A DNA stretch of 64,000 nucleotides from Lachnospiraceae bacterium (GTDB taxonomy: Bacteria; Bacillota; Clostridia; Lachnospirales; Lachnospiraceae): the NCBI GenBank assembly GCA_022774705.1, contig JALFLM010000181.1, positions 19,966-83,965 of the forward strand. The letters are read 5' to 3'. Shown here one piece after another: positions 1 through 64,000 of this stretch. Position 1 is the stretch's first letter. Each line of letters begins with the position of its first letter. The notes beneath the pieces were generated by a model. That model had not been told where the DNA came from. It was given only the letters and a program-made list of their open reading frames with translations, and searched no databases. Position numbers and translations under genes: made by a program.

Positions 1-86
1 CTACAAAACATTTAAACAGCTTTATTAAATGAGATGAGCAGAGCAGGAGACAGAGATCCTGATCTGCGGACAGGGATAAAAAGAGA

Positions 87-124
87 GACCATAGCACAGC
101 ACGAAAAGGATGCTATGGTCTTTT
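87..124 (+). terminator. Intrinsic terminator (GACCATAGCA ... TGCTATGGTC TTTT)
   Basis: 10-bp perfect inverted repeat followed by TTTT, just upstream of the MocR-like gene. Confidence 0.75.
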
Positions 125-145
125 CTGTATCCGGAGGGAAAACTT

Positions 146-1537
146 ATGTTGAATCGGAATGGAGATTCGCTGCTTTACATGCAGCTGTATGAATATTATA
201 AAGAACTGATTCTGACCGGGAAGATGAAGCAGGGCGCGAAGCTGCCGTCAATCAGGCAGTGCGCGGCACAGCTTCAGGTCAGCCGGACGACAGCGGAGAT
301 GGCTTATATGCTGCTGGCGGCCGATGGTTATATTATTTCCCGTCCACAGAGCGGATATTATGTCACCGGTTTGTGGCAGGAGCACATCCGGAGAAAAGAG
401 CAGAAGAAGGGGACTTCTGCTGCAGCCGGGGGAGCAGCCGGAGAGAGGTCGGCCCGTGCGCATTCGAAGGATGTTGAAATCGATTTTTCATCCACTTCAG
501 GCGGTCAGGAGAGTTTTAATCTGGATTTGTGGAGGCGGTATGTGAAAAGCGCACTGCGTCAGGGGGACAGGCTGATCACGTATGGTGATCCCCAGGGGGA
601 GGAAGACCTGCGCAGGGTGATCAGCGATTATCTGACCAGGAACCGCAATGTGGTGTGCAGTCCGGATAATATTGTAATCGGTGCAGGATTTCAGAGTCTT
701 CTGCATATTTTATGCCCGCTGCTCAGGGGACGGAAAACGATTCATTTTCTGGATCCTCATTTCAAACAGGGGCAGGCGGTGTTTGAGGACTACGGTTTTT
801 CTGTTCATAACGAACCGGACAGTATGGGAACTGCTGATCTGATCTACGCAACGCCGTCCCATCTGAACCGGTGGGGGGATATTATGCCGGTGAAAGACCG
901 TTTTCTTCTGCTGCAGCAGGCGGCGGAGTCCGGAAGCATGGTGATTGAGGATGACTATGACAGCGAATTTGCGTATATCAATCACCCTGCGCAGGCGCTG
1001 CAGGGTCTGGACGGAGGGCGGAATGTGATCTATCTCAGTACATTTTCCAGAATGCTGCTTCCCTCCATTCGTATCAGTTTCATGATACTGTCCGATGAAC
1101 TGCTGAAGGGTTATGAGAAAAGAAAATCTCTTTATAATCAGACGGTTTCAAAAGCCGATCAGATTGCTCTCTGCCAGTATATCCGCGACGGGCATCTGCA
1201 GTCACAGATCCGGAAAACCAGAAAAATGTACGAGGAAAAAAGTGGTCATTTTCTGGAGCTTTTCACGGAGATTCTGGACAGGAAAAAACCAGGGCTGCGG
1301 ATGACGCAGGGAAAATCGGGGATGATAGCAAAGATCGGACTTCCGTCATCCTGTCCTGCCCGGCAGCTGGCCGATGAGATGCTGGATGAAGGAATCCGGG
1401 TCGGTATTCTTTCTGATGGGAAGGAACTGTATCATGGCATTTATCTTTCCTGCAGCAGTGTGCCGGAAAAAAAATGGGAGGAATCTCTTGAACTTCTGAC
1501 AGATAAAATTTTACAGATTTGCGAAAAAAACGCTTGA
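146..1537 (+). CDS. MocR-like transcriptional regulator: GntR-type winged HTH plus aminotransferase class I/II domain
   Basis: N-terminal [40 protein letters not shown] (GntR wHTH); [11 protein letters not shown]-fold motif; internal ATG at 146 preceded by GGAGG. Confidence 0.88.
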
Positions 1538-1561
1538 CATATGTGATATAAGTGTTATAGT
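1534..1561 (+). promoter_or_regulatory. Sigma-A type promoter for clpB (TTGACA-16-TATAGT)
   Basis: Consensus -35 at 1534-1539 and near-consensus -10 at 1556-1561. Confidence 0.7.
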
Positions 1562-1622
1562 AGTAATAGAACAAAACAACAAAGATATGGTTGCAGTCCT
1601 GGAAAGGACAGAAGGAGTGCAT

Positions 1623-4223
1623 ATGAATATCAGTAAGTTTACGCAGAATTCTCTGCAGGCGGTTCAGAACTGTGAAAAGCTGGCATATGATTTTGGCAAT
1701 CAGGAGATTGATCAGGAGCATCTGCTTTACAGCCTGCTGCAGCTGGATCAGAGCCTGATTCTCAGGATGATTGAGAAGATGGAGATTAATGGAGAGCAAT
1801 TTACCGGACGGGTCAGACAGCTGATTGAAAAGCGTGTGAAAGTATCCGGCGGCAAGGTATATATCAGTCAGGCATTGAATCAGGTTCTGCTTCATGCAGA
1901 AGATGAAGCGAAACGTATGGGAGACGAGTACGTTTCCGTTGAGCATCTGTTTCTTGCCATGCTGGCGGATCCCAATCAGGCCATAAAAGGACTGTTCAAA
2001 GAGTATGGAATTACCCGGGAACGTTTTCTCAAGGTTCTGTCTACCGTGCGGGGGAATCAGAGAGTAACCTCTGACAACCCCGAAGTAACCTACGATACGC
2101 TGAACAAGTACGGCGTGGATCTGGTACAGCGTGCTTCCGAGCAGAAGCTGGATCCTGTCATCGGCAGAGACAGTGAGATCCGCAATGTAATCCGGATCCT
2201 GTCCCGCAAGACAAAAAACAACCCCGTTCTGATCGGTGAACCCGGTGTTGGTAAGACGGCGGTAGCGGAAGGCCTGGCACAGCGTATTGTCCGTGGGGAT
2301 GTGCCCGAGACCCTGAAGAACAAAACTATTTTCTCTCTGGATATGGGAGCCCTTGTGGCGGGTGCCAAGTACAGAGGTGAATTTGAAGAGCGCCTGAAGG
2401 CCGTACTGGATGAAGTCCGCAAGAGTGAAGGAAAGATTATTCTGTTCATTGATGAACTTCATACAATTGTGGGTGCCGGCAAGAGTGACGGTGCCATGGA
2501 TGCCGGCAATATGCTCAAGCCCATGCTGGCAAGAGGTGAGCTGCACTGCATTGGTGCCACCACGCTTGATGAGTACCGCAAGTATATCGAGAAGGATGCA
2601 GCGCTGGAGCGCCGCTTCCAGCCTGTTACGGTGGATGAACCTACGGTGGAGGACACCATTTCCATCCTTCGTGGTATCAAGGACCGTTATGAGGTTTACC
2701 ATGGCGTGAAGATTACCGATGCGGCTCTGGTCAGCGCTGCCACATTATCTCACCGGTATATTACGGATCGTTTTCTGCCTGACAAGGCCATTGATCTGGT
2801 GGATGAAGCCTGTGCGCTCATTAAGACAGAGATGGATTCCATGCCGGCCGAGATGGATGAGCTGCAGCGAAAGATCATGCAGCTGGAGATCGAGGAAGCT
2901 GCTCTGAAAAAGGAGACAGACCGTCTGAGTATGGAGCGGCTGGCAGATCTTCAGAAGGAACTGGCGGAGATGCGTGAGAAATTCTCAGCCATGAAAGCCA
3001 ATCTGGACAGCGAGAAAGCTTCTGTGGAGAAGCTGAAAAAACTCCGCGAGGAGATTGATGCGGTTAACAGTGATATCCAGACCGCACAGCAGAATTACGA
3101 TCTGAATAAGGCGGCAGAGCTGATGTACGGCAAGCTGCCCCAGCTGAAAAAGGAACTGGAGGCGGAAGAAGAGGCTGTTAAAAAGAAGGATCTGTCTCTC
3201 GTGCATGAAGCCGTAACGGATGAGGAGATTTCCAGAATCGTTTCCAGATGGACCGGTATTCCGGTTGCAAAGCTGACGGAAAGCGAGAAGAACAAGACCC
3301 TGCATCTGGATGAAGAACTTCACAAACGTGTCATTGGTCAGGATGAAGGTGTGCAGAAGGTAACGGAAGCAATTATCCGTTCCAAAGCCGGAATCAAGGA
3401 TCCTGATAAGCCCATCGGTTCCTTCCTGTTCCTGGGACCTACCGGTGTAGGTAAGACGGAGCTTGCCAAAGCACTGGCGGAAAGCCTGTTTGATGATGAG
3501 AACAACATGGTGCGTATCGATATGAGTGAATATATGGAGAAGTTCTCCGTATCGAGACTGATCGGAGCACCGCCCGGATATGTGGGTTACGATGAAGGCG
3601 GCCAGCTGACAGAAGCTGTTCGCAGAAAACCCTATTCTGTTGTCCTGTTTGATGAAATCGAAAAGGCACATCCTGATGTGTTCAATGTGCTGCTTCAGGT
3701 TCTGGATGACGGCCGGATCACTGATTCTCAGGGCAGGACGGTGGATTTCAAAAATACGATTCTGATCATGACATCCAATATCGGTTCTTCTTATCTGCTG
3801 GAGGGTATTGATGAAAACGGTGAGATCAATGAGGATGCCAGAAGCATGGTTACGCAGGAACTGCGTTCTCATTTCAGGCCGGAATTCCTGAACCGTATCG
3901 ATGAGACCATTATGTTCAAGCCTCTGACCCGCGATAACATCGGCGGCATTATCGATCTGATGATGAAAGATCTGAACAGACGGCTGCAGGAGCGCCAGCT
4001 GTCTGTGGAACTGACAGAAGAAGCAAAGCATTATATTGCAGACAACGGATATGACCCCGTTTACGGTGCCCGTCCGCTGAAGCGTTATCTGCAGAAATAT
4101 GTGGAGACGCTGGCGGCAAGAATCATCCTTGGCGGTGATATCAGCGAAGGTGATGTGATTCAGATCTGTCTGGAAGGAGATCATCTCGATGCAGTGGTCA
4201 TCAGCTATCCCAGGGAAAACTGA
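1623..4223 (+). CDS. clpB: ATP-dependent chaperone ClpB
   Basis: Clp_N domain; two AAA modules ([31 protein letters not shown]); coiled-coil middle domain; full length. Confidence 0.95.
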
Positions 4224-4302
4224 TGCATGTGGGAACAATGTGGATTCTGAACTGCTGAGTTTTTGCAGTGATTATTATCCTGCTGTAAATGAATAAAGTA
4301 TA

Positions 4303-4375
4303 TACCCGGAACTGCTGATTTCCGGACAGAGTTTCAGGACTTTGCCCGGAAAGCAGATTCCGGGTATTTTTTGTT
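4303..4375 (+). terminator. Intrinsic terminator after clpB
   Basis: TACCCGGAA...TTCCGG / CCGGAAA...TTCCGGGTA then ATTTTTTG. Confidence 0.75.
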
Positions 4376-4478
4376 TTTCAGTATATACTGGAGATGCAGG
4401 AAGATGTCAGGCGGATGGGGCAAACTGTATGATCCGGGTCATTGTAATTTTCTGAAAAATCATATATACTGTGGAAAG

Positions 4479-4505
4479 AAAAGGAAAGCGTGCTGCTTTC
4501 CTTTT
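4479..4505 (+). terminator. Intrinsic terminator immediately upstream of the nitrilase gene
   Basis: AAAAGGAAAGC gtgct GCTTTCCTTTTT. Confidence 0.75.
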
Positions 4506-4533
4506 TCTGGGACAAACCTGAGTACAGGAGGAA

Positions 4534-5352
4534 ATGATTGTGAAAGTTGTGCTGATACAGATGGCTGTAACAGATGAGGAGACCGGCTCCCTGCGTATGG
4601 AGAAAGCTGATGCTTATCTGAAACAGATAGAGGCAACGCCGGAAACACCGGATCTGATCCTGTTTCCGGAGCTCTGGAAATGTGGTTTTCAGAATTTTGC
4701 CGGTTATGAGGATGCGGCTGAGGAACTTCACGGAGAGACCTGGCAGTTCATGAGCCGCTGGGCAAAACGTCTGCAGTGTTATATTCACAGCGGCAGCTTT
4801 GTGGAAAAAAGAATAATGGAAGCCGGTGGGGGAACTGCTTTTTACAACACTTCCGTTCTTTTTGACAGAGAAGGATGTGAAACAGGGATTTACCGGAAAA
4901 TTCATCTGTTTGGTTTTGAATCCATGGAACAGAAGATACTGACGGCGGGTCAGTCTGTCACGGAAGTGGAAACGGAGTTTGGCAGAACCGGTATGGCAAC
5001 CTGCTACGATCTGCGTTTTCCGGAGCAGTTTCGGGTGCAGAAAGATGCGGTTCCGGGGATATTTCTCATCACGGCGGCATGGCCTGCGGCAAGACTGGAA
5101 CACTGGAGACTGTTTAATCAGGTGAGGGCTGTGGAAAATCAGTGTTATGTGATTTCATGTAATGCGGCCGGAACCTGGTGCGGTGTCACCGGAGCCGGAC
5201 ACAGTATGATCACGGATCCAATGGGAAATATTCTGGCGGAGGCATCAGAGCAGGAAGAAATGATAAGGTGCGATCTGAATCCCCGGCTGTCAGAAAAATG
5301 GCGCGGGCAGTTTCCGGCGCTGAAAGACCGGAAAGAGATTTCGGTGAGCTGA
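4534..5352 (+). CDS. Carbon-nitrogen hydrolase (nitrilase superfamily, omega-amidase-like)
   Basis: E/K/C triad context: LILFPELW, YRKIHLFG, MATCYDLRFPE. Confidence 0.88.
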   Translation: MIVKVVLIQMAVTDEETGSLRMEKADAYLKQIEATPETPDLILFPELWKCGFQNFAGYEDAAEELHGETWQFMSRWAKRLQCYIHSGSFVEKRIMEAGGGTAFYNTSVLFDREGCETGIYRKIHLFGFESMEQKILTAGQSVTEVETEFGRTGMATCYDLRFPEQFRVQKDAVPGIFLITAAWPAARLEHWRLFNQVRAVENQCYVISCNAAGTWCGVTGAGHSMITDPMGNILAEASEQEEMIRCDLNPRLSEKWRGQFPALKDRKEISVS

Positions 5353-5402
5353 CAGAAGCATCCTGATTGAAGGTGCAGATTTATTATACAAGGAGGAAAT
5401 AT

Positions 5403-5867
5403 ATGAAAAGCCCTTTAACGACATTGTGTTATATGGAAAAAGACGGGAAGTATCTGATGCTTTACCGGAATAAAAAAGAAAATGACGTAAATGAAGGAAA
5501 ATGGATCGGAATCGGAGGGCACTTTGAAGAGGGGGAAAGCCCTGATGAATGCCTGCTGCGGGAAGTTTATGAGGAGACCGGTCTGAGGCTGACCAGTTAT
5601 CGGTTTCGTGGTATGGTGACGTTCTGTGCGGACGGATGGCCGGTGGAATATATGTGCCTGTATACAGCAGATGGATTTGAAGGTGAGCTCAGGGAAAACT
5701 GCAATGAAGGAGAACTGCGCTGGATCGAAAAGGAGAAAATCCAGGATCTCAGGCTGTGGGAGGGAGACCGGGTATTCCTGAAGCTTCTGATGGAAGACAG
5801 CCCGTTTTTCTCACTGAAGCTTCACTATGTGGGAGATGATCTGGTGGAATGCAAACTTCATATGTAG
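5403..5867 (+). CDS. NUDIX hydrolase (MutT-like)
   Basis: NUDIX box GGHFEEGESPDECLLREVYEETGL; SD AGGAGG before ATG 5403. Confidence 0.9.
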   Translation: MKSPLTTLCYMEKDGKYLMLYRNKKENDVNEGKWIGIGGHFEEGESPDECLLREVYEETGLRLTSYRFRGMVTFCADGWPVEYMCLYTADGFEGELRENCNEGELRWIEKEKIQDLRLWEGDRVFLKLLMEDSPFFSLKLHYVGDDLVECKLHM

Positions 5868-5920
5868 AGCTGCAGCCGGGGAGACACGGCTGGATAACAG
5901 ATTTATATGAGAGGAAAGCC

Positions 5921-5965
5921 ATTGAGAAGAAACCAATTGAGAAGAAACCAATTGAGAGGAAACAG
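5921..5965 (+). repeat. 15-bp tandem repeat x3 (ATTGAGAAGAAACCA) immediately before an ABC exporter start
   Basis: Units 5921-5935, 5936-5950 (identical), 5951-5965 (2 differences). Confidence 0.95.
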
Positions 5966-5969
5966 ATTT

Positions 5970-7742
5970 ATGAAAAGGTTATTTGTTTATTTAAAACCGT
6001 ATAAAAAAGAATGTATCTGTGCTCCGCTGTTTAAAATGCTGGAGGCCACATTTGAATTGTTTGTACCGCTGGTTATTGCGGCAATCATTGATACAGGTAT
6101 TGCATCCCGGGATACAGGTTATATTATACGGATGTGTCTTGTTCTGGTGGCGCTGGGGCTCATCGGTGTAACCTGTTCCATAACGGCTCAGTATTTTTCA
6201 GCCAGGGCAGCTGTAGGCTTTGCCAGCAGACTGCGTCACGCTCTGTTTGAGCATCTGCAGAGTCTTTCCTATACGGAAATCGACCGTCTGGGTACTTCGA
6301 CCATGATTACCAGGATGACCAGTGATGTAAATCAGGCACAGAGCGGTGTAAATATGACACTTCGTCTGTTCCTGCGGTCACCGTTTATTGTATTTGGCGC
6401 CATGGTTATGGCATTTACCATTGATTTCCGATCAGCTCTGATTTTTGTGGCAGCGATTGCTCTGCTGTCTCTGATCGTATTTGTGCTGATGCGGATATCC
6501 GTGCCGCTGATGCGTCAGGTACAGCAGAGGCTGGATTCCATTCTGGGAATCACCAGAGAAAATCTGACAGGTGTACGTGTAATCCGGGCCTTTGGTCAGG
6601 AAGAGCATGAAAAGGCAGAGTTTGAACAGAGAAACAGCCTGTTTACATCGGTTCAGAAAAAGGCGGGTAAGGTATCTGCACTGATGAATCCGCTGACCTA
6701 TGTGGTCATCAACGCAGCTGTAATCTGGCTGATCTGGACAGGCGCCGTTCAGGTTAATCTGGGCATTCTGACCCAGGGACAGGTGGTGGCTCTCTATAAT
6801 TACATGTCACAGATTCTGGTGGAACTGATCAAATTTGCCAATCTGCTGGTAACGATCAACAAGGCCATTGCCTGCGGAAACCGGATTGCGGCCGTATTTG
6901 ATGTAAACAGCAGCATGAAGGAAGGAACCGTTGATACACTGGATGGCATCGTGAATGCGCCGGAGGAAAACGTAAATGTACTGAAAGAAAACGTAAAATC
7001 AGTACCTGCAGTTCGTTTTGACCATGTCAGTCTGACATATCAGGGAAGTCAGGATACGTCGCTGGAGGACATTAATTTTGAGGTGTCCCGGGGCAGCGTG
7101 ACAGGAATCATCGGCGGTACCGGTTCAGGCAAAACGTCGCTGGTCAATCTGATTCCCCGGTTCTATGAAGCAACTGCAGGTTCTGTGCAGGTAAACGGAC
7201 GGGATGTCCGAGAATACCGCTATGAGGCACTGAGAAAGGGAATTGCTGTTGTTCCCCAGAAAGCGGTGCTGTTTCACGGGACCATTCGGGATAATATGCG
7301 GTTTGGCTGTGAACAGGCATCGGATGAGCAGATCATGGAAGCAATCAGAACGGCCCAGGCTCTTGATGTAGTGGAAAAGAAGGGCGGTCTGGATGCCATG
7401 ATCGAGCAGGGAGGGCGGAATCTTTCCGGCGGGCAGCGCCAGCGTCTGACCATTGCCAGAGCACTGGTATCAAAACCGCAGATCCTGATCCTGGATGACA
7501 GTGCATCGGCTCTTGATTATGCAACAGATGCTGCATTGCGGAAATCCATCCGGGAACTGCCCGATACGCCCTCTGTCTTTATTGTATCCCAGAGAGCCTC
7601 ATCCATCCGTCAGGCAGATCAGATCATTGTACTGGATGACGGCCGGATGGCCGGAAAAGGCACTCACGAGGAACTGCTGAAATCATGCCAGGTTTATCAG
7701 GAAATCTATTATTCTCAGTATCAGAAGGAGGTGCAGGCATAA
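5970..7742 (+). CDS. ABC transporter, fused permease/ATP-binding protein (multidrug/lipid exporter type)
   Basis: TM region plus GGTGSGKTSLVNLIP (Walker A), LSGGQRQRLTIARAL signature, ILILDDSASALD. Confidence 0.92.
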   Translation: MKRLFVYLKPYKKECICAPLFKMLEATFELFVPLVIAAIIDTGIASRDTGYIIRMCLVLVALGLIGVTCSITAQYFSARAAVGFASRLRHALFEHLQSLSYTEIDRLGTSTMITRMTSDVNQAQSGVNMTLRLFLRSPFIVFGAMVMAFTIDFRSALIFVAAIALLSLIVFVLMRISVPLMRQVQQRLDSILGITRENLTGVRVIRAFGQEEHEKAEFEQRNSLFTSVQKKAGKVSALMNPLTYVVINAAVIWLIWTGAVQVNLGILTQGQVVALYNYMSQILVELIKFANLLVTINKAIACGNRIAAVFDVNSSMKEGTVDTLDGIVNAPEENVNVLKENVKSVPAVRFDHVSLTYQGSQDTSLEDINFEVSRGSVTGIIGGTGSGKTSLVNLIPRFYEATAGSVQVNGRDVREYRYEALRKGIAVVPQKAVLFHGTIRDNMRFGCEQASDEQIMEAIRTAQALDVVEKKGGLDAMIEQGGRNLSGGQRQRLTIARALVSKPQILILDDSASALDYATDAALRKSIRELPDTPSVFIVSQRASSIRQADQIIVLDDGRMAGKGTHEELLKSCQVYQEIYYSQYQKEVQA

Positions 7743-9520
7743 TGGCAGAAGATAAAAACAGAAAAACAGCTTCCGTTCGGGAGACCAGCCGGAAAGGTAC
7801 CGTAGGGAAGGTTCTGCATTATATCCGGCGCTACTGGGGATTTCTGGCGGTATCCCTGATTCTGGCAGTTATAACTGTAGTGCTTACTCTGTATGTTCCG
7901 ATTCTGATCGGACGTGCCATCGATCATATTGTTGCTGCAGGAAGAGTTGACTTTGCAGCTGTGGGAAGGATTCTGATCAAAGTCGGAGCCGCTGTGGCAG
8001 TAACCGGCATATGCCAGTGGATCATGAATATCATGAACAATCACATCACGTATCATGTGGTTCATGACATCCGGGAGGAAGCCTTCCAGAAGATACAGGT
8101 TCTTCCACTGAAATATCTGGACGCCCATGCTTACGGTGAAATCGTCAGCCGCGTTATTGCGGATGTGGATCAGTTTGCAGACGGTCTGCTGATGGGCTTT
8201 ACCCAGTTTTTTACAGGTATTGTAACAATTGGCGGAACACTGATCTTCATGCTGACGATCCATGTGCAGATTACTTTCATCGTGGTTCTGCTGACACCGC
8301 TCTCTTTTGTTATTGCCAATTTTGTAGCGAAAAATACGTACTCCATGTTTCAGCAGCAGTCTGTAACGAGAGGGGAGCAGACCGCACTGATCGACGAAAT
8401 GATCGGCAATGAAAAGGTGGTGCAGGCGTTCGGGTACGGAGACCGTGCGCTGGAACGCTTTGATGAAATCAACAGCCGTCTGGAAAACTGTTCTCTGAAG
8501 GCAACATTCTTCTCCTCCCTGACTAATCCGGCTACCCGTTTTGTCAACAATGTGGTATATGCGGCAGTGGCTCTTGCCGGTGCGCTGACCGTGCTCTCCG
8601 GCGGGATGACTGTGGGTAATCTGTCCAGCTTTTTAAGCTATGCCAACCAGTATACAAAGCCCTTTAACGAAATCTCCGGTGTCATCACGGAGCTGCAGAA
8701 TGCGCTGGCATGCGCAGCCAGAATCTTCAGTCTGATTGAAGAAGAACCGCAGGTACCGGAGGCCGGTGATGCAAAAACGCTGGAAAATGCACGGGGCAAT
8801 GTGGAGCTGGATCATGTGGACTTCTCCTATGTGCAGGATAAGCCGCTGATCGAAAATCTGAATCTGTCCGTAAAGCCGGGTCAGCGTGTGGCGCTGGTAG
8901 GTCCCACCGGCTGCGGAAAAACCACCATTATCAATCTGCTCATGCGTTTCTACGATGTGGATGCCGGCGGAATCCGGGTGGACGGAACCGATATCCGCGA
9001 TTATACCAGAAAAAGTCTGCGAATCAACTATGGCATGGTACTGCAGGAAACCTGGCTGAAAGCAGGAACGATCCGTGACAATATCATCATGGGAAAACCG
9101 GACGCGACGGAAGAAGAAATCATCGCAGCCGCAAAAGCTTCCCATGCTCACTCCTTCATCAGACGTCTTCCTCAGGGATACGACACAGTCATCAGCGAAG
9201 ACGGCGGTATGCTGTCACAGGGACAGAAACAGCTTCTGTGCATCACCCGCGTTATGCTCTGCCTGCCGCCCATGCTGATCCTGGATGAGGCAACCTCATC
9301 CATCGATACCCGCACGGACCTGAAGATTCAGGAAACATTTGCCCGGATGATGAAAGGCCGTACCAGTTTTATCGTGGCACACCGGCTTTCCACCATACAG
9401 AATGCGGATGTAATCCTCGTCATGAAGGACGGACACATCATAGAGCAGGGCAGTCATGAAGAACTTCTCGCCGGAGGCGGGTTCTACAGCGAACTGTATT
9501 ACAGCCAGTTTCAGAACTGA
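7742..9520 (+). CDS. ABC transporter, fused permease/ATP-binding protein (partner of the preceding gene)
   Basis: GPTGCGKTTIINLLM, LSQGQKQLLCITR, ILDEATSSID; TAATG overlap with upstream gene. Confidence 0.92.
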   Translation: MAEDKNRKTASVRETSRKGTVGKVLHYIRRYWGFLAVSLILAVITVVLTLYVPILIGRAIDHIVAAGRVDFAAVGRILIKVGAAVAVTGICQWIMNIMNNHITYHVVHDIREEAFQKIQVLPLKYLDAHAYGEIVSRVIADVDQFADGLLMGFTQFFTGIVTIGGTLIFMLTIHVQITFIVVLLTPLSFVIANFVAKNTYSMFQQQSVTRGEQTALIDEMIGNEKVVQAFGYGDRALERFDEINSRLENCSLKATFFSSLTNPATRFVNNVVYAAVALAGALTVLSGGMTVGNLSSFLSYANQYTKPFNEISGVITELQNALACAARIFSLIEEEPQVPEAGDAKTLENARGNVELDHVDFSYVQDKPLIENLNLSVKPGQRVALVGPTGCGKTTIINLLMRFYDVDAGGIRVDGTDIRDYTRKSLRINYGMVLQETWLKAGTIRDNIIMGKPDATEEEIIAAAKASHAHSFIRRLPQGYDTVISEDGGMLSQGQKQLLCITRVMLCLPPMLILDEATSSIDTRTDLKIQETFARMMKGRTSFIVAHRLSTIQNADVILVMKDGHIIEQGSHEELLAGGGFYSELYYSQFQN

Positions 9521-9537
9521 TTGCATTTGTATAAATC

Positions 9538-11244
9538 TCACTTCCAGGCCTGCCCGCGGTAGCGGTTGAAGCAGGCAAACACTTCCTGAGGGCGGGGCAT
9601 GGCCAGATCGGAACCAGGACAGGATCCATCGGCCAGTGCCTCCAGCCCCTTACTCTGAACCAGTTTCATCAGTTCACTGACAATTTCACGCAGATTTCTT
9701 TTGCCGTCACAGTAATGCATCTGAGCATATTTCAGCATGAAAGAAAGGGCTGCAGTCTGTTCGCTGTCGGCCAGCTGTTCCACATAGCGCAGATCCACTG
9801 TATCCCGGTTAATGGAGAAGGCGTCCCTGCCCAGCGTCTTCATCTTAATCCGGTCACTGCCGCGAAAACCCCTTGCAGCCCGGGGAATCCGGCTGAAAGC
9901 GGGCATGGATAAAGCCTCATCCGGAAGCTCCGGAGCAGGAAAACGGGAGGCTTCTTCTTTTGCGAAAGACGTGATTTCTTTCGGAATATAGCGATCCATC
10001 TGGATGATGCAGTCAGCCACATGGAAATAGGAACCGGAGCTTCCGGCCACCATAATTGAGGAGATCCCCTGTGTCTGAAACAGCATCTGAACCCGTTCGA
10101 TAAACGGTGTGATGGGCTCCTGATCACGGTGAACCACCCGCTGCATCAGTTCATCACGAATCATGAAATTGGTGGCACAGGTATCTTCATCAATGAGGAA
10201 CAGCGAGGTTCCGGCTTCCATGGCTTCCATCACATTGGCTGCCTGGGAAGTACTTCCGCTGGCATCCTCTGTACAGAACGCATGCGTATCCTTTCCGTTG
10301 GGCAGGTTATTGATAAACATGGAAATATCCGTGTTCTGAATGCTGCGTCCGTCCTCGGCGCGGATCTTCACAGCGGAAGCATCGGTGATAACGAATTCCC
10401 GTCCGTCGCCGGCAATATGATTGTATACGCCAAGCTCCAGAGCTTTCAGAAGAGTGGACTTTCCATGATAACCTCCGCCTACGATCAGCGTGATCCCTTT
10501 TCTGATCCCCATGCCTCTGATGGTTCCTGTATGAGGGAGTTCCATGACAATCTCCAGAGAAGCAGGAGATACGAAAGGAACCGCTCCTTTCATGGGGCGC
10601 TGTGAAATACCGCTTTCTCTGGGCAGAACCGAGCCGTTGGCAACGAATGCCGCCAGCTCTCTTTTTTTCAGCTGACTGCGGATATACTCCTGATCTTCTG
10701 CCAGCTGAATGACGGAAAGCAGACGTTTCTGTTCGAGGCTTTTGCAGTACAGTGTCTTTCTGATACAGTCCGGAAGAAAATCAAAAAGGATTTTGATCAG
10801 TTCCTGTGAATTGATGGTACGTCCGTTGGCAGGAAAACCGATCTCCATGCGGACGAGAACATCACCCTTTTCCGGTGAGATGCGGCAGGCGCTTCTTTCC
10901 AGAACTTCCTGCCCCGGACGGCTGACAGCAATCAGACCGCTTTTACCGGATCCCTTCGCTTTGAAGTTGTACTTTTCAATCTCCTGATGGAAAAGCCGGA
11001 TCAGATGATCCTGCAGGGCAATCCTTTTATGGGGCAGATCGTACAGCGCTGCCGGAAAACATGCCTTTCCTCCGGGAACCAGAATGCTGACCCGGGAAGG
11101 GGAGGCAAAGGGATCTCCCTGCACATGTTCAATATTGAGAATATAATCGCCGAACTGATAGCTGCCTTTTGTATCCTTGTAGGCGGGATAACTTCTGCGA
11201 TTGATGGAAATAAGTGTATTTTTCAAATCGATATTGCTTTTCAT
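9538..11244 (-). CDS. Predicted ATPase of the ABC class (PF09818-like)
   Basis: GMGIRKGITLIVGGGYHGKSTLLKALELGVYNHIAGDGRE...; start at the ATG after an AGGAGG-like SD. Confidence 0.85.
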   Translation of the reverse strand: MKSNIDLKNTLISINRRSYPAYKDTKGSYQFGDYILNIEHVQGDPFASPSRVSILVPGGKACFPAALYDLPHKRIALQDHLIRLFHQEIEKYNFKAKGSGKSGLIAVSRPGQEVLERSACRISPEKGDVLVRMEIGFPANGRTINSQELIKILFDFLPDCIRKTLYCKSLEQKRLLSVIQLAEDQEYIRSQLKKRELAAFVANGSVLPRESGISQRPMKGAVPFVSPASLEIVMELPHTGTIRGMGIRKGITLIVGGGYHGKSTLLKALELGVYNHIAGDGREFVITDASAVKIRAEDGRSIQNTDISMFINNLPNGKDTHAFCTEDASGSTSQAANVMEAMEAGTSLFLIDEDTCATNFMIRDELMQRVVHRDQEPITPFIERVQMLFQTQGISSIMVAGSSGSYFHVADCIIQMDRYIPKEITSFAKEEASRFPAPELPDEALSMPAFSRIPRAARGFRGSDRIKMKTLGRDAFSINRDTVDLRYVEQLADSEQTAALSFMLKYAQMHYCDGKRNLREIVSELMKLVQSKGLEALADGSCPGSDLAMPRPQEVFACFNRYRGQAWK

Positions 11245-11563
11245 AATAAATAAGCCTCCTGACTGATTAACATTCGAAAATGAGTCTGAATGCAGTATAG
11301 CACAGATGAAGACAAAATGCAAACAGATGTTCTGAAAAGAACACCAGGTAAAAATACTGCAGTTCAGCAGATTCCAGCGAATGACTGCAAAAAATAAAAG
11401 TATCTCATGACCGTTTTTTACTGTTATCTTTAGTAAAATTAACAGAAAATTGATTGATAAAACATATAATAACAGAAAATAATACCAATAAATACTCGGA
11501 TGTGATACAATACTGCCATGGAAAGTTGATATAAAGTTTTCGGAAATGAAATGGAGGTATTTT

Positions 11564-14131
11564 ATGGCAGCATTTGATCGGGTATTATCGGGGTATCCCA
11601 GTATGGATCAGGTTCTGGATTATATCCGGCTGGGTGATAATGTGGTGATTCAGGTTACCGGTATGGATGAATTCCGTTTTTTTGTGGAGCCTTATGTGGA
11701 GCAGGCAAAAAAAGACGGCAGGAATCTGATCTATTTCCGTTTTGCCAGCCATGCACCGCTGGTAAAGAAAGAGGATGCAAAGTGGTACTGCCTTGATCCG
11801 GGAGAAGGCTTTGAGCAGTTTACCATCCGGGTTCACAGGATTATTGAGAAGGAGGGGCGGGATGCATTTTATGTGTTTGACTGCCTGTCGGAGCTTCAGG
11901 TGGCCTGGGCCGCCGATCTGATGATGGGCAATTTCTTCTGCGTGACTTGTCCGTTTCTGTTTATTCTGGATACGGTTGCCATGTTTCCTGTCATCCGCGG
12001 TGATCATTCTCATGAGACGATTGCGCGGATTCAGGAAACGACACAGCTTTTTCTCGATGTTTATTCCGATGAAAAGAATATTTATCTGCATCCGGTAAAG
12101 GTGTGGAACCGCTATTCGGCTACCATGTTTCTTCCTCATCGGGCTGATAAACAGGAAAAGGTCTTTACAACGCTGACGGATTCGGTAAGTATGAGCCGGT
12201 ACTATTGGGTGGTTGGGCAGTATCTGAGTACGGAGGATCAGAATCTGGACAGCTGGGAACGCTATTTTCAGAAATCACGTACCTGTGAACCGTCCCAGGA
12301 AGAAGAAATTAAATCGAATTTCTGTCGTATGATGATGACGAAGGATTCGAAAATCCGTGAGATGTTCGGGAAATTTTTCGAGATAAAAGATTATTATCGG
12401 GTAAAAGACCGGCTCATCGGCAGCGGGAAGATCGGAGGTAAATCCTGCGGTATGCTTTTGTCACGCAGTATTGTGCAGAAATGTCTCCCTGAACTGTCAG
12501 AGCGGATGGAACCCCATGATTCTTTTTATATCGGAAGTCATGTATTTTACACCTATCTCGTTTACAATAAATTGTGGGATCTTCATGTAGCTCAGAAAGA
12601 AAAAGACAGATATTATGAGCTGGCAGGGCAGCTTTCCGATGGAATTCTGCACGGTGTATTTCCGGAAGCAATCCGCAGTCAGCTGCGAAGAATGCTGGAA
12701 TATTACGGTCAGGCACCAATTATTGCAAGATCCAGCAGTATGCTGGAGGATGGTTTCGGCAATGCATTTGCCGGGAAATATGAGTCGGTTTTCTGCGCCA
12801 ATCAGGGGACGCCGGAGGAACGTCTGGAGAAGCTGGAGGATGCAATACGGATTGTTTATGCCAGCGCGGTGGATCCTTCCGCACTGGAGTACAGGAGAAA
12901 CCGCGGGCTGGATGCGCTGGAGGAACAGATGTCAATTCTGGTGCAGAGAGTTTCCGGCTCTATGCACGGAACGTATTTCTTCCCTTCGGCGGCAGGTGTC
13001 GGGTATTCTTACGATACGTATGGATGCAGTCAGAATCTGGATCCGGAAAAGGGCATGCTCCGTATGGTTTACGGTCTGGGAACTCGGGCGGTGGACCGGA
13101 CCGATAACGATTATCCCAGGATCATACATATAGATAAGCCGGAGCATACATATCTGACAACCATGAACGAAAAAGTGAGATTCTCCCAGAGAAAGCTGGA
13201 TGTCATACATCTGGAGAAAAAAGATGTGGTGGAAATTTCTCTTGAGGAGATGATGAAGGTAACGCCCAGGTGGTACCATAATCTGGTGCTGGAGCATGAC
13301 AGGGAGATGGAACAGAATTATTACAACACCAGAGGTGTGCGCCGGGATATCTGCTTCGGAACCTGCCATGGATATGTGAAGAACCGGCAGTTTCTGAAAG
13401 ACATGGAGCTGATTCTGGCCACACTGGAACGGGAATATACCTATCCGGTGGATATCGAATTTACAGTCAATTCCAATGAAAGGAAAGAGTATGTAATCTG
13501 TCTGCTGCAGTGCAGACCATTGCAGGTATTTTCAGGGGAGGGGAAAATCGAAATACCCGATATACCTCAGGAGAAGATCCTGTTTGAAACAACGGGAAGT
13601 TCCATGGGCAAGCCGCAGCAGAAGCAGCTGGATGCTGTTGTACTGGTTGATGCGAAAGCTTACTATGATTATCCTTACAAACGGAAGCCGGAAGTGGCGG
13701 ATCTTCTTACGATGATCAATACTTCATTTCGGGGAAGCGGTAAAAATGTGCTTCTGATGGTGCCCGGAAGAATCGGGACCTCGTCACCGGAGCTGGGAAT
13801 ACCGGTGAAATTTGCAGGGATTTCCCAGTTCTGTGCCATCGTTGAAATGGATGACGATCAGTCCGGCTATTCACCGGAGCTGTCTTTTGGCAGTCATATG
13901 TTCCAGAATCTGGTGGAAGCGGAGATTTTCTATACAGCTCTGCTTAAAACAGGGAAGGAAGGTGCAGAGAAACGTGAAAAACTGCTTTCCGGTATCGGAA
14001 AAATGTGTGAATTACCGGAATCGTACCGGCATTTATCGGATATGGTGCATGTATATCAGACAGAAGAAGCGGGACTGACGCTGTATTATGATATGGATAA
14101 AGGAAGGACGGTGTGTGGAATCAGCAGGTAA
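11564..14131 (+). CDS. PEP/pyruvate-binding (PPDK_N) domain protein with N-terminal degenerate RecA/KaiC-like region
   Basis: GKIGGKSCGMLLSRSIV and IIARSSSMLEDGFGNAFAGKYESVF match PPDK_N core motifs; N-terminus GYPSMDQVLDYIRLGDNVVIQV is KaiC-like without a P-loop. Confidence 0.75.
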   Translation: MAAFDRVLSGYPSMDQVLDYIRLGDNVVIQVTGMDEFRFFVEPYVEQAKKDGRNLIYFRFASHAPLVKKEDAKWYCLDPGEGFEQFTIRVHRIIEKEGRDAFYVFDCLSELQVAWAADLMMGNFFCVTCPFLFILDTVAMFPVIRGDHSHETIARIQETTQLFLDVYSDEKNIYLHPVKVWNRYSATMFLPHRADKQEKVFTTLTDSVSMSRYYWVVGQYLSTEDQNLDSWERYFQKSRTCEPSQEEEIKSNFCRMMMTKDSKIREMFGKFFEIKDYYRVKDRLIGSGKIGGKSCGMLLSRSIVQKCLPELSERMEPHDSFYIGSHVFYTYLVYNKLWDLHVAQKEKDRYYELAGQLSDGILHGVFPEAIRSQLRRMLEYYGQAPIIARSSSMLEDGFGNAFAGKYESVFCANQGTPEERLEKLEDAIRIVYASAVDPSALEYRRNRGLDALEEQMSILVQRVSGSMHGTYFFPSAAGVGYSYDTYGCSQNLDPEKGMLRMVYGLGTRAVDRTDNDYPRIIHIDKPEHTYLTTMNEKVRFSQRKLDVIHLEKKDVVEISLEEMMKVTPRWYHNLVLEHDREMEQNYYNTRGVRRDICFGTCHGYVKNRQFLKDMELILATLEREYTYPVDIEFTVNSNERKEYVICLLQCRPLQVFSGEGKIEIPDIPQEKILFETTGSSMGKPQQKQLDAVVLVDAKAYYDYPYKRKPEVADLLTMINTSFRGSGKNVLLMVPGRIGTSSPELGIPVKFAGISQFCAIVEMDDDQSGYSPELSFGSHMFQNLVEAEIFYTALLKTGKEGAEKREKLLSGIGKMCELPESYRHLSDMVHVYQTEEAGLTLYYDMDKGRTVCGISR

Positions 14132-14158
14132 AAAACAAAAAATAATTTTAAAATATAC

Positions 14159-14187
14159 TTGACAAATAGGAATACTTGGTATAATAT
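14159..14187 (+). promoter_or_regulatory. Promoter for the Cys-rich leader ORF / sulfate operon
   Basis: TTGACA 14159-14164; TGG-TATAAT (extended -10) 14180-14185, spacing 15, or TAATAT 14182-14187, spacing 17; direct repeat ATACTTG at 14155 and 14172. Confidence 0.65.
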
Positions 14188-14251
14188 ATCAGACATACAA
14201 AACATACTAATCCGGTATGAGAAGTAAAGCTAACAGAAAGGGGAAACGTTC

Positions 14252-14416
14252 ATGATGAAAAAAATGGCATCCTGTAGAGCGATGTGTTGCTGCAGCAGCT
14301 GCGAGGGCTGCAATGTGATGTGTATGTGCGGGATGCACAGTGATTTTCATGATGCGTTTTGTGTGCCTGATTGTTTACGAATGAAGTGCATGGCAGTTCC
14401 CGATGCGGGTGATTGA
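14252..14416 (+). CDS. 54-aa Cys/Met-rich peptide MMKKMASCRAMCCCSSCEGCNVMCMCGMHSDFHDAFCVPDCLRMKCMAVPDAGD (candidate leader peptide; not in ORF track)
   Basis: ATG preceded by AGAAAGGGG SD 9 nt upstream; 11 Cys and 9 Met in 54 codons; upstream promoter; downstream terminator. Confidence 0.7.
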   Translation: MMKKMASCRAMCCCSSCEGCNVMCMCGMHSDFHDAFCVPDCLRMKCMAVPDAGD

Positions 14417-14439
14417 TGCTGTTATGATTATGATATTCG

Positions 14440-14469
14440 GGCAGGTGCGAACGCGTACCTGCCTTTTTT
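14440..14469 (+). terminator. Intrinsic terminator / candidate attenuator downstream of Cys-rich ORF
   Basis: GGCAGGTGCG AACG CGCGTACCTGCC-type stem (10 bp including one G-U, 4-nt loop) followed by TTTTTT. Confidence 0.85.
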
Positions 14470-14577
14470 GCAGTCAGAGACCTTTTTACAATTACAGATA
14501 AACCAATAAGTCGGAAATCATTTCAGCTGACCGGAAAACCGGAGGTTTGAACAGGACAGAAATCCGGCTGCAGGCAT

Positions 14578-14647
14578 AAAGCATGGGAACGTGCAAAGCA
14601 TGAAAATGTGCAGAGCATGGGAACGTGCAGAGCATGAAGACGTGTGC
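14578..14647 (+). repeat. Tandem 17-bp repeat (~4 units), each a potential small RNA hairpin
   Basis: AAAGCATGGGAACGTGC / AAAGCATGAAAATGTGC / AGAGCATGGGAACGTGC / AGAGCATGAAGACGTGTGC, then degenerate AGAGCCTGCGGCG. Confidence 0.92.
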
Positions 14648-14858
14648 AGAGCCTGCGGCGCGGAAATCAGAAGTTCAGACCTTCGGTTTTTTCTATGCCG
14701 GCATGATCTGTAAAGGAAAACAAACGTGCAGGATGAAAATACGGATATAAAATGAAAATCAAAAATCAGAAATCAAAAAAATGGAAAGTAAGAATTGAAA
14801 ATATGAATCGGAAATAAAAATCCGAAAGTGTATGAGCATGGAAAGAGAGGAGAAAATT

Positions 14859-15923
14859 ATGAGAAAAAGATTAGTAAGTTCAGGTTTGGCAGCAGTTCTG
14901 GCAGCAGCTTTGGCAGCAGGAAGTCTGACAGGATGCGGAGGCGGAAAAGGTAATGATGCGGCAACAGAAGCGGCCAAAAATGCATCGGCTGCCGATAAAG
15001 TCACCATTACCAATGTCTCCTACGATCCAACCAGAGAGTTATACGAGCAGTACAATAAAGTTTTTGCAGAACACTGGAAGGAACAGACGGGTCAGGACGT
15101 GGAAATCACCCAGTCACATGGCGGCTCCGGTAAACAGGCTCTGGAGGTAGCCAACGGTCTGGAAGCCGATGTGGTGACTCTGGCGCTGGAGTATGATGTA
15201 AAGGCTGTTGAGGATGCCGGTCTGATCGAGCCCGGCTGGAAAGAAGAGTTTGACAAGGACAGTTCTCCGTACACATCAACCATTGTATTTCTGGTAAGAA
15301 AAGGGAATCCCAAAAATATTAAGGACTGGGGAGATCTGGTGAAGGACGGCATCGGTGTTATTACACCAAATCCCAAAACCTCCGGCGGTGCCAGATGGAA
15401 TTACCTGGCTGCATGGGCATATGCGGACAAGCTGTACAGCGGAGACGAAACCAAAATCAAAGACTTTATGAAAAAATTATACGAAAATGTGCTGGTTCTT
15501 GATTCCGGTGCAAGAGGTGCAACCACATCTTTCGTGGAAAACGGACAGGGCGACGTACTCCTTGCATGGGAAAATGAAGCGTATCTTTCCATTAAAGATG
15601 CTCCCGATGATTATGAAATCATAACACCCAGCATCAGTATTCTGGCTCAGCCTTCCGTTGCAGTTGTGGATGAGGTGGTTGATGCCAGAGGAACCCGTGA
15701 TGTGGCAACCGGGTATCTGAAATATCTTTATTCTGATGAAGCACAGAAAATCGCAGGAGACAATTTTTATCGTCCTTCCAATGAAAAAATCCTTCAGGAA
15801 TACAGCGACACCTTTGATCTGAATATCAACCTGGTAACCATCGATGACTTCGGCGGCTGGGATAAAGCGCAGGAAACCCATTTTGCCGATGGCGGTGTTT
15901 TCGATCAGATTTATGAAAAATAG
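14859..15923 (+). CDS. sbp: Sulfate ABC transporter substrate-binding lipoprotein (Sbp/CysP family)
   Basis: Lipobox [47 protein letters not shown]; followed by cysT/W/A. Confidence 0.92.
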
Positions 15924-15992
15924 ACAGGTGTGAAAAACAGACGGATCAGCCCTTCGGGGCTGATCTGATGAAGAAGAAAAGCAGAAGGAGTT

Positions 15993-16838
15993 ATGAAGGC
16001 CATGAAAAAAGCTGGTAAACGGGTGATTCCCGGTTTTGGATTGTCGATGGGAGTTACACTTGCCATATTAAGCTGTGTTGTATTGATTCCACTGGCATCA
16101 CTGGCTGTTTATTCTTCGCAGCTGGGCATAAAGGAATTTAGTGAAGTGGTAACAAGAGAGCGGGTGCTGTCAAGCTTTTATGTCAGTTTTCTCACGGCTG
16201 CTGCTGCAACGGCTGTCAATGCAGTTATGGGTGTGGTGATTGCATGGGTTCTGGTACGGTATGATTTTCCGGGTAAACGGATTATGGACGGGATGATCGA
16301 GCTGCCATTTGCCCTGCCCACTGCAGTGGCGGGCATTGCACTGACCTCTCTTACATCGGATACGGGATTTGTGGGACGTTTTTTTGCACGCTTCGGGATC
16401 CGCATTGCCTACACCAGAATCGGTATTACCATTGCTCTGGTTTTCATCGGGATTCCTTTTGTGGTAAGAGCGGTACAGCCGGTGCTGGAAAAACTGGATT
16501 CTTCCTGTGAAGAGGCGGCCAGAGCGCTGGGAGCGGAACCGTCGGTTGTTTTCTGGAAGGTCATTTTTCCGGAACTGAAGCCGGCGTTGTTTACCGGTGC
16601 AGGACTGGCTTTTGGAAGATGCCTGGGAGAATACGGAAGCGTTGTATTTATAGCAGGAAATAAACCCTACTATACGGAAATAACGCCTTTGATCATCATG
16701 TCCGAACTGCAGGAATATGATTACGCCAGTGCCACGGCAATCGCACTTGTCATGCTGGCTGCCTCATTCCTGATTCTGTTCCTGGTGAATCTGGTACAGG
16801 CAAAAAATTCACAAATTTTACAGGGAGGAAACGGCTGA
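15993..16838 (+). CDS. cysT: Sulfate ABC transporter permease CysT
   Basis: Binding-protein-dependent permease; LPFALPTAVAGIALTSL; EEAARALGAEPSVVFWKVIFPELKPAL EAA loop; operon context. Confidence 0.9.
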   Translation: MKAMKKAGKRVIPGFGLSMGVTLAILSCVVLIPLASLAVYSSQLGIKEFSEVVTRERVLSSFYVSFLTAAAATAVNAVMGVVIAWVLVRYDFPGKRIMDGMIELPFALPTAVAGIALTSLTSDTGFVGRFFARFGIRIAYTRIGITIALVFIGIPFVVRAVQPVLEKLDSSCEEAARALGAEPSVVFWKVIFPELKPALFTGAGLAFGRCLGEYGSVVFIAGNKPYYTEITPLIIMSELQEYDYASATAIALVMLAASFLILFLVNLVQAKNSQILQGGNG

Positions 16839-17674
16839 TGCAGGAAAATAGAAAATCATCAACGGTTACAAAATGGTTTCTGATCGGAATCAGTGTTCTG
16901 TTTCTGGCTGTTATGCTGCTGCTTCCGCTGATTACGGTCATTACCGAAGCACTTCGCAGCGGATGGGATGTGTACATAGAATCGGTTTCGGACGAATATA
17001 CGATCAAAGCGCTGCAGCTGACGATTGAGGCAACAGCAATATCCGTAATCATCAACACGGTTTTTGGACTGTTTGCGGCGTGGGCCATTACCAGATTTCA
17101 ATTTAAAGGCAAAAAGCTTCTTACTACGATGATTGACATACCGGTTACGGTTTCACCGATTATTGCAGGTCTGATTTTCATACTGATTTTCGGGCGGCAG
17201 AGTGCTTTGTACCCTTATCTGCAGTCCATGGGAATTAAGGTTGTATTTGCGGTTCCCGGAATTGTACTGGCAACGATCTTTGTAACGTTTCCGTTTGTTT
17301 CCAGAGAATTGATTCCGGTCCTTGAAGTTCAGGGAACGGATGAAGAGGAAGCAGCAGCGCTGATGGGTGCAAAGGGATGGACGATTTTCAGCAAAATCAC
17401 TTTTCCTCATATTAAGTGGGCTTTTGTTTACGGTGTTGTACTGTGTACTGCAAGAGCTATGGGTGAATTCGGTGCTGTATCCGTTTTATCCGGTCATCTG
17501 CGGGGGAAAACCAACACACTTCCCCTGCATATAGAAATTCTGTTTAATGAGTTCCAGTATGTTCCGGCTTTTGCCGTGTCTTCGATCCTGGTGGTTCTGG
17601 CGATTTTCATACTGGTTGTACGAAGTATTGTGGAATATCGTGGAAAGAAAGAGGATGCAGAGAATGTATGTTGA
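16838..17674 (+). CDS. cysW: Sulfate ABC transporter permease CysW
   Basis: Permease with EEEAAALMGAKGWTIFSKITFPHIKWAF; GAVSVLSGHLRGKTNTLPLHIEILFNE typical of CysW. Confidence 0.9.
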   Translation: MQENRKSSTVTKWFLIGISVLFLAVMLLLPLITVITEALRSGWDVYIESVSDEYTIKALQLTIEATAISVIINTVFGLFAAWAITRFQFKGKKLLTTMIDIPVTVSPIIAGLIFILIFGRQSALYPYLQSMGIKVVFAVPGIVLATIFVTFPFVSRELIPVLEVQGTDEEEAAALMGAKGWTIFSKITFPHIKWAFVYGVVLCTARAMGEFGAVSVLSGHLRGKTNTLPLHIEILFNEFQYVPAFAVSSILVVLAIFILVVRSIVEYRGKKEDAENVC

Positions 17675-18722
17675 ACTGAAAGATATTAATAAAACATTCG
17701 GAAACTATAAAGCTTCCGATCAGGTGAATTTCGGAATTGAAAAAGGAAAACTCATCGGACTTCTGGGTCCCAGCGGAAGCGGAAAAACAACGATTCTGCG
17801 TATGATTGCCGGTCTGGAATCACCGGACAGCGGAGAAATCGTAATTGATGGAAGAGTGGTCAACAATATTCCTGCCAGTGAGCGGGGAATCGGCTTCGTC
17901 TTTCAGAATTATGCACTGTTCCGATATATGACGGTATTTGACAATATTGCCTTTGGACTGAAGGTGCAGAAACAGGATAAAGCAAGAATTAAAGAACGGG
18001 TCAGCGAATTGATTCGCCTGATCGGTCTGGAAGGGCTGGAAAAGCGTTATCCCAGTCAGCTGTCTGGCGGTCAGCGGCAGAGAGTGGCCTTTGCCAGAGC
18101 ACTTGCTCCTAATCCACAGCTGCTTTTACTGGATGAGCCCTTTGCTGCCATCGATGCCAAAGTCAGAAAAGAACTGCGCAGCTGGCTGAAGGATATGATT
18201 GAAAAGCTGGGCATCACCAGTATTTTTGTTACCCATGATCAGGAAGAAGCGATAGAAGTAGCTGATGAAATTATTATAACCAACCGGGGACGGATCGAGC
18301 AGATCGGCACACCGCTGGAAATTTACCAGAATCCGCAGACTGCATTTACCGCATCATTTTTCGGGGAAACCGCAATTCTGGAGGATTATCATGATTTTGT
18401 GAATTTCGATGAAATTCCGGGAGCGGAGCATGCCATTGTCCGGCCTGAATTTGTCAGTGTTCGGAAAAAGGATGAGGTGCAGAAGTTTAAAAGTTCCGCA
18501 TCGGAGGGAATCGTCGAAAGAGTGGCTTTCCGGGGAGACAGAATAGAACTGCGTGTCCGGGTCAATCATTCAGTGCTGACGGCACACCGCGGACTGGAAG
18601 AACAGCCGGTGGAGGTCGGAGAAACGGTCAATGTATTTCTGTACCGCATCTTTGTTACGGTGGGAGACCAGGCTTATCTGGTTGAAAACCGCTCCATGAA
18701 AGATGATTCCGTATTCATTTGA
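17664..18722 (+). CDS. cysA: Sulfate ABC transporter ATP-binding protein CysA
   Basis: GPSGSGKTTILRMIAGLE, LSGGQRQRVAFARALAPNPQLLLLDEPFAAIDAKVR; C-terminal TOBE-like region; overlaps the cysW end. Confidence 0.9.
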   Translation: MYVELKDINKTFGNYKASDQVNFGIEKGKLIGLLGPSGSGKTTILRMIAGLESPDSGEIVIDGRVVNNIPASERGIGFVFQNYALFRYMTVFDNIAFGLKVQKQDKARIKERVSELIRLIGLEGLEKRYPSQLSGGQRQRVAFARALAPNPQLLLLDEPFAAIDAKVRKELRSWLKDMIEKLGITSIFVTHDQEEAIEVADEIIITNRGRIEQIGTPLEIYQNPQTAFTASFFGETAILEDYHDFVNFDEIPGAEHAIVRPEFVSVRKKDEVQKFKSSASEGIVERVAFRGDRIELRVRVNHSVLTAHRGLEEQPVEVGETVNVFLYRIFVTVGDQAYLVENRSMKDDSVFI

Positions 18723-18781
18723 TGATTTTATTCGGACCAGGAGACACAATCATATTTTACGGGAAAGGATGAACCTGATTG

Positions 18782-20572
18782 ATGGAAACAAGAAAAATCA
18801 GAACAGACGTGCTGATCATCGGCGGCGGTACGGCGGGCTGCTTTGCCGCGATTACGCTGGGCAGGAAAAGCGGTCTCAATGTACTTATTGCGGAAAAAGC
18901 AAATATCAGACGAAGCGGCTGCCTGGCAGCAGGTGTGAACGCACTTAATGCATACATTACAAAAGGAAAAATTCCGCAGGATTACGTGGACTATGCCAGA
19001 AGAGATGCAGAGGGAATTGTCCGTGAAGATCTGCTTCTGTCCATGGCCGGGCGCCTGAATCATGTAACAAAGGAGCTGGAGGATCTGGGCCTTGTGATCC
19101 TGAAGGATGAAAACGGGGAATACGTAACGAGGGGCCCCCGCAATATTAAGATCAACGGCGAAAATATCAAACCCCTTCTGGCAGAAGCAGCTGCTTCTCA
19201 GGAACATGTTACGGTACTGAACCATGTCAACATCACGGATCTGAAAGTCGAAATTTCCGGGGAAGAAGGAGAAAAAGAAACAGAAGGCAGGCGGATTGCA
19301 GGCGCCTGGGGGTTCGATGTCAATCAGGAAATATTTTATGATATAGATGCAGGTGCGGTGATCTGTGCTTCCGGCGGAGCTGCCGGTTTGTACCGCCCCA
19401 ACAATCCGGGATTTTCCCGACACAAAATGTGGTACCCGCCCTTCAATACGGGGGCCGGTTATGCCATGGGGATTCTGGCGGGAGCAGAGATGACCACGTT
19501 TGAAATGCGGTTTATTGCCCTGCGCTGTAAGGATACAATTGCACCTGTGGGCACCATTGCTCAGGGAGTCGGTGCCAGACAGATCAACAGCAGAGGAGAG
19601 GTTTATGAGAACCGATACGGTCTGACCACTTCTCAGCGGGTTTACGGAACCGCGATGGAAAACAGAGAAGGAAGAGGTCCCTGCTATCTGCGCACAGATC
19701 AGATTTCAGAGGAGCAGCAGCAGGATCTTTATAAAGCCTATCTGAACATGGCTCCCGCACAGACACTGCGGTGGCTGGAATCCGGCAGAGGCCCTTCCGT
19801 GGAAAATGTGGAGATCGAGGGAACGGAGCCTTATATTGTGGGAGGTCATACGGCCAGCGGATACTGGGTGGACGGAAACCGCCAGACGACGATCCGGGGG
19901 CTGTATGCAGCCGGGGATGTGGCAGGCGGATGTCCGCAGAAATATGTTACCGGCGCTCTGGCAGAAGGAGAAATCGCCGCGGAGGCTGCCATAGAATATC
20001 TGAAAGCACAGGATGACAGGCGGCACAGAAATGATGATATTCAGGAAAGCAATGCTGCACGGGAAGACAGCGGCACTCGGGAAAACAATGGCAAAGAGCT
20101 TTCGGAACAGGGAAAAGCGAAAAAAGCGGAATATGAGGCCTTTCTGGAAAAATCACCTTCCCTGCTGACTGCAGAACAGCTGGAAGAGAATATGCAGAAA
20201 ATCATGGATCAGTATGCAGGCGGCATCAGTATGGATTACCGTTTCAGTGAAACACAGCTGAAGATCGCAGCTGAAAAGATTGCCGGGGTACAGCAGCTGA
20301 TACAGGAGCTTTCTGCCGGGAATATGGATGATCTTCTGAGAATCTATGAGCTGAAGGAACGGCTGGTTGTCTGTCAGGTGCTGATTGCTCATCTGATGGC
20401 AAGAAAAGAGACAAGATGGCACAGCTTTGCAGAGAATACGGATTATCCGCAGAAGTCGGATAACTGGATGAAATATGTAAATTCCAGAATGCAGAACGGA
20501 AAAATCAAAATCATTTATCGTGATCTTGTGACGGGAGGAGAAAAATATGAGCATTCAGATTCGGAGAGATAA
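18782..20572 (+). CDS. aprA: Adenylylsulfate reductase alpha-like flavoprotein (AprA family)
   Basis: FAD motif TDVLIIGGGTAGCFAAI; RRSGCLAAGVNALNAYI as in AprA; adjacent ferredoxin beta-like subunit and cysDN. Confidence 0.85.
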   Translation: METRKIRTDVLIIGGGTAGCFAAITLGRKSGLNVLIAEKANIRRSGCLAAGVNALNAYITKGKIPQDYVDYARRDAEGIVREDLLLSMAGRLNHVTKELEDLGLVILKDENGEYVTRGPRNIKINGENIKPLLAEAAASQEHVTVLNHVNITDLKVEISGEEGEKETEGRRIAGAWGFDVNQEIFYDIDAGAVICASGGAAGLYRPNNPGFSRHKMWYPPFNTGAGYAMGILAGAEMTTFEMRFIALRCKDTIAPVGTIAQGVGARQINSRGEVYENRYGLTTSQRVYGTAMENREGRGPCYLRTDQISEEQQQDLYKAYLNMAPAQTLRWLESGRGPSVENVEIEGTEPYIVGGHTASGYWVDGNRQTTIRGLYAAGDVAGGCPQKYVTGALAEGEIAAEAAIEYLKAQDDRRHRNDDIQESNAAREDSGTRENNGKELSEQGKAKKAEYEAFLEKSPSLLTAEQLEENMQKIMDQYAGGISMDYRFSETQLKIAAEKIAGVQQLIQELSAGNMDDLLRIYELKERLVVCQVLIAHLMARKETRWHSFAENTDYPQKSDNWMKYVNSRMQNGKIKIIYRDLVTGGEKYEHSDSER

Positions 20573-20861
20573 ATGTGTCGGATGCGGACGGTGTGTGGAA
20601 GCTTGTCCGGGAAATCTGATAAAACCGGATCAGGAAGGAAAAGCGGCAATCCGCCATATACGTGACTGCTGGGGATGCACCTCCTGTGTCAAGGAATGCC
20701 GGGCAGATGCCATTTTCTATTATCTGGGAGCGGATATGGGAGGAAGAGGCAGTACTCTGACCGTATCGGATAAGGGGGATCTTAACATCTGGAAAATTGA
20801 AGACCCTCAGGGAAAGGTACAGATACTGGAGGTCAGTAAAAAAACTGCCAATCAATATTAG
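20547..20861 (+). CDS. aprB: 4Fe-4S ferredoxin-type AprB-like subunit
   Basis: CVGCGRCVEACPGN and CWGCTSCVKECRADAI; 26-bp overlap with aprA. Confidence 0.85.
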   Translation: MSIQIRRDKCVGCGRCVEACPGNLIKPDQEGKAAIRHIRDCWGCTSCVKECRADAIFYYLGADMGGRGSTLTVSDKGDLNIWKIEDPQGKVQILEVSKKTANQY

Positions 20862-20916
20862 AAAAACTGCCAATCGATAGCCAATCGATATGAAAAAGAC
20901 TGCCAGTCAATATTTA
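20837..20916 (+). repeat. Degenerate tandem duplication around aprB end / cysD leader (AAAAACTGCCAATC[AG]ATAT)
   Basis: Four related segments: ACTGCCAATCAATATT, ACTGCCAATCGATA, GCCAATCGATAT, ACTGCCAGTCAATATT. Confidence 0.85.
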
Positions 20917-20943
20917 AATACGATCCGAGGGAGGACTAAAAGA

Positions 20944-21843
20944 ATGAGTGATCTGTCACATCTTGATAAACTGGAGGCAGAAGCAATTTATATTATCCGG
21001 GAAGTTGCAGCGGAGTGTGAAAAACCGGTGATGCTGTATTCCATTGGAAAGGACAGCTCTGTAATGCTGCATCTTGCAATGAAAGCATTTTATCCGGAAA
21101 AGCCGCCGTTTCCTTTTCTGCATGTGGATACTACATGGAAATTCAGGGAAATGATTCAGTTCCGGGACCGGATTGCCAGGGAAAAGGGGATTGAAATGCT
21201 GGTCTATACGAATCAGGATGGTGTGAAAGCCGGCATCAATCCTTTTGATCATGGCTCTGCCTACACAGACATCATGAAAACCGCGGCTTTGAAGCAGGCT
21301 CTGAATCTGTACGGATTTACGGCCGCATTCGGCGGGGGGCGCCGTGATGAAGAGAAATCCCGGGCCAAGGAGAGGATTTTTTCCTTCCGGAATGCGGCAC
21401 AGGCATGGGATCCCAAGAACCAGAGACCCGAAATGTGGAAGCTGTACAATACCAGAATCCAGAAAGGGGAGAGCATTCGCGTTTTTCCTATTTCCAACTG
21501 GACGGAAAATGATATCTGGCAGTATATCCGCAGGGAACAGATTGATATTGTTCCCCTGTATTTTGCAAAAGAAAGACCGGTCATCTATCGTGACGGAAAT
21601 ATCATCATGGTGGATGATGACCGACTGAAGCTTCGGGAGGGTGAAAAGATTGAATATAAAAAAGTCCGTTTCCGTACGCTGGGATGCTATCCTCTGACAG
21701 GTGGTGTAGAGTCGGAAGCGGATACGCTGGATGCAATTATTGAGGAAACGCTGAGTGCAGTATCGTCGGAACGAACCAGCCGTGTGATTGACCATGAAGC
21801 AGCCGGCAGCATGGAACGAAGAAAAAGAGAAGGATATTTTTAA
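20944..21843 (+). CDS. cysD: Sulfate adenylyltransferase subunit 2 CysD
   Basis: [69 protein letters not shown] before 20944. Confidence 0.95.
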
Positions 21844-21860
21844 GGAAGGAACATTGCACC

Positions 21861-23507
21861 ATGAAAGGATTATTAAAATGTATTACCTGCGGAAGTGTGG
21901 ACGATGGAAAATCAACATTGATCGGCCATATCCTTTACGATGCAAAGCTTCTTTATGCTGATCAGGAGAAGGCGCTGGAGCTGGACTCCAAAGTGGGAAG
22001 CCGTGAAGGAAAGATTGATTATTCTCTGCTGCTGGACGGACTGATGGCAGAGAGAGAGCAGGGAATTACCATCGATGTGGCTTACCGCTATTTTACGACG
22101 GATCACAGAAGTTTTATTGTGGCTGATACGCCCGGGCATGAAGAGTATACCAGAAATATGGCGGTGGGTGCATCATTTGCCGATCTTGCCGTGATTCTTG
22201 TGGATGCCACCCAGGGAGTTCTGGTGCAGACGAGGCGTCATGCAAGGATCTGTGCCCTGATGGGAATCCGGCATTTCGTTTTTGCTGTCAACAAAATGGA
22301 CCTGGCAGGATACAGTGAGCCCCGTTTCCGGGAGATAGAAAAAGAAATCGGCCAGTTGGCAGAGGCGGTTTCACTGGAACATGTGATGATCATTCCCGTT
22401 TCGGCAACGGAAGGCGATAATGTTACTGAAAAGTCCGAAAATACCCCCTGGTATCAGGGACCGGCACTGCTTTCCTGGCTGGAAAATGTGGATATTACAG
22501 AAGCGTCTCATGAGAAAGGCTTTTATATGCCTGTACAGCGCGTATGCCGGCCGGGTCATGAATTCCGCGGTTTTCAGGGGCAGATCGAATCAGGTTTCAT
22601 CCGTACAGGCGATCAGGTCACCGCATTTCCCAGCAGGGAACAGGCTCATGTAAAAAGTATCCATGTGGGAGATCAGAAGGTAGAAGAAGCACAAAAGGGA
22701 CAGCCTGTGACGATTCAGCTCGACCGGGAGGTGGATGTTTCGAGAGGATGTGTACTGGCTGCTGATTCAGGAATCCGTGTTGCAGCCTCGGTTACTGCGA
22801 CGCTTTTGTGGATGGATGATACCGGACTGGAAGAAGGCAAAAACTTTTTTATCAAACTGGGAACAAAGATGATTCTGGGACGGGTGGACCGGATTCTGTA
22901 TGCTGTTGATGTGAATTCCGGAGAAAAGAAAAAAGCGGAGACTCTGGGGAAAAATGAAATCGCTTCCTGTATTCTGTCTTTTTCAGACAAGGTAGTGGCA
23001 GATGAAGTTAACAGCCATAAAACGCTGGGGGAACTGATTCTGATCGATCAGATTACCAATATGACATCTGCATGTGGTGTGGTAACATCCCTGCAGACGG
23101 AGTCGGATGACCGGTACGAAAAGAAGGTGGACAGAACCTTCCGTTCCATACTGAAGAGACAGACACCGGCTGTTGTGGAATTTCCGGTGGGCAGTGATGG
23201 TATTACCATGGAAATGGTGGAAGCAGTAGAGAAAAATCTAAGCGTTTCCGGCAGGCATACATATCTGTATGTACCTGTACAGGAGGAGAATTATGCTGCT
23301 GTAGCCCATCATCTGTATGAAGCCGGCATACTTGTCCTGCTGGTTGTGCCTGATCAGAAGAAAGCAGATGAGGCGCTGGGAGACAAAGAATTTTATTACA
23401 GCGGCTGGCAGAAAAAAACAGGGACTGCAGTAAATGAAATAGTAGATTTTATTAAGAAAATTTCATCATCTTCCGCAGGCGATTCAGTGGACAGAGATTA
23501 CATTTAG
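21861..23507 (+). CDS. cysN: Sulfate adenylyltransferase subunit 1 CysN (GTPase), without a CysC domain
   Basis: GSVDDGKSTLIGHILYDAK, ADTPGHEEYTRNMAVGASFADLAVILVDA. Confidence 0.94.
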   Translation: MKGLLKCITCGSVDDGKSTLIGHILYDAKLLYADQEKALELDSKVGSREGKIDYSLLLDGLMAEREQGITIDVAYRYFTTDHRSFIVADTPGHEEYTRNMAVGASFADLAVILVDATQGVLVQTRRHARICALMGIRHFVFAVNKMDLAGYSEPRFREIEKEIGQLAEAVSLEHVMIIPVSATEGDNVTEKSENTPWYQGPALLSWLENVDITEASHEKGFYMPVQRVCRPGHEFRGFQGQIESGFIRTGDQVTAFPSREQAHVKSIHVGDQKVEEAQKGQPVTIQLDREVDVSRGCVLAADSGIRVAASVTATLLWMDDTGLEEGKNFFIKLGTKMILGRVDRILYAVDVNSGEKKKAETLGKNEIASCILSFSDKVVADEVNSHKTLGELILIDQITNMTSACGVVTSLQTESDDRYEKKVDRTFRSILKRQTPAVVEFPVGSDGITMEMVEAVEKNLSVSGRHTYLYVPVQEENYAAVAHHLYEAGILVLLVVPDQKKADEALGDKEFYYSGWQKKTGTAVNEIVDFIKKISSSSAGDSVDRDYI

Positions 23508-23541
23508 ACTTTTTTCTGTAAACGAAAATGGTAAATAGTGC

Positions 23542-23570
23542 TTGACAAACAGAACTGACGGGATTATGAT
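23542..23570 (+). promoter_or_regulatory. Promoter upstream of yezD (TTGACA-17-TATGAT)
   Basis: Consensus -35, 17-bp spacer, 5/6 -10. Confidence 0.75.
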
Positions 23571-23638
23571 ATCTGCAATAAAGTATATTAAAAAGATATG
23601 AATTGTATGATATTAAAAACAGGCAGGAGTATTACACT

Positions 23639-23797
23639 ATGGAACGAACAAAAGTCACAGAAGAAGAACTGGAACAGATAAAAAAATTTATAGAAGAGAT
23701 CCGTTTCGGTTCCGTCACTGTAATCGTACAGGACAGTAAGATCGTTCAGATTGAAAAACATGAAAAAGTAAGAATGAACAGCAGAATCGGCTTCTGA
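23639..23797 (+). CDS. YezD-family small protein (DUF2292)
   Basis: 52 aa, EEELEQIKKFIEEIRFGSVTVIVQDSKIVQIEKHEKVR; family often adjacent to sulfur-assimilation genes. Confidence 0.82.
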   Translation: MERTKVTEEELEQIKKFIEEIRFGSVTVIVQDSKIVQIEKHEKVRMNSRIGF

Positions 23798-23801
23798 TCG
23801 G

Positions 23802-23848
23802 AAAACGCCGCCGGATCCTGAGCAATCGGGAATTCCGGCGGCGTTTTT
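23802..23848 (+). terminator. Intrinsic terminator after yezD
   Basis: AAAACGCCGCCGGA ... TCCGGCGGCGTTTTT. Confidence 0.88.
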
Positions 23849-23964
23849 CCATGTCCGGAATCGGGAAAGTTAAATAATCATCCCGCAGGTTGTCTTTCAG
23901 TCTGTTTTCAGATATAATATCAGTAAGTGTGTTTGCGCATACATATTGATTTTGGAGGATGACA

Positions 23965-25455
23965 ATGAGTAATCAGGACTGGTCGCATCTGGGCGACGAG
24001 ATTAAAGACGCAGTGCAGTCTGCTATAGATTCCAAGGATTTTACACGTTTGAACGATGCCATCGGGAAGACAGTCAATCAGGCACTGGATCAGTTTGAGC
24101 AGGTACTGGACGGAAACGGAGGAAGCGGTGCAGGCAGGAATGACCGCAGGGAGCATGTGAACAGTGTTCACGGGGAAGATGCCTTCAGGGATGAACAGGA
24201 GGGAGAAAGCGGCCATACCGAGTGGTACAACGGCGGCCCAGGCTGGTACAAGGGAGGTGGAAACAGCCAAAAACACTTCGGACAGAGACAGTACTCCGGC
24301 CGGAACAGAACGGATACCGGCAGTGCATGGAAACAGATGTATGGAGATGTGCGGGACCGCACATGGGATCAGTATGTGAAGAATACCACGGGAATTGATC
24401 GGAAAAAGACAAAGGATCCCTTTCAGATGTACGGTGACCGCTACGCTTCCCCGGTTCCTTCTCAGGTATTCGGGATCCTGTCTGTGATATTCGGAAGCAT
24501 CATGGCTGCGGGCTGCGGCATTGCGGAATTTGTGATGCTGCTGGTTAGCGCAGCTGTTTTTTCGGGCCGCCTTCCTTTCGGAATGCCGCTGGCTATGGGT
24601 ATCATGGTGCCGTTTATTATCGGCGGCGGACTGCTGGCGGGATGCGGACGAAAAAAGCTGGGGCTGATCAAACGCTATAAAAAATATGTAGCTTTTCTTG
24701 GGGATAAAGAGTATTGTGAACTGCAGGACCTGGAGTACTCTGCGGGAATGACACATAAAAAGCTTCTGAAGGATCTGCGGAAGATGATCGATAAAGAATG
24801 GTTCCGCCAGGGACATATCGATCAGCAGGAGACCAGTTTTATCGTAACCGGTAAGGCGTACAGTCAGTATCTGGAGGCACAGAAAGAGTTTCAGCGCCGC
24901 CAGCTGGAAACCGGGAAGCAGGAACTGAGAGCAGAAAAAACAGAGGCCAGGGAAACGGAAAATACAGCATCGGCAGGAGCCGGCTTGTCTGCAGAGGTCC
25001 GGGAAGTGATTGATGAGGGAAGATCCTATCTGAAACAGATTAAAGAAAGCAATGATGCCATACCCGGAGAAGAGATTTCTGCCAAGATATCAAGACTGGA
25101 GCTGGTGATCGAGCGGATTTTCAACCGGGTGGAGCAGCACCCCGAACTGGTGGAAGAACTTCGTCGTTTTATGAAATACTATCTGCCCACCACAGTCAAG
25201 CTGCTGGCAGCCTATGAGGAACTGGACCGGCAGGAGATACAGGGATCCAACATCCTGAAATCAAAAAAGGAAATCGAGGATACACTGGATACCATCAATA
25301 AAGCCTTCGAGAACCTGCTGGACAGCTTTTTTGAAGATACGGCTGTGGATATTTCATCGGATATATCCGTGATGCAGACATTGATGGCTCAGGAGGGACT
25401 GCTGGGCGGCAGCCTGAAGGACCGGGTAAAAGAAAAGGAAAAAGTATTGCGGTAA
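23965..25455 (+). CDS. XpaC-family protein (5-bromo-4-chloroindolyl phosphate hydrolysis family)
   Basis: C-terminal XpaC-like region with two TM segments; directly upstream of telA. Confidence 0.78.
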   Translation: MSNQDWSHLGDEIKDAVQSAIDSKDFTRLNDAIGKTVNQALDQFEQVLDGNGGSGAGRNDRREHVNSVHGEDAFRDEQEGESGHTEWYNGGPGWYKGGGNSQKHFGQRQYSGRNRTDTGSAWKQMYGDVRDRTWDQYVKNTTGIDRKKTKDPFQMYGDRYASPVPSQVFGILSVIFGSIMAAGCGIAEFVMLLVSAAVFSGRLPFGMPLAMGIMVPFIIGGGLLAGCGRKKLGLIKRYKKYVAFLGDKEYCELQDLEYSAGMTHKKLLKDLRKMIDKEWFRQGHIDQQETSFIVTGKAYSQYLEAQKEFQRRQLETGKQELRAEKTEARETENTASAGAGLSAEVREVIDEGRSYLKQIKESNDAIPGEEISAKISRLELVIERIFNRVEQHPELVEELRRFMKYYLPTTVKLLAAYEELDRQEIQGSNILKSKKEIEDTLDTINKAFENLLDSFFEDTAVDISSDISVMQTLMAQEGLLGGSLKDRVKEKEKVLR

Positions 25456-25488
25456 TATACAGATTGCCGGGAAAGGATAAAGAAAAGT

Positions 25489-26604
25489 ATGGAACAGAAT
25501 ATGTTATCGGAAAATGTGCAGAGCACGGGGGACATGACAGCACTGAAGGAAGAAAAGACACTGGATCAGCTGATGGCGGAATGCAATTTTACAGCTGAAG
25601 AACTGAGAACCGTTGATGCGTATGCATCTCAGATCAATGTGATGGATAATAATGAGATCCTGGAATACGGTGTGGGATGTCAGAAGAAGCTGACTGATTT
25701 CTCTGAGACAGCGCTGAACAATGTAAAAACAAAGGATCTGGGCGAGGTTGGCGATATGCTGACCGATGTGATTGTGGAACTGAAAAGTTTTGATGCAGCT
25801 GAGGAGAAAAAAGGGCTGTTCGGATTATTTAAAAAGCAAACGGATCGTCTGGAGGCTTTAAAGGGCCGTTACACCAAAGCGGCTGCCAATGTGCAGAAGA
25901 TCTGCGATTCCCTGGAAGAGCATCAGGTTACTCTGATGAAAGATATTTCTGTTCTGGATCAGATGTATGAACTGAATACCGCCTATTTCAGGGAACTGAC
26001 CATGTATATTATGGCCGGTAAGAAAAAACTGGAAGAGCTGCGGACCGCAGACCTGCCCGCCCTGATGGAAAAGGCGCAGCGCACCGGCCTGCAGGAAGAT
26101 GCTCAGGCGGTAAAGGATATGGACAGCCAGTGCAACCGGTTTGAGAAAAAACTGCACGATCTGGAACTGACCCGCATGATCTCTCTTCAGATGGCACCTC
26201 AGATTCGTCTGATTCAGAGCAGCGATACCCAGATGGTTGAGAAAATCCAGTCCACCATTGTCAATACGGTACCGCTCTGGAAAAGCCAGATGGTACTGGC
26301 GCTGGGAATGGAACATTCCAATCAGGCAGCCAGAGCTCAGGCTGCAGCTACCGATCTGACCAATGAACTGCTCCGTAAGAATGCGGAAGCGCTGAAAACA
26401 GTCAGCATAGAAACGGCAAAAGCCTCCGAACGGGGAATCGTGGATATGGAAACGCTGAAGCAGACCAACGAATCGCTGATCTCCACCCTGGATGAAGTAA
26501 TGCGGATCCAGAAGGAAGGCCATGAAAAACGTATGGAAGCAGAAGGACAGATGCAGCAGATCGAAACGGAGCTTAAGGCCAAGCTCCTGGAAATATCACG
26601 CTGA
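25489..26604 (+). CDS. telA: Toxic anion resistance protein (TelA family)
   Basis: FGLFKKQTDRLEALKGRYTKAAANVQKICDSLEEHQVTLMKDI; NQAARAQAAATDLTNELLRKNAEALK. Confidence 0.9.
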   Translation: MEQNMLSENVQSTGDMTALKEEKTLDQLMAECNFTAEELRTVDAYASQINVMDNNEILEYGVGCQKKLTDFSETALNNVKTKDLGEVGDMLTDVIVELKSFDAAEEKKGLFGLFKKQTDRLEALKGRYTKAAANVQKICDSLEEHQVTLMKDISVLDQMYELNTAYFRELTMYIMAGKKKLEELRTADLPALMEKAQRTGLQEDAQAVKDMDSQCNRFEKKLHDLELTRMISLQMAPQIRLIQSSDTQMVEKIQSTIVNTVPLWKSQMVLALGMEHSNQAARAQAAATDLTNELLRKNAEALKTVSIETAKASERGIVDMETLKQTNESLISTLDEVMRIQKEGHEKRMEAEGQMQQIETELKAKLLEISR

Positions 26605-26660
26605 TTCAGCGGTAAAGCAGTTATCTTATCATTCAGCTGTTAAGCAGCCGGCTGTTATAA

Positions 26661-26727
26661 AACAGGCCCATCCGGGAATGCGGGGAGCATCGTGATGATG
26701 CGGATGACATTTCCGGATGAGCCTGTT
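26661..26727. other. Long imperfect hairpin at a convergent junction
   Basis: AACAGGCCCATCCGGGAATG ... CATTTCCGGATGAGCCTGTT with inner GCATCgtGATGC; no strong T-tract. Confidence 0.7.
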
Positions 26728-26735
26728 ATCTGATT

Positions 26736-26785
26736 GATGATGAATTTCAATCCATTAGTAGATGATGAATTTCAATTCATTAGTA
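26736..26785 (+). repeat. 25-bp tandem duplication (GATGATGAATTTCAATYCATTAGTA x2)
   Basis: 26736-26760 and 26761-26785 differ at one base. Confidence 0.95.
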
Positions 26786-26808
26786 TATAAATCCCTTACG
26801 TAAGCTTC

Positions 26809-26988
26809 TTATATAAACTGATTGGCTGCGGCGTCATATTCATAATCAATGGCAGCCAGTTTTTCAATGATTTCCTGTTTATCCTCTTCCAGATCTTCGC
26901 AGAGCGCATCCAGTGAAGAATAGAAATCCCGCAGCTTCATATTGACTGTGCTCAGCAGGATGACAGGGTCGTTGGGGAGTACTTTCAT
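26809..26988 (-). CDS. DUF4250-like small protein
   Basis: MKVLPNDPVILLSTVNMKLRDFYSSLDALCEDLEEDKQEIIEKLAAIDYEYDAAANQFI. Confidence 0.78.
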   Translation of the reverse strand: MKVLPNDPVILLSTVNMKLRDFYSSLDALCEDLEEDKQEIIEKLAAIDYEYDAAANQFI

Positions 26989-27037
26989 ATCGTTTTTTCC
27001 TTTCTGTGCAGAGTGATGTGTTTTCATCCTGCTTTGT

Positions 27038-27847
27038 CTAAAGCAGCAGGATTCGTTCCTCGTCATCCGGTACATAAAGATTGCCGGAGTAGTTCAGTTC
27101 ACCTTCAGCAAGATAGCGTCCCTTTCGGGTGGTAATGTCCGTTTTATCCTCGGTGTGCCAGAGTACCATGTTTTTAACATGGAGTCTTTCAGCCAGCTCA
27201 CAGGCATCCTTTACGGTGCTGTGATGTTTTTCATAGGGTCTGAAGCGTTCTGCGTCTTCATACATGCAGAATGCTTCGTGGAGCAGCCAGTCGCTGCCTC
27301 TGACATATTCAAAGCAGCACTCGTGGTACGGTTCGTCTCCGGTGAAGGAGAGTTTTTTGCCATTGCTCAGTATGGTGGTAAAACCGAATTGCTTTGCCTT
27401 GGTGGATTCGATGTCAAAGAAGGTAACCTGCAGACCGAGGATATCTTTTGTATCTCCGTTTTTCAGAGGCACGAAGAAAATCTGTTTTCCGATATAATCA
27501 CAGAACTTTTTCTGTACAGTCAGGCGGCACAGGGTCTCCAGTGTGGAAATCAGTTCTTCGTGGGCATAGACGTAAACCGGTTCGGTCAGCTGACCGGCTT
27601 TCATGCCGGATGCAAGAAGCCTGAAAAGCCAGACAAATCCCAGCGTGTGGTCGCAGTGCTCATGAGTCATAAAAATATGATGAATATTCTGAATGGAAAT
27701 CTGCATATTATGCAGCTTTTTTAAAATGGTATTGCCGCCGCCGCAGTCAACCAGAAAATACTCCTCTCCCTTTCGCAGAGCAAAACAGGTGTTGTAACAA
27801 GAGGTAACCATGGCGTTGCCTGTACCGATCACGTATAATTCTTCCAT
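27038..27847 (-). CDS. MBL-fold metallo-hydrolase (RNase Z-like)
   Basis: FMTHEHCDHTLG zinc motif; LSFTGDEPYHECC. Confidence 0.85.
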   Translation of the reverse strand: MEELYVIGTGNAMVTSCYNTCFALRKGEEYFLVDCGGGNTILKKLHNMQISIQNIHHIFMTHEHCDHTLGFVWLFRLLASGMKAGQLTEPVYVYAHEELISTLETLCRLTVQKKFCDYIGKQIFFVPLKNGDTKDILGLQVTFFDIESTKAKQFGFTTILSNGKKLSFTGDEPYHECCFEYVRGSDWLLHEAFCMYEDAERFRPYEKHHSTVKDACELAERLHVKNMVLWHTEDKTDITTRKGRYLAEGELNYSGNLYVPDDEERILLL

Positions 27848-27884
27848 TGGATCTCCTTCTGTCAGGATATGAAATCCCGCTTCA

Positions 27885-27921
27885 TATAAAAAATATGGAA
27901 TCAGCATTTGCTGATTCCATA
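27885..27921 (-). terminator. Intrinsic terminator of argG (minus strand)
   Basis: Minus strand: TATGGAATCAGCA aa TGCTGATTCCATA then TTTTTTAT. Confidence 0.85.
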
Positions 27922-27975
27922 TTATAGCACAGAATTTATCGCAGATATAGCCTGCAATTCTAAAGATTCTATGTA

Positions 27976-29193
27976 TTATTTATTATTTTTCTTCACTTCC
28001 TGCATCTTCATGGCACGTACCTTGGATGACAGGCCGTACAGTGTGATGAAGCCTTCTGCATCGTGATGATCGTATAAATCACCGGTTGTAAAAGATGCAA
28101 GGGATTCGTTGTACAGAGAGTAGGGTGATGTGGTACCCTGTTTGATAATGTTGCCTTTGTACAGTTTCATCTTTACCGTACCGGTTACGTACTGCTGGGT
28201 GCTTTCAATAAATGCCTGCAGAGCTTCACGTAAAGGTGTGAACCACTTGCCGCTGTAAACCTGATCGGCATACTGCACAGAGATCTGTCTCTTGGCAATT
28301 GTGGTATCCTTGTCAAGGATCAGCTCTTCCAGCTGCTGATGAGCTTCCATCAGAATGGTTCCGCCGGGAGTTTCATAAACGCCGCGGGACTTCATGCCTA
28401 CGATACGGTTCTCAACGATATCAACGATACCGATACCGTGTTTGCCGCCCAGTTCATTGAGCTTTCTGATAATATCGGAAACCTTCATCCGTTCTCCGTT
28501 AATGGCCGTGGGAACACCCTTTTCAAAGTCAATGGAGAGTTCTTCCGGTTCATCGGGAGCTTTTTCGGGAGTCACGCCCAGTACCAGCAGGTGATCGTAG
28601 TTGGGAGCACTGGCGGGATCTTCCAGCTCCAGACCTTCATGGCTGATGTGCCACAGGTTTCTGTCACGGCTGTAGCTGTTGTCAGCAGAGAAAGGAAGAT
28701 AGATATCGTGGTCTTCACAGTACTTGATCTCCTCATCACGGGAAGAAATATTCCAGGTTCTCCAGGGAGCGATGATCTTCAGATCGGGAGCCAGAGCTTT
28801 GATGCCCAGCTCGAAACGAACCTGATCGTTGCCCTTGCCGGTTGCACCGTGGCAGATGGCAACAGCGCCTTCCTTACGGGCAATCTCCACCAGCTTTTTG
28901 GCGATTACGGGTCTTGCCATGGCAGTACCCATCAGATATTTGTTCTCGTAAACAGCGTTGGCCTGCACACAGGGAACAACATACTCATCACAGAATTCAT
29001 CAACAACATCTTCGATATAGAGTTTAATGGCGCCGCTGACTCTGGCTCTTTCATCCAGGCCGTCCAGCTCATTGCCCTGGCCCACGTCGATACAGCAGCA
29101 TACTACATCATAATCATAGTTTTCTTTTAACCAGGGGATGATCGCTGTGGTATCAAGTCCGCCTGAATACGCAAGTATAACTTTTTCTTTCAT
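27976..29193 (-). CDS. argG: Argininosuccinate synthase
   Basis: KVILAYSGGLDTTAIIPWLKENYDYDVVCCCIDVGQG; ATGKGNDQVRFE. Confidence 0.96.
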   Translation of the reverse strand: MKEKVILAYSGGLDTTAIIPWLKENYDYDVVCCCIDVGQGNELDGLDERARVSGAIKLYIEDVVDEFCDEYVVPCVQANAVYENKYLMGTAMARPVIAKKLVEIARKEGAVAICHGATGKGNDQVRFELGIKALAPDLKIIAPWRTWNISSRDEEIKYCEDHDIYLPFSADNSYSRDRNLWHISHEGLELEDPASAPNYDHLLVLGVTPEKAPDEPEELSIDFEKGVPTAINGERMKVSDIIRKLNELGGKHGIGIVDIVENRIVGMKSRGVYETPGGTILMEAHQQLEELILDKDTTIAKRQISVQYADQVYSGKWFTPLREALQAFIESTQQYVTGTVKMKLYKGNIIKQGTTSPYSLYNESLASFTTGDLYDHHDAEGFITLYGLSSKVRAMKMQEVKKNNK

Positions 29194-29194
29194 A

Positions 29195-29296
29195 TTAGGA
29201 ACCCCTTTTCTGGTTATAGTTAAGATATTCGATTTTCTGTAAAATACCCTTCAAAAAAAGTATAAAAATACAATAAAACCGAAATCTGGTACTCAT
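29195..29296 (-). CDS. Putative 33-codon upstream ORF of argG: MSTRFRFYCIFILFLKGILQKIEYLNYNQKRGS* (candidate leader)
   Basis: Minus-strand ATG at 29296 just downstream of a promoter-like element; stop TAA 1 nt before argG ATG (TAATATG). Confidence 0.4.
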   Translation of the reverse strand: MSTRFRFYCIFILFLKGILQKIEYLNYNQKRGS

Positions 29297-29325
29297 CCTG
29301 TCTCTTCTTGAAGAATTACTTGATT

Positions 29326-29354
29326 AATATACAACAAAGTGGTATGATTTGCAA
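29326..29354 (-). promoter_or_regulatory. argG promoter (TTGCAA-17-TATATT, minus strand)
   Basis: -35 29354-29349, -10 29331-29326, 17-bp spacer. Confidence 0.6.
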
Positions 29355-29395
29355 GGGAAAATTTGTAATCAAGGGATTGTTTTCTCAAAAAATAA

Positions 29396-29424
29396 TTGCA
29401 TAATATGCAGAAAAGATGTATAAT
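29396..29424 (+). promoter_or_regulatory. argC operon promoter (TTGCAT-17-TATAAT), overlapped by palindrome TGCATAATATGCA
   Basis: -35 29396-29401, -10 29419-29424, perfect -10. Confidence 0.7.
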
Positions 29425-29453
29425 TATTCTCGCTCTCATAGGATGTAATACTG

Positions 29454-29487
29454 AAAACTCACTGTCACTGCGGCGGAGAGTTTTTTT
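29454..29487 (+). terminator. Weak intrinsic-terminator-like hairpin in argC leader
   Basis: AAAACTC (17-nt loop) GAGTTTT TTT. Confidence 0.45.
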
Positions 29488-29523
29488 ATCTCAGACGGAG
29501 CGGGGGCGGGACAGAATCCGCGC

Positions 29524-29583
29524 ATGAGAATTTATTATCGAATGAGGAAGGAGATGTCTGCCGGTACACACCGGCGGCGGTGA
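29524..29583 (+). CDS. Candidate arginine-rich leader peptide MRIYYRMRKEMSAGTHRRR* upstream of argC
   Basis: 20 codons read directly; 6 Arg of 19 residues, CGG CGG CGG TGA at end; stop overlaps argC GTG (GTGA) and SD. Confidence 0.55.
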   Translation: MRIYYRMRKEMSAGTHRRR

Positions 29584-29588
29584 ACATT

Positions 29589-30629
29589 ATGATTAAAGCA
29601 GGTATTATCGGTTCCACTGGTTATGCTGGAGCAGAACTTGTCAGATTACTGTATCAGCATGAGGAAGCGGAGGTAGTCTGGTATGGCTCCAGAAGCTATG
29701 TGGATAAAAAGTATTACAGCGTATACCCCAACATGTTTGAAATTATAGATGCGGACTGTCTGGATGACAACATGGCAGAGCTTGCCGAAAGGGTGGATGT
29801 GATCTTTACGGCAACTCCTCAGGGACTGTGCGCTTCCCTTGTCAATGAAGATATTTTATCAAAGGTGAAAATCGTTGATCTGAGTGCCGATTTCCGTCTG
29901 AAGGATGTGGATGTGTATGAAAAATGGTATAAAATTCAGCATAAGAGTCCTCAGTTTATTCCGGAAGCTGTGTACGGGCTGTGCGAGGTCAACAGAGAGC
30001 AGGTTAAAAGCGCAAGGCTGGTGGCCAATCCCGGCTGCTATACGACATGTTCCATTCTGACGGCGTATCCGCTGGTTAAGGAAGGGCTCATCAATCCCGA
30101 TACACTGATCATCGACGCCAAGTCGGGAACTTCCGGTGCAGGCCGCGGTGCCAAGGTGGACAACCTGTTCTGTGAAGTCAATGAGAATATGAAGGCCTAC
30201 GGTGTTACGACACACAGGCATACACCTGAAATCGAGGAACAGCTGGGTTATGCATGCGGCAGAAAAATCATGGTTAATTTTACACCTCATCTTGTGCCCA
30301 TGCAGAGAGGCATTCTGGCTACGGAATATGCGTCTCTGATGCCCGGTGTGACTGCAGCTGATATCCGCAGCGCTTATGATAAGTATTATAAAGAAGAAAA
30401 ATTTGTCCGTGTACTGCCGGAGGGTATGGTGCCTCAGACACGCTTTGTGGAAGGCAGCAATTATGTGGATGTGAATTTTGTAGTGGATGAACGGACCGGC
30501 CGGGTGGTTATGATGGGAGCCATGGATAATCTGGTTAAAGGTGCTGCAGGTCAGGCGGTTCAGAATATGAATCTGCTGTTCGGTCTGCCGGAGGATATGG
30601 GGCTGAAGCAGGTACCCATGTTCCCGTAA
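29589..30629 (+). CDS. argC: N-acetyl-gamma-glutamyl-phosphate reductase
   Basis: IKAGIIGSTGYAGAELVRLL; NPGCYTTCSIL; alternative GTG start at 29580. Confidence 0.95.
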   Translation: MIKAGIIGSTGYAGAELVRLLYQHEEAEVVWYGSRSYVDKKYYSVYPNMFEIIDADCLDDNMAELAERVDVIFTATPQGLCASLVNEDILSKVKIVDLSADFRLKDVDVYEKWYKIQHKSPQFIPEAVYGLCEVNREQVKSARLVANPGCYTTCSILTAYPLVKEGLINPDTLIIDAKSGTSGAGRGAKVDNLFCEVNENMKAYGVTTHRHTPEIEEQLGYACGRKIMVNFTPHLVPMQRGILATEYASLMPGVTAADIRSAYDKYYKEEKFVRVLPEGMVPQTRFVEGSNYVDVNFVVDERTGRVVMMGAMDNLVKGAAGQAVQNMNLLFGLPEDMGLKQVPMFP

Positions 30630-30701
30630 ATGAACCATGGCGGGATATAAAGCAGCCCGGTATGAAAAAACTGTAAAATCAGAAGAGGGAAAGGAAAAAC
30701 T

Positions 30702-31613
30702 ATGACAGATAATAAATCAATGGATGAAATGGATGAGATTATGAAAAAAGCGGAAGTGCTGATAGAAGCTCTTCCTTATATACAGCGGTTCAACCGCAAA
30801 ATCATTGTGGTAAAATACGGCGGAAGTGCCATGGTGGATGATGAGCTGAAACGCAGCGTGATCGCAGATGTGGTGCTGCTGAAGCTGGTTGGATTCAAGC
30901 CGATCATTGTACATGGCGGCGGTAAGGAAATCAGCAGATGGGTTTCCAAAACCGGTATGGAACCGCATTTTATCAACGGTCTCCGTGTAACAGATGAACC
31001 GACTATGGAAATTGCGGAGATGGTATTGAACCGGGTGAATAAGAGCCTGGTACAGATGATTCAGCAGCTGGGTGTCAGAGGCGTCGGCATCAGCGGCAAG
31101 GACGGAGGACTGCTTCACGTTCAGAAGCGGTATTCAGATGGACAGGATATCGGCTATGTGGGAGAAATCGACGCGGTGGATCCCAAGATCCTGTATGATT
31201 TACTGGAAAAGGATTTCCTTCCTGTTGTCTGCCCCATCGGTTACGATGACAATTATGATACCTACAATATCAATGCAGACGACGCAGCCTGTGCCATTGC
31301 CAAAGCGGTTAAGGCGGAAAAACTGGCATTTTTATCGGATATTGAAGGTGTTTACAGAGATTTTAACGATAAATCCACTCTGATCTCCGAACTGGAGCTG
31401 GGGGAAGCAGAACGATTTATAAAAGAAGGTTTTGTGGGCGGAGGTATGATTCCGAAGCTTGGCAACTGTATCGAAGCCCTGAAGGAAGGCGTTTCCCGGG
31501 TACATATTCTGGACGGAAGAATCCCCCACTGCCTGCTTCTGGAGATTTTCACCAACAGAGGTATCGGTACCGCAATTCTGAATCACAAGGAGGAGAGATA
31601 CTATCATGAGTAA
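30702..31613 (+). CDS. argB: Acetylglutamate kinase
   Basis: [35 protein letters not shown]. Confidence 0.95.
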
Positions 31614-32820
31614 CACGATCGAAAAGCTGAAAGCAATGCCGAAGGAAGACGCGATTGCCTGTGCGGAGGACGTTCTCCTTCATACCTACAATCGTTATCA
31701 GATTATACTGGAAAAAGGCGAGGGTATGTATCTGTATGATTCGGAAGGAAAAAAATATCTTGATTTCTGCGCCGGAATTGCTGTTTTTGCTCTGGGATAC
31801 AAAAATGAAAAGTTTAACAACGCTGTGAAGGATCAGGTGGATAAGCTGGTTCATACCTCCAATTACTATTATAATTTCCCTTCCATCGCAGCTGCACAGA
31901 AGCTGACAAAAGCAGCCCGTATGGATAGAGTATTCTTCACCAACAGCGGTACGGAGGCCATCGAAGGTGCCATTAAAACAGCAAGAAAATATGCATTTAA
32001 CAAAGATGGAAGGACCGATCATGAGATTATTGCCATGAATCATTCCTTCCACGGCAGAAGTATGGGCGCTTTGTCTGTTACAGGCAATCCCCATTATCAG
32101 GAGGCATTCAGACCGCTGATCGGCGGTGTGAAATTCGCTGATTACAATGATCTGGACAGCGTAAAAGCGCTGGTGACCGATAAAACCTGTGCCATTATTC
32201 TGGAGCCGGTTCAGGGGGAAGGCGGTATTTATCCTGCCGCAGAAGAATTCCTGAAAGGCCTGCGGGTGTTGTGTGATGAGAAGGATATTCTGCTGATTTT
32301 CGATGAGATTCAGTGCGGTATGGGCAGAACCGGTGAGATGTTTGCCTGTCAGAGATACGGCGTGGATCCGGACGTGATGACGGTGGCAAAGGCACTGGGC
32401 TGCGGGCTTCCCGTGGGAGCATTTCTGGTGAAGGAAAAAGCAGCTTCTCTGGTGGCAGGAGATCATGGCAGCACATATGGCGGCAATCCGCTGGTGGGTG
32501 CGGCTGCCAATGCGGTTTTCGATATTTTCGAAGAAGAACATATTCTTGATAATGTGCGGGAAACAGGAAGCTATCTCTATGAAAAGCTGGAAGCTGTTGC
32601 CAAAGCTCATGAGGAGATCGTGGATCACAGAGGTGTGGGCTTTATGCAGGGGCTGGAATTTTCTGTTCCCGTGGGTCCCATTGTTTCAAAATGTATTGAA
32701 AGCGGCCTGATTCTGATCTCGGCAGGCGCTGATACGATCCGGTTTATTCCTCCGCTGATTGCCCGTAAAGAACATGTGGATCAGATGGTGGAGATTCTCG
32801 AGTCATGTCTGAAAAAATAA
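31606..32820 (+). CDS. argD: Acetylornithine aminotransferase
   Basis: [48 protein letters not shown]; 8-bp overlap with argB. Confidence 0.93.
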
Positions 32821-34151
32821 AAAGAGAAGAAAAAAACGCGGAGAAAAAAACAGTGAAGGCCTCCGTGCAGGATGAGATCGATTACGTAAAAGGAGAGATG
32901 AGCCACCTGAAGGAACATACGACGGAACGAATTGTAACCATGGGAAGCGGGCTGCGTTCTTTTGCAGAGTGGGCTGCTTTTGGTGTTCTGGTCGGGCTGG
33001 CTGCCGGTTTTGTGGCATCTGTTTTCGGTCTGCTTCTGGGTGAGATCACAGCTTACAGAATGACCCATCCCCAGCTGATTCTGGGACTGCCCTTTGCCGG
33101 GCTCTCCATAGTGTTCCTGTATTATCATTTCGGGGAGTCGGGTGATGGGGGAACCAATCTGGTGCTTGATTCTGTGAGAAAAGGCGGTAATGTTCCCTGG
33201 TATGTGGCGGTACGTATCTTCCTGGCGACGGCGGTTACCCATCTGTTCGGCGGTTCTGCGGGACGTGAGGGGGCAGCGCTGCAGCTGGGAGGTTCCATCA
33301 GTTCCACACTGGCAAAAATCCTGCACCGGGAGGACAAAAACCCGACCATCACCGTTATGTGCGGTATGAGCGCGGCTTTTTCCGCTCTTTTCGGTACGCC
33401 GCTGGCTGCTGCCGTTTTTGCCATGGAAGTGGTTAATGTGGGGAAGATGTATTATCCTGCACTGGTGCCCTGCAGTTTTGCAGCACTGGTCGGTTCCATG
33501 GTGGCAAAGGCCATGGGCGTGGAAAGTGAAGTTTTCGATATGTTTGCCATACCGGAGCTGACAGCAGTTACATTTGTGAAGGTTCTGATTCTTGCGGCCG
33601 GATGTGCGCTGGTCAGCATGCTGTTCTGCATCATTCTTCATGGGGCGCATACCTTTTTTCACAGGCCCATCTGGAATAAATATGTGTCCGTTTTCACGGC
33701 AGGTACGGTGGTTGTGCTGCTGACGGTGCTGGTGAATTCTTCTGATTACATGGGGACAGGAATGCATGTGATTGCCCGGGCTATTGAAGGGGAGGTCCGG
33801 CCGGAAGCATTTCTTTTGAAGATTGTTTTCACGGCGCTGACTCTGGGTGCCTGCTATAAAGGCGGAGAAATCGTTCCTTCCTTTTTCGTGGGAGCCACCT
33901 TCGGCTGTATTGCAGGGCAGATTCTCGGTCTTTCACCGTCCCTCTGTGCAGGCGTCGGCATGGTATCCGTATTCTGCGGCGTAACAAACTGCCCCATCAG
34001 TTCTCTGCTGATTGCAGCCGAACTGTTCGGTTTTGAAGGAATCCACTATTTCCTTATCGGTGTGGTTGTAAGTTACACGCTGTCAGGATATTACACTCTG
34101 TATTCCAGCCAGAAGATCATTTACAGAAAATACAGACAAAAAAGGATGTAA
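32805..34151 (+). CDS. ClC-family chloride channel/exchanger
   Basis: GGSAGREGAALQLGGSISS; GMSAAFSALFGTPLAAAVFAMEV. Confidence 0.9.
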   Translation: MSEKIKREEKNAEKKTVKASVQDEIDYVKGEMSHLKEHTTERIVTMGSGLRSFAEWAAFGVLVGLAAGFVASVFGLLLGEITAYRMTHPQLILGLPFAGLSIVFLYYHFGESGDGGTNLVLDSVRKGGNVPWYVAVRIFLATAVTHLFGGSAGREGAALQLGGSISSTLAKILHREDKNPTITVMCGMSAAFSALFGTPLAAAVFAMEVVNVGKMYYPALVPCSFAALVGSMVAKAMGVESEVFDMFAIPELTAVTFVKVLILAAGCALVSMLFCIILHGAHTFFHRPIWNKYVSVFTAGTVVVLLTVLVNSSDYMGTGMHVIARAIEGEVRPEAFLLKIVFTALTLGACYKGGEIVPSFFVGATFGCIAGQILGLSPSLCAGVGMVSVFCGVTNCPISSLLIAAELFGFEGIHYFLIGVVVSYTLSGYYTLYSSQKIIYRKYRQKRM

Positions 34152-34278
34152 AATCTTAATAAATCTTTAAGGACTTTTTATAATTTATTCAGAGGTGAAG
34201 ATATTGCTTTATTGTTCCGATTTGGTTACAATGTAGAGTACGGGACAGGTATTCCGATCTGCAGGGAAAGGAGTACCG

Positions 34279-35091
34279 ATGAAATACAGGCGCATAAAAG
34301 CAATAGCAATCCTTGTGATATTCCTGACTGCAGGAGTGCTTTACAGCGCAGATCGCAGTCAGGATATTTTTTTGTATGATAATGGTTTTTCGACCGGAGA
34401 GGAAACAGCTGCCCGCAGCGGGCCGGAGGCTGACGGCAGGGCAGAGGATTCCGGTGAATCAGCGGTCCCCGGCGAAAAGAGCGCCGGAGAACCGGCATCC
34501 GGTACAGGAACAGCATCCGGTACAGGAACAGCATCCGGTACAGGAACAACATCCGGTACAGGAACAACATCCGGTACAGAACCGGCATCCGGTGAGGGCA
34601 ACATATTGGAATCCGGGTCGGAGGTGCTGGTTCATGTTCATGTATGCGGAGCAGTGAAGAAGGCTGGTGTATACCTGCTTCCTGACAATTCCATTGTGGC
34701 GGATGCCATAGAGGAAGCCGGAGGCGTTGTGAAAGGCGGAGCCGTGGATTATCTGAATCTGGCGGGAACTGTATCGGAAGGTGATAAGATTTATGTCCCT
34801 TATCTGAAGGATGTGGAAGAACCCTGCGGTGTGGTGCTGCAGCCGTCTTCCGGTTCGGGAGCCCAGTCCGGACAGGGAGAGGGAAGCAGCAAAGCGGATA
34901 CTCTGGTGAATATCAATACTGCGGACAGTGCACAGCTTATGACGCTGCCCGGTATCGGGCAGACCAGAGCAGATGCGATCATTGCTTATCGGGAATCCCG
35001 GGGGGATTTTCAGAAGATTGAAGATATCATGAAGGTTTCCGGCATTAAAGAAGGGGCATTTAACAAAATCAGAGACCGGATAACGGTCTGA
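34279..35091 (+). CDS. comEA: ComEA-like DNA-binding protein (TM + SLBB + helix-hairpin-helix)
   Basis: VHVCGAVKKAGVYLLPDNSIVADAIEEAGG (SLBB); VNINTADSAQLMTLPGIGQTRADAIIAYRESRGDF (HhH). Confidence 0.9.
   Translation: MKYRRIKAIAILVIFLTAGVLYSADRSQDIFLYDNGFSTGEETAARSGPEADGRAEDSGESAVPGEKSAGEPASGTGTASGTGTASGTGTTSGTGTTSGTEPASGEGNILESGSEVLVHVHVCGAVKKAGVYLLPDNSIVADAIEEAGGVVKGGAVDYLNLAGTVSEGDKIYVPYLKDVEEPCGVVLQPSSGSGAQSGQGEGSSKADTLVNINTADSAQLMTLPGIGQTRADAIIAYRESRGDFQKIEDIMKVSGIKEGAFNKIRDRITV
34495..34592 (+). repeat. 18-bp in-frame tandem repeat encoding (ASGTGT)n in the ComEA linker
   Basis: GCATCCGGTACAGGAACA x3 followed by ACATCCGGTACAGGAACA and degenerate copies. Confidence 0.96.
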
Positions 35092-35133
35092 ATAAGGGCA
35101 GCCGCAGAGAAGACTGCTTTGGAGGATGAAGTT

Positions 35134-35832
35134 ATGAGTAAGAAGATTCTGGTTGTGGATGATGAGAAGCTGATTGTGAAAGGAATCAAATTCAGTCTTC
35201 AGCAGGAAGGCTGGGAAGTGGACTGTGCATATGACGGTGGTGAGGCACTGGAGATGGCAAAGCAGACAGAGTATGATATGGTTCTGCTGGATTTGATGCT
35301 GCCCGTGTATGAAGGTACGGCAGTGTGCCGTATGATCCGCGAGTTTTCCAACATGCCGATTATCATGCTGACAGCCAAGAACAGTGATATGGATAAGATT
35401 CTTGGTCTGGAATATGGTGCGGATGATTATGTGACAAAGCCTTTCAATCTTCTTGAAGTAAAAGCGCGGATTAAGGCGATTATGCGCCGGAGTGCGAAGC
35501 AGGAGAAAAAAGAAGAGGAGAATACGTCACGGATTATTGCGGGAGATCTGGTTCTGGACAGAGAAAGCCGCACCGTTGCCATCAGCGGCAAAGATATCAA
35601 TCTGACAGCCAAGGAATTTGATCTTCTGGAGCTGCTGCTTTTAAATCCCGGTAAGGTTTACAGCCGGGAAAAACTGCTGAATATTGTCTGGGGCTATGAA
35701 TATCCCGGCGATGTGCGTACAGTTGACGTTCATGTCAGAAGACTGCGTGAGAAGATTGAAAAGACCCCCAGTGATCCCAAATATGTGCAGACCAAGTGGG
35801 GAGTCGGATATTATTTCAAAGGACAGCAGTAG
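35134..35832 (+). CDS. OmpR/PhoB-family response regulator
   Basis: KILVVDDEKLIVKGIK, LLDLMLPVYEG, MLTAKNSDMDKILGLEYGADDYVTKPFN; C-terminal winged HTH. Confidence 0.93.
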   Translation: MSKKILVVDDEKLIVKGIKFSLQQEGWEVDCAYDGGEALEMAKQTEYDMVLLDLMLPVYEGTAVCRMIREFSNMPIIMLTAKNSDMDKILGLEYGADDYVTKPFNLLEVKARIKAIMRRSAKQEKKEEENTSRIIAGDLVLDRESRTVAISGKDINLTAKEFDLLELLLLNPGKVYSREKLLNIVWGYEYPGDVRTVDVHVRRLREKIEKTPSDPKYVQTKWGVGYYFKGQQ

Positions 35833-35844
35833 TTGGTGGAATTT

Positions 35845-37377
35845 ATGCGGTTATTTAAAAAGAGTGAACATCAGCTGGAAGAGGAGATGCTGGAAAATGG
35901 AAGGCACGTCAATCCGTTTCAGAATCATGTGGACAGCATAACGGGTGCATTCCGGTATTGCCTGAAAAGTTTTCGGGTAAGGGTTTTTCTGCTGATTGTT
36001 GTTATAGCCTGGGTTCCCTTTCTACTTCTGAATGAATATATTGCCAATGAATCCAGAACGATTCAGATCGAACAGAAGGTATCGGAACTTCAGTATCAGG
36101 TAAGGACACTTTCCAGGCAGATGAGCAGAGCGGATTATCTGAGCAATGTGGAAACACCGGCGGTTAATTCCGCTTTGAATGCGGAGATCGGTCTGCTTTC
36201 TGATTTGTATGACGGCCGTATTCTGGTGATTGGCGACAGTTTCCGCATTGTAAAGGACACTTACAGTACGGATACGGATAAGTACAACATTTCGTCAAAA
36301 GTACTCTCCTGTTTCAGGGAAGGGGAGAACACCGTCTACGATTATTACAGGGACGGCAGTTATGCGGAATTTACGGTTCCTGTTTATGACCAGGCTTTGA
36401 AGAATATCAAAGGTGTTATGGTGGTTTCCACCTCCATGAAGGATATTGAGGATATGGTGGCGGGGCAGAAGAAGCGGTACCAGATCATTGAAGTTGCTGT
36501 CTGCATCCTGCTCAGTGTGATAGCTTTTTTCTCTTCAGGCTGGCTGCTGCGGCCTTTCAAGAGCCTGGAGGACAATCTGAATCGTGCCAATCAGGGGGAT
36601 ATGCGTCCTATATCGGTGCCGGATTGTCTGGAGACCGAGCGGATTGCCGCTGTATATAATGAATCGCTTCTGAGGCTGAAGCATCTGGATGAAAGCCGGC
36701 AGGAGTTCGTGTCCAATGTGTCGCATGAGCTGAAGACACCGATTACATCGATCCGGATTCTGGCGGATTCTCTGATTTCCATGGGAGAAGCACCTGTGGA
36801 GCTGTATCAGGAATTCATGACCGACATCTCCAATGAGATCGACCGGGAGAGCCGGATTATCGATGATCTGCTGGAGATGGTAAAACTGGACCGGACCAAT
36901 GCGGAGCTGACGGTTCAGCGGGTTAATATGAACGAACTGATGGAAAGCGTGCTGAAGCGTCTGAAAGGAACAGCGGAAAAGCGCAATATTGTTGTTACAC
37001 TGGAATGTATGAGACCGGTTGTAGCCGATGTGGATGAACTGAAATTTACCAGACTGATCACCAATCTGGTGGAGAATGCCATCAAGTATAACAAGGATAA
37101 TGGCAGTGTTGCCGTTTCCCTGAATGCCGATCAGACTTATTTTTATGTGAAGATTGTGGATACCGGCGTTGGAATTCCGGAAGACGAGGTCGGCAAGATT
37201 TTTGAGCGTTTTTACCGGGTTGACAAGGCACGTTCCCGGGAAACCGGCGGAACCGGTCTGGGTCTTGCAATCTGTAAAAATATCGTTCAGCTGCATCATG
37301 GAATGATTCGTGTCAGCAGTGACTACGGGGTAGGTTCCACCTTTGTGGTTCGTGTACCCCTGGTATATATTCCATAA
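35845..37377 (+). CDS. Sensor histidine kinase (two TM, HAMP-like, HisKA, HATPase)
   Basis: FVSNVSHELKTPITSIRILADSLI; NLVENAIKYNKDNG; GGTGLGLAICKNIV. Confidence 0.93.
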   Translation: MRLFKKSEHQLEEEMLENGRHVNPFQNHVDSITGAFRYCLKSFRVRVFLLIVVIAWVPFLLLNEYIANESRTIQIEQKVSELQYQVRTLSRQMSRADYLSNVETPAVNSALNAEIGLLSDLYDGRILVIGDSFRIVKDTYSTDTDKYNISSKVLSCFREGENTVYDYYRDGSYAEFTVPVYDQALKNIKGVMVVSTSMKDIEDMVAGQKKRYQIIEVAVCILLSVIAFFSSGWLLRPFKSLEDNLNRANQGDMRPISVPDCLETERIAAVYNESLLRLKHLDESRQEFVSNVSHELKTPITSIRILADSLISMGEAPVELYQEFMTDISNEIDRESRIIDDLLEMVKLDRTNAELTVQRVNMNELMESVLKRLKGTAEKRNIVVTLECMRPVVADVDELKFTRLITNLVENAIKYNKDNGSVAVSLNADQTYFYVKIVDTGVGIPEDEVGKIFERFYRVDKARSRETGGTGLGLAICKNIVQLHHGMIRVSSDYGVGSTFVVRVPLVYIP

Positions 37378-37391
37378 AAACCGGAGGTAGT

Positions 37392-38387
37392 ATGAACAGG
37401 AAACGGGCAATAACAGTCGGATTTTTTCTGGCGTTTTTTACGATGCTTCTTCTTTCGTCCTGTGATAAAGAAACACGGAAAGAACCGGAGCCGAATCCGG
37501 AGAAGGGCATTTATCAGGTATACTATAAAGATGTAAAAGGAACGGAGCTGCTTGCTTCGACGGTGAATCTTGAGGATGATGCAAAAGACCGGCAATCTGT
37601 GGTGGATGCACTCATTCAGGCTCTGCAGAGTCAGAAAAAGGATGATCCCAGCATGGTTCCTGCCGTATCAGCCGGCCTGGAAGTTATCAGCTGTGACAGC
37701 AGTCTGCTGCCGTTCCTGACAATCAATTTTACAAAATCCTATTCCGAACAGAGCAGTGGAGATGAGATCCTGTGCCGGGCGGCGCTGGTACTGACACTGA
37801 CGCAGATTCCGGAGATTGAATATATCGATATTCAGGTGGAGGGACAGCCTCTGCTTGACAGTTCCGGCAAGCCGGTGGGAAAACTTTCGGCTGATAAATT
37901 CATGTCGGATACCAACGGCAATATGTTTTCACGTCAGAAAAATACGCTGATTCTGTATTTTGCCAGCACGGATGGCAAAGCACTGGAGGAAGTGGAGCGG
38001 ACGGTTCTGAATGACAGCAGCATGGCCATGGAAAAGCTGGTGATGCAGCTTCTGATCGAAGGTCCGCCGGATGGAAGTACAAAAGCGGTTCTTCCTGATA
38101 CGGTATCGGTGCTTGATATTTCAATACGGTCAGGAATCTGTTATGTGAATTTTGATTCGAATTTCCTTAATGATACCATGGATCTGGATCCGAAGATCAT
38201 TATCTATGCCATCGTGAATTCCCTGTCGGAGCTCTCGGATGTGAGCCAGGTACAGATTATGGTCAACGGTTCTTCGGATGTGAAATTCAAGGATACACTG
38301 TCACTGGCAAAGCCGTTTACAAAGGACCTGAACTATCTGTTTGTTCAGGAAAAGGAGACAGAAGGAGGAACTTTATCAGGAGAGTGA
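37392..38387 (+). CDS. GerMN-domain lipoprotein
   Basis: Lipobox LLSSC; two GerMN-like repeats (…ALIQALQSQ… / …KLVMQLLIEGPPDGSTKAVLPDTVSVLDISIRSGICYVNFDSNF). Confidence 0.85.
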   Translation: MNRKRAITVGFFLAFFTMLLLSSCDKETRKEPEPNPEKGIYQVYYKDVKGTELLASTVNLEDDAKDRQSVVDALIQALQSQKKDDPSMVPAVSAGLEVISCDSSLLPFLTINFTKSYSEQSSGDEILCRAALVLTLTQIPEIEYIDIQVEGQPLLDSSGKPVGKLSADKFMSDTNGNMFSRQKNTLILYFASTDGKALEEVERTVLNDSSMAMEKLVMQLLIEGPPDGSTKAVLPDTVSVLDISIRSGICYVNFDSNFLNDTMDLDPKIIIYAIVNSLSELSDVSQVQIMVNGSSDVKFKDTLSLAKPFTKDLNYLFVQEKETEGGTLSGE

Positions 38388-40969
38388 TTCTGGCCTGTTT
38401 TTTCGCTTTTACAGGCGGGATATTGATTATGAGATATGATGCAGAACACGCCGGTGATGTGTTTTGCAGGATTTGCAGACAGCTGACCGGAGCCGGTACT
38501 GACGGTTCGCGGCTGTCTGCCTTTTTTATATACGGGTTTCTGCTGATGACGCTGTCTGCGGGCTGCTGTGTCTCGATCTGGCTGACATGGAGATTTTTTA
38601 CCGGTACCGGAAGAAATCTTCTGTATGGAACTGTGGCGGGGATCTGTTTTCTGGCAGGTGCTTTTGCCGTGTCAGATGCCATGAAGCAGCCTGTCCTGAC
38701 AGACGGGAACGGAATGGAATGGAGTCTGGAAAAACTGGACGGGGAGCTGGTTCAGGGAATCGGAGTGATCAGACAGATATCAGAAGATGACGGGACGGTT
38801 ACGCTGCTTGTGGATCAGATCCGGCTGTTATCTCCCTGTGAGGGTAAGCTCGGTAAATTGCTTTATCTGGAATATGAAGCGGGTGAATCCGGTTGTGAGG
38901 AATATGAATCAGGGGAATATAGAGCCGGAGAGTCAGAAAACGGAGAATCTGATACGCAGAAAAGACCTGGACAGACAATCCGGTTTGAAGGAATGTATTC
39001 ACAGTATACCCGTGCCACGAATCCGGGTGCTTTTGATTACAGGGAATACTGCAGGAGCATCGGGATTGAAGGATTGGTAACGACGTCAGAGCAGCAGCTG
39101 CAGGTTTTCGGCAGAGGTTCTCTGATTAAATACAGTTTGTGGCGGCTGCGGGAGTTTATCAAACAGCGGATTATCCGGCTGGCACAGCCTGACGATGCAG
39201 GGATTCTGGTCTGCCTGCTTACGGGAGACAAAAGTGAGCTGAATCCTTACTGGAAGGAGCTGTATCAGGAAGGCGGTATTATTCATCTGCTTACCATAAG
39301 CGGGCTTCACATCAGTATTCTGGGGATGGGAGTGTTTCATCTCCTGCGCAGAGGGATTGGAAGTTTTTTCTGGAGCAGTGTGCTGTCGGGAATTCTGACG
39401 GGAACATTCTGTGTGATGGCCGGATCGGGAACCTCCATGGTCCGGGCAATGATCTGTTTTTTCCTGTTTCTGCTGGCCGGATATCTGGGGAGAACTTATG
39501 ATTTTCTCACGGCAGTGGCTGTTTCGGGAATTCTGCTTTTGTGGGAACATCCGCTCCTGCTGTATCAGTCGGGATTTCTCATGACTTGCAGCTGCGTTCT
39601 GGGAATCGGGACTCTGCTTCCGTTGGGAGAACTGATTTTTGTGAGGGATGAACCGGAAGAAAGTCCGGCACCGGAGAAAGAGGAAAAAGATAATGGAGCA
39701 TACGGAAGAACAGATAACGGAGTGAATGGAAGAACAGTGAAATGGAGAATCCGTCTTCAGAAGGCAGTGCTGGGTGCGGTGCTGCTGCAGCTGTCTTCCC
39801 TGCCTGTGGTGCTCTGGTTTCAGGGAAAGATTCCTGTGGCGGGAGCTTTGATCAATCTGATTACGGTACCGTTTATGAGTTTTGTTCTGATATCGGATCT
39901 GCTGGCGGTGGCCGGAAGTCTTGTTTTTATGCCGGCCGGGATATTCTTTTTGGGGACGGCCCATTATATTCTTCGCTGGTATGAGCAGGTCTGCCTGTTT
40001 TTCAGCAATCTGCCGTGCTCCGCTCTGGTTACAGGGCGTCCTTACCGGTGGCAGGTGGTACTCTGGCTTTTGATTCTGTCAGCAGTTTTTGGGGCCGGAT
40101 ACTATCTGGTCATTTACTATCACAGAAAACTGCCCTTTGCTGCAGGACTTCTGCTGCTTCCCTGCGCTGTTTTTCTTCTGCAGCGTTTTCCTGATTCGCA
40201 GCTTCTGATCAGTTATCTCGATGTGGGACAGGGGGACGGAATCGTTGTGGAGCTTCCATATGGGAAAGGGGTTTTCTGTATAGACGGAGGCAGCAGCAGT
40301 CAGAAAAAACTGAAAGAATATGTGTATGAACCATATTTTGATCATGAAGGAATCGCTTCCGTGGACTGCTGGCTGCTGACTCATCCGGATTCCGACCACT
40401 ATTCTGGGATGATTGCCATGCTGGAGGATGGCTTCCCGGTAAAAAAGATCATGATGCCGGCAGTTTTTCAAGACAGCGAGCTGGCAGAGAAAATCAAAGC
40501 ACTGCATCCCGTTGATTATATCGAGGCCGGCAGAAAGATCAAAGCAGGCGGTATTCAATTCGAGATTCTTCACCCCGCAGCCGATTACAGCAGCCCGGAC
40601 GAAAATGATGCTTCTGCGGTGGTTTATCTGCAGTGGAATGATTTTACAGCTTTATTTACCGGAGATATGTCGCTGGAATCGGAGGATGAGGTATTAAGCG
40701 CTCTGAACGGGCGCAGGACGGATGTGCTGAAAGTCGCGCATCATGGCTCGAGAACCGCTACCTCAGAAGAATTCCTTCCGGCAATCGGTGTCCGGACCGC
40801 TGTCCTTTCCTGCGGCGTCAACAACCGGTACGGACACCCGCACAAGGAAGTCGTGGAACGTCTGGAACAGGCAGGAATCGACAGTTACAGAACCAGTACG
40901 GGAGGATGTATTCAGATACGCAGCGACGGAAACGGATATAAAGTGAAGGAATTTCTGAAAGAAGCGTAA
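38384..40969 (+). CDS. comEC: ComEC/Rec2 family DNA internalization protein
   Basis: LTISGLHISILGMG; MBL C-terminus SYLDVGQGDGIVVELPYGKGVFCIDGG, LTHPDSDHYSG; GTGA overlap with GerMN gene. Confidence 0.92.
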   Translation: MILACFFAFTGGILIMRYDAEHAGDVFCRICRQLTGAGTDGSRLSAFFIYGFLLMTLSAGCCVSIWLTWRFFTGTGRNLLYGTVAGICFLAGAFAVSDAMKQPVLTDGNGMEWSLEKLDGELVQGIGVIRQISEDDGTVTLLVDQIRLLSPCEGKLGKLLYLEYEAGESGCEEYESGEYRAGESENGESDTQKRPGQTIRFEGMYSQYTRATNPGAFDYREYCRSIGIEGLVTTSEQQLQVFGRGSLIKYSLWRLREFIKQRIIRLAQPDDAGILVCLLTGDKSELNPYWKELYQEGGIIHLLTISGLHISILGMGVFHLLRRGIGSFFWSSVLSGILTGTFCVMAGSGTSMVRAMICFFLFLLAGYLGRTYDFLTAVAVSGILLLWEHPLLLYQSGFLMTCSCVLGIGTLLPLGELIFVRDEPEESPAPEKEEKDNGAYGRTDNGVNGRTVKWRIRLQKAVLGAVLLQLSSLPVVLWFQGKIPVAGALINLITVPFMSFVLISDLLAVAGSLVFMPAGIFFLGTAHYILRWYEQVCLFFSNLPCSALVTGRPYRWQVVLWLLILSAVFGAGYYLVIYYHRKLPFAAGLLLLPCAVFLLQRFPDSQLLISYLDVGQGDGIVVELPYGKGVFCIDGGSSSQKKLKEYVYEPYFDHEGIASVDCWLLTHPDSDHYSGMIAMLEDGFPVKKIMMPAVFQDSELAEKIKALHPVDYIEAGRKIKAGGIQFEILHPAADYSSPDENDASAVVYLQWNDFTALFTGDMSLESEDEVLSALNGRRTDVLKVAHHGSRTATSEEFLPAIGVRTAVLSCGVNNRYGHPHKEVVERLEQAGIDSYRTSTGGCIQIRSDGNGYKVKEFLKEA

Positions 40970-41043
40970 TCTATTAATATGATGCAGGAAACGTAAAAAA
41001 GAAAAAGTGGAATAACATATAACATAATAGAACACACAGAAGT

Positions 41044-41099
41044 AAAGCGGGGATGAACGTATATTACGAAGTTTATAATCTATACGGTTCATCCCCTTT
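41044..41099. terminator. Bidirectional-type terminator between comEC and AAA-ATPase_like gene
   Basis: AAAGCGGGGATGAAC ... GTTCATCCCCTTT. Confidence 0.8.
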
Positions 41100-41113
41100 G
41101 CCATGGGAAAGTT

Positions 41114-42811
41114 TTATTGCAGCATGACCATGCAGCGTTTATGATAGCAGGCAATTCCGTATTTCAGAATGGTCGTCATGCCATCATCAATCAGGCTTTC
41201 AGCATAATTTCTGTTTTCAATCTGATTCAGGGCTTCCTCACATCCGGTTTTCAGAGCTCCGTTTTCACCGTATTTTACCTCAATAATGATGCCGATGCTT
41301 TCCTCTTCAATTTCAATCAGGATGTCGCTGTATCCGTCTCCCGATTCGGCATTTGACCATACATCCCAGTCGTCCATATGCGCAAACAGCCCGAGAAGAA
41401 TGCCATGATAAAAATTTTCTTTTTTTGAATGAGGAACGCTGGTGTCACGGATACTGATGGTTTTCTTCAGGTAAGCGTTGAACATCGCTTCAATTGTTTC
41501 TGTATCGGCCTTTTTAAATGCCGTGCAGAAAGCGTTAAGGGCGGGCATATCCTTTGCAGTAATTTCAGAAAACCACTCTTTGATCTGTATAATAAAAATC
41601 TGACGGATTTCCTGATTGGGAATTCTCAGCAAATATTCATATTCATCATCTGTTTCCTGGCGGGTCAGATAGCCCGTAGTAAACAGGATACTCCACAAAT
41701 GGTCAATGGATTTGTCCAGATCCTCATAAGTCAGTTCCTGATGAATTTCTTTTCGGACGGACTCTCCTGCAATCAGTTTTTCCAGTTCATTCTGAGTTTT
41801 TCTTGTTGCTTTGTTGATGAAGCGTTTTACAATACTGTTGCTGCTTGTGTTGATCCAGTATGATTTGGGCTTCACGGACGGATTCACGCAGGCTTCATCG
41901 CAGAAACTGATTACATCCCAGGGGCAATAAACCGCAACATTGCCAAACAGATAGCCGTCATACCACTCTCTGACGTCTTCATAACGTTCCGATAAATCAT
42001 AGTAGGACAGAAGTTTTCTTACATCGCCGTCGGTAAATCCAAAATACTCATCGTAACGAACATCTGTCACCGTAAGCACCTTCATATTGTTCAGGCCTGT
42101 GAAGATACTTTCTTTCGAGATTCTGAGACATCCTGTGAGAACAGCAAAGTACAGACTGTCATTGCCTTTCAGTGCCATGCTGAACATATTGCGGATCAGA
42201 GAAACCATTTCGGGATAATAATGATTCTGAAACGCTTTGTCCAGTGGAACGTCATACTCGTCTATCAGGATAAGAACCCTGTGGTCATAATGTTTTGAAA
42301 GGAGAAAAGAAAGCGTTCGCAGACCTGCTTCAAGCGCATCAGCCGGCATGGAAAATATGGTATTCTGCTTTTCATCCACTTTTATAAGCTGTGTATACAT
42401 TTTTTTCTCTTCCTCTGAAAGACTGCTGCTTTCCAGAAGAAACTGAAAACGCAGAGCTTCTCTGCCGATGATATTGCGTATGGAAGCAAGGGCTGCCTGA
42501 AATGTCATTCCTCCTGCATCTTTCAGACTGATGGAGATGACTGGGAACTGTCCCATATACTGCTCGCATAATTCTTTTTCACGGGAAATATTTAATCCGT
42601 CAAATACCTTTTTATCATGACCGATTTCAAAAAAACACTGAAGCATACTCATATTCAGCGTTTTGCCGAATCTCCGGGGGCGGGTAAATAAATTGACTTT
42701 GCCCCAGTTTGAGAGCAATTCTGTGATCAATACAGTTTTATCCACATAATAAAAATCTTCGCGTATGATTTTTTCAAAATTATCAATTCCAACCGGTAGT
42801 TTCTTTTTCAT
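41114..42811 (-). CDS. AAA-ATPase_like / PD-(D/E)XK nuclease superfamily protein (PF09820/PF08011 type)
   Basis: PVGIDNFEKIIREDFYYVDKTVLITELLSNWGKVNLFTRPRRFGKTLNMSML; C-terminal IGIIIEVKYGENG (PD-(D/E)XK). Confidence 0.9.
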   Translation of the reverse strand: MKKKLPVGIDNFEKIIREDFYYVDKTVLITELLSNWGKVNLFTRPRRFGKTLNMSMLQCFFEIGHDKKVFDGLNISREKELCEQYMGQFPVISISLKDAGGMTFQAALASIRNIIGREALRFQFLLESSSLSEEEKKMYTQLIKVDEKQNTIFSMPADALEAGLRTLSFLLSKHYDHRVLILIDEYDVPLDKAFQNHYYPEMVSLIRNMFSMALKGNDSLYFAVLTGCLRISKESIFTGLNNMKVLTVTDVRYDEYFGFTDGDVRKLLSYYDLSERYEDVREWYDGYLFGNVAVYCPWDVISFCDEACVNPSVKPKSYWINTSSNSIVKRFINKATRKTQNELEKLIAGESVRKEIHQELTYEDLDKSIDHLWSILFTTGYLTRQETDDEYEYLLRIPNQEIRQIFIIQIKEWFSEITAKDMPALNAFCTAFKKADTETIEAMFNAYLKKTISIRDTSVPHSKKENFYHGILLGLFAHMDDWDVWSNAESGDGYSDILIEIEEESIGIIIEVKYGENGALKTGCEEALNQIENRNYAESLIDDGMTTILKYGIACYHKRCMVMLQ

Positions 42812-43043
42812 AGCATTGTCCTTTCCGGTGCATTTATTTTGATATAAAACAGATGCATCTATTATATCATGCATAAAAAATGCAGACAAGAAAATCTGCC
42901 TTAAAGATCACATTTCTTCGGTCGAAGCTCTGATCAGCAATTTCAGCTGTTGACTTTGCGGATTATAAATTTATAATCGTATTTATAACAGAGCAGGAAA
43001 TGAGTTTGTGAAATCTGCTCAAAACAGCAAAAAGGGGAATATA

Positions 43044-44462
43044 ATGGGAAATTTATTGAGAAACTGTTTTACATGGATTGCAGAGAATCACCGGCTGAAG
43101 CGGTTTTCGGATGAGGATTTTCAATTCAGCTCAGCATTTCCGAAAAAACTGGGGTATAAATGTGATCCCGTAGGATGGTGTACGATTCACGATGTGACAG
43201 ATGCGCAGCTGGAGAGGATTTTTCGCGAGGCACATGATGCGGGTGCTTCTGTCCGGGCATATTATGACTGCTTTCTGGATAAACATATGTCTGCTGAGTG
43301 GTACGTAATGGAGGGGAAATATTTAGATGATCCGGCTTCAGAGAGTATTCTGTGCGACGGAAAGGAATGGAATCTGGATGTGATTTCCGCATACAGAATC
43401 TCTCCGGTCACCCGGGTTCTTATATCCGACCTGTTTATAATGGTACAGCAGCCGGTTATGGAAGTGTTTTCAGAAGAAGGATTTACCGGAGCTGATTTTA
43501 TGTGGGTGCGTGATAGAGGAAAATACGAAGGAAAACAGTACTTCCAGCTTCTTCCCCAAAAGATGATTCCCTGGTATTATACTGCGGATGGACATTTTAA
43601 CGTGTACAGCGATACGGGTTCGAAGAGGAAAGCAGCGTTTCGGAAGAAGATCGGGCAGATTGATTCCACAGCAGAGCTGATATGGAAAAATACTTCTGAA
43701 GTTATGGGTTCATTTCCCATGGCCGTTTCCCGAAAGGTTCTGCCGGATACGGATACAGCAGCAGTTTGTGTACAGGACCGGATGGGAGATGTCATTTCAG
43801 CAGGAGTTCTGGTTCGTAAAAAGGTAAGGGATTGTCTGGTGGACAGAAAGCTGCTTTCGCCCGGGGATTTTTCACCTGTGGTGGTTGTAAATGATAATGA
43901 ACAGATTGATGAATGTATGGGAGCGTTGAAGGAAGAGTGGAATAATACATTTATAAAAGGCTATTTCCGGGAGGAATGCACACAATGGGAAATACCGGAA
44001 GAACTGATACAGCATTACCGGAGTCTGTACGAATCCCACCGGAAAAAGCAGCGCCCCCGGTATGAAATCACGGAGAAAAAGGCAGTGGCGCTGATGAAGC
44101 AATGCAAAAAAGAAGAGCCCAAAGCCTGGCGAAAGCCTCTGCCCGCCAAACAGGCAGAGCAGCTGCCCGATCTCAGACTCCTTCCCTATTACCGTGTATC
44201 CAACGGCGGTTATCCGGGAAGTGAGTATCACTATTATTCCACGGATGAACTCAGAAAGGAAACAGAAGAATTCCGGCAGCGGCAGGCTGAGGAAAATTTC
44301 TCAATACAGGATGCCGTACTGTTTGGAGATACTGCAGACGGGGAATATATTCTGTTGTCCCAGGATGGACATGTTATACGATATGCCATGGGAGATCCGG
44401 ATCCTGTACAGGAATGGGAGAATCTGCAGACATTTTTTTATGAAGCACTGGCGGAGGGTTAA
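43044..44462 (+). CDS. Hypothetical protein, possible immunity-type (C-terminal SUKH/SMI1-like)
   Basis: C-terminus DAVLFGDTADGEYILLSQDGHVIRYAMGDPDPVQEWENLQTFFYEAL resembles SUKH domains; middle VLISDLFIMVQQPVMEVFSEEGFTGADFMWV resembles DUF1629-type immunity proteins (by eye). Confidence 0.5.
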   Translation: MGNLLRNCFTWIAENHRLKRFSDEDFQFSSAFPKKLGYKCDPVGWCTIHDVTDAQLERIFREAHDAGASVRAYYDCFLDKHMSAEWYVMEGKYLDDPASESILCDGKEWNLDVISAYRISPVTRVLISDLFIMVQQPVMEVFSEEGFTGADFMWVRDRGKYEGKQYFQLLPQKMIPWYYTADGHFNVYSDTGSKRKAAFRKKIGQIDSTAELIWKNTSEVMGSFPMAVSRKVLPDTDTAAVCVQDRMGDVISAGVLVRKKVRDCLVDRKLLSPGDFSPVVVVNDNEQIDECMGALKEEWNNTFIKGYFREECTQWEIPEELIQHYRSLYESHRKKQRPRYEITEKKAVALMKQCKKEEPKAWRKPLPAKQAEQLPDLRLLPYYRVSNGGYPGSEYHYYSTDELRKETEEFRQRQAEENFSIQDAVLFGDTADGEYILLSQDGHVIRYAMGDPDPVQEWENLQTFFYEALAEG

Positions 44463-44481
44463 ATGCTTTCCGAAATTCCGG

Positions 44482-44510
44482 TTGCACAATTCGTTCTTTT
44501 CGTTTATAAT
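44482..44510 (+). promoter_or_regulatory. Promoter (TTGCAC-17-TATAAT) for rsmE-iscS-thiI region
   Basis: -35 44482-44487, -10 44505-44510. Confidence 0.7.
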
Positions 44511-44614
44511 ATACTGGTTTTACCTTATTCAAAACAGTTCAGCAGGAGCTGATCTGCTGTTTCATGTGCGCCCGGCGGCGCACGTTTCCAATTGACAGAC
44601 CGTGGGAGGAGAAT

Positions 44615-45457
44615 ATGTTTCGTTTTTTTGTGGCGCCGGAGCAGATTGCCGGAGATCACATCACTGTGACCGGAGACGATGTGAATCATATGAAAAATGT
44701 GCTTCGTATGAAGCCGGGTGAGAGAGTCCGGATCAGCAACGGTACAGATGAGGATTATTTCTGTACGATTGAGTCTCTGGAGGAGGAAGCGGTGCTGCTG
44801 CATGTGGACAGCAGAGAGCAGTCTTCCATTGAGCTGCCTGTGCAGATCTATCTGTTTCAGGGGCTGCCCAAGTCAGACAAGATGGAGCTGATCATTCAGA
44901 AAGCGGTGGAGCTGGGTGCGTATGGTATTGTACCGGTTTCCATGAAACGATCCGTGGTGAAGCTGGACAGCAAAAAAGCGGCTGCGAAGGTGAAACGGTG
45001 GAATGCCATTGCAGAAAGTGCTGCCAAGCAGAGCGGCCGCATGGTGATTCCTCAGGTACAGATGCCGGTGACATTTGCTCAGGCAGTGGAGCAGGCGTCA
45101 GACATGGACTGCAAACTTCTGCCTTATGAAAATGAAGAAGGTATGGACGGAGTCCGAAGGATTCTGGGAGAACTGGCAGAGCAGGTGAAGAAACGCATCG
45201 GAGAGCGGCAGCGCAGCCGGGAGCAGCAGTGCAGTCCGAAGCAGCAGGCGGCTTCATCCGAAAGCGGTGTGCTCTCTGCAGACAAGCCGTTTCGCATCGG
45301 TATTTTCATCGGCCCCGAGGGCGGTTTTGAACCGGCGGAGGTGGAGCTTGCCGTGAAAGATGGCTGGCAGCGGATTTCCCTGGGCAGACGGATTCTGCGG
45401 ACGGAGACGGCGGGTATGGCTCTGCTGTCGGTACTGGTATATCTGCTGGAACCGTAA
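44615..45457 (+). CDS. rsmE: 16S rRNA (uracil1498-N3)-methyltransferase RsmE
   Basis: FRFFVAPEQIAGDHITVTGDDVNHMKNVLRMKPGE; GIFIGPEGGFEPAEVELA; LGRRILRTETAGMALLSVL. Confidence 0.93.
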   Translation: MFRFFVAPEQIAGDHITVTGDDVNHMKNVLRMKPGERVRISNGTDEDYFCTIESLEEEAVLLHVDSREQSSIELPVQIYLFQGLPKSDKMELIIQKAVELGAYGIVPVSMKRSVVKLDSKKAAAKVKRWNAIAESAAKQSGRMVIPQVQMPVTFAQAVEQASDMDCKLLPYENEEGMDGVRRILGELAEQVKKRIGERQRSREQQCSPKQQAASSESGVLSADKPFRIGIFIGPEGGFEPAEVELAVKDGWQRISLGRRILRTETAGMALLSVLVYLLEP

Positions 45458-45531
45458 CCAGCCGCATGACAGCGAATAAAATATATTAGCGGATAAATGA
45501 TAGATACAGTCTGCAGACTGGAGGAATAGTG

Positions 45532-46686
45532 ATGGAAGCATATCTGGATAATTCAGCGACAACCTGTGCCTTCGCGCGGGTATGTGATATTATGATGAAG
45601 ACCATGTCGGAGGACTACGGCAATCCTTCTTCCCTGCATTCAAAAGGATTCCATGCGGAGCATTATGTCAATGAAGCAAGGGAGGCAGTGGCGAAAAGCC
45701 TTCGCGTCAGCGATCGCGAGATTATATTTACCTCCGGCGGTACCGAGTCGAACAATATGGCACTGATCGGCTGTGCCATGGCCAATAAGAGAAAAGGCAA
45801 CCATCTGATCACCACGGTGTTCGAACATGCATCGGTGGGCAATACCATGCGTTTTCTGGAGGAACAGGGGTTTCGCGTGACATATCTGCCTGTGGATCAT
45901 GAGGGAACTGTTTCTCTGAAGGCTCTGGAGGAGGCAATCTGCCCCGAAACGATTCTTGTTTCCGTGATGTATGTGAACAATGAGATCGGGGCGGTGCAGC
46001 CCATTGAGGAGATTGCAAAAATCATCCGGAGAAAGAAACCGGATATTCTGTTTCATGTGGATGCCATTCAGGCTTTCGGAAAGTATGTGATCCGGCCCGG
46101 ACGGCAGGGAATCGATCTTCTGTCGGTCAGCGGACACAAGATTCACGGCCCCAAGGGAACGGGATTTTTGTATGTTAGAGACAAGGTGAAGATCAAACCG
46201 ATTATTTTCGGCGGCGAGCAGCAGCACGGCATGCGTTCCGGAACAGAGAATGTGCCCGGGATTGCCGGCCTTGGGGAAGCTGTGAAAGAGATTTACAAAG
46301 ATCATAATGCAAGAGTGGCCGGTATGTATGAACTGAAAAAACTGTTTGTGGAACAGCTGGCGGATCTGGACGGAATCGTGATCAACGGGCAGCCTCTGAT
46401 GAAGGGGGCGCCGCACATTGTCAGTGTCAGCTTCCGGGGAGTCAGAAGCGAGGTACTGCTTCATGCACTGGAGGAACGGGGCATCTATGTGTCGGCAGGT
46501 TCGGCATGCTCTTCCAATCATCCGGCAGTCAGCGGAACGCTGAAGAGCATCGGTGTGGAAAAGGATCTTCTGGATTCCACTCTCCGGTTCAGTTTCAGCA
46601 TTTTTACCACGGCGGATGAAATTCGCTACGCTGCAGATACTTTAAAAGAACTGGTTCCCGTACTGCGCAGATTCCGCAGAGGATGA
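45532..46686 (+). CDS. Cysteine desulfurase (IscS/NifS family)
   Basis: AYLDNSATTCAFARV; FTSGGTESNNMALIG; LLSVSGHKIHGPKGTGFLYVRD; SAGSACSS active-site region. Confidence 0.94.
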   Translation: MEAYLDNSATTCAFARVCDIMMKTMSEDYGNPSSLHSKGFHAEHYVNEAREAVAKSLRVSDREIIFTSGGTESNNMALIGCAMANKRKGNHLITTVFEHASVGNTMRFLEEQGFRVTYLPVDHEGTVSLKALEEAICPETILVSVMYVNNEIGAVQPIEEIAKIIRRKKPDILFHVDAIQAFGKYVIRPGRQGIDLLSVSGHKIHGPKGTGFLYVRDKVKIKPIIFGGEQQHGMRSGTENVPGIAGLGEAVKEIYKDHNARVAGMYELKKLFVEQLADLDGIVINGQPLMKGAPHIVSVSFRGVRSEVLLHALEERGIYVSAGSACSSNHPAVSGTLKSIGVEKDLLDSTLRFSFSIFTTADEIRYAADTLKELVPVLRRFRRG

Positions 46687-46708
46687 TGCGGTGCGGGGAC
46701 ACTGCGCG

Positions 46709-46777
46709 GACTGCAGATGATTGGATTGCAGATGATGGACTACAGATGATTGGATTGTAGACGATGGACTACAGATG
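46709..46777 (+). repeat. 29-bp tandem duplication upstream of thiI
   Basis: GACTGCAGATGATTGGATTGCAGATGATG / GACTACAGATGATTGGATTGTAGACGATG / GACTACAGATG. Confidence 0.93.
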
Positions 46778-46822
46778 TTTATTGATGCTATTGATGACCA
46801 GAGAGAAGGAATGGAGATCAGG

Positions 46823-48016
46823 ATGAAATTTCATGCTTTTTTAATTAAATATGCAGAAATCGGTATCAAGGGCAAGAACCGGTATCTGTTTGAAGATGCA
46901 CTGATGAAGCAGATCCGCCGTGCATTAAGACGAATTGACGGATCTTTCAGCGTATGCAAGGAAGACGGCCGCATTTATGTAATGGCGGAAAATGATGATT
47001 TTGATGAAGAGGATGTGTATGAAGCCCTGCAGCATGTGTTTGGTATTCAGGGTATCTGTCCCATGCTGCAGGTTGAAGATGAGGGTTGGGAGAAGCTCTG
47101 TGAGACGGTTGTTTCCTATATGAAGGAAACCTACGGTCAGGAGCAGTACAGCTTCAAAGTGCAGGCACGTCGTGCCAGAAAGAATTACCCTTTCAATTCC
47201 AATGAGATCTGCCGCAATATGGGTGAGGTGATCCTGAATCAGGTTCCCGGTGTCCATGTGGATGTTCACAATCCGGATGTGATGCTGCATATTGAGATCC
47301 GCCAGAAGATTAATATTTACTCAAAGACGGTAAAAGGCCCCGGCGGTATGCCCGTGGGTACCAATGGCAAGGCCATGCTTCTGCTTTCCGGCGGTATTGA
47401 CAGCCCGGTGGCAGGCTATATGATCGCCAAGCGCGGTGTTGTGATCGATGCGGTTTACTTCCATGCACCGCCGTACACCAGCGAGCGTGCAAAGCAGAAA
47501 GTCATTGATCTGGCGAAGGAAGTGGCTGCCTACGCAGGTCCTGTCAATCTGCATATTGTGAATTTCACGGATATTCAGCTGGCGATTTATGAGAAGTGCC
47601 CTCACGATGAGCTTACGATCATCATGAGACGCTATATGATGAAGATTGCCCAGGACCTGGCGGTTAAGACAGGCTGTCTGGGTCTGATTACGGGAGAGAG
47701 CATCGGACAGGTTGCTTCCCAGACCATGCAGTCCATGGCAGTTACCAATGAGGTCTGTGAACTGCCGGTTTACCGTCCGCTGGTAGGTTTTGACAAACAG
47801 GACATTGTGGAAATCTCCCAGCAGATCGGTACGTTTGAAACATCGATCCTTCCCTATGAGGACTGCTGTACCATTTTTGTGGCCAAACATCCCGTCACAA
47901 AGCCCAATCTGAACATCATCAAACGCTCGGAACGGAATCTGGAAGGTGTTATCGAGCCTCTTTATGAAGCTGCTATGAATACGGTGGAAACAGTATGGTG
48001 TGAAAGCGAACGGTAG
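46823..48016 (+). CDS. thiI: tRNA uracil 4-sulfurtransferase ThiI
   Basis: THUMP domain; LLLSGGIDSPVAGYMIAKRGV; paired with cysteine desulfurase. Confidence 0.94.
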   Translation: MKFHAFLIKYAEIGIKGKNRYLFEDALMKQIRRALRRIDGSFSVCKEDGRIYVMAENDDFDEEDVYEALQHVFGIQGICPMLQVEDEGWEKLCETVVSYMKETYGQEQYSFKVQARRARKNYPFNSNEICRNMGEVILNQVPGVHVDVHNPDVMLHIEIRQKINIYSKTVKGPGGMPVGTNGKAMLLLSGGIDSPVAGYMIAKRGVVIDAVYFHAPPYTSERAKQKVIDLAKEVAAYAGPVNLHIVNFTDIQLAIYEKCPHDELTIIMRRYMMKIAQDLAVKTGCLGLITGESIGQVASQTMQSMAVTNEVCELPVYRPLVGFDKQDIVEISQQIGTFETSILPYEDCCTIFVAKHPVTKPNLNIIKRSERNLEGVIEPLYEAAMNTVETVWCESER

Positions 48017-48036
48017 CGGCAGCAGTTCGGAGCCGG

Positions 48037-48073
48037 CAAAAGGGGATGCCCTTTCGGACACCCCCTTTTGTGT
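48037..48073. terminator. Intrinsic terminator at thiI / HPr-like convergent junction
   Basis: CAAAAGGGG ... CCCCCTTTTG. Confidence 0.75.
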
Positions 48074-48110
48074 TTGTGAAGAATAGCATTTGGATGATTC
48101 GGCCGCCGGA

Positions 48111-48344
48111 TTATTCTACTACGTAAGGCTTTAATGCTTCGAGAATCTCATCAAGCTTATCTGTAGCATGGATATTCAGTTCGATGGGTTTGGAAAGATC
48201 CAGACTGAAGATGCCCATGATGGATTTTGCATCGATTACGTATCTTCCGGAGATTAAATCGAAATCACAATCGAATTTTGTCAGGGTATTAACAAATGCT
48301 TTTACTTTGTCGATTGAGTTTAACATAATGCTGATGGTTTTCAC
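48111..48344 (-). CDS. HPr-family protein lacking the canonical His15 segment
   Basis: C-terminal IDAKSIMGIFSLDLSKPIELNIHATD aligns with the HPr Ser46 region; N-terminus SIMLNSIDKVKAFVN lacks GLHARPA. Confidence 0.85.
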   Translation of the reverse strand: MKTISIMLNSIDKVKAFVNTLTKFDCDFDLISGRYVIDAKSIMGIFSLDLSKPIELNIHATDKLDEILEALKPYVVE

Positions 48345-48484
48345 AGGAAAATCCTCCTTTAAATTTAATGTTCGTTATTGTAATTTTACTAAGAGAAGCA
48401 CTCGATGTCAAGCAATTTAGGGTTCATTTGCAGATACAATCCCCAGAAAAAAATTGAGCAATTTTTATCAGAAAGGAGTCGAAA

Positions 48485-49789
48485 TTGAAAAAAGCAGCTT
48501 TTCATACGTTAGGTTGTAAGGTCAATACCTACGAAACGGAAGTAATGAAATCCCAGCTGAAAGAGCATGGGTATGAGATTGTTCCTTTTTCGGATACAGC
48601 GGATGTCTATATTATCAATACCTGTACCGTTACCAATATTGCAGATCAGAAGTCGCGGCAGATGCTCCACAAGGCGAGAAAAAAGAATCCTCAGGCCGTG
48701 ATTGCGGCGGTGGGATGCTATGCTCAGACATTTAAGGAAGAATTGATCCGGGATCATACTGCGGATCTGATCATCGGCAATAATCAGAAAAACCGTCTGT
48801 ATGAGCTGCTGGAGGAGTACGATGCCAGCCATACGCTGCAGGAGGCGGTCTGTGATGTGAGACAGGAGAAGGATTACGAACCTATGTTCCTGACCTCCAC
48901 AGAGGACCGGACCCGGGCTTTCCTGAAGATTCAGGATGGGTGCAATCAGTTCTGCAGCTACTGTCTGATTCCCTATGCCAGAGGAAGGGCGAGAAGCAGA
49001 GCTGTGGATGATGTGATCGCGGAGATCCGTACGCTGGCGGAAAAAGGATTTCAGGAGGTGGTTCTGACAGGAATCCATTTAAGCTCCTACGGCATGGATC
49101 TGAATGATGAAAAGAAGCCGCTGCTGAAGGAAGTAATTCTGGCTGCGGCTGAGATTGAGGGAATCCGGAGGATCCGTCTCGGCTCACTGGAGCCCAATGT
49201 GATTACTGAGGATTTCATCGTACCGCTGTCACAGTGTGATAAGTTCTGCCCTCATTTTCATCTGTCTCTGCAGAGCGGCTCCGATGCTACGCTGAAACGG
49301 ATGAATAGACATTATACTGCCAGTGAATACTATAGTAAATGTGAACTGATCCGCCGGTATTTTGAGCATCCGGCGATTACCACTGACGTGATTGCGGGAT
49401 TTCCCGGGGAAACGGAGGAAGAATTTGAAGAAACCTGTGCTTTTGTGGAAAAGGCGGGCTTTGCCGAGATGCATGTATTCAAATACTCCCGCAGGAAGGG
49501 AACACGCGCCGATGCCATGGACGAACAGATTCCGGATCAGGTAAAGACACAGCGCAGCCACCGGCTGCTGGAGATCGCCTCCCGTATGCAGCAGGACTAT
49601 CTGTCCTGGTATCCTGGGCGGCAGGTGGAGATTCTGACTGAAGATGAGATATTATATCAGGGTGAAACCTGGAGATGCGGTCACACGAAAGAGTACGTAA
49701 AATGTATCGTAAAAGGCTGTGAATCCAACAGAATCATCACAGGGGAAGCCTGCAAAGTGACAGAAAACCACATGCTGATCGTCCATTAG
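48485..49789 (+). CDS. mtaB: tRNA t6A37 methylthiotransferase MtaB
   Basis: AAFHTLGCKVNTYETE; radical SAM CNQFCSYCLIPYARG; TRAM tail. Confidence 0.93.
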   Translation: MKKAAFHTLGCKVNTYETEVMKSQLKEHGYEIVPFSDTADVYIINTCTVTNIADQKSRQMLHKARKKNPQAVIAAVGCYAQTFKEELIRDHTADLIIGNNQKNRLYELLEEYDASHTLQEAVCDVRQEKDYEPMFLTSTEDRTRAFLKIQDGCNQFCSYCLIPYARGRARSRAVDDVIAEIRTLAEKGFQEVVLTGIHLSSYGMDLNDEKKPLLKEVILAAAEIEGIRRIRLGSLEPNVITEDFIVPLSQCDKFCPHFHLSLQSGSDATLKRMNRHYTASEYYSKCELIRRYFEHPAITTDVIAGFPGETEEEFEETCAFVEKAGFAEMHVFKYSRRKGTRADAMDEQIPDQVKTQRSHRLLEIASRMQQDYLSWYPGRQVEILTEDEILYQGETWRCGHTKEYVKCIVKGCESNRIITGEACKVTENHMLIVH

Positions 49790-49889
49790 GCAGAACTTTA
49801 TTTGCACTACCACTTGCCGAATGATGCAAAATGTATTAAAATAAGGCTGAGTATTGCCTGGAATAAAATTTTGTAAAGGAAGTGATTGT

Positions 49890-50153
49890 GTGAGCGATAT
49901 CAATGTAACCCAGTTTTTCAAGGTACCTCAGGACAACGAAAGCGATGTGGAGAAGGTTCTGGAGGCGGTATGTCATGCCATGATGGAGAAGGGATACAAT
50001 CCCCAGAGTCAGATCGTAGGCTACATTATGTCTGGTGACCCCACTTATATTACCAGCTATAAAGGAGCCAGAAGTATGATCATGAAAGTGGAACGGGATG
50101 AGATACTGGAAGAACTGATGCGTTTTTATCTGGAAAACAAACTGAACAGGTAG
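49890..50153 (+). CDS. IreB family regulatory phosphoprotein
   Basis: [63 protein letters not shown] start. Confidence 0.92.
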
Positions 50154-50158
50154 CGGAC

Positions 50159-50602
50159 ATGCGTATACTTGGATTGGATTATGGCTCAAAAACCGTGGGA
50201 GTGGCTGTCAGCGATGCGCTGGGCATTACGGCACAGGGATTGGAGACAATTCAGCGGACACAGGCGAATAAGCTGAGAAAGACACTTGCACGCATAGAGC
50301 AGCTGATTAAAGAATATGATGTAGGAAAGATTGTGCTGGGCTGCCCGAAAAACATGAACAACACGGAAGGTCCGCGCGTACAGGCAACAATGGAGTTCAG
50401 GGACATGCTTGAGCGCCGGACCGGCCTTGAGGTGATCCTGCAGGACGAGCGTCTGACAACAGTTTCGGCCGAGCGGGTTCTGAGGGAGTCAGGGGTGCGC
50501 AGGGAGAACCGCAAGGAGGTTATCGATAAGATCGCAGCAGTATTTATCCTGCAGACCTATCTTGATGCGCAGGCTTTCGCGGCACATAAGGAGATTGAAT
50601 GA
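50159..50602 (+). CDS. ruvX: Holliday junction resolvase-like RuvX/YqgF
   Basis: [34 protein letters not shown]; context ireB-ruvX-DUF1292. Confidence 0.93.
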
Positions 50603-50883
50603 GTAGTAGCAGCAACAGAATTGTTCTCACGACAGAAGACAGCGAGACCCTTGAATTATTTGTATTGGAAAAGACCAGAATCAACGGGAGAGATTATCTT
50701 CTGGCATCAGACAGCAGTCTGGACGACGAGACTGCCGAAGAGGCCGAATGTTATATTTTCAGGGATGATTCTCTTCCGGGCGATTCTGAAGCAGTTTATG
50801 TAATGGTTGAAAATGAGGATGAACTGGCCGGTGTACTGGATATTTTTCAGAATTTAATGGACGATGTATCGATTGAAGATTAA
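50599..50883 (+). CDS. DUF1292 (YrzB-like) protein
   Basis: Acidic small protein with [24 protein letters not shown]; conserved neighbourhood. Confidence 0.85.
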
Positions 50884-50982
50884 AAATTACAGTCCTTCGG
50901 GTTCATGCTGGTTTTCTTCCTGCGTTAATATCAGGCGCAGTACGCTGTGTGGTACTGCTGCGGAAAGCACGGAGGTAACTAA

Positions 50983-52647
50983 TTGAAGTCAGGAGCAAAC
51001 CATAAATTACGTATTATCCCTTTAGGTGGTTTGGAATCTATCGGTATGAACATTACGGCACTGGAGTATGATGACAGCATCATCGTTATTGACTGCGGGC
51101 TGAGCTTCCCCGGAGACGATATGCTGGGTATTGATCTGGTAATCCCGGATGTCACATATCTGAAAGAAAATATTGAGAAAGTTAAGGGGTTTTTTATTAC
51201 CCATGGTCATGAAGATCATATCGGGGCGCTGCCCTATATCCTTCGCGATGTAAATGTACCCGTTTACGGAACGAAGCTGACCATCGGAATTATCGAAAGC
51301 AAGTTAAAAGAACATCCGAATCTGAAAGCAGTTAAGAAAAAAGTTGTAAAATACGGACAGTCCATCAATGCGGGCTGTTTCCGTGTGGAATTTATCAGGA
51401 CAAATCACAGTATTGCCGATGCAGCGGCATTTGCTGTTTTTACACCTGTGGGAACAGTGATTCATACAGGTGATTTCAAGATTGATTATACACCCGTATA
51501 CGGCGATGCTGTGGATCTGCAGCGTTTTGCCGAACTGGGCAAGAAGGGTGTGCTGGCTCTGTTATGTGAGAGCACCAATGCCATAAGAGAAGGTTTTACC
51601 ATGTCGGAGCGCACGGTCGGCAGGACCTTTGATAATCTGTTTGCTGAGAACGTCAATCACAGAATTATTGTTGCAACCTTTGCATCCAATGTGGACCGCG
51701 TTCAGCAGATCATCAATACGGCATACAAATACGGCCGCAAGGTTGTTGTGGAAGGCCGCAGCATGGTCAACATTATCAATACGGCCATGGAGCTGGATTA
51801 TCTGGATATTCCCGAAGGAACACTGATCGATCTGGATTCCCTTAAGAACTATCCGGAGGAAAAGACGGTTCTGATTACCACGGGAAGCCAGGGCGAGTCC
51901 ATGGCGGCGCTGTCCAGGATGGCAGCCGGTATCCACCGCAAGGTGACCATTAAGCCGGGAGACGCGATTATTTTAAGTTCTTCCCCCATTCCCGGCAATG
52001 AAAAGGCAGTTGCCAAGATTATTAACGAGCTGTCCATGAAGGGCGCTCATGTAATTTATCAGGATACACATGTTTCGGGTCATGCCTGCCAGGAAGAAAT
52101 CAAGCTGATGTATTCCCTGATTCATCCGAAGTATTCGATTCCCATCCACGGTGAGTTCCGTCATCGTCAGGCACAGTCGAATCTGGTACAGTCGCTGGGA
52201 ATTCCCAAAGATCATATCTTCATGATGAATGCAGGCGATGTGCTGGAGATGAATGAAGACGAAGCGGCTGTTACCGGCAAGGTTCATGCAGGCTCTGTTC
52301 TTGTGGATGGACTTGGTGTGGGTGATGTGGGCAATATCGTACTTCGCGACCGCCAGAGTCTTTCCCAGAATGGTATCATCATCGTGGTGCTCTCGCTGGA
52401 GAAGCATACGAATCAGCTTCTGGCCGGTCCCGATATCGTATCGAGAGGTTTTGTATACGTACGTGAATCAGAGGATCTCATGGAAGAAGCAAGGCAGGTT
52501 GTCTGCAGTGCGGTGGATGAGTGTCTGAGGAGAAATATCACAGACTGGGTTCGCCTGAAAACAGTGATCCGGGATAATTTAAGTGATTATCTCTGGAAGA
52601 AGATGAAACGAAATCCCATGATTCTTCCCATCATTATGGAAGTCTGA
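50983..52647 (+). CDS. rnj: Ribonuclease J
   Basis: LRIIPLGGLESIGMNI; FFITHGHEDHIGALPY; TTG start preceded by GGAGG. Confidence 0.94.
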   Translation: MKSGANHKLRIIPLGGLESIGMNITALEYDDSIIVIDCGLSFPGDDMLGIDLVIPDVTYLKENIEKVKGFFITHGHEDHIGALPYILRDVNVPVYGTKLTIGIIESKLKEHPNLKAVKKKVVKYGQSINAGCFRVEFIRTNHSIADAAAFAVFTPVGTVIHTGDFKIDYTPVYGDAVDLQRFAELGKKGVLALLCESTNAIREGFTMSERTVGRTFDNLFAENVNHRIIVATFASNVDRVQQIINTAYKYGRKVVVEGRSMVNIINTAMELDYLDIPEGTLIDLDSLKNYPEEKTVLITTGSQGESMAALSRMAAGIHRKVTIKPGDAIILSSSPIPGNEKAVAKIINELSMKGAHVIYQDTHVSGHACQEEIKLMYSLIHPKYSIPIHGEFRHRQAQSNLVQSLGIPKDHIFMMNAGDVLEMNEDEAAVTGKVHAGSVLVDGLGVGDVGNIVLRDRQSLSQNGIIIVVLSLEKHTNQLLAGPDIVSRGFVYVRESEDLMEEARQVVCSAVDECLRRNITDWVRLKTVIRDNLSDYLWKKMKRNPMILPIIMEV

Positions 52648-52692
52648 TGACCGCGGGAATCTGATTACAGTTTTACAAAGGTTTGATAAAGT

Positions 52693-53097
52693 ATGGCAGA
52701 AAACAGCAGTGAAATCAATGTAAAAAAGGCCAATCGGGCGGTGGGAGGCGCACTGCGCGCCTGCGTCCGCCTGATCGGCGTACTTCTGATAGTATTGGTG
52801 TTCCATTTTGTGATCAGCATGGGATATGATTTCGGATACAATCTGTTTGCGGCGCCTGCCATGTCAGCTCCTCCGGGCAGAGAAGTTGTATTTTCGGTGG
52901 AACCGGGAGAGTCCACTGAAGAAATCATCGACGGGCTGGCGGAAGCAGGATTGATTTGCGACAAGCTTATTTTCCGGTGTCAGATCATCTTTTATGACAA
53001 GATTCTGCAGCCGGGTGAGTACGACATGAATACTTCCATGACAAGCAAGGAGATTCTGATGTATCTGAATGACGGTCCCGGCAGTTTACAGGAGTAG
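52693..53097 (+). CDS. MltG/YceG N-terminal-like protein (TM + LysM-like subdomain) without the catalytic domain
   Basis: TM segment; VVFSVEPGESTEEIIDGLAEAGLICDKLIFR...LQPGEYDMNTSMTSKEILMYLNDG as in the YceG N-terminal region. Confidence 0.78.
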   Translation: MAENSSEINVKKANRAVGGALRACVRLIGVLLIVLVFHFVISMGYDFGYNLFAAPAMSAPPGREVVFSVEPGESTEEIIDGLAEAGLICDKLIFRCQIIFYDKILQPGEYDMNTSMTSKEILMYLNDGPGSLQE

Positions 53098-53101
53098 ATC
53101 A

Positions 53102-53746
53102 ATGATTATCGATGAAAGAACAACCGAATATATCAGATCGCTGGAACCGGATTATACTCCGGTTCTGGCTGACATAGAAGCAGAGGCAGTCCGTGACAGG
53201 GTTCCGATCATCCGCAGGGAGACGGGAAGTCTGCTGCGTAGTCTGATTCTTATGAAACGCCCCCGCAGAATTCTGGAGGTGGGCACGGCAACCGGTTTTT
53301 CAGCGCTTCTGATGAGTGAAGTGATGCCGGAAGGCTGTACGATTACGACGATTGAAAAATATGAAAAAAGAATCCCTCTGGCACAGGCAAACTTTCGCAG
53401 GGCAGGTAAAGAGGATGTTATCCATCTGATTGCCGGTGATGCTGCAGAAGTGCTTGAATCGCTGGAGGGGTCTTTTGATTTTATCTTTATGGATGCCGCC
53501 AAAGGGCAGTACATTTATTTCCTTCCGTCTGTTATGCGGCTGCTGGAGCCGGGTGGAGTCCTGGTTTCCGATAATATCCTGCAGGACGGACAGCTGGTGG
53601 AATCCCGCTATGGTGTAACCCGGAGAAACCGGACGATCCACAGCCGTATGAGGGAATATCTTTATGCACTGAAGCATACGGAGGGGCTGGAATCTTCCGT
53701 ACTGACTGTAGGCGACGGCGTAACTGTCAGTGTGAAAACGCGGTAG
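53102..53746 (+). CDS. trmR: SAM-dependent O-methyltransferase (TrmR-like, tRNA ho5U34 methyltransferase)
   Basis: ILEVGTATGFSALLMSE; FDFIFMDAAKGQY; adjacent U32 peptidase-family gene. Confidence 0.85.
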   Translation: MIIDERTTEYIRSLEPDYTPVLADIEAEAVRDRVPIIRRETGSLLRSLILMKRPRRILEVGTATGFSALLMSEVMPEGCTITTIEKYEKRIPLAQANFRRAGKEDVIHLIAGDAAEVLESLEGSFDFIFMDAAKGQYIYFLPSVMRLLEPGGVLVSDNILQDGQLVESRYGVTRRNRTIHSRMREYLYALKHTEGLESSVLTVGDGVTVSVKTR

Positions 53747-53769
53747 GAGAAATATATTTTAAGGAGAAC

Positions 53770-54996
53770 ATGATGAAAAAACCGGAGCTTTTGATTCCCG
53801 CCGGGAGTCTTGAGGTTTTGAAAACAGCGGTGTATTACGGTGCAGATGCTGTATATGTGGGCGGAGAAGCATTCAGTCTCCGTGCAAAAGCGAAGAATTT
53901 TTCCATGGAGGAGCTGGCGGAAGGAATCCGTTTTGCTCATAAGCATGGTGTAAAAGTGTATGTAACAGCCAATATTCTGGCGCATAATCAGGATCTGGAG
54001 GAAGCAGCTGCCTATTTTTCAGAGCTGAAAAAGGTGAAACCGGATGCGGTGCTGGTATCGGATCCGGGGCTTTTCATGGTGGCACGGGAAGTAATCCCGG
54101 AGATCCCGCTTCACATCAGTACTCAGGCCAATAATGTCAATTACGGTACGTTCCTGTTCTGGAAATCTCTGGGAGCGACCCGGGTGGTGACCGGCAGAGA
54201 ACTGTCGCTGGAGGAGATCCGTACTATTCGTTCGAAGATACCGGAGGACATGGAGATTGAAAGCTTCGTTCACGGAGCCATGTGTATCTCCTATTCAGGG
54301 AGATGCCTGTTGTCCAACTACCTGACCGGGCGCGATGCCAATCAGGGGGCATGCACCCATCCCTGCCGGTGGAAATATACATTGATGGAAGAAAAACGCC
54401 CCGGAGAGTATTTTCCCGTGGTTGAGAGCGAGAGGGGAACGTTTATCTTCAATTCGAAGGACCTGTGTATGATCGACCATATTCCCGATCTGGTGGATGC
54501 GGGCATCGACAGCTTTAAGATCGAGGGCCGCATGAAGGCCGCTCTTTATGTGGCGGTGGTTGCCAGAACCTACAGAAGAGCCATTGACGATTATTTCACC
54601 GACCCGGCTCTTTATGAGAAAAATCTGGACTGGTACCGGTCGGAGATTGAAAAATGCACCATGCGCCCGTTTACTACCGGGTTTTTCTACGGAAAGCCTG
54701 ATGCGCAGGCACAGATCTATGACAACAATACCTATATTCAGGATTATATTTATCTGGGGATGAGCCAGGCTGTCCGGGAGGACGGAAGCTTTTTTCTGGA
54801 GCAGAAGAATAAATTCTCAGTGGGTGAAACGGTGGAACTGCTGAAACGTGACGGGCAGAATCAGGAGACTGTGGTTCTCTCCATTACAGATGAGGAAGGG
54901 AATGCTCAGGAAAGTGCTCCCCACGCCAGACAGCATCTTTTTGTCCGCCTGAGCGCTTCACCTGAGGAAGGGGATATTCTTAGAAAGAAGGCCTGA
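53770..54996 (+). CDS. Peptidase U32 family protein (TrhP-like tRNA hydroxylation)
   Basis: KPELLIPAGSLEVLKTAVYYGADAVYVGGEAFSLRA; ESFVHGAMCISYSGRCLLSNYLTGRDANQGACTHPCRWKY. Confidence 0.93.
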   Translation: MMKKPELLIPAGSLEVLKTAVYYGADAVYVGGEAFSLRAKAKNFSMEELAEGIRFAHKHGVKVYVTANILAHNQDLEEAAAYFSELKKVKPDAVLVSDPGLFMVAREVIPEIPLHISTQANNVNYGTFLFWKSLGATRVVTGRELSLEEIRTIRSKIPEDMEIESFVHGAMCISYSGRCLLSNYLTGRDANQGACTHPCRWKYTLMEEKRPGEYFPVVESERGTFIFNSKDLCMIDHIPDLVDAGIDSFKIEGRMKAALYVAVVARTYRRAIDDYFTDPALYEKNLDWYRSEIEKCTMRPFTTGFFYGKPDAQAQIYDNNTYIQDYIYLGMSQAVREDGSFFLEQKNKFSVGETVELLKRDGQNQETVVLSITDEEGNAQESAPHARQHLFVRLSASPEEGDILRKKA

Positions 54997-55001
54997 TTAT
55001 T

Positions 55002-55838
55002 ATGGAACTCTTTTTGTTTGCCGTTTCGGGCATCCATGTGATATATTATGCAGTACTGGTATTATTTACGGATGCCACCTGGATGACGCAGCTGTACTGG
55101 CCTGTCAGTGCGGCAGTTTTTGCGCTGATTGCGCAGCTTCTGCGAATTGACCGGAAACGGAAGCAGAAGCGCAGGCGGTGTATGCCGCTGGAGCTGCGGA
55201 CTGTGATCTGCACCAGCTGCGGACTGTATTTTCTGCTGATAGGAGTATTTACGGTTCTGATCTTTTCCCGGGGATTTTCTGAAAATCCTGAAGATGCCGA
55301 TTATCTGATTTTCATCGAAAACGGCGATGTGGAGACCTCTCTGACCGAGAGCGACTACAATGCGTTGTCCTGTACCATCGATTATATGACAAGACATGAG
55401 AATACGTCGGTGGTTCTTGCGGGCTGCAGCCGTTTCCGGGATCTGGAAGTGGATGAGAATGAGCTTCAGGATCTGATGAAAAAGTATCTGACCGATCAGG
55501 GGATCAGTGAGGACAGGATCATAACAGAAGAGATTTCCAACAATCTGAGACAGAATATCATGTACAGCTATGCGTATATTCTGATGGACTGGTATGGAGA
55601 TGATGCGGAACGGGAAGCAGAGCCCACGGTGGGGATCGTGGCGGAGGCGGCTTCCGTGTTCCGCTACTGGATGATCGTCAGGAATCTGGGCGATGTGAGC
55701 CGGCATATGAAGATCGTATCCTTCCATGAACCGGTTCTGGGGTGGCCTGCCAGAATCGTGGAGGAGGTACAGCTGATTGTCAGATATCATCTGATCAATC
55801 AGTTTGAGTATACTCCCTCTGAAAGATCAGGCTTGTGA
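55002..55838 (+). CDS. YdcF/ElyC-like DUF218 membrane protein
   Basis: TM segments then DYLIFIENG...TSVVLAGCSRFRDL...EEISNNLRQNIMYSYAYI pattern of DUF218. Confidence 0.65.
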   Translation: MELFLFAVSGIHVIYYAVLVLFTDATWMTQLYWPVSAAVFALIAQLLRIDRKRKQKRRRCMPLELRTVICTSCGLYFLLIGVFTVLIFSRGFSENPEDADYLIFIENGDVETSLTESDYNALSCTIDYMTRHENTSVVLAGCSRFRDLEVDENELQDLMKKYLTDQGISEDRIITEEISNNLRQNIMYSYAYILMDWYGDDAEREAEPTVGIVAEAASVFRYWMIVRNLGDVSRHMKIVSFHEPVLGWPARIVEEVQLIVRYHLINQFEYTPSERSGL

Positions 55839-55885
55839 TTTGACCGGGAACTGACCGGATTTTGATAAAGTGAGGAGAAATGAGT

Positions 55886-58882
55886 ATGGCATTTGAAAAG
55901 CTGGAAACATATCAATTACTAAGAGAAGAAGTCATTAGCGATTTGAATTCCACAGCATATATTCTGCGTCATAAAAAAAGCGGCGCACGGATTTTCCTGC
56001 TGTCCAATGAAGATGAGAACAAGGTATTTACCATAGGATTCCGCACACCCCCGGTTAACAGCACCGGGGTTGCGCATATTCTGGAGCATTCCGTTTTATG
56101 CGGATCGGAAAAATTCCCCTTAAAGGACCCTTTTGTGGAACTGGTTAAGGGATCTCTGAATACCTTCCTGAACGCCATGACGTATCCGGATAAAACTGTT
56201 TATCCTGTGGCCAGCTGCAATGATGCGGATTTCCAGAACCTGATGGATGTTTATATGGATGCGGTTCTGAATCCCCGGATCTATGAGACAGACAAGATTT
56301 TCCGCCAGGAGGGCTGGCATTATGAGATGGAAAGTCCCGAGGCGCCGCTTACCATCAATGGTGTGGTTTACAATGAGATGAAAGGTGCGTTTTCCACACC
56401 TGACAGCGTGCTGGAGCGTTCCATTCAGAACTGTCTGTATCCGGATAATACCTACGGCAATGAATCCGGCGGCGATCCCGATGTGATCCCCCGGCTTTCC
56501 TATGAAGAATTTCTGGCTTTTCATAAAAAATATTATCATCCTTCCAACAGCTATATCTATCTGTACGGCAATATGGATATGGAGGAGAAGCTTCGCTGGC
56601 TCGATGAAGAATATCTGAGCCGCTACGAGGCATCACCGGTAGATTCTGTGATTCATGGGCAGAAACCCTTTGAAGCGCCGGTCAGCAAAACCATGACCTA
56701 TGCGGCTGATGAGGACGGAGATGACGGTTCCTATCTTGCTGCAGCCATGACTGCAGGAAGCGTGCTGGACCGCAGGCAGTATGTGGCCATGGGAATTCTT
56801 GATTATGCACTGCTGGATGCACCGGGTGCACCTCTGAAACAGGCACTGATCGATAAGAAGCTGTGCAAGGATGTGTACGGCGGCACCGAATCGGGAATCC
56901 TCCAGCCCTACTTTTCCATAGTGGCAAAGGGGGCTGATCCCGGCCGGATGCAGGAATTTATGGATACCGTCCGCAGCACGCTGGAGGAACTGGCGGAAAA
57001 CGGCCTGAATAAGCGGACGCTGGCAGCAGGTATGAACAGCGCGGAATTCAAATACAGAGAAGCCGATTTCGGAGCATTTCCCAAAGGTCTGATGTACGGA
57101 CTTCAGTGCTTTGACAGCTGGCTGTACGATGAATCGGATCCGCTGATGCACCTGTCCTACAGCGATACCTTTGACTGGCTCAGAGCCCATATGGAGGAAG
57201 GTTATTTTGAAGGGCTGATCCGCGACTGGCTGCTGGATAATCCTCATCAGGTACAGATTGTCATGAATCCGGAGGCAGGTCTGTCTGCAAGGAAGGAAGG
57301 AGAACTCTCGAAAAAACTGGCAGAGAAAAAGGCTGCCATGACACCGGAAGAAATCGACCGGATCGTCAGGGAAACGAAGGAACTGAAAGCATTTCAGGAG
57401 GCAGTGGATCCGCCGGAAGTGCTGGCGAAGATTCCGCTTCTGTCCCGGGAAGATATCGGCAGAAAGGCATCGGGCTTTTTCAATGAACTGAAACAGGAAA
57501 AGGGCGGTGATGTGGTTCATCATGAGCTGTTCACCGGCGGGATCGGCTATCTGCAGATCCTGTTTGATCTTGACGGGATGAATGCGGAGGAACTGCAGTA
57601 TGCTTCTCTGCTGCGGACTCTGCTCTGCATGGTCAATACGGAGCATTACACCTACAGCGAGCTGGCCGATGAGATCGGCATCAACTGCGGCGGTTTGTCA
57701 GCAGGCATCGGTTCCTACGACAGCTGCCGGGATTTCAATCAGTTTACCGGTGTATTTGAACTGGCGGCAAAGGTAAAAACAGACAGGCTGGATTTTGTAT
57801 TTGACATGTTCCGGGAAATCGTATTTACTTCCGATCTGACCGATAAAAAGAGAATTGCCGAGGTGATTGCACAGACCGGTTCCCGTATGCAGATGCGCAT
57901 GATGTCCAATGGACATACATCTGCAGTGGGCAGAGCTGTATCGGGCTTCAGCCGTTCCGCAAAATTCAGCGAAATCATCAGCGGTCTGGAATACGCCCGT
58001 TTCATCAGCCGTCTCGATGCTTCCTTTGAAAGCTGCAGTGATGAGATCGTGGAAAAACTCTGTGCTGTCCGTGAGAAAATCTTCAAACCCTCCAGAATGC
58101 TGGTGGGATACACCTCTGATGCAGCAGGATATGAAAAGCTTCCCGGACTTCTGGAGCGGTTTACACGGGAATTTGCAGAACGGTTCGGCGATACGGAAAA
58201 ACCCTCGCAGGCATTCGGAAAAGGCGGCTGCCGGTATGATCTGGAAGACAAAGGAGAAACAGCCGGAAAAGAGGGTCTGATGACCAGTGCCCAGGTTCAG
58301 TATGTGGCAAGAGCCGGCAGCTTCGGAACACATGGCCTGAAATACACCTCCAGACTCCGGATTCTCGGCGTAATCCTGAATTACGATTATCTGTGGCTCA
58401 ACCTGCGCGTAAAAGGCGGTGCCTACGGCTGCATGAGCGGTTTTGGAAGAAACGGCGAGAGCTATCTGGTTTCCTACCGGGATCCCAACCTGAAGGAGAC
58501 CAACGACATTTATGAAGGAATTCCCGCATATCTGCGTGCTTTTCAGGCAGACGAGCGGGATATGACAAAATACATTATCGGAACGATCAGTGATCTGGAT
58601 ACACCTCAGACTCCCAGAACAAAGGGGGCCAGATCCATGGCAGCATGGCTTACCGGTGTAACGGAGGAGATGGTGCAGGAGGACAGAGACAGGATTCTTT
58701 CCTGCCAGCCGGAGGATATCCGTGCACTGGCCGATTATGTGGAAACCATGCTGGAGTCAGGCAATCTCTGCGTTGTGGGCAGTGAGACAAAGATTCATGA
58801 AAATGAAGCCATGTTTGACCGGGTGGAAAATATGTTTCCAAAGACGAAAAATAACACAGAGGTACAGGAGATGCCGCAGTAA
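55886..58882 (+). CDS. M16C (PreP-like) insulinase family metalloprotease
   Basis: Inverted zinc motif HILEHSV; NTFLNAMTYPDKTVYPVAS; about 1000 aa. Confidence 0.94.
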   Translation: MAFEKLETYQLLREEVISDLNSTAYILRHKKSGARIFLLSNEDENKVFTIGFRTPPVNSTGVAHILEHSVLCGSEKFPLKDPFVELVKGSLNTFLNAMTYPDKTVYPVASCNDADFQNLMDVYMDAVLNPRIYETDKIFRQEGWHYEMESPEAPLTINGVVYNEMKGAFSTPDSVLERSIQNCLYPDNTYGNESGGDPDVIPRLSYEEFLAFHKKYYHPSNSYIYLYGNMDMEEKLRWLDEEYLSRYEASPVDSVIHGQKPFEAPVSKTMTYAADEDGDDGSYLAAAMTAGSVLDRRQYVAMGILDYALLDAPGAPLKQALIDKKLCKDVYGGTESGILQPYFSIVAKGADPGRMQEFMDTVRSTLEELAENGLNKRTLAAGMNSAEFKYREADFGAFPKGLMYGLQCFDSWLYDESDPLMHLSYSDTFDWLRAHMEEGYFEGLIRDWLLDNPHQVQIVMNPEAGLSARKEGELSKKLAEKKAAMTPEEIDRIVRETKELKAFQEAVDPPEVLAKIPLLSREDIGRKASGFFNELKQEKGGDVVHHELFTGGIGYLQILFDLDGMNAEELQYASLLRTLLCMVNTEHYTYSELADEIGINCGGLSAGIGSYDSCRDFNQFTGVFELAAKVKTDRLDFVFDMFREIVFTSDLTDKKRIAEVIAQTGSRMQMRMMSNGHTSAVGRAVSGFSRSAKFSEIISGLEYARFISRLDASFESCSDEIVEKLCAVREKIFKPSRMLVGYTSDAAGYEKLPGLLERFTREFAERFGDTEKPSQAFGKGGCRYDLEDKGETAGKEGLMTSAQVQYVARAGSFGTHGLKYTSRLRILGVILNYDYLWLNLRVKGGAYGCMSGFGRNGESYLVSYRDPNLKETNDIYEGIPAYLRAFQADERDMTKYIIGTISDLDTPQTPRTKGARSMAAWLTGVTEEMVQEDRDRILSCQPEDIRALADYVETMLESGNLCVVGSETKIHENEAMFDRVENMFPKTKNNTEVQEMPQ

Positions 58883-58902
58883 GCGGAGTGTAAGGAGGAA
58901 AT

Positions 58903-59802
58903 ATGGGCAAACATTTCAAATCGGGTTTTGTAACGCTGATCGGACGGCCCAATGTGGGTAAATCCACGCTGATGAACCATCTGATCGGCCAGAAGATTGC
59001 CATCACATCCCGGAAACCCCAGACCACCAGGAACCGGATCCAGACCGTATATACGGATAAGGAATCCCAGATGATTTTTCTGGATACGCCCGGTATTCAT
59101 AAAGCAAAAAACAAGCTGGGCGAGTACATGGTCAATGTGGCGGAACGTACACTGACAGAGGTGGATGTGATCCTGTGGCTGGTGGAGCCGGATGAAAAAA
59201 TCGGCCCCGGTGACAGTATTATTCTGGAAAAACTGAAAAAAGTGAAGACACCGGTTATTCTGATCATCAATAAAATCGATACCATCGACAAAGCGGCGGT
59301 GGGCAATCTGATTACCATGTGGAAAAAACAGCATGCTTTCAAAGCTGTGATCCCGGTAAGTGCTCTGAGAAGCATTAATACCGATACGGTACTGGAAGAA
59401 ATACGCAGGTATCTGCCGGAGGGACCCATGTATTACGATGAGGATACGGTGACAGACCAGCCCATCCGTCAGATCACGGCGGAGATTATCCGGGAAAAGG
59501 CCCTCAGACGTCTGGAAGACGAAATTCCCCACGGTATCGCAGTGACTGTCGATGTGATGAAGGTGCGTAAGGACGGGATCTGGCAGGTGGATGCTTCCAT
59601 TATCTGCGAACGGGATTCTCACAAAGGGATTATCATCGGCAAGCAGGGCAGTATGCTGAAAAGTATCGGCATCGATGCCAGAAAGGATATTGAACTTCTG
59701 ACCGGAGGTCAGGTTAATCTGAAGCTGTGGGTCAAGGTACGCAAAGAGTGGCGCGACAGCGATATACAGCTGAAGAATTTTGGCTATTTCGAGAATAAAT
59801 GA
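58903..59802 (+). CDS. era: GTPase Era
   Basis: GRPNVGKSTLMNHLIGQKIAITSRKPQTTRNRI; KH tail IIIGKQGSMLKSIG. Confidence 0.96.
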   Translation: MGKHFKSGFVTLIGRPNVGKSTLMNHLIGQKIAITSRKPQTTRNRIQTVYTDKESQMIFLDTPGIHKAKNKLGEYMVNVAERTLTEVDVILWLVEPDEKIGPGDSIILEKLKKVKTPVILIINKIDTIDKAAVGNLITMWKKQHAFKAVIPVSALRSINTDTVLEEIRRYLPEGPMYYDEDTVTDQPIRQITAEIIREKALRRLEDEIPHGIAVTVDVMKVRKDGIWQVDASIICERDSHKGIIIGKQGSMLKSIGIDARKDIELLTGGQVNLKLWVKVRKEWRDSDIQLKNFGYFENK

Positions 59803-60446
59803 CCGATCTGCTGGAGCTGACAGGTGTGGTGCTTTCCTCCATGCCTGTGGGAGAGTACGACAGAAGAATCGTGCTTCTGACGAAGGAAAGGGGCAGAATT
59901 ACTGCGTTCGCAAAGGGGGCCAGGAGACAGAACAGCTCCCTGCTGGCAGTATCCTGCCCATTTGTGTGCGGCAGATTTTTCCTGTATGAAGGCAGAAATT
60001 CCTATACGCTGCGCAGTGCGGAGGTCATTGCCTATTTCAATCAGCTGCAGCAGGATCTGGAGACACTGTGCTATGCTTCTTATTTTGCGGAACTGGCGGA
60101 TTATTATGCAAAGGAAAATCTGACGGCAGCCGATATGCTGAATCTTCTCTACCTTGCTTTTCGGGCGCTGGAAAAAGGCCAGATTCCCGGAGTCCTGGTC
60201 CGCCATATTTTTGAACTGCGCATCATGGTGATCGACGGAGAATACACGGAGCAGCCTCCCGTATCGGTGGGTGAAAGCGCAGCTTACGCCTGGCATTACG
60301 TGGTTACGGCTCCTCTGCAGAAGCTGTTTGGCTTCACGCTGGCGGAGCCGGCTCTGAAGGAATTTGCCAGGGCAGTGACTGTGTGGCGCAGACGGACCAT
60401 CGACCGGGAATTTCATTCACTGGAGATACTGGAAACATTGTTGTAA
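59799..60446 (+). CDS. recO: DNA repair protein RecO (start overlaps era stop by ATGA)
   Basis: LTGVVLSSMPVGEYDRRIVLLTKERGRITAFAKGARR. Confidence 0.9.
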   Translation: MTDLLELTGVVLSSMPVGEYDRRIVLLTKERGRITAFAKGARRQNSSLLAVSCPFVCGRFFLYEGRNSYTLRSAEVIAYFNQLQQDLETLCYASYFAELADYYAKENLTAADMLNLLYLAFRALEKGQIPGVLVRHIFELRIMVIDGEYTEQPPVSVGESAAYAWHYVVTAPLQKLFGFTLAEPALKEFARAVTVWRRRTIDREFHSLEILETLL

Positions 60447-60453
60447 ATAGATA

Positions 60454-60482
60454 TTGAAATTAATCCCATTTAAGGGTACAAT
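60454..60482 (+). promoter_or_regulatory. Promoter (TTGAAA-17-TACAAT)
   Basis: Near-consensus boxes with 17-bp spacer upstream of the lipoprotein gene. Confidence 0.6.
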
Positions 60483-60565
60483 GAATTAACTGTGTCCCTG
60501 AGCCGGACACTGTATAGATTAAAACTTTGTAACAGATGCCGCAGCTTCTGCGGCCCAAGGAGGAA

Positions 60566-61204
60566 ATGATGAAACGGTTTGTGAAAGGAATCGCCTGTGC
60601 TGTACTGACAGCTGCTCTGCTTGCCGGGTGCGGTCATAAGAGTGAACCGGATACAACAGCTGTCTATATCAGAAAGGATGGTTCCGTAGCTTCTGCGGTA
60701 TATGAACCCTTTGATACAAAAGTCTACAGTAAGGATGAACTGAAGGAATTTGTGGAGGATGCGGTCATTGCCTACAATCAGAAAAATGCAGGGGAAGCCG
60801 CTGCCTATGGGAAGGATGCGGATGAACCGCTTTCTCTGGTGATCAGCTCCCTTGATTTCAGCGACGGCAATGCAGTCCTGAAGATGGAGTATGCTTCCTG
60901 CGATGATTATATGCAGTTTAATAAAAGTGAAGGAAGTCTGCTGCAGATGGCATCGGGAACGGTGGCGGGAGCGAAAGAAGCCGGAATTGATCTGAGCAGC
61001 TTTGAATTTCTCAATTCCGATGGAACAGACAGCATAAGCGGCGGTGACCTGGATGATGGATACTATGTGGTATTTGTGGAAGGAACTTCCACGATCATGG
61101 TGGAGGGCAGCATCAGGTATGCGACAGCGGATGTCACCATTGAAGATAAGGATACCGCACAGGTTTCTTCAGACGGCACCTTATCCTGCATTGTATTTAA
61201 GTAG
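60566..61204 (+). CDS. Hypothetical lipoprotein
   Basis: Signal peptide with lipobox LLAGC; no recognisable catalytic motif; SD AAGGAGG. Confidence 0.8.
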   Translation: MMKRFVKGIACAVLTAALLAGCGHKSEPDTTAVYIRKDGSVASAVYEPFDTKVYSKDELKEFVEDAVIAYNQKNAGEAAAYGKDADEPLSLVISSLDFSDGNAVLKMEYASCDDYMQFNKSEGSLLQMASGTVAGAKEAGIDLSSFEFLNSDGTDSISGGDLDDGYYVVFVEGTSTIMVEGSIRYATADVTIEDKDTAQVSSDGTLSCIVFK

Positions 61205-61317
61205 GTACAGATGATCATATGTAATCAGTCCTGATCAATTCAGGATTAACCTGCTCCGGGCGGTGCAGTGCCGCCGGGGGTTATATAACAGCATTGAGTT
61301 TGAAAGGATACAGACAA

Positions 61318-62703
61318 ATGGAAAAGACAATGGAAAAAATTGTGGCACTGGCGAAGTCAAGAGGTTTTGTATACCCCGGTTCAGAGATTTACGGAGGTCT
61401 TGCCAATACATGGGATTACGGTAATCTTGGTGTGGAACTGAAGAACAACGTAAAGAAAGCATGGTGGCAGAAATTTGTACAGGAAAGCCCCTACAACGTA
61501 GGTGTGGACTGTGCGATTCTGATGAATTCCCAGACATGGGTTGCTTCCGGACATCTGGGTGGATTCTCTGATCCTCTGATGGACTGTAAGGGATGTCATG
61601 AGCGTTTCCGTGCCGATAAACTGATTGAAGACTACGCACATGACAATGGTCTGGAAATCGATTCCGTAGACGGCTGGAGCCATGAGCAGATGGAGAATTA
61701 CATCAGAGAGCATCAGATTGCATGTCCTACCTGCGGCAAAACCGATTTTACAGAGATCAGAGAGTTCAATCTGATGTTCAAAACCTTCCAGGGTGTTACC
61801 GAGAATGCAAAAAGCACCGTTTATTTAAGACCCGAAACAGCACAGGGTATTTTTGTAAACTTCAAGAATGTACAGAGAACTTCCAGAAAGAAAGTTCCTT
61901 TCGGTATCGGTCAGATCGGTAAATCATTCCGTAATGAGATTACTCCCGGTAACTTTACATTCCGTACCAGAGAATTTGAACAGATGGAACTGGAATTCTT
62001 CTGCAAGCCCGGTACTGATCTGGAGTGGTTTGCATACTGGAAAGCATTCTGCCTGAACTGGCTGAAATCACTGGGCCTGAAGGACGAGGAACTGCGTGCA
62101 AGAGATCATTCTCCTGAAGAACTCTGCTTCTACTCCAAGGCAACCACCGACGTGGAATTCCTGTTCCCCTTCGGATGGGGCGAGCTGTGGGGTATTGCTG
62201 ACAGAACCGATTACGACCTGACACAGCATCAGAACACTTCCGGTGAGGATATGAGTTATTTCGATGATGAAACCAAGGAAAAATATATTCCTTATGTTAT
62301 TGAGCCTTCACTGGGTGCCGACCGCGTTACACTGGCATTCCTCTGCAGCGCTTATGATGAGGAACTGATGGAAGACGGCAAGACAAGAACTGTACTTCAT
62401 TTCCATCCGGCTATTGCACCGGTTAAAATCGGTGTGCTTCCTCTGTCAAAGAAGCTCAATGACGGTGCTCTGGAGATCTACAGCCAGCTGTCAAAATATT
62501 ACAATTGCGAATTTGATGACAGAGGACAGATCGGTAAACGCTACAGAAGACAGGACGAAATCGGTACTCCTTTCTGCATTACTTATGATTTTGATTCCGA
62601 AAATGACCATGCGGTAACCGTTCGTGACAGAGATACCATGGCACAGGAACGTGTGGCAATCGCCGATATGGAAGCTTACTTCAGAGATAAGATGAGCTTC
62701 TGA
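61318..62703 (+). CDS. glyS: Glycyl-tRNA synthetase (alpha2, class II)
   Basis: [47 protein letters not shown]. Confidence 0.96.
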
Positions 62704-62740
62704 TCGCGGACAGACAACAGTTACAGATAAACAGGTAAAA

Positions 62741-62772
62741 AAGAGGGATGCGAGCAGTTGCATCCTTCTTTA
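62741..62772 (+). terminator. Intrinsic terminator after glyS
   Basis: AAGAGGGATGC gagcagtt GCATCCTTCTTT. Confidence 0.8.
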
Positions 62773-62846
62773 TTAGGAGCGGTCCGGTGCCGGCATGGAA
62801 TCGGAGCAGGCCTTTGACGCAGGCACAGACCGCAGTATTATGGTAA

Positions 62847-64000
62847 ATGATGAGGGAAATAAGAAATACAGGTATAAATGAAGATATGAATGCAGGAAAA
62901 AAGCGGGACAGAACCAGACTCTGCCGTACACTGCGGCTGCTTTTTGTGCTGTTGCTGCTGATTACTGTGTCCGGCGGCTGTGCAGAAACAACAGAGACAG
63001 ACCGGAAAACGGCGGATGGCAGTCAGAATATTTCGGGAGAATCGTCTGCAGCGTTGGATGGCAGTAGTTGCGAAGAATCTGCAGAAACAGCAGATGAAAG
63101 CAGAACAGAGGAATCTGCAGAGCAATCGGATGGAAAAACAACAGAGACAGACACGGCGCAGGGGACCACACAGGAAACAACTGCGGAGCAGACGGAATCA
63201 CTGTACAATGAAGACGGCAGCCGCAGGGCGTGGATTGTTGCACAAGGGCGCCTGAATGTGCGGGAGAAAGCGAAAGCTTCTTCGCAGTTTATCGGTTCTT
63301 TCCCCGAGCGTCAGGAAATCCGGGTGCTGAATGAAAAAGCTGTGGGAGGATTCTATAAAGTAAGCGGCCGGGATTATACCACCGGTAAGGAGGTTACCGG
63401 CTTTGCTGCTGCAAAATATATCAGTTTTGATCCGCCGGAAGCTCCTGAGGTCAGGCTTGATGTGGTTTCCTGGCTGCAGACGGATGAACGCTGGGGCGAT
63501 ATGCTGCTGGGTTCTACGAAGAAAACCATGTATGATATCGGATGCGCTACAACGGCTCTGGCCATGAGCGAGACATTCCTTAAGAAAAAGGAAATCTATC
63601 CCGATGAGCTGGCAGAAGATGCCATCTATACCAGTGACGGTGAAATCGGCTGGCCAAAGGATTATTACTGGAACTACAATAAGGATATGTATCTGGATTT
63701 TGTGTATAATAAACTCCATGAAGGAATTCCGGTGCTGATCGGCTGTGCCCGGTACAACGGAAGACCCCACTGGGTTCTGATCACAGGCTATGTGGGTGAC
63801 GGCGGCAAACTGAAAGCGAAGGATTTTCTGATCAATGATCCGCTGCCTTACGGAAGAACCAACCTGCAGCAGTATCTGGATGAATATCCGGTGTTCAATA
63901 AACTGATTTATTACTGTAAGGACAGGGCTCTGGTACCCGGCAGTGAGGAATCGGAGGCGGCAGCGAAGAAAGAAGCGGAGAAAAAGAAAAAAGAAGAAGC
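62847..64000 (+). CDS. Partial lipoprotein with SH3 domain and C39-like peptidase domain (runs off the window; absent from ORF track)
   Basis: Frame open from 62847 to window end; lipobox VSGGC; RLNVREKAKASSQFIGSFPERQEIRV (SH3); DIGCATTALAM...RPHWVLITGYVG (C39-like Cys/His). Start ambiguous (62847/62850/62886). Confidence 0.82.
   Translation, partial: MMREIRNTGINEDMNAGKKRDRTRLCRTLRLLFVLLLLITVSGGCAETTETDRKTADGSQNISGESSAALDGSSCEESAETADESRTEESAEQSDGKTTETDTAQGTTQETTAEQTESLYNEDGSRRAWIVAQGRLNVREKAKASSQFIGSFPERQEIRVLNEKAVGGFYKVSGRDYTTGKEVTGFAAAKYISFDPPEAPEVRLDVVSWLQTDERWGDMLLGSTKKTMYDIGCATTALAMSETFLKKKEIYPDELAEDAIYTSDGEIGWPKDYYWNYNKDMYLDFVYNKLHEGIPVLIGCARYNGRPHWVLITGYVGDGGKLKAKDFLINDPLPYGRTNLQQYLDEYPVFNKLIYYCKDRALVPGSEESEAAAKKEAEKKKKEE

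Follow-up and report, generated by a model that had tools for sequence, protein, structure and literature searches.

The 64,000-nt stretch of Lachnospiraceae DNA analysed here (the window) carries a block of sulfate-assimilation genes that is headed by a short open reading frame (ORF) rich in cysteine and methionine (Table 1). This ORF begins with ATGATG, ends with TGA and encodes a product of 54 amino acids, MMKKMASCRAMCCCSSCEGCNVMCMCGMHSDFHDAFCVPDCLRMKCMAVPDAGD, which includes 11 Cys and 9 Met residues, as well as 3 His and the spacings CxxC and CxC. The first-pass annotation had described the ORF, its Cys and Met counts and its clear Shine-Dalgarno (SD) sequence exactly as they stand in the DNA, and had named the following genes as sbp-cysTWA-aprAB-cysDN, an assignment borne out by family profiles, with aprB recognized by its position and CxxC pattern. 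Cysteine makes up 1.7% of the residues encoded by the genes of the window versus one-fifth of the small-ORF product. When the 700-nt intergenic region was shuffled with its dinucleotide composition preserved, a Cys-rich ORF (40–80 codons, at least 20% Cys) appeared in 1 of 20,000 replicates, and among the ORFs of 35–80 aa found in 820 kb (n = 4155) just one other contains at least 20% Cys, and this frame is read antisense across a tandem repeat. The synonymous codon use of the small ORF is not gene-like (log-odds of −1.0 versus a median of 8.3 for gene windows), a test that we regard as uninformative to negative. Elsewhere in the window, a 60-aa frame with 15 Cys on the minus strand (29360–29542) is driven by repetition of CTGCCSCTGCCS and is not comparable to the small ORF.

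Table 1 Features of the sulfate-assimilation block and its upstream region (window coordinates)
Feature	Position	Strand	Evidence or details
Block present here, absent in G002	14126-23884	+	flanks 86% and 80% identical
Cysteine-regulon promoter/operator	14132-14226	+	-35 14159-14164, -10 14180-14185, conserved CAAAACATAnTAA..TATGA downstream
Shine-Dalgarno AGAAAGGGG	14235-14243	+	sequence; 8 nt before ATG of the small ORF
54-codon Cys/Met-rich ORF	14252-14416	+	sequence; 1/20,000 shuffles
Intrinsic terminator T1, 10-11 bp stem, AACG loop, T6	14439-14470	+	dG -20.2 kcal/mol
Terminator-like hairpin T2	14527-14692	+	arms 14535-14552/14673-14690, T6 14687-14692; dG -76
sbp, sulfate ABC transporter substrate-binding protein	14859-15923	+	NF008022, TIGR00971
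cysT, cysW, cysA	15993-18722	+	TIGR02139, TIGR02140, TIGR00968
aprA and adjacent aprB-like ferredoxin-type ORF	18779-20861	+	aprA NF005331; aprB by position and CxxC pattern only
cysD, cysN	20890-23507	+	NF009214, TIGR02034
DUF2292 (YezD-type) small gene, own promoter and terminator	23639-23797	+	PF10055; sequence

The promoter of its own that had been attributed to the small ORF, TTGACA followed by TGG-TATAAT, holds up: 12 of the 12 hexamer bases match, across a spacer that is short (15 nt), and the transcript is predicted to start ~60 nt upstream of the ORF. Relatives of this promoter were sought by a DNA search of 397 family genomes with the intergenic region as the query. The promoter is 81% identical over 71 nt (E = 1.9e-10) to that of cysK in the same genome (G000:C103), and further matches at 76–78% are found in G030, G218, and G197. 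The gene behind the match is cysK in G000, G030, and G218 and encodes a solute-binding protein in G197; weaker matches in G009 and G088 likewise precede cysK. The aligned promoters have in common the block ACTTGACAAATAGGAATA..GGTATAAT and, past the −10 element, a second conserved stretch, CAAAACATA.TAA....TATGA. A strict motif, TTGACAAATAGGAATA-N2-4-GGTAT, occurs at two sites in the 3.45 Mb of this genome, one ahead of cysK and one ahead of the small ORF (none with the reversed control), and a slightly looser version at three sites in the 397 genomes, corresponding to the own cysK, the small ORF, and cysK of G218. A shorter motif of 14 nt also hits unrelated genes at a clear background level, and this short form alone is not diagnostic.

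The cysK product of this genome scores above the cut-off of TIGR01139, and 100 nt past the gene lies a member of the Rrf2 family (L101:4462-4908; PF02082, above cut-off). The best specific model for the Rrf2 protein is CymR (NF047409), at 113 bits versus a cut-off of 195, and judging from this score we consider the protein to be CymR-like, not an assigned CymR. In Bacillus subtilis, the CymR-CysK complex represses its regulon when cysteine is present (PMC3828012) and the cysK site reads CATAATACCAATACAAATAGTCGGAAATTGAGGT (PMC11487621); this site and the small-ORF promoter have ACAAATAG..GGAA in common, a partial match that is a lead only. The locus thus resembles the CymR regulon of B. subtilis, and that predicted in C. 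acetobutylicum (PMC3828012), in the upstream element common with cysK and in the Rrf2 gene adjoining cysK, but differs in that the score of the regulator is under the equivalog cut-off and its binding here is putative.

In G002, the one same-genus genome compared at this locus (n = 1), the PPDK-type gene found upstream of the block (92% aa identity) and the gene found downstream are joined by ~28 nt (locus L161), whereas the 9.8-kb block has no counterpart. The flanks are clean, with no direct repeats seen, and what is absent from G002 is exactly the small ORF, sbp-cysTWA-aprAB-cysDN, and the DUF2292 gene. The small ORF and the sulfate operon were therefore gained or lost as one unit, this single comparison being compatible with a gain here or a loss in G002. 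Collectively, the promoter common with cysK, the Rrf2 gene beside cysK and the gain or loss together with the sulfate operon make the link of the small ORF to cysteine metabolism, as judged from sequence, well supported, and the sulfur connection proposed in the first-pass annotation is upheld. Equally well supported is the conclusion that the small ORF is real, unannotated, and located at the head of the sulfate-assimilation block behind a cysteine-regulon promoter. At the other end of the block, the promoter of the DUF2292 gene (23542–23570, TTGACA-17-TATGAT) loosely resembles the cysteine-regulon promoter (TTGACAAACAG-AA).

From the stop codon of the small ORF to the ATG of sbp, there are ~440 nt, which contain both T1, starting 23 nt past the stop codon, and T2. 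The loop of T2 holds four tandem hairpin units of ~17 nt, GCATG-GGAA-CGTGC (14578–14652), and the spacer containing T2 has a folding z of −5.0. In G337, G242, and G388, the 5′ arm of T2, CTGACCGGAAAACCGGAGGTT, is met again, there as the terminator that follows DUF2292 (YezD-type) genes; T2 has no Rfam match, and the idea that its motif is a widespread RNA element was dropped, since the motif was found in no more than a few genomes. The best promoter-like sequence within 330 nt of sbp matches 7 of 12 bases (9 of 12 when the spacer may be 15 nt), as opposed to at least 10 of 12 in 32 of the 56 other sbp loci. It should be noted that activator-dependent promoters can lack a −35 element, so that the missing consensus promoter at sbp is weak evidence.

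This arrangement is reminiscent of ribosome-mediated attenuators of the trp/his type, whose ORF has many codons for the end-product amino acid and is followed by an intrinsic terminator: a Cys-rich ORF (11 of 54 codons, with an SD; start and translation predicted) stands at the start of the transcript, and T1 lies between it and the structural genes. It differs from them in the second terminator-like element and in the antiterminator, for which none of the candidates rises above chance. Alternative pairings of the T1 arm do no better than shuffled sequences (P = 0.62), and a joint 1:2/2:3 design of four segments (14188–14203, 14356–14371, 14441–14449, and 14454–14463) is at chance (P = 0.48), so that a mutually exclusive antiterminator pairing was not recovered. 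Two pairings with a classical 1:2:3:4 look, an antiterminator (14362–14370:14442–14449) and a transcript-start arm (14188–14203:14356–14371), were rejected as no better than shuffles. In the folding predictions, T1 forms regardless of which 5′ segment is occupied by a ribosome, and the leader region contains no Rfam riboswitch or T-box.

No relatives of the small-ORF protein were found by tblastn in ~570 genomes (145 relatives and 397 family genomes, two overlapping sets, and 31 with a related sbp), although searches with a short, composition-biased query may miss diverged relatives; the best matches, including the one in L079, reflect low-complexity Cys composition in unrelated frames. Phage, plasmid, and viral-contig collections likewise yielded no homologs. 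ORFs of the form MKY.KYA.C..V.C.ENC in L046 and L076 were dismissed, the frame in L076 being antisense to a LacI-type gene. A comparable Cys-rich ORF is present upstream of sbp in none of the 56 other sbp loci, so among these loci the conservation upstream of sulfate operons that the first-pass annotation had set as a test was not observed; the one same-genus genome compared lacks the block. Pfam, NCBIfam (E up to 10), and PDB gave no match for the small ORF. Bacterial metallothioneins of the SmtA/BmtA type are of similar size, with ~20% Cys and few aromatic residues, and the small-ORF product is like them in all three respects but differs in matching no metallothionein profile. Consequently, the metal-binding small protein offered earlier as the main alternative gained no positive evidence from families or solved structures, and the suggestion that methionine might also be sensed found no support. 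A SCIFF/ranthipeptide precursor was considered and set aside, as no radical-SAM maturase was noticed among the genes of the block.

Candidate Cys-rich leaders, without terminators, have been described before cys operons of Mycobacterium and P. acnes and before cbs of B. longum (PMC1262725), and conserved, ribosome-occupied Cys-rich upstream ORFs (uORFs) before mycobacterial cysA2 and nirA (PMC4633059). In the locus studied here, as in these actinobacterial cases (PMC1262725, PMC4633059), a sulfur-assimilation operon is preceded by a short ORF rich in Cys. However, the actinobacterial uORFs are conserved, carry their Cys runs close to the stop codon and have no intrinsic terminators (PMC1262725, PMC4633059), whereas in the small ORF Cys is spread over 54 codons, strong terminators follow, the host belongs to the Firmicutes and the promoter is of the cysK type. 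Conservation of position and Cys codons in relatives, as in the actinobacterial type, was not found (0 of 56 loci, no homolog).

A tentative reading, based on these sequence features, is that the small ORF encodes a Cys-sensing leader peptide of the sulfate operon, which we rank slightly above a small thiol- or metal-binding protein. The small ORF is the first coding unit of the block and stands behind the same promoter type as the own cysK-Rrf2 operon. The CymR-like Rrf2 repressor would open this promoter at low cysteine, translation through the 11 Cys codons would report the level of charged Cys-tRNA, and this level would tune the transcription that passes T1/T2 into sbp-cysN, a read-through step that we infer in its entirety. 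The leader would then add a second layer of control, comparable to the trp repressor plus attenuator. Consistent with such a leader are the promoter match to the own cysK, whose strict motif is seen nowhere else in the genome, the Rrf2 gene, the absence of the block as a unit in G002, the proximity of T1 to the stop codon, and the poor promoter of sbp relative to other sbp loci. The lack of homologs and of gene-like codon bias are leader-like traits, Cys-rich uORFs before sulfur genes have precedents in Actinobacteria (PMC1262725, PMC4633059), and it would be odd for a 20%-Cys protein to be made from a promoter that presumably opens when cysteine runs short. On the other hand, neither a competing pairing of the T1 arm nor the joint design beats shuffles, T1 is predicted to form whichever upstream part is hidden, T2 is a second barrier before sbp, 54 codons with Cys throughout are long for a leader, and the other sbp loci have no such ORF. 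Of the cysteine-sensing leader put forward in the first-pass annotation, the cysteine link is thus retained, whereas attenuation is not supported, given the pairing tests, the two terminators that separate the ORF from sbp, and the 56 sbp loci. The fuller model, in which a Firmicute Cys-codon leader is controlled twice, at the promoter by a CymR-like repressor and at one or both terminators by read-through that depends on Cys-tRNA, within a sulfate-assimilation module gained or lost as such, is rather doubtful.

Also possible is a stand-alone gene of the cysteine regulon, monocistronic, whose 54-aa product, rich in Cys and Met, would be a thiol- or metal-binding protein of use during sulfate reduction, for example by buffering metal, sulfide, or thiols. 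The complete transcription unit (promoter, SD, ORF, and terminator) fits this proposal, as do the second terminator-like element before sbp, the CxxC and CxC spacings with 3 His, and the gain or loss along with the pathway; it is countered by the absence of a homolog or family in any library searched, by codon usage that is not gene-like and by the cost of inducing a 20% Cys protein in presumed Cys shortage. An orphan or decaying ORF devoid of function, in which an inserted sequence split the operon promoter from sbp and sbp now uses another promoter, would account for the lack of conservation and the repeat-filled spacer, and a weakly similar promoter stands directly in front of one Selenomonadaceae sbp (L074); yet SD, start, and terminator are intact and placed as at cysK, and the Cys content is that of 1 in 20,000, so we consider this unlikely. 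A small regulatory RNA of ~275 nt, running from the cysteine-regulon promoter to T1 with the ORF as an incidental or dual-function passenger, agrees with the promoter-terminator distance of ~280 nt and with the uninformative codon usage, but is quite improbable given a fold that comes close to random once T1 is left out (z = −1.05), no Rfam match, the clear SD on the ORF, and a Cys content far above chance.

To our knowledge, proposals of attenuation through cysteine codons have concerned mainly Actinobacteria, and we know of no Cys-rich ORF in the CymR regulon; Firmicutes normally use T-boxes and CymR. If the leader reading is correct, the Firmicute Cys-rich ORF together with control of the cysteine-regulon promoter would constitute a second and independent way of sensing Cys, and a cysteine attenuator would exist in a phylum that normally relies on other means. 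Even as a small protein, the product would be an unannotated cysteine-regulon member of a gut-type anaerobe (a Firmicute related to clostridia), and further hidden sulfur genes could be traced by the promoter signature. In G197, the same promoter type is found directly before a gene for a solute-binding lipoprotein (L104, ~3765–3843, minus strand), possibly a further member of the regulon.
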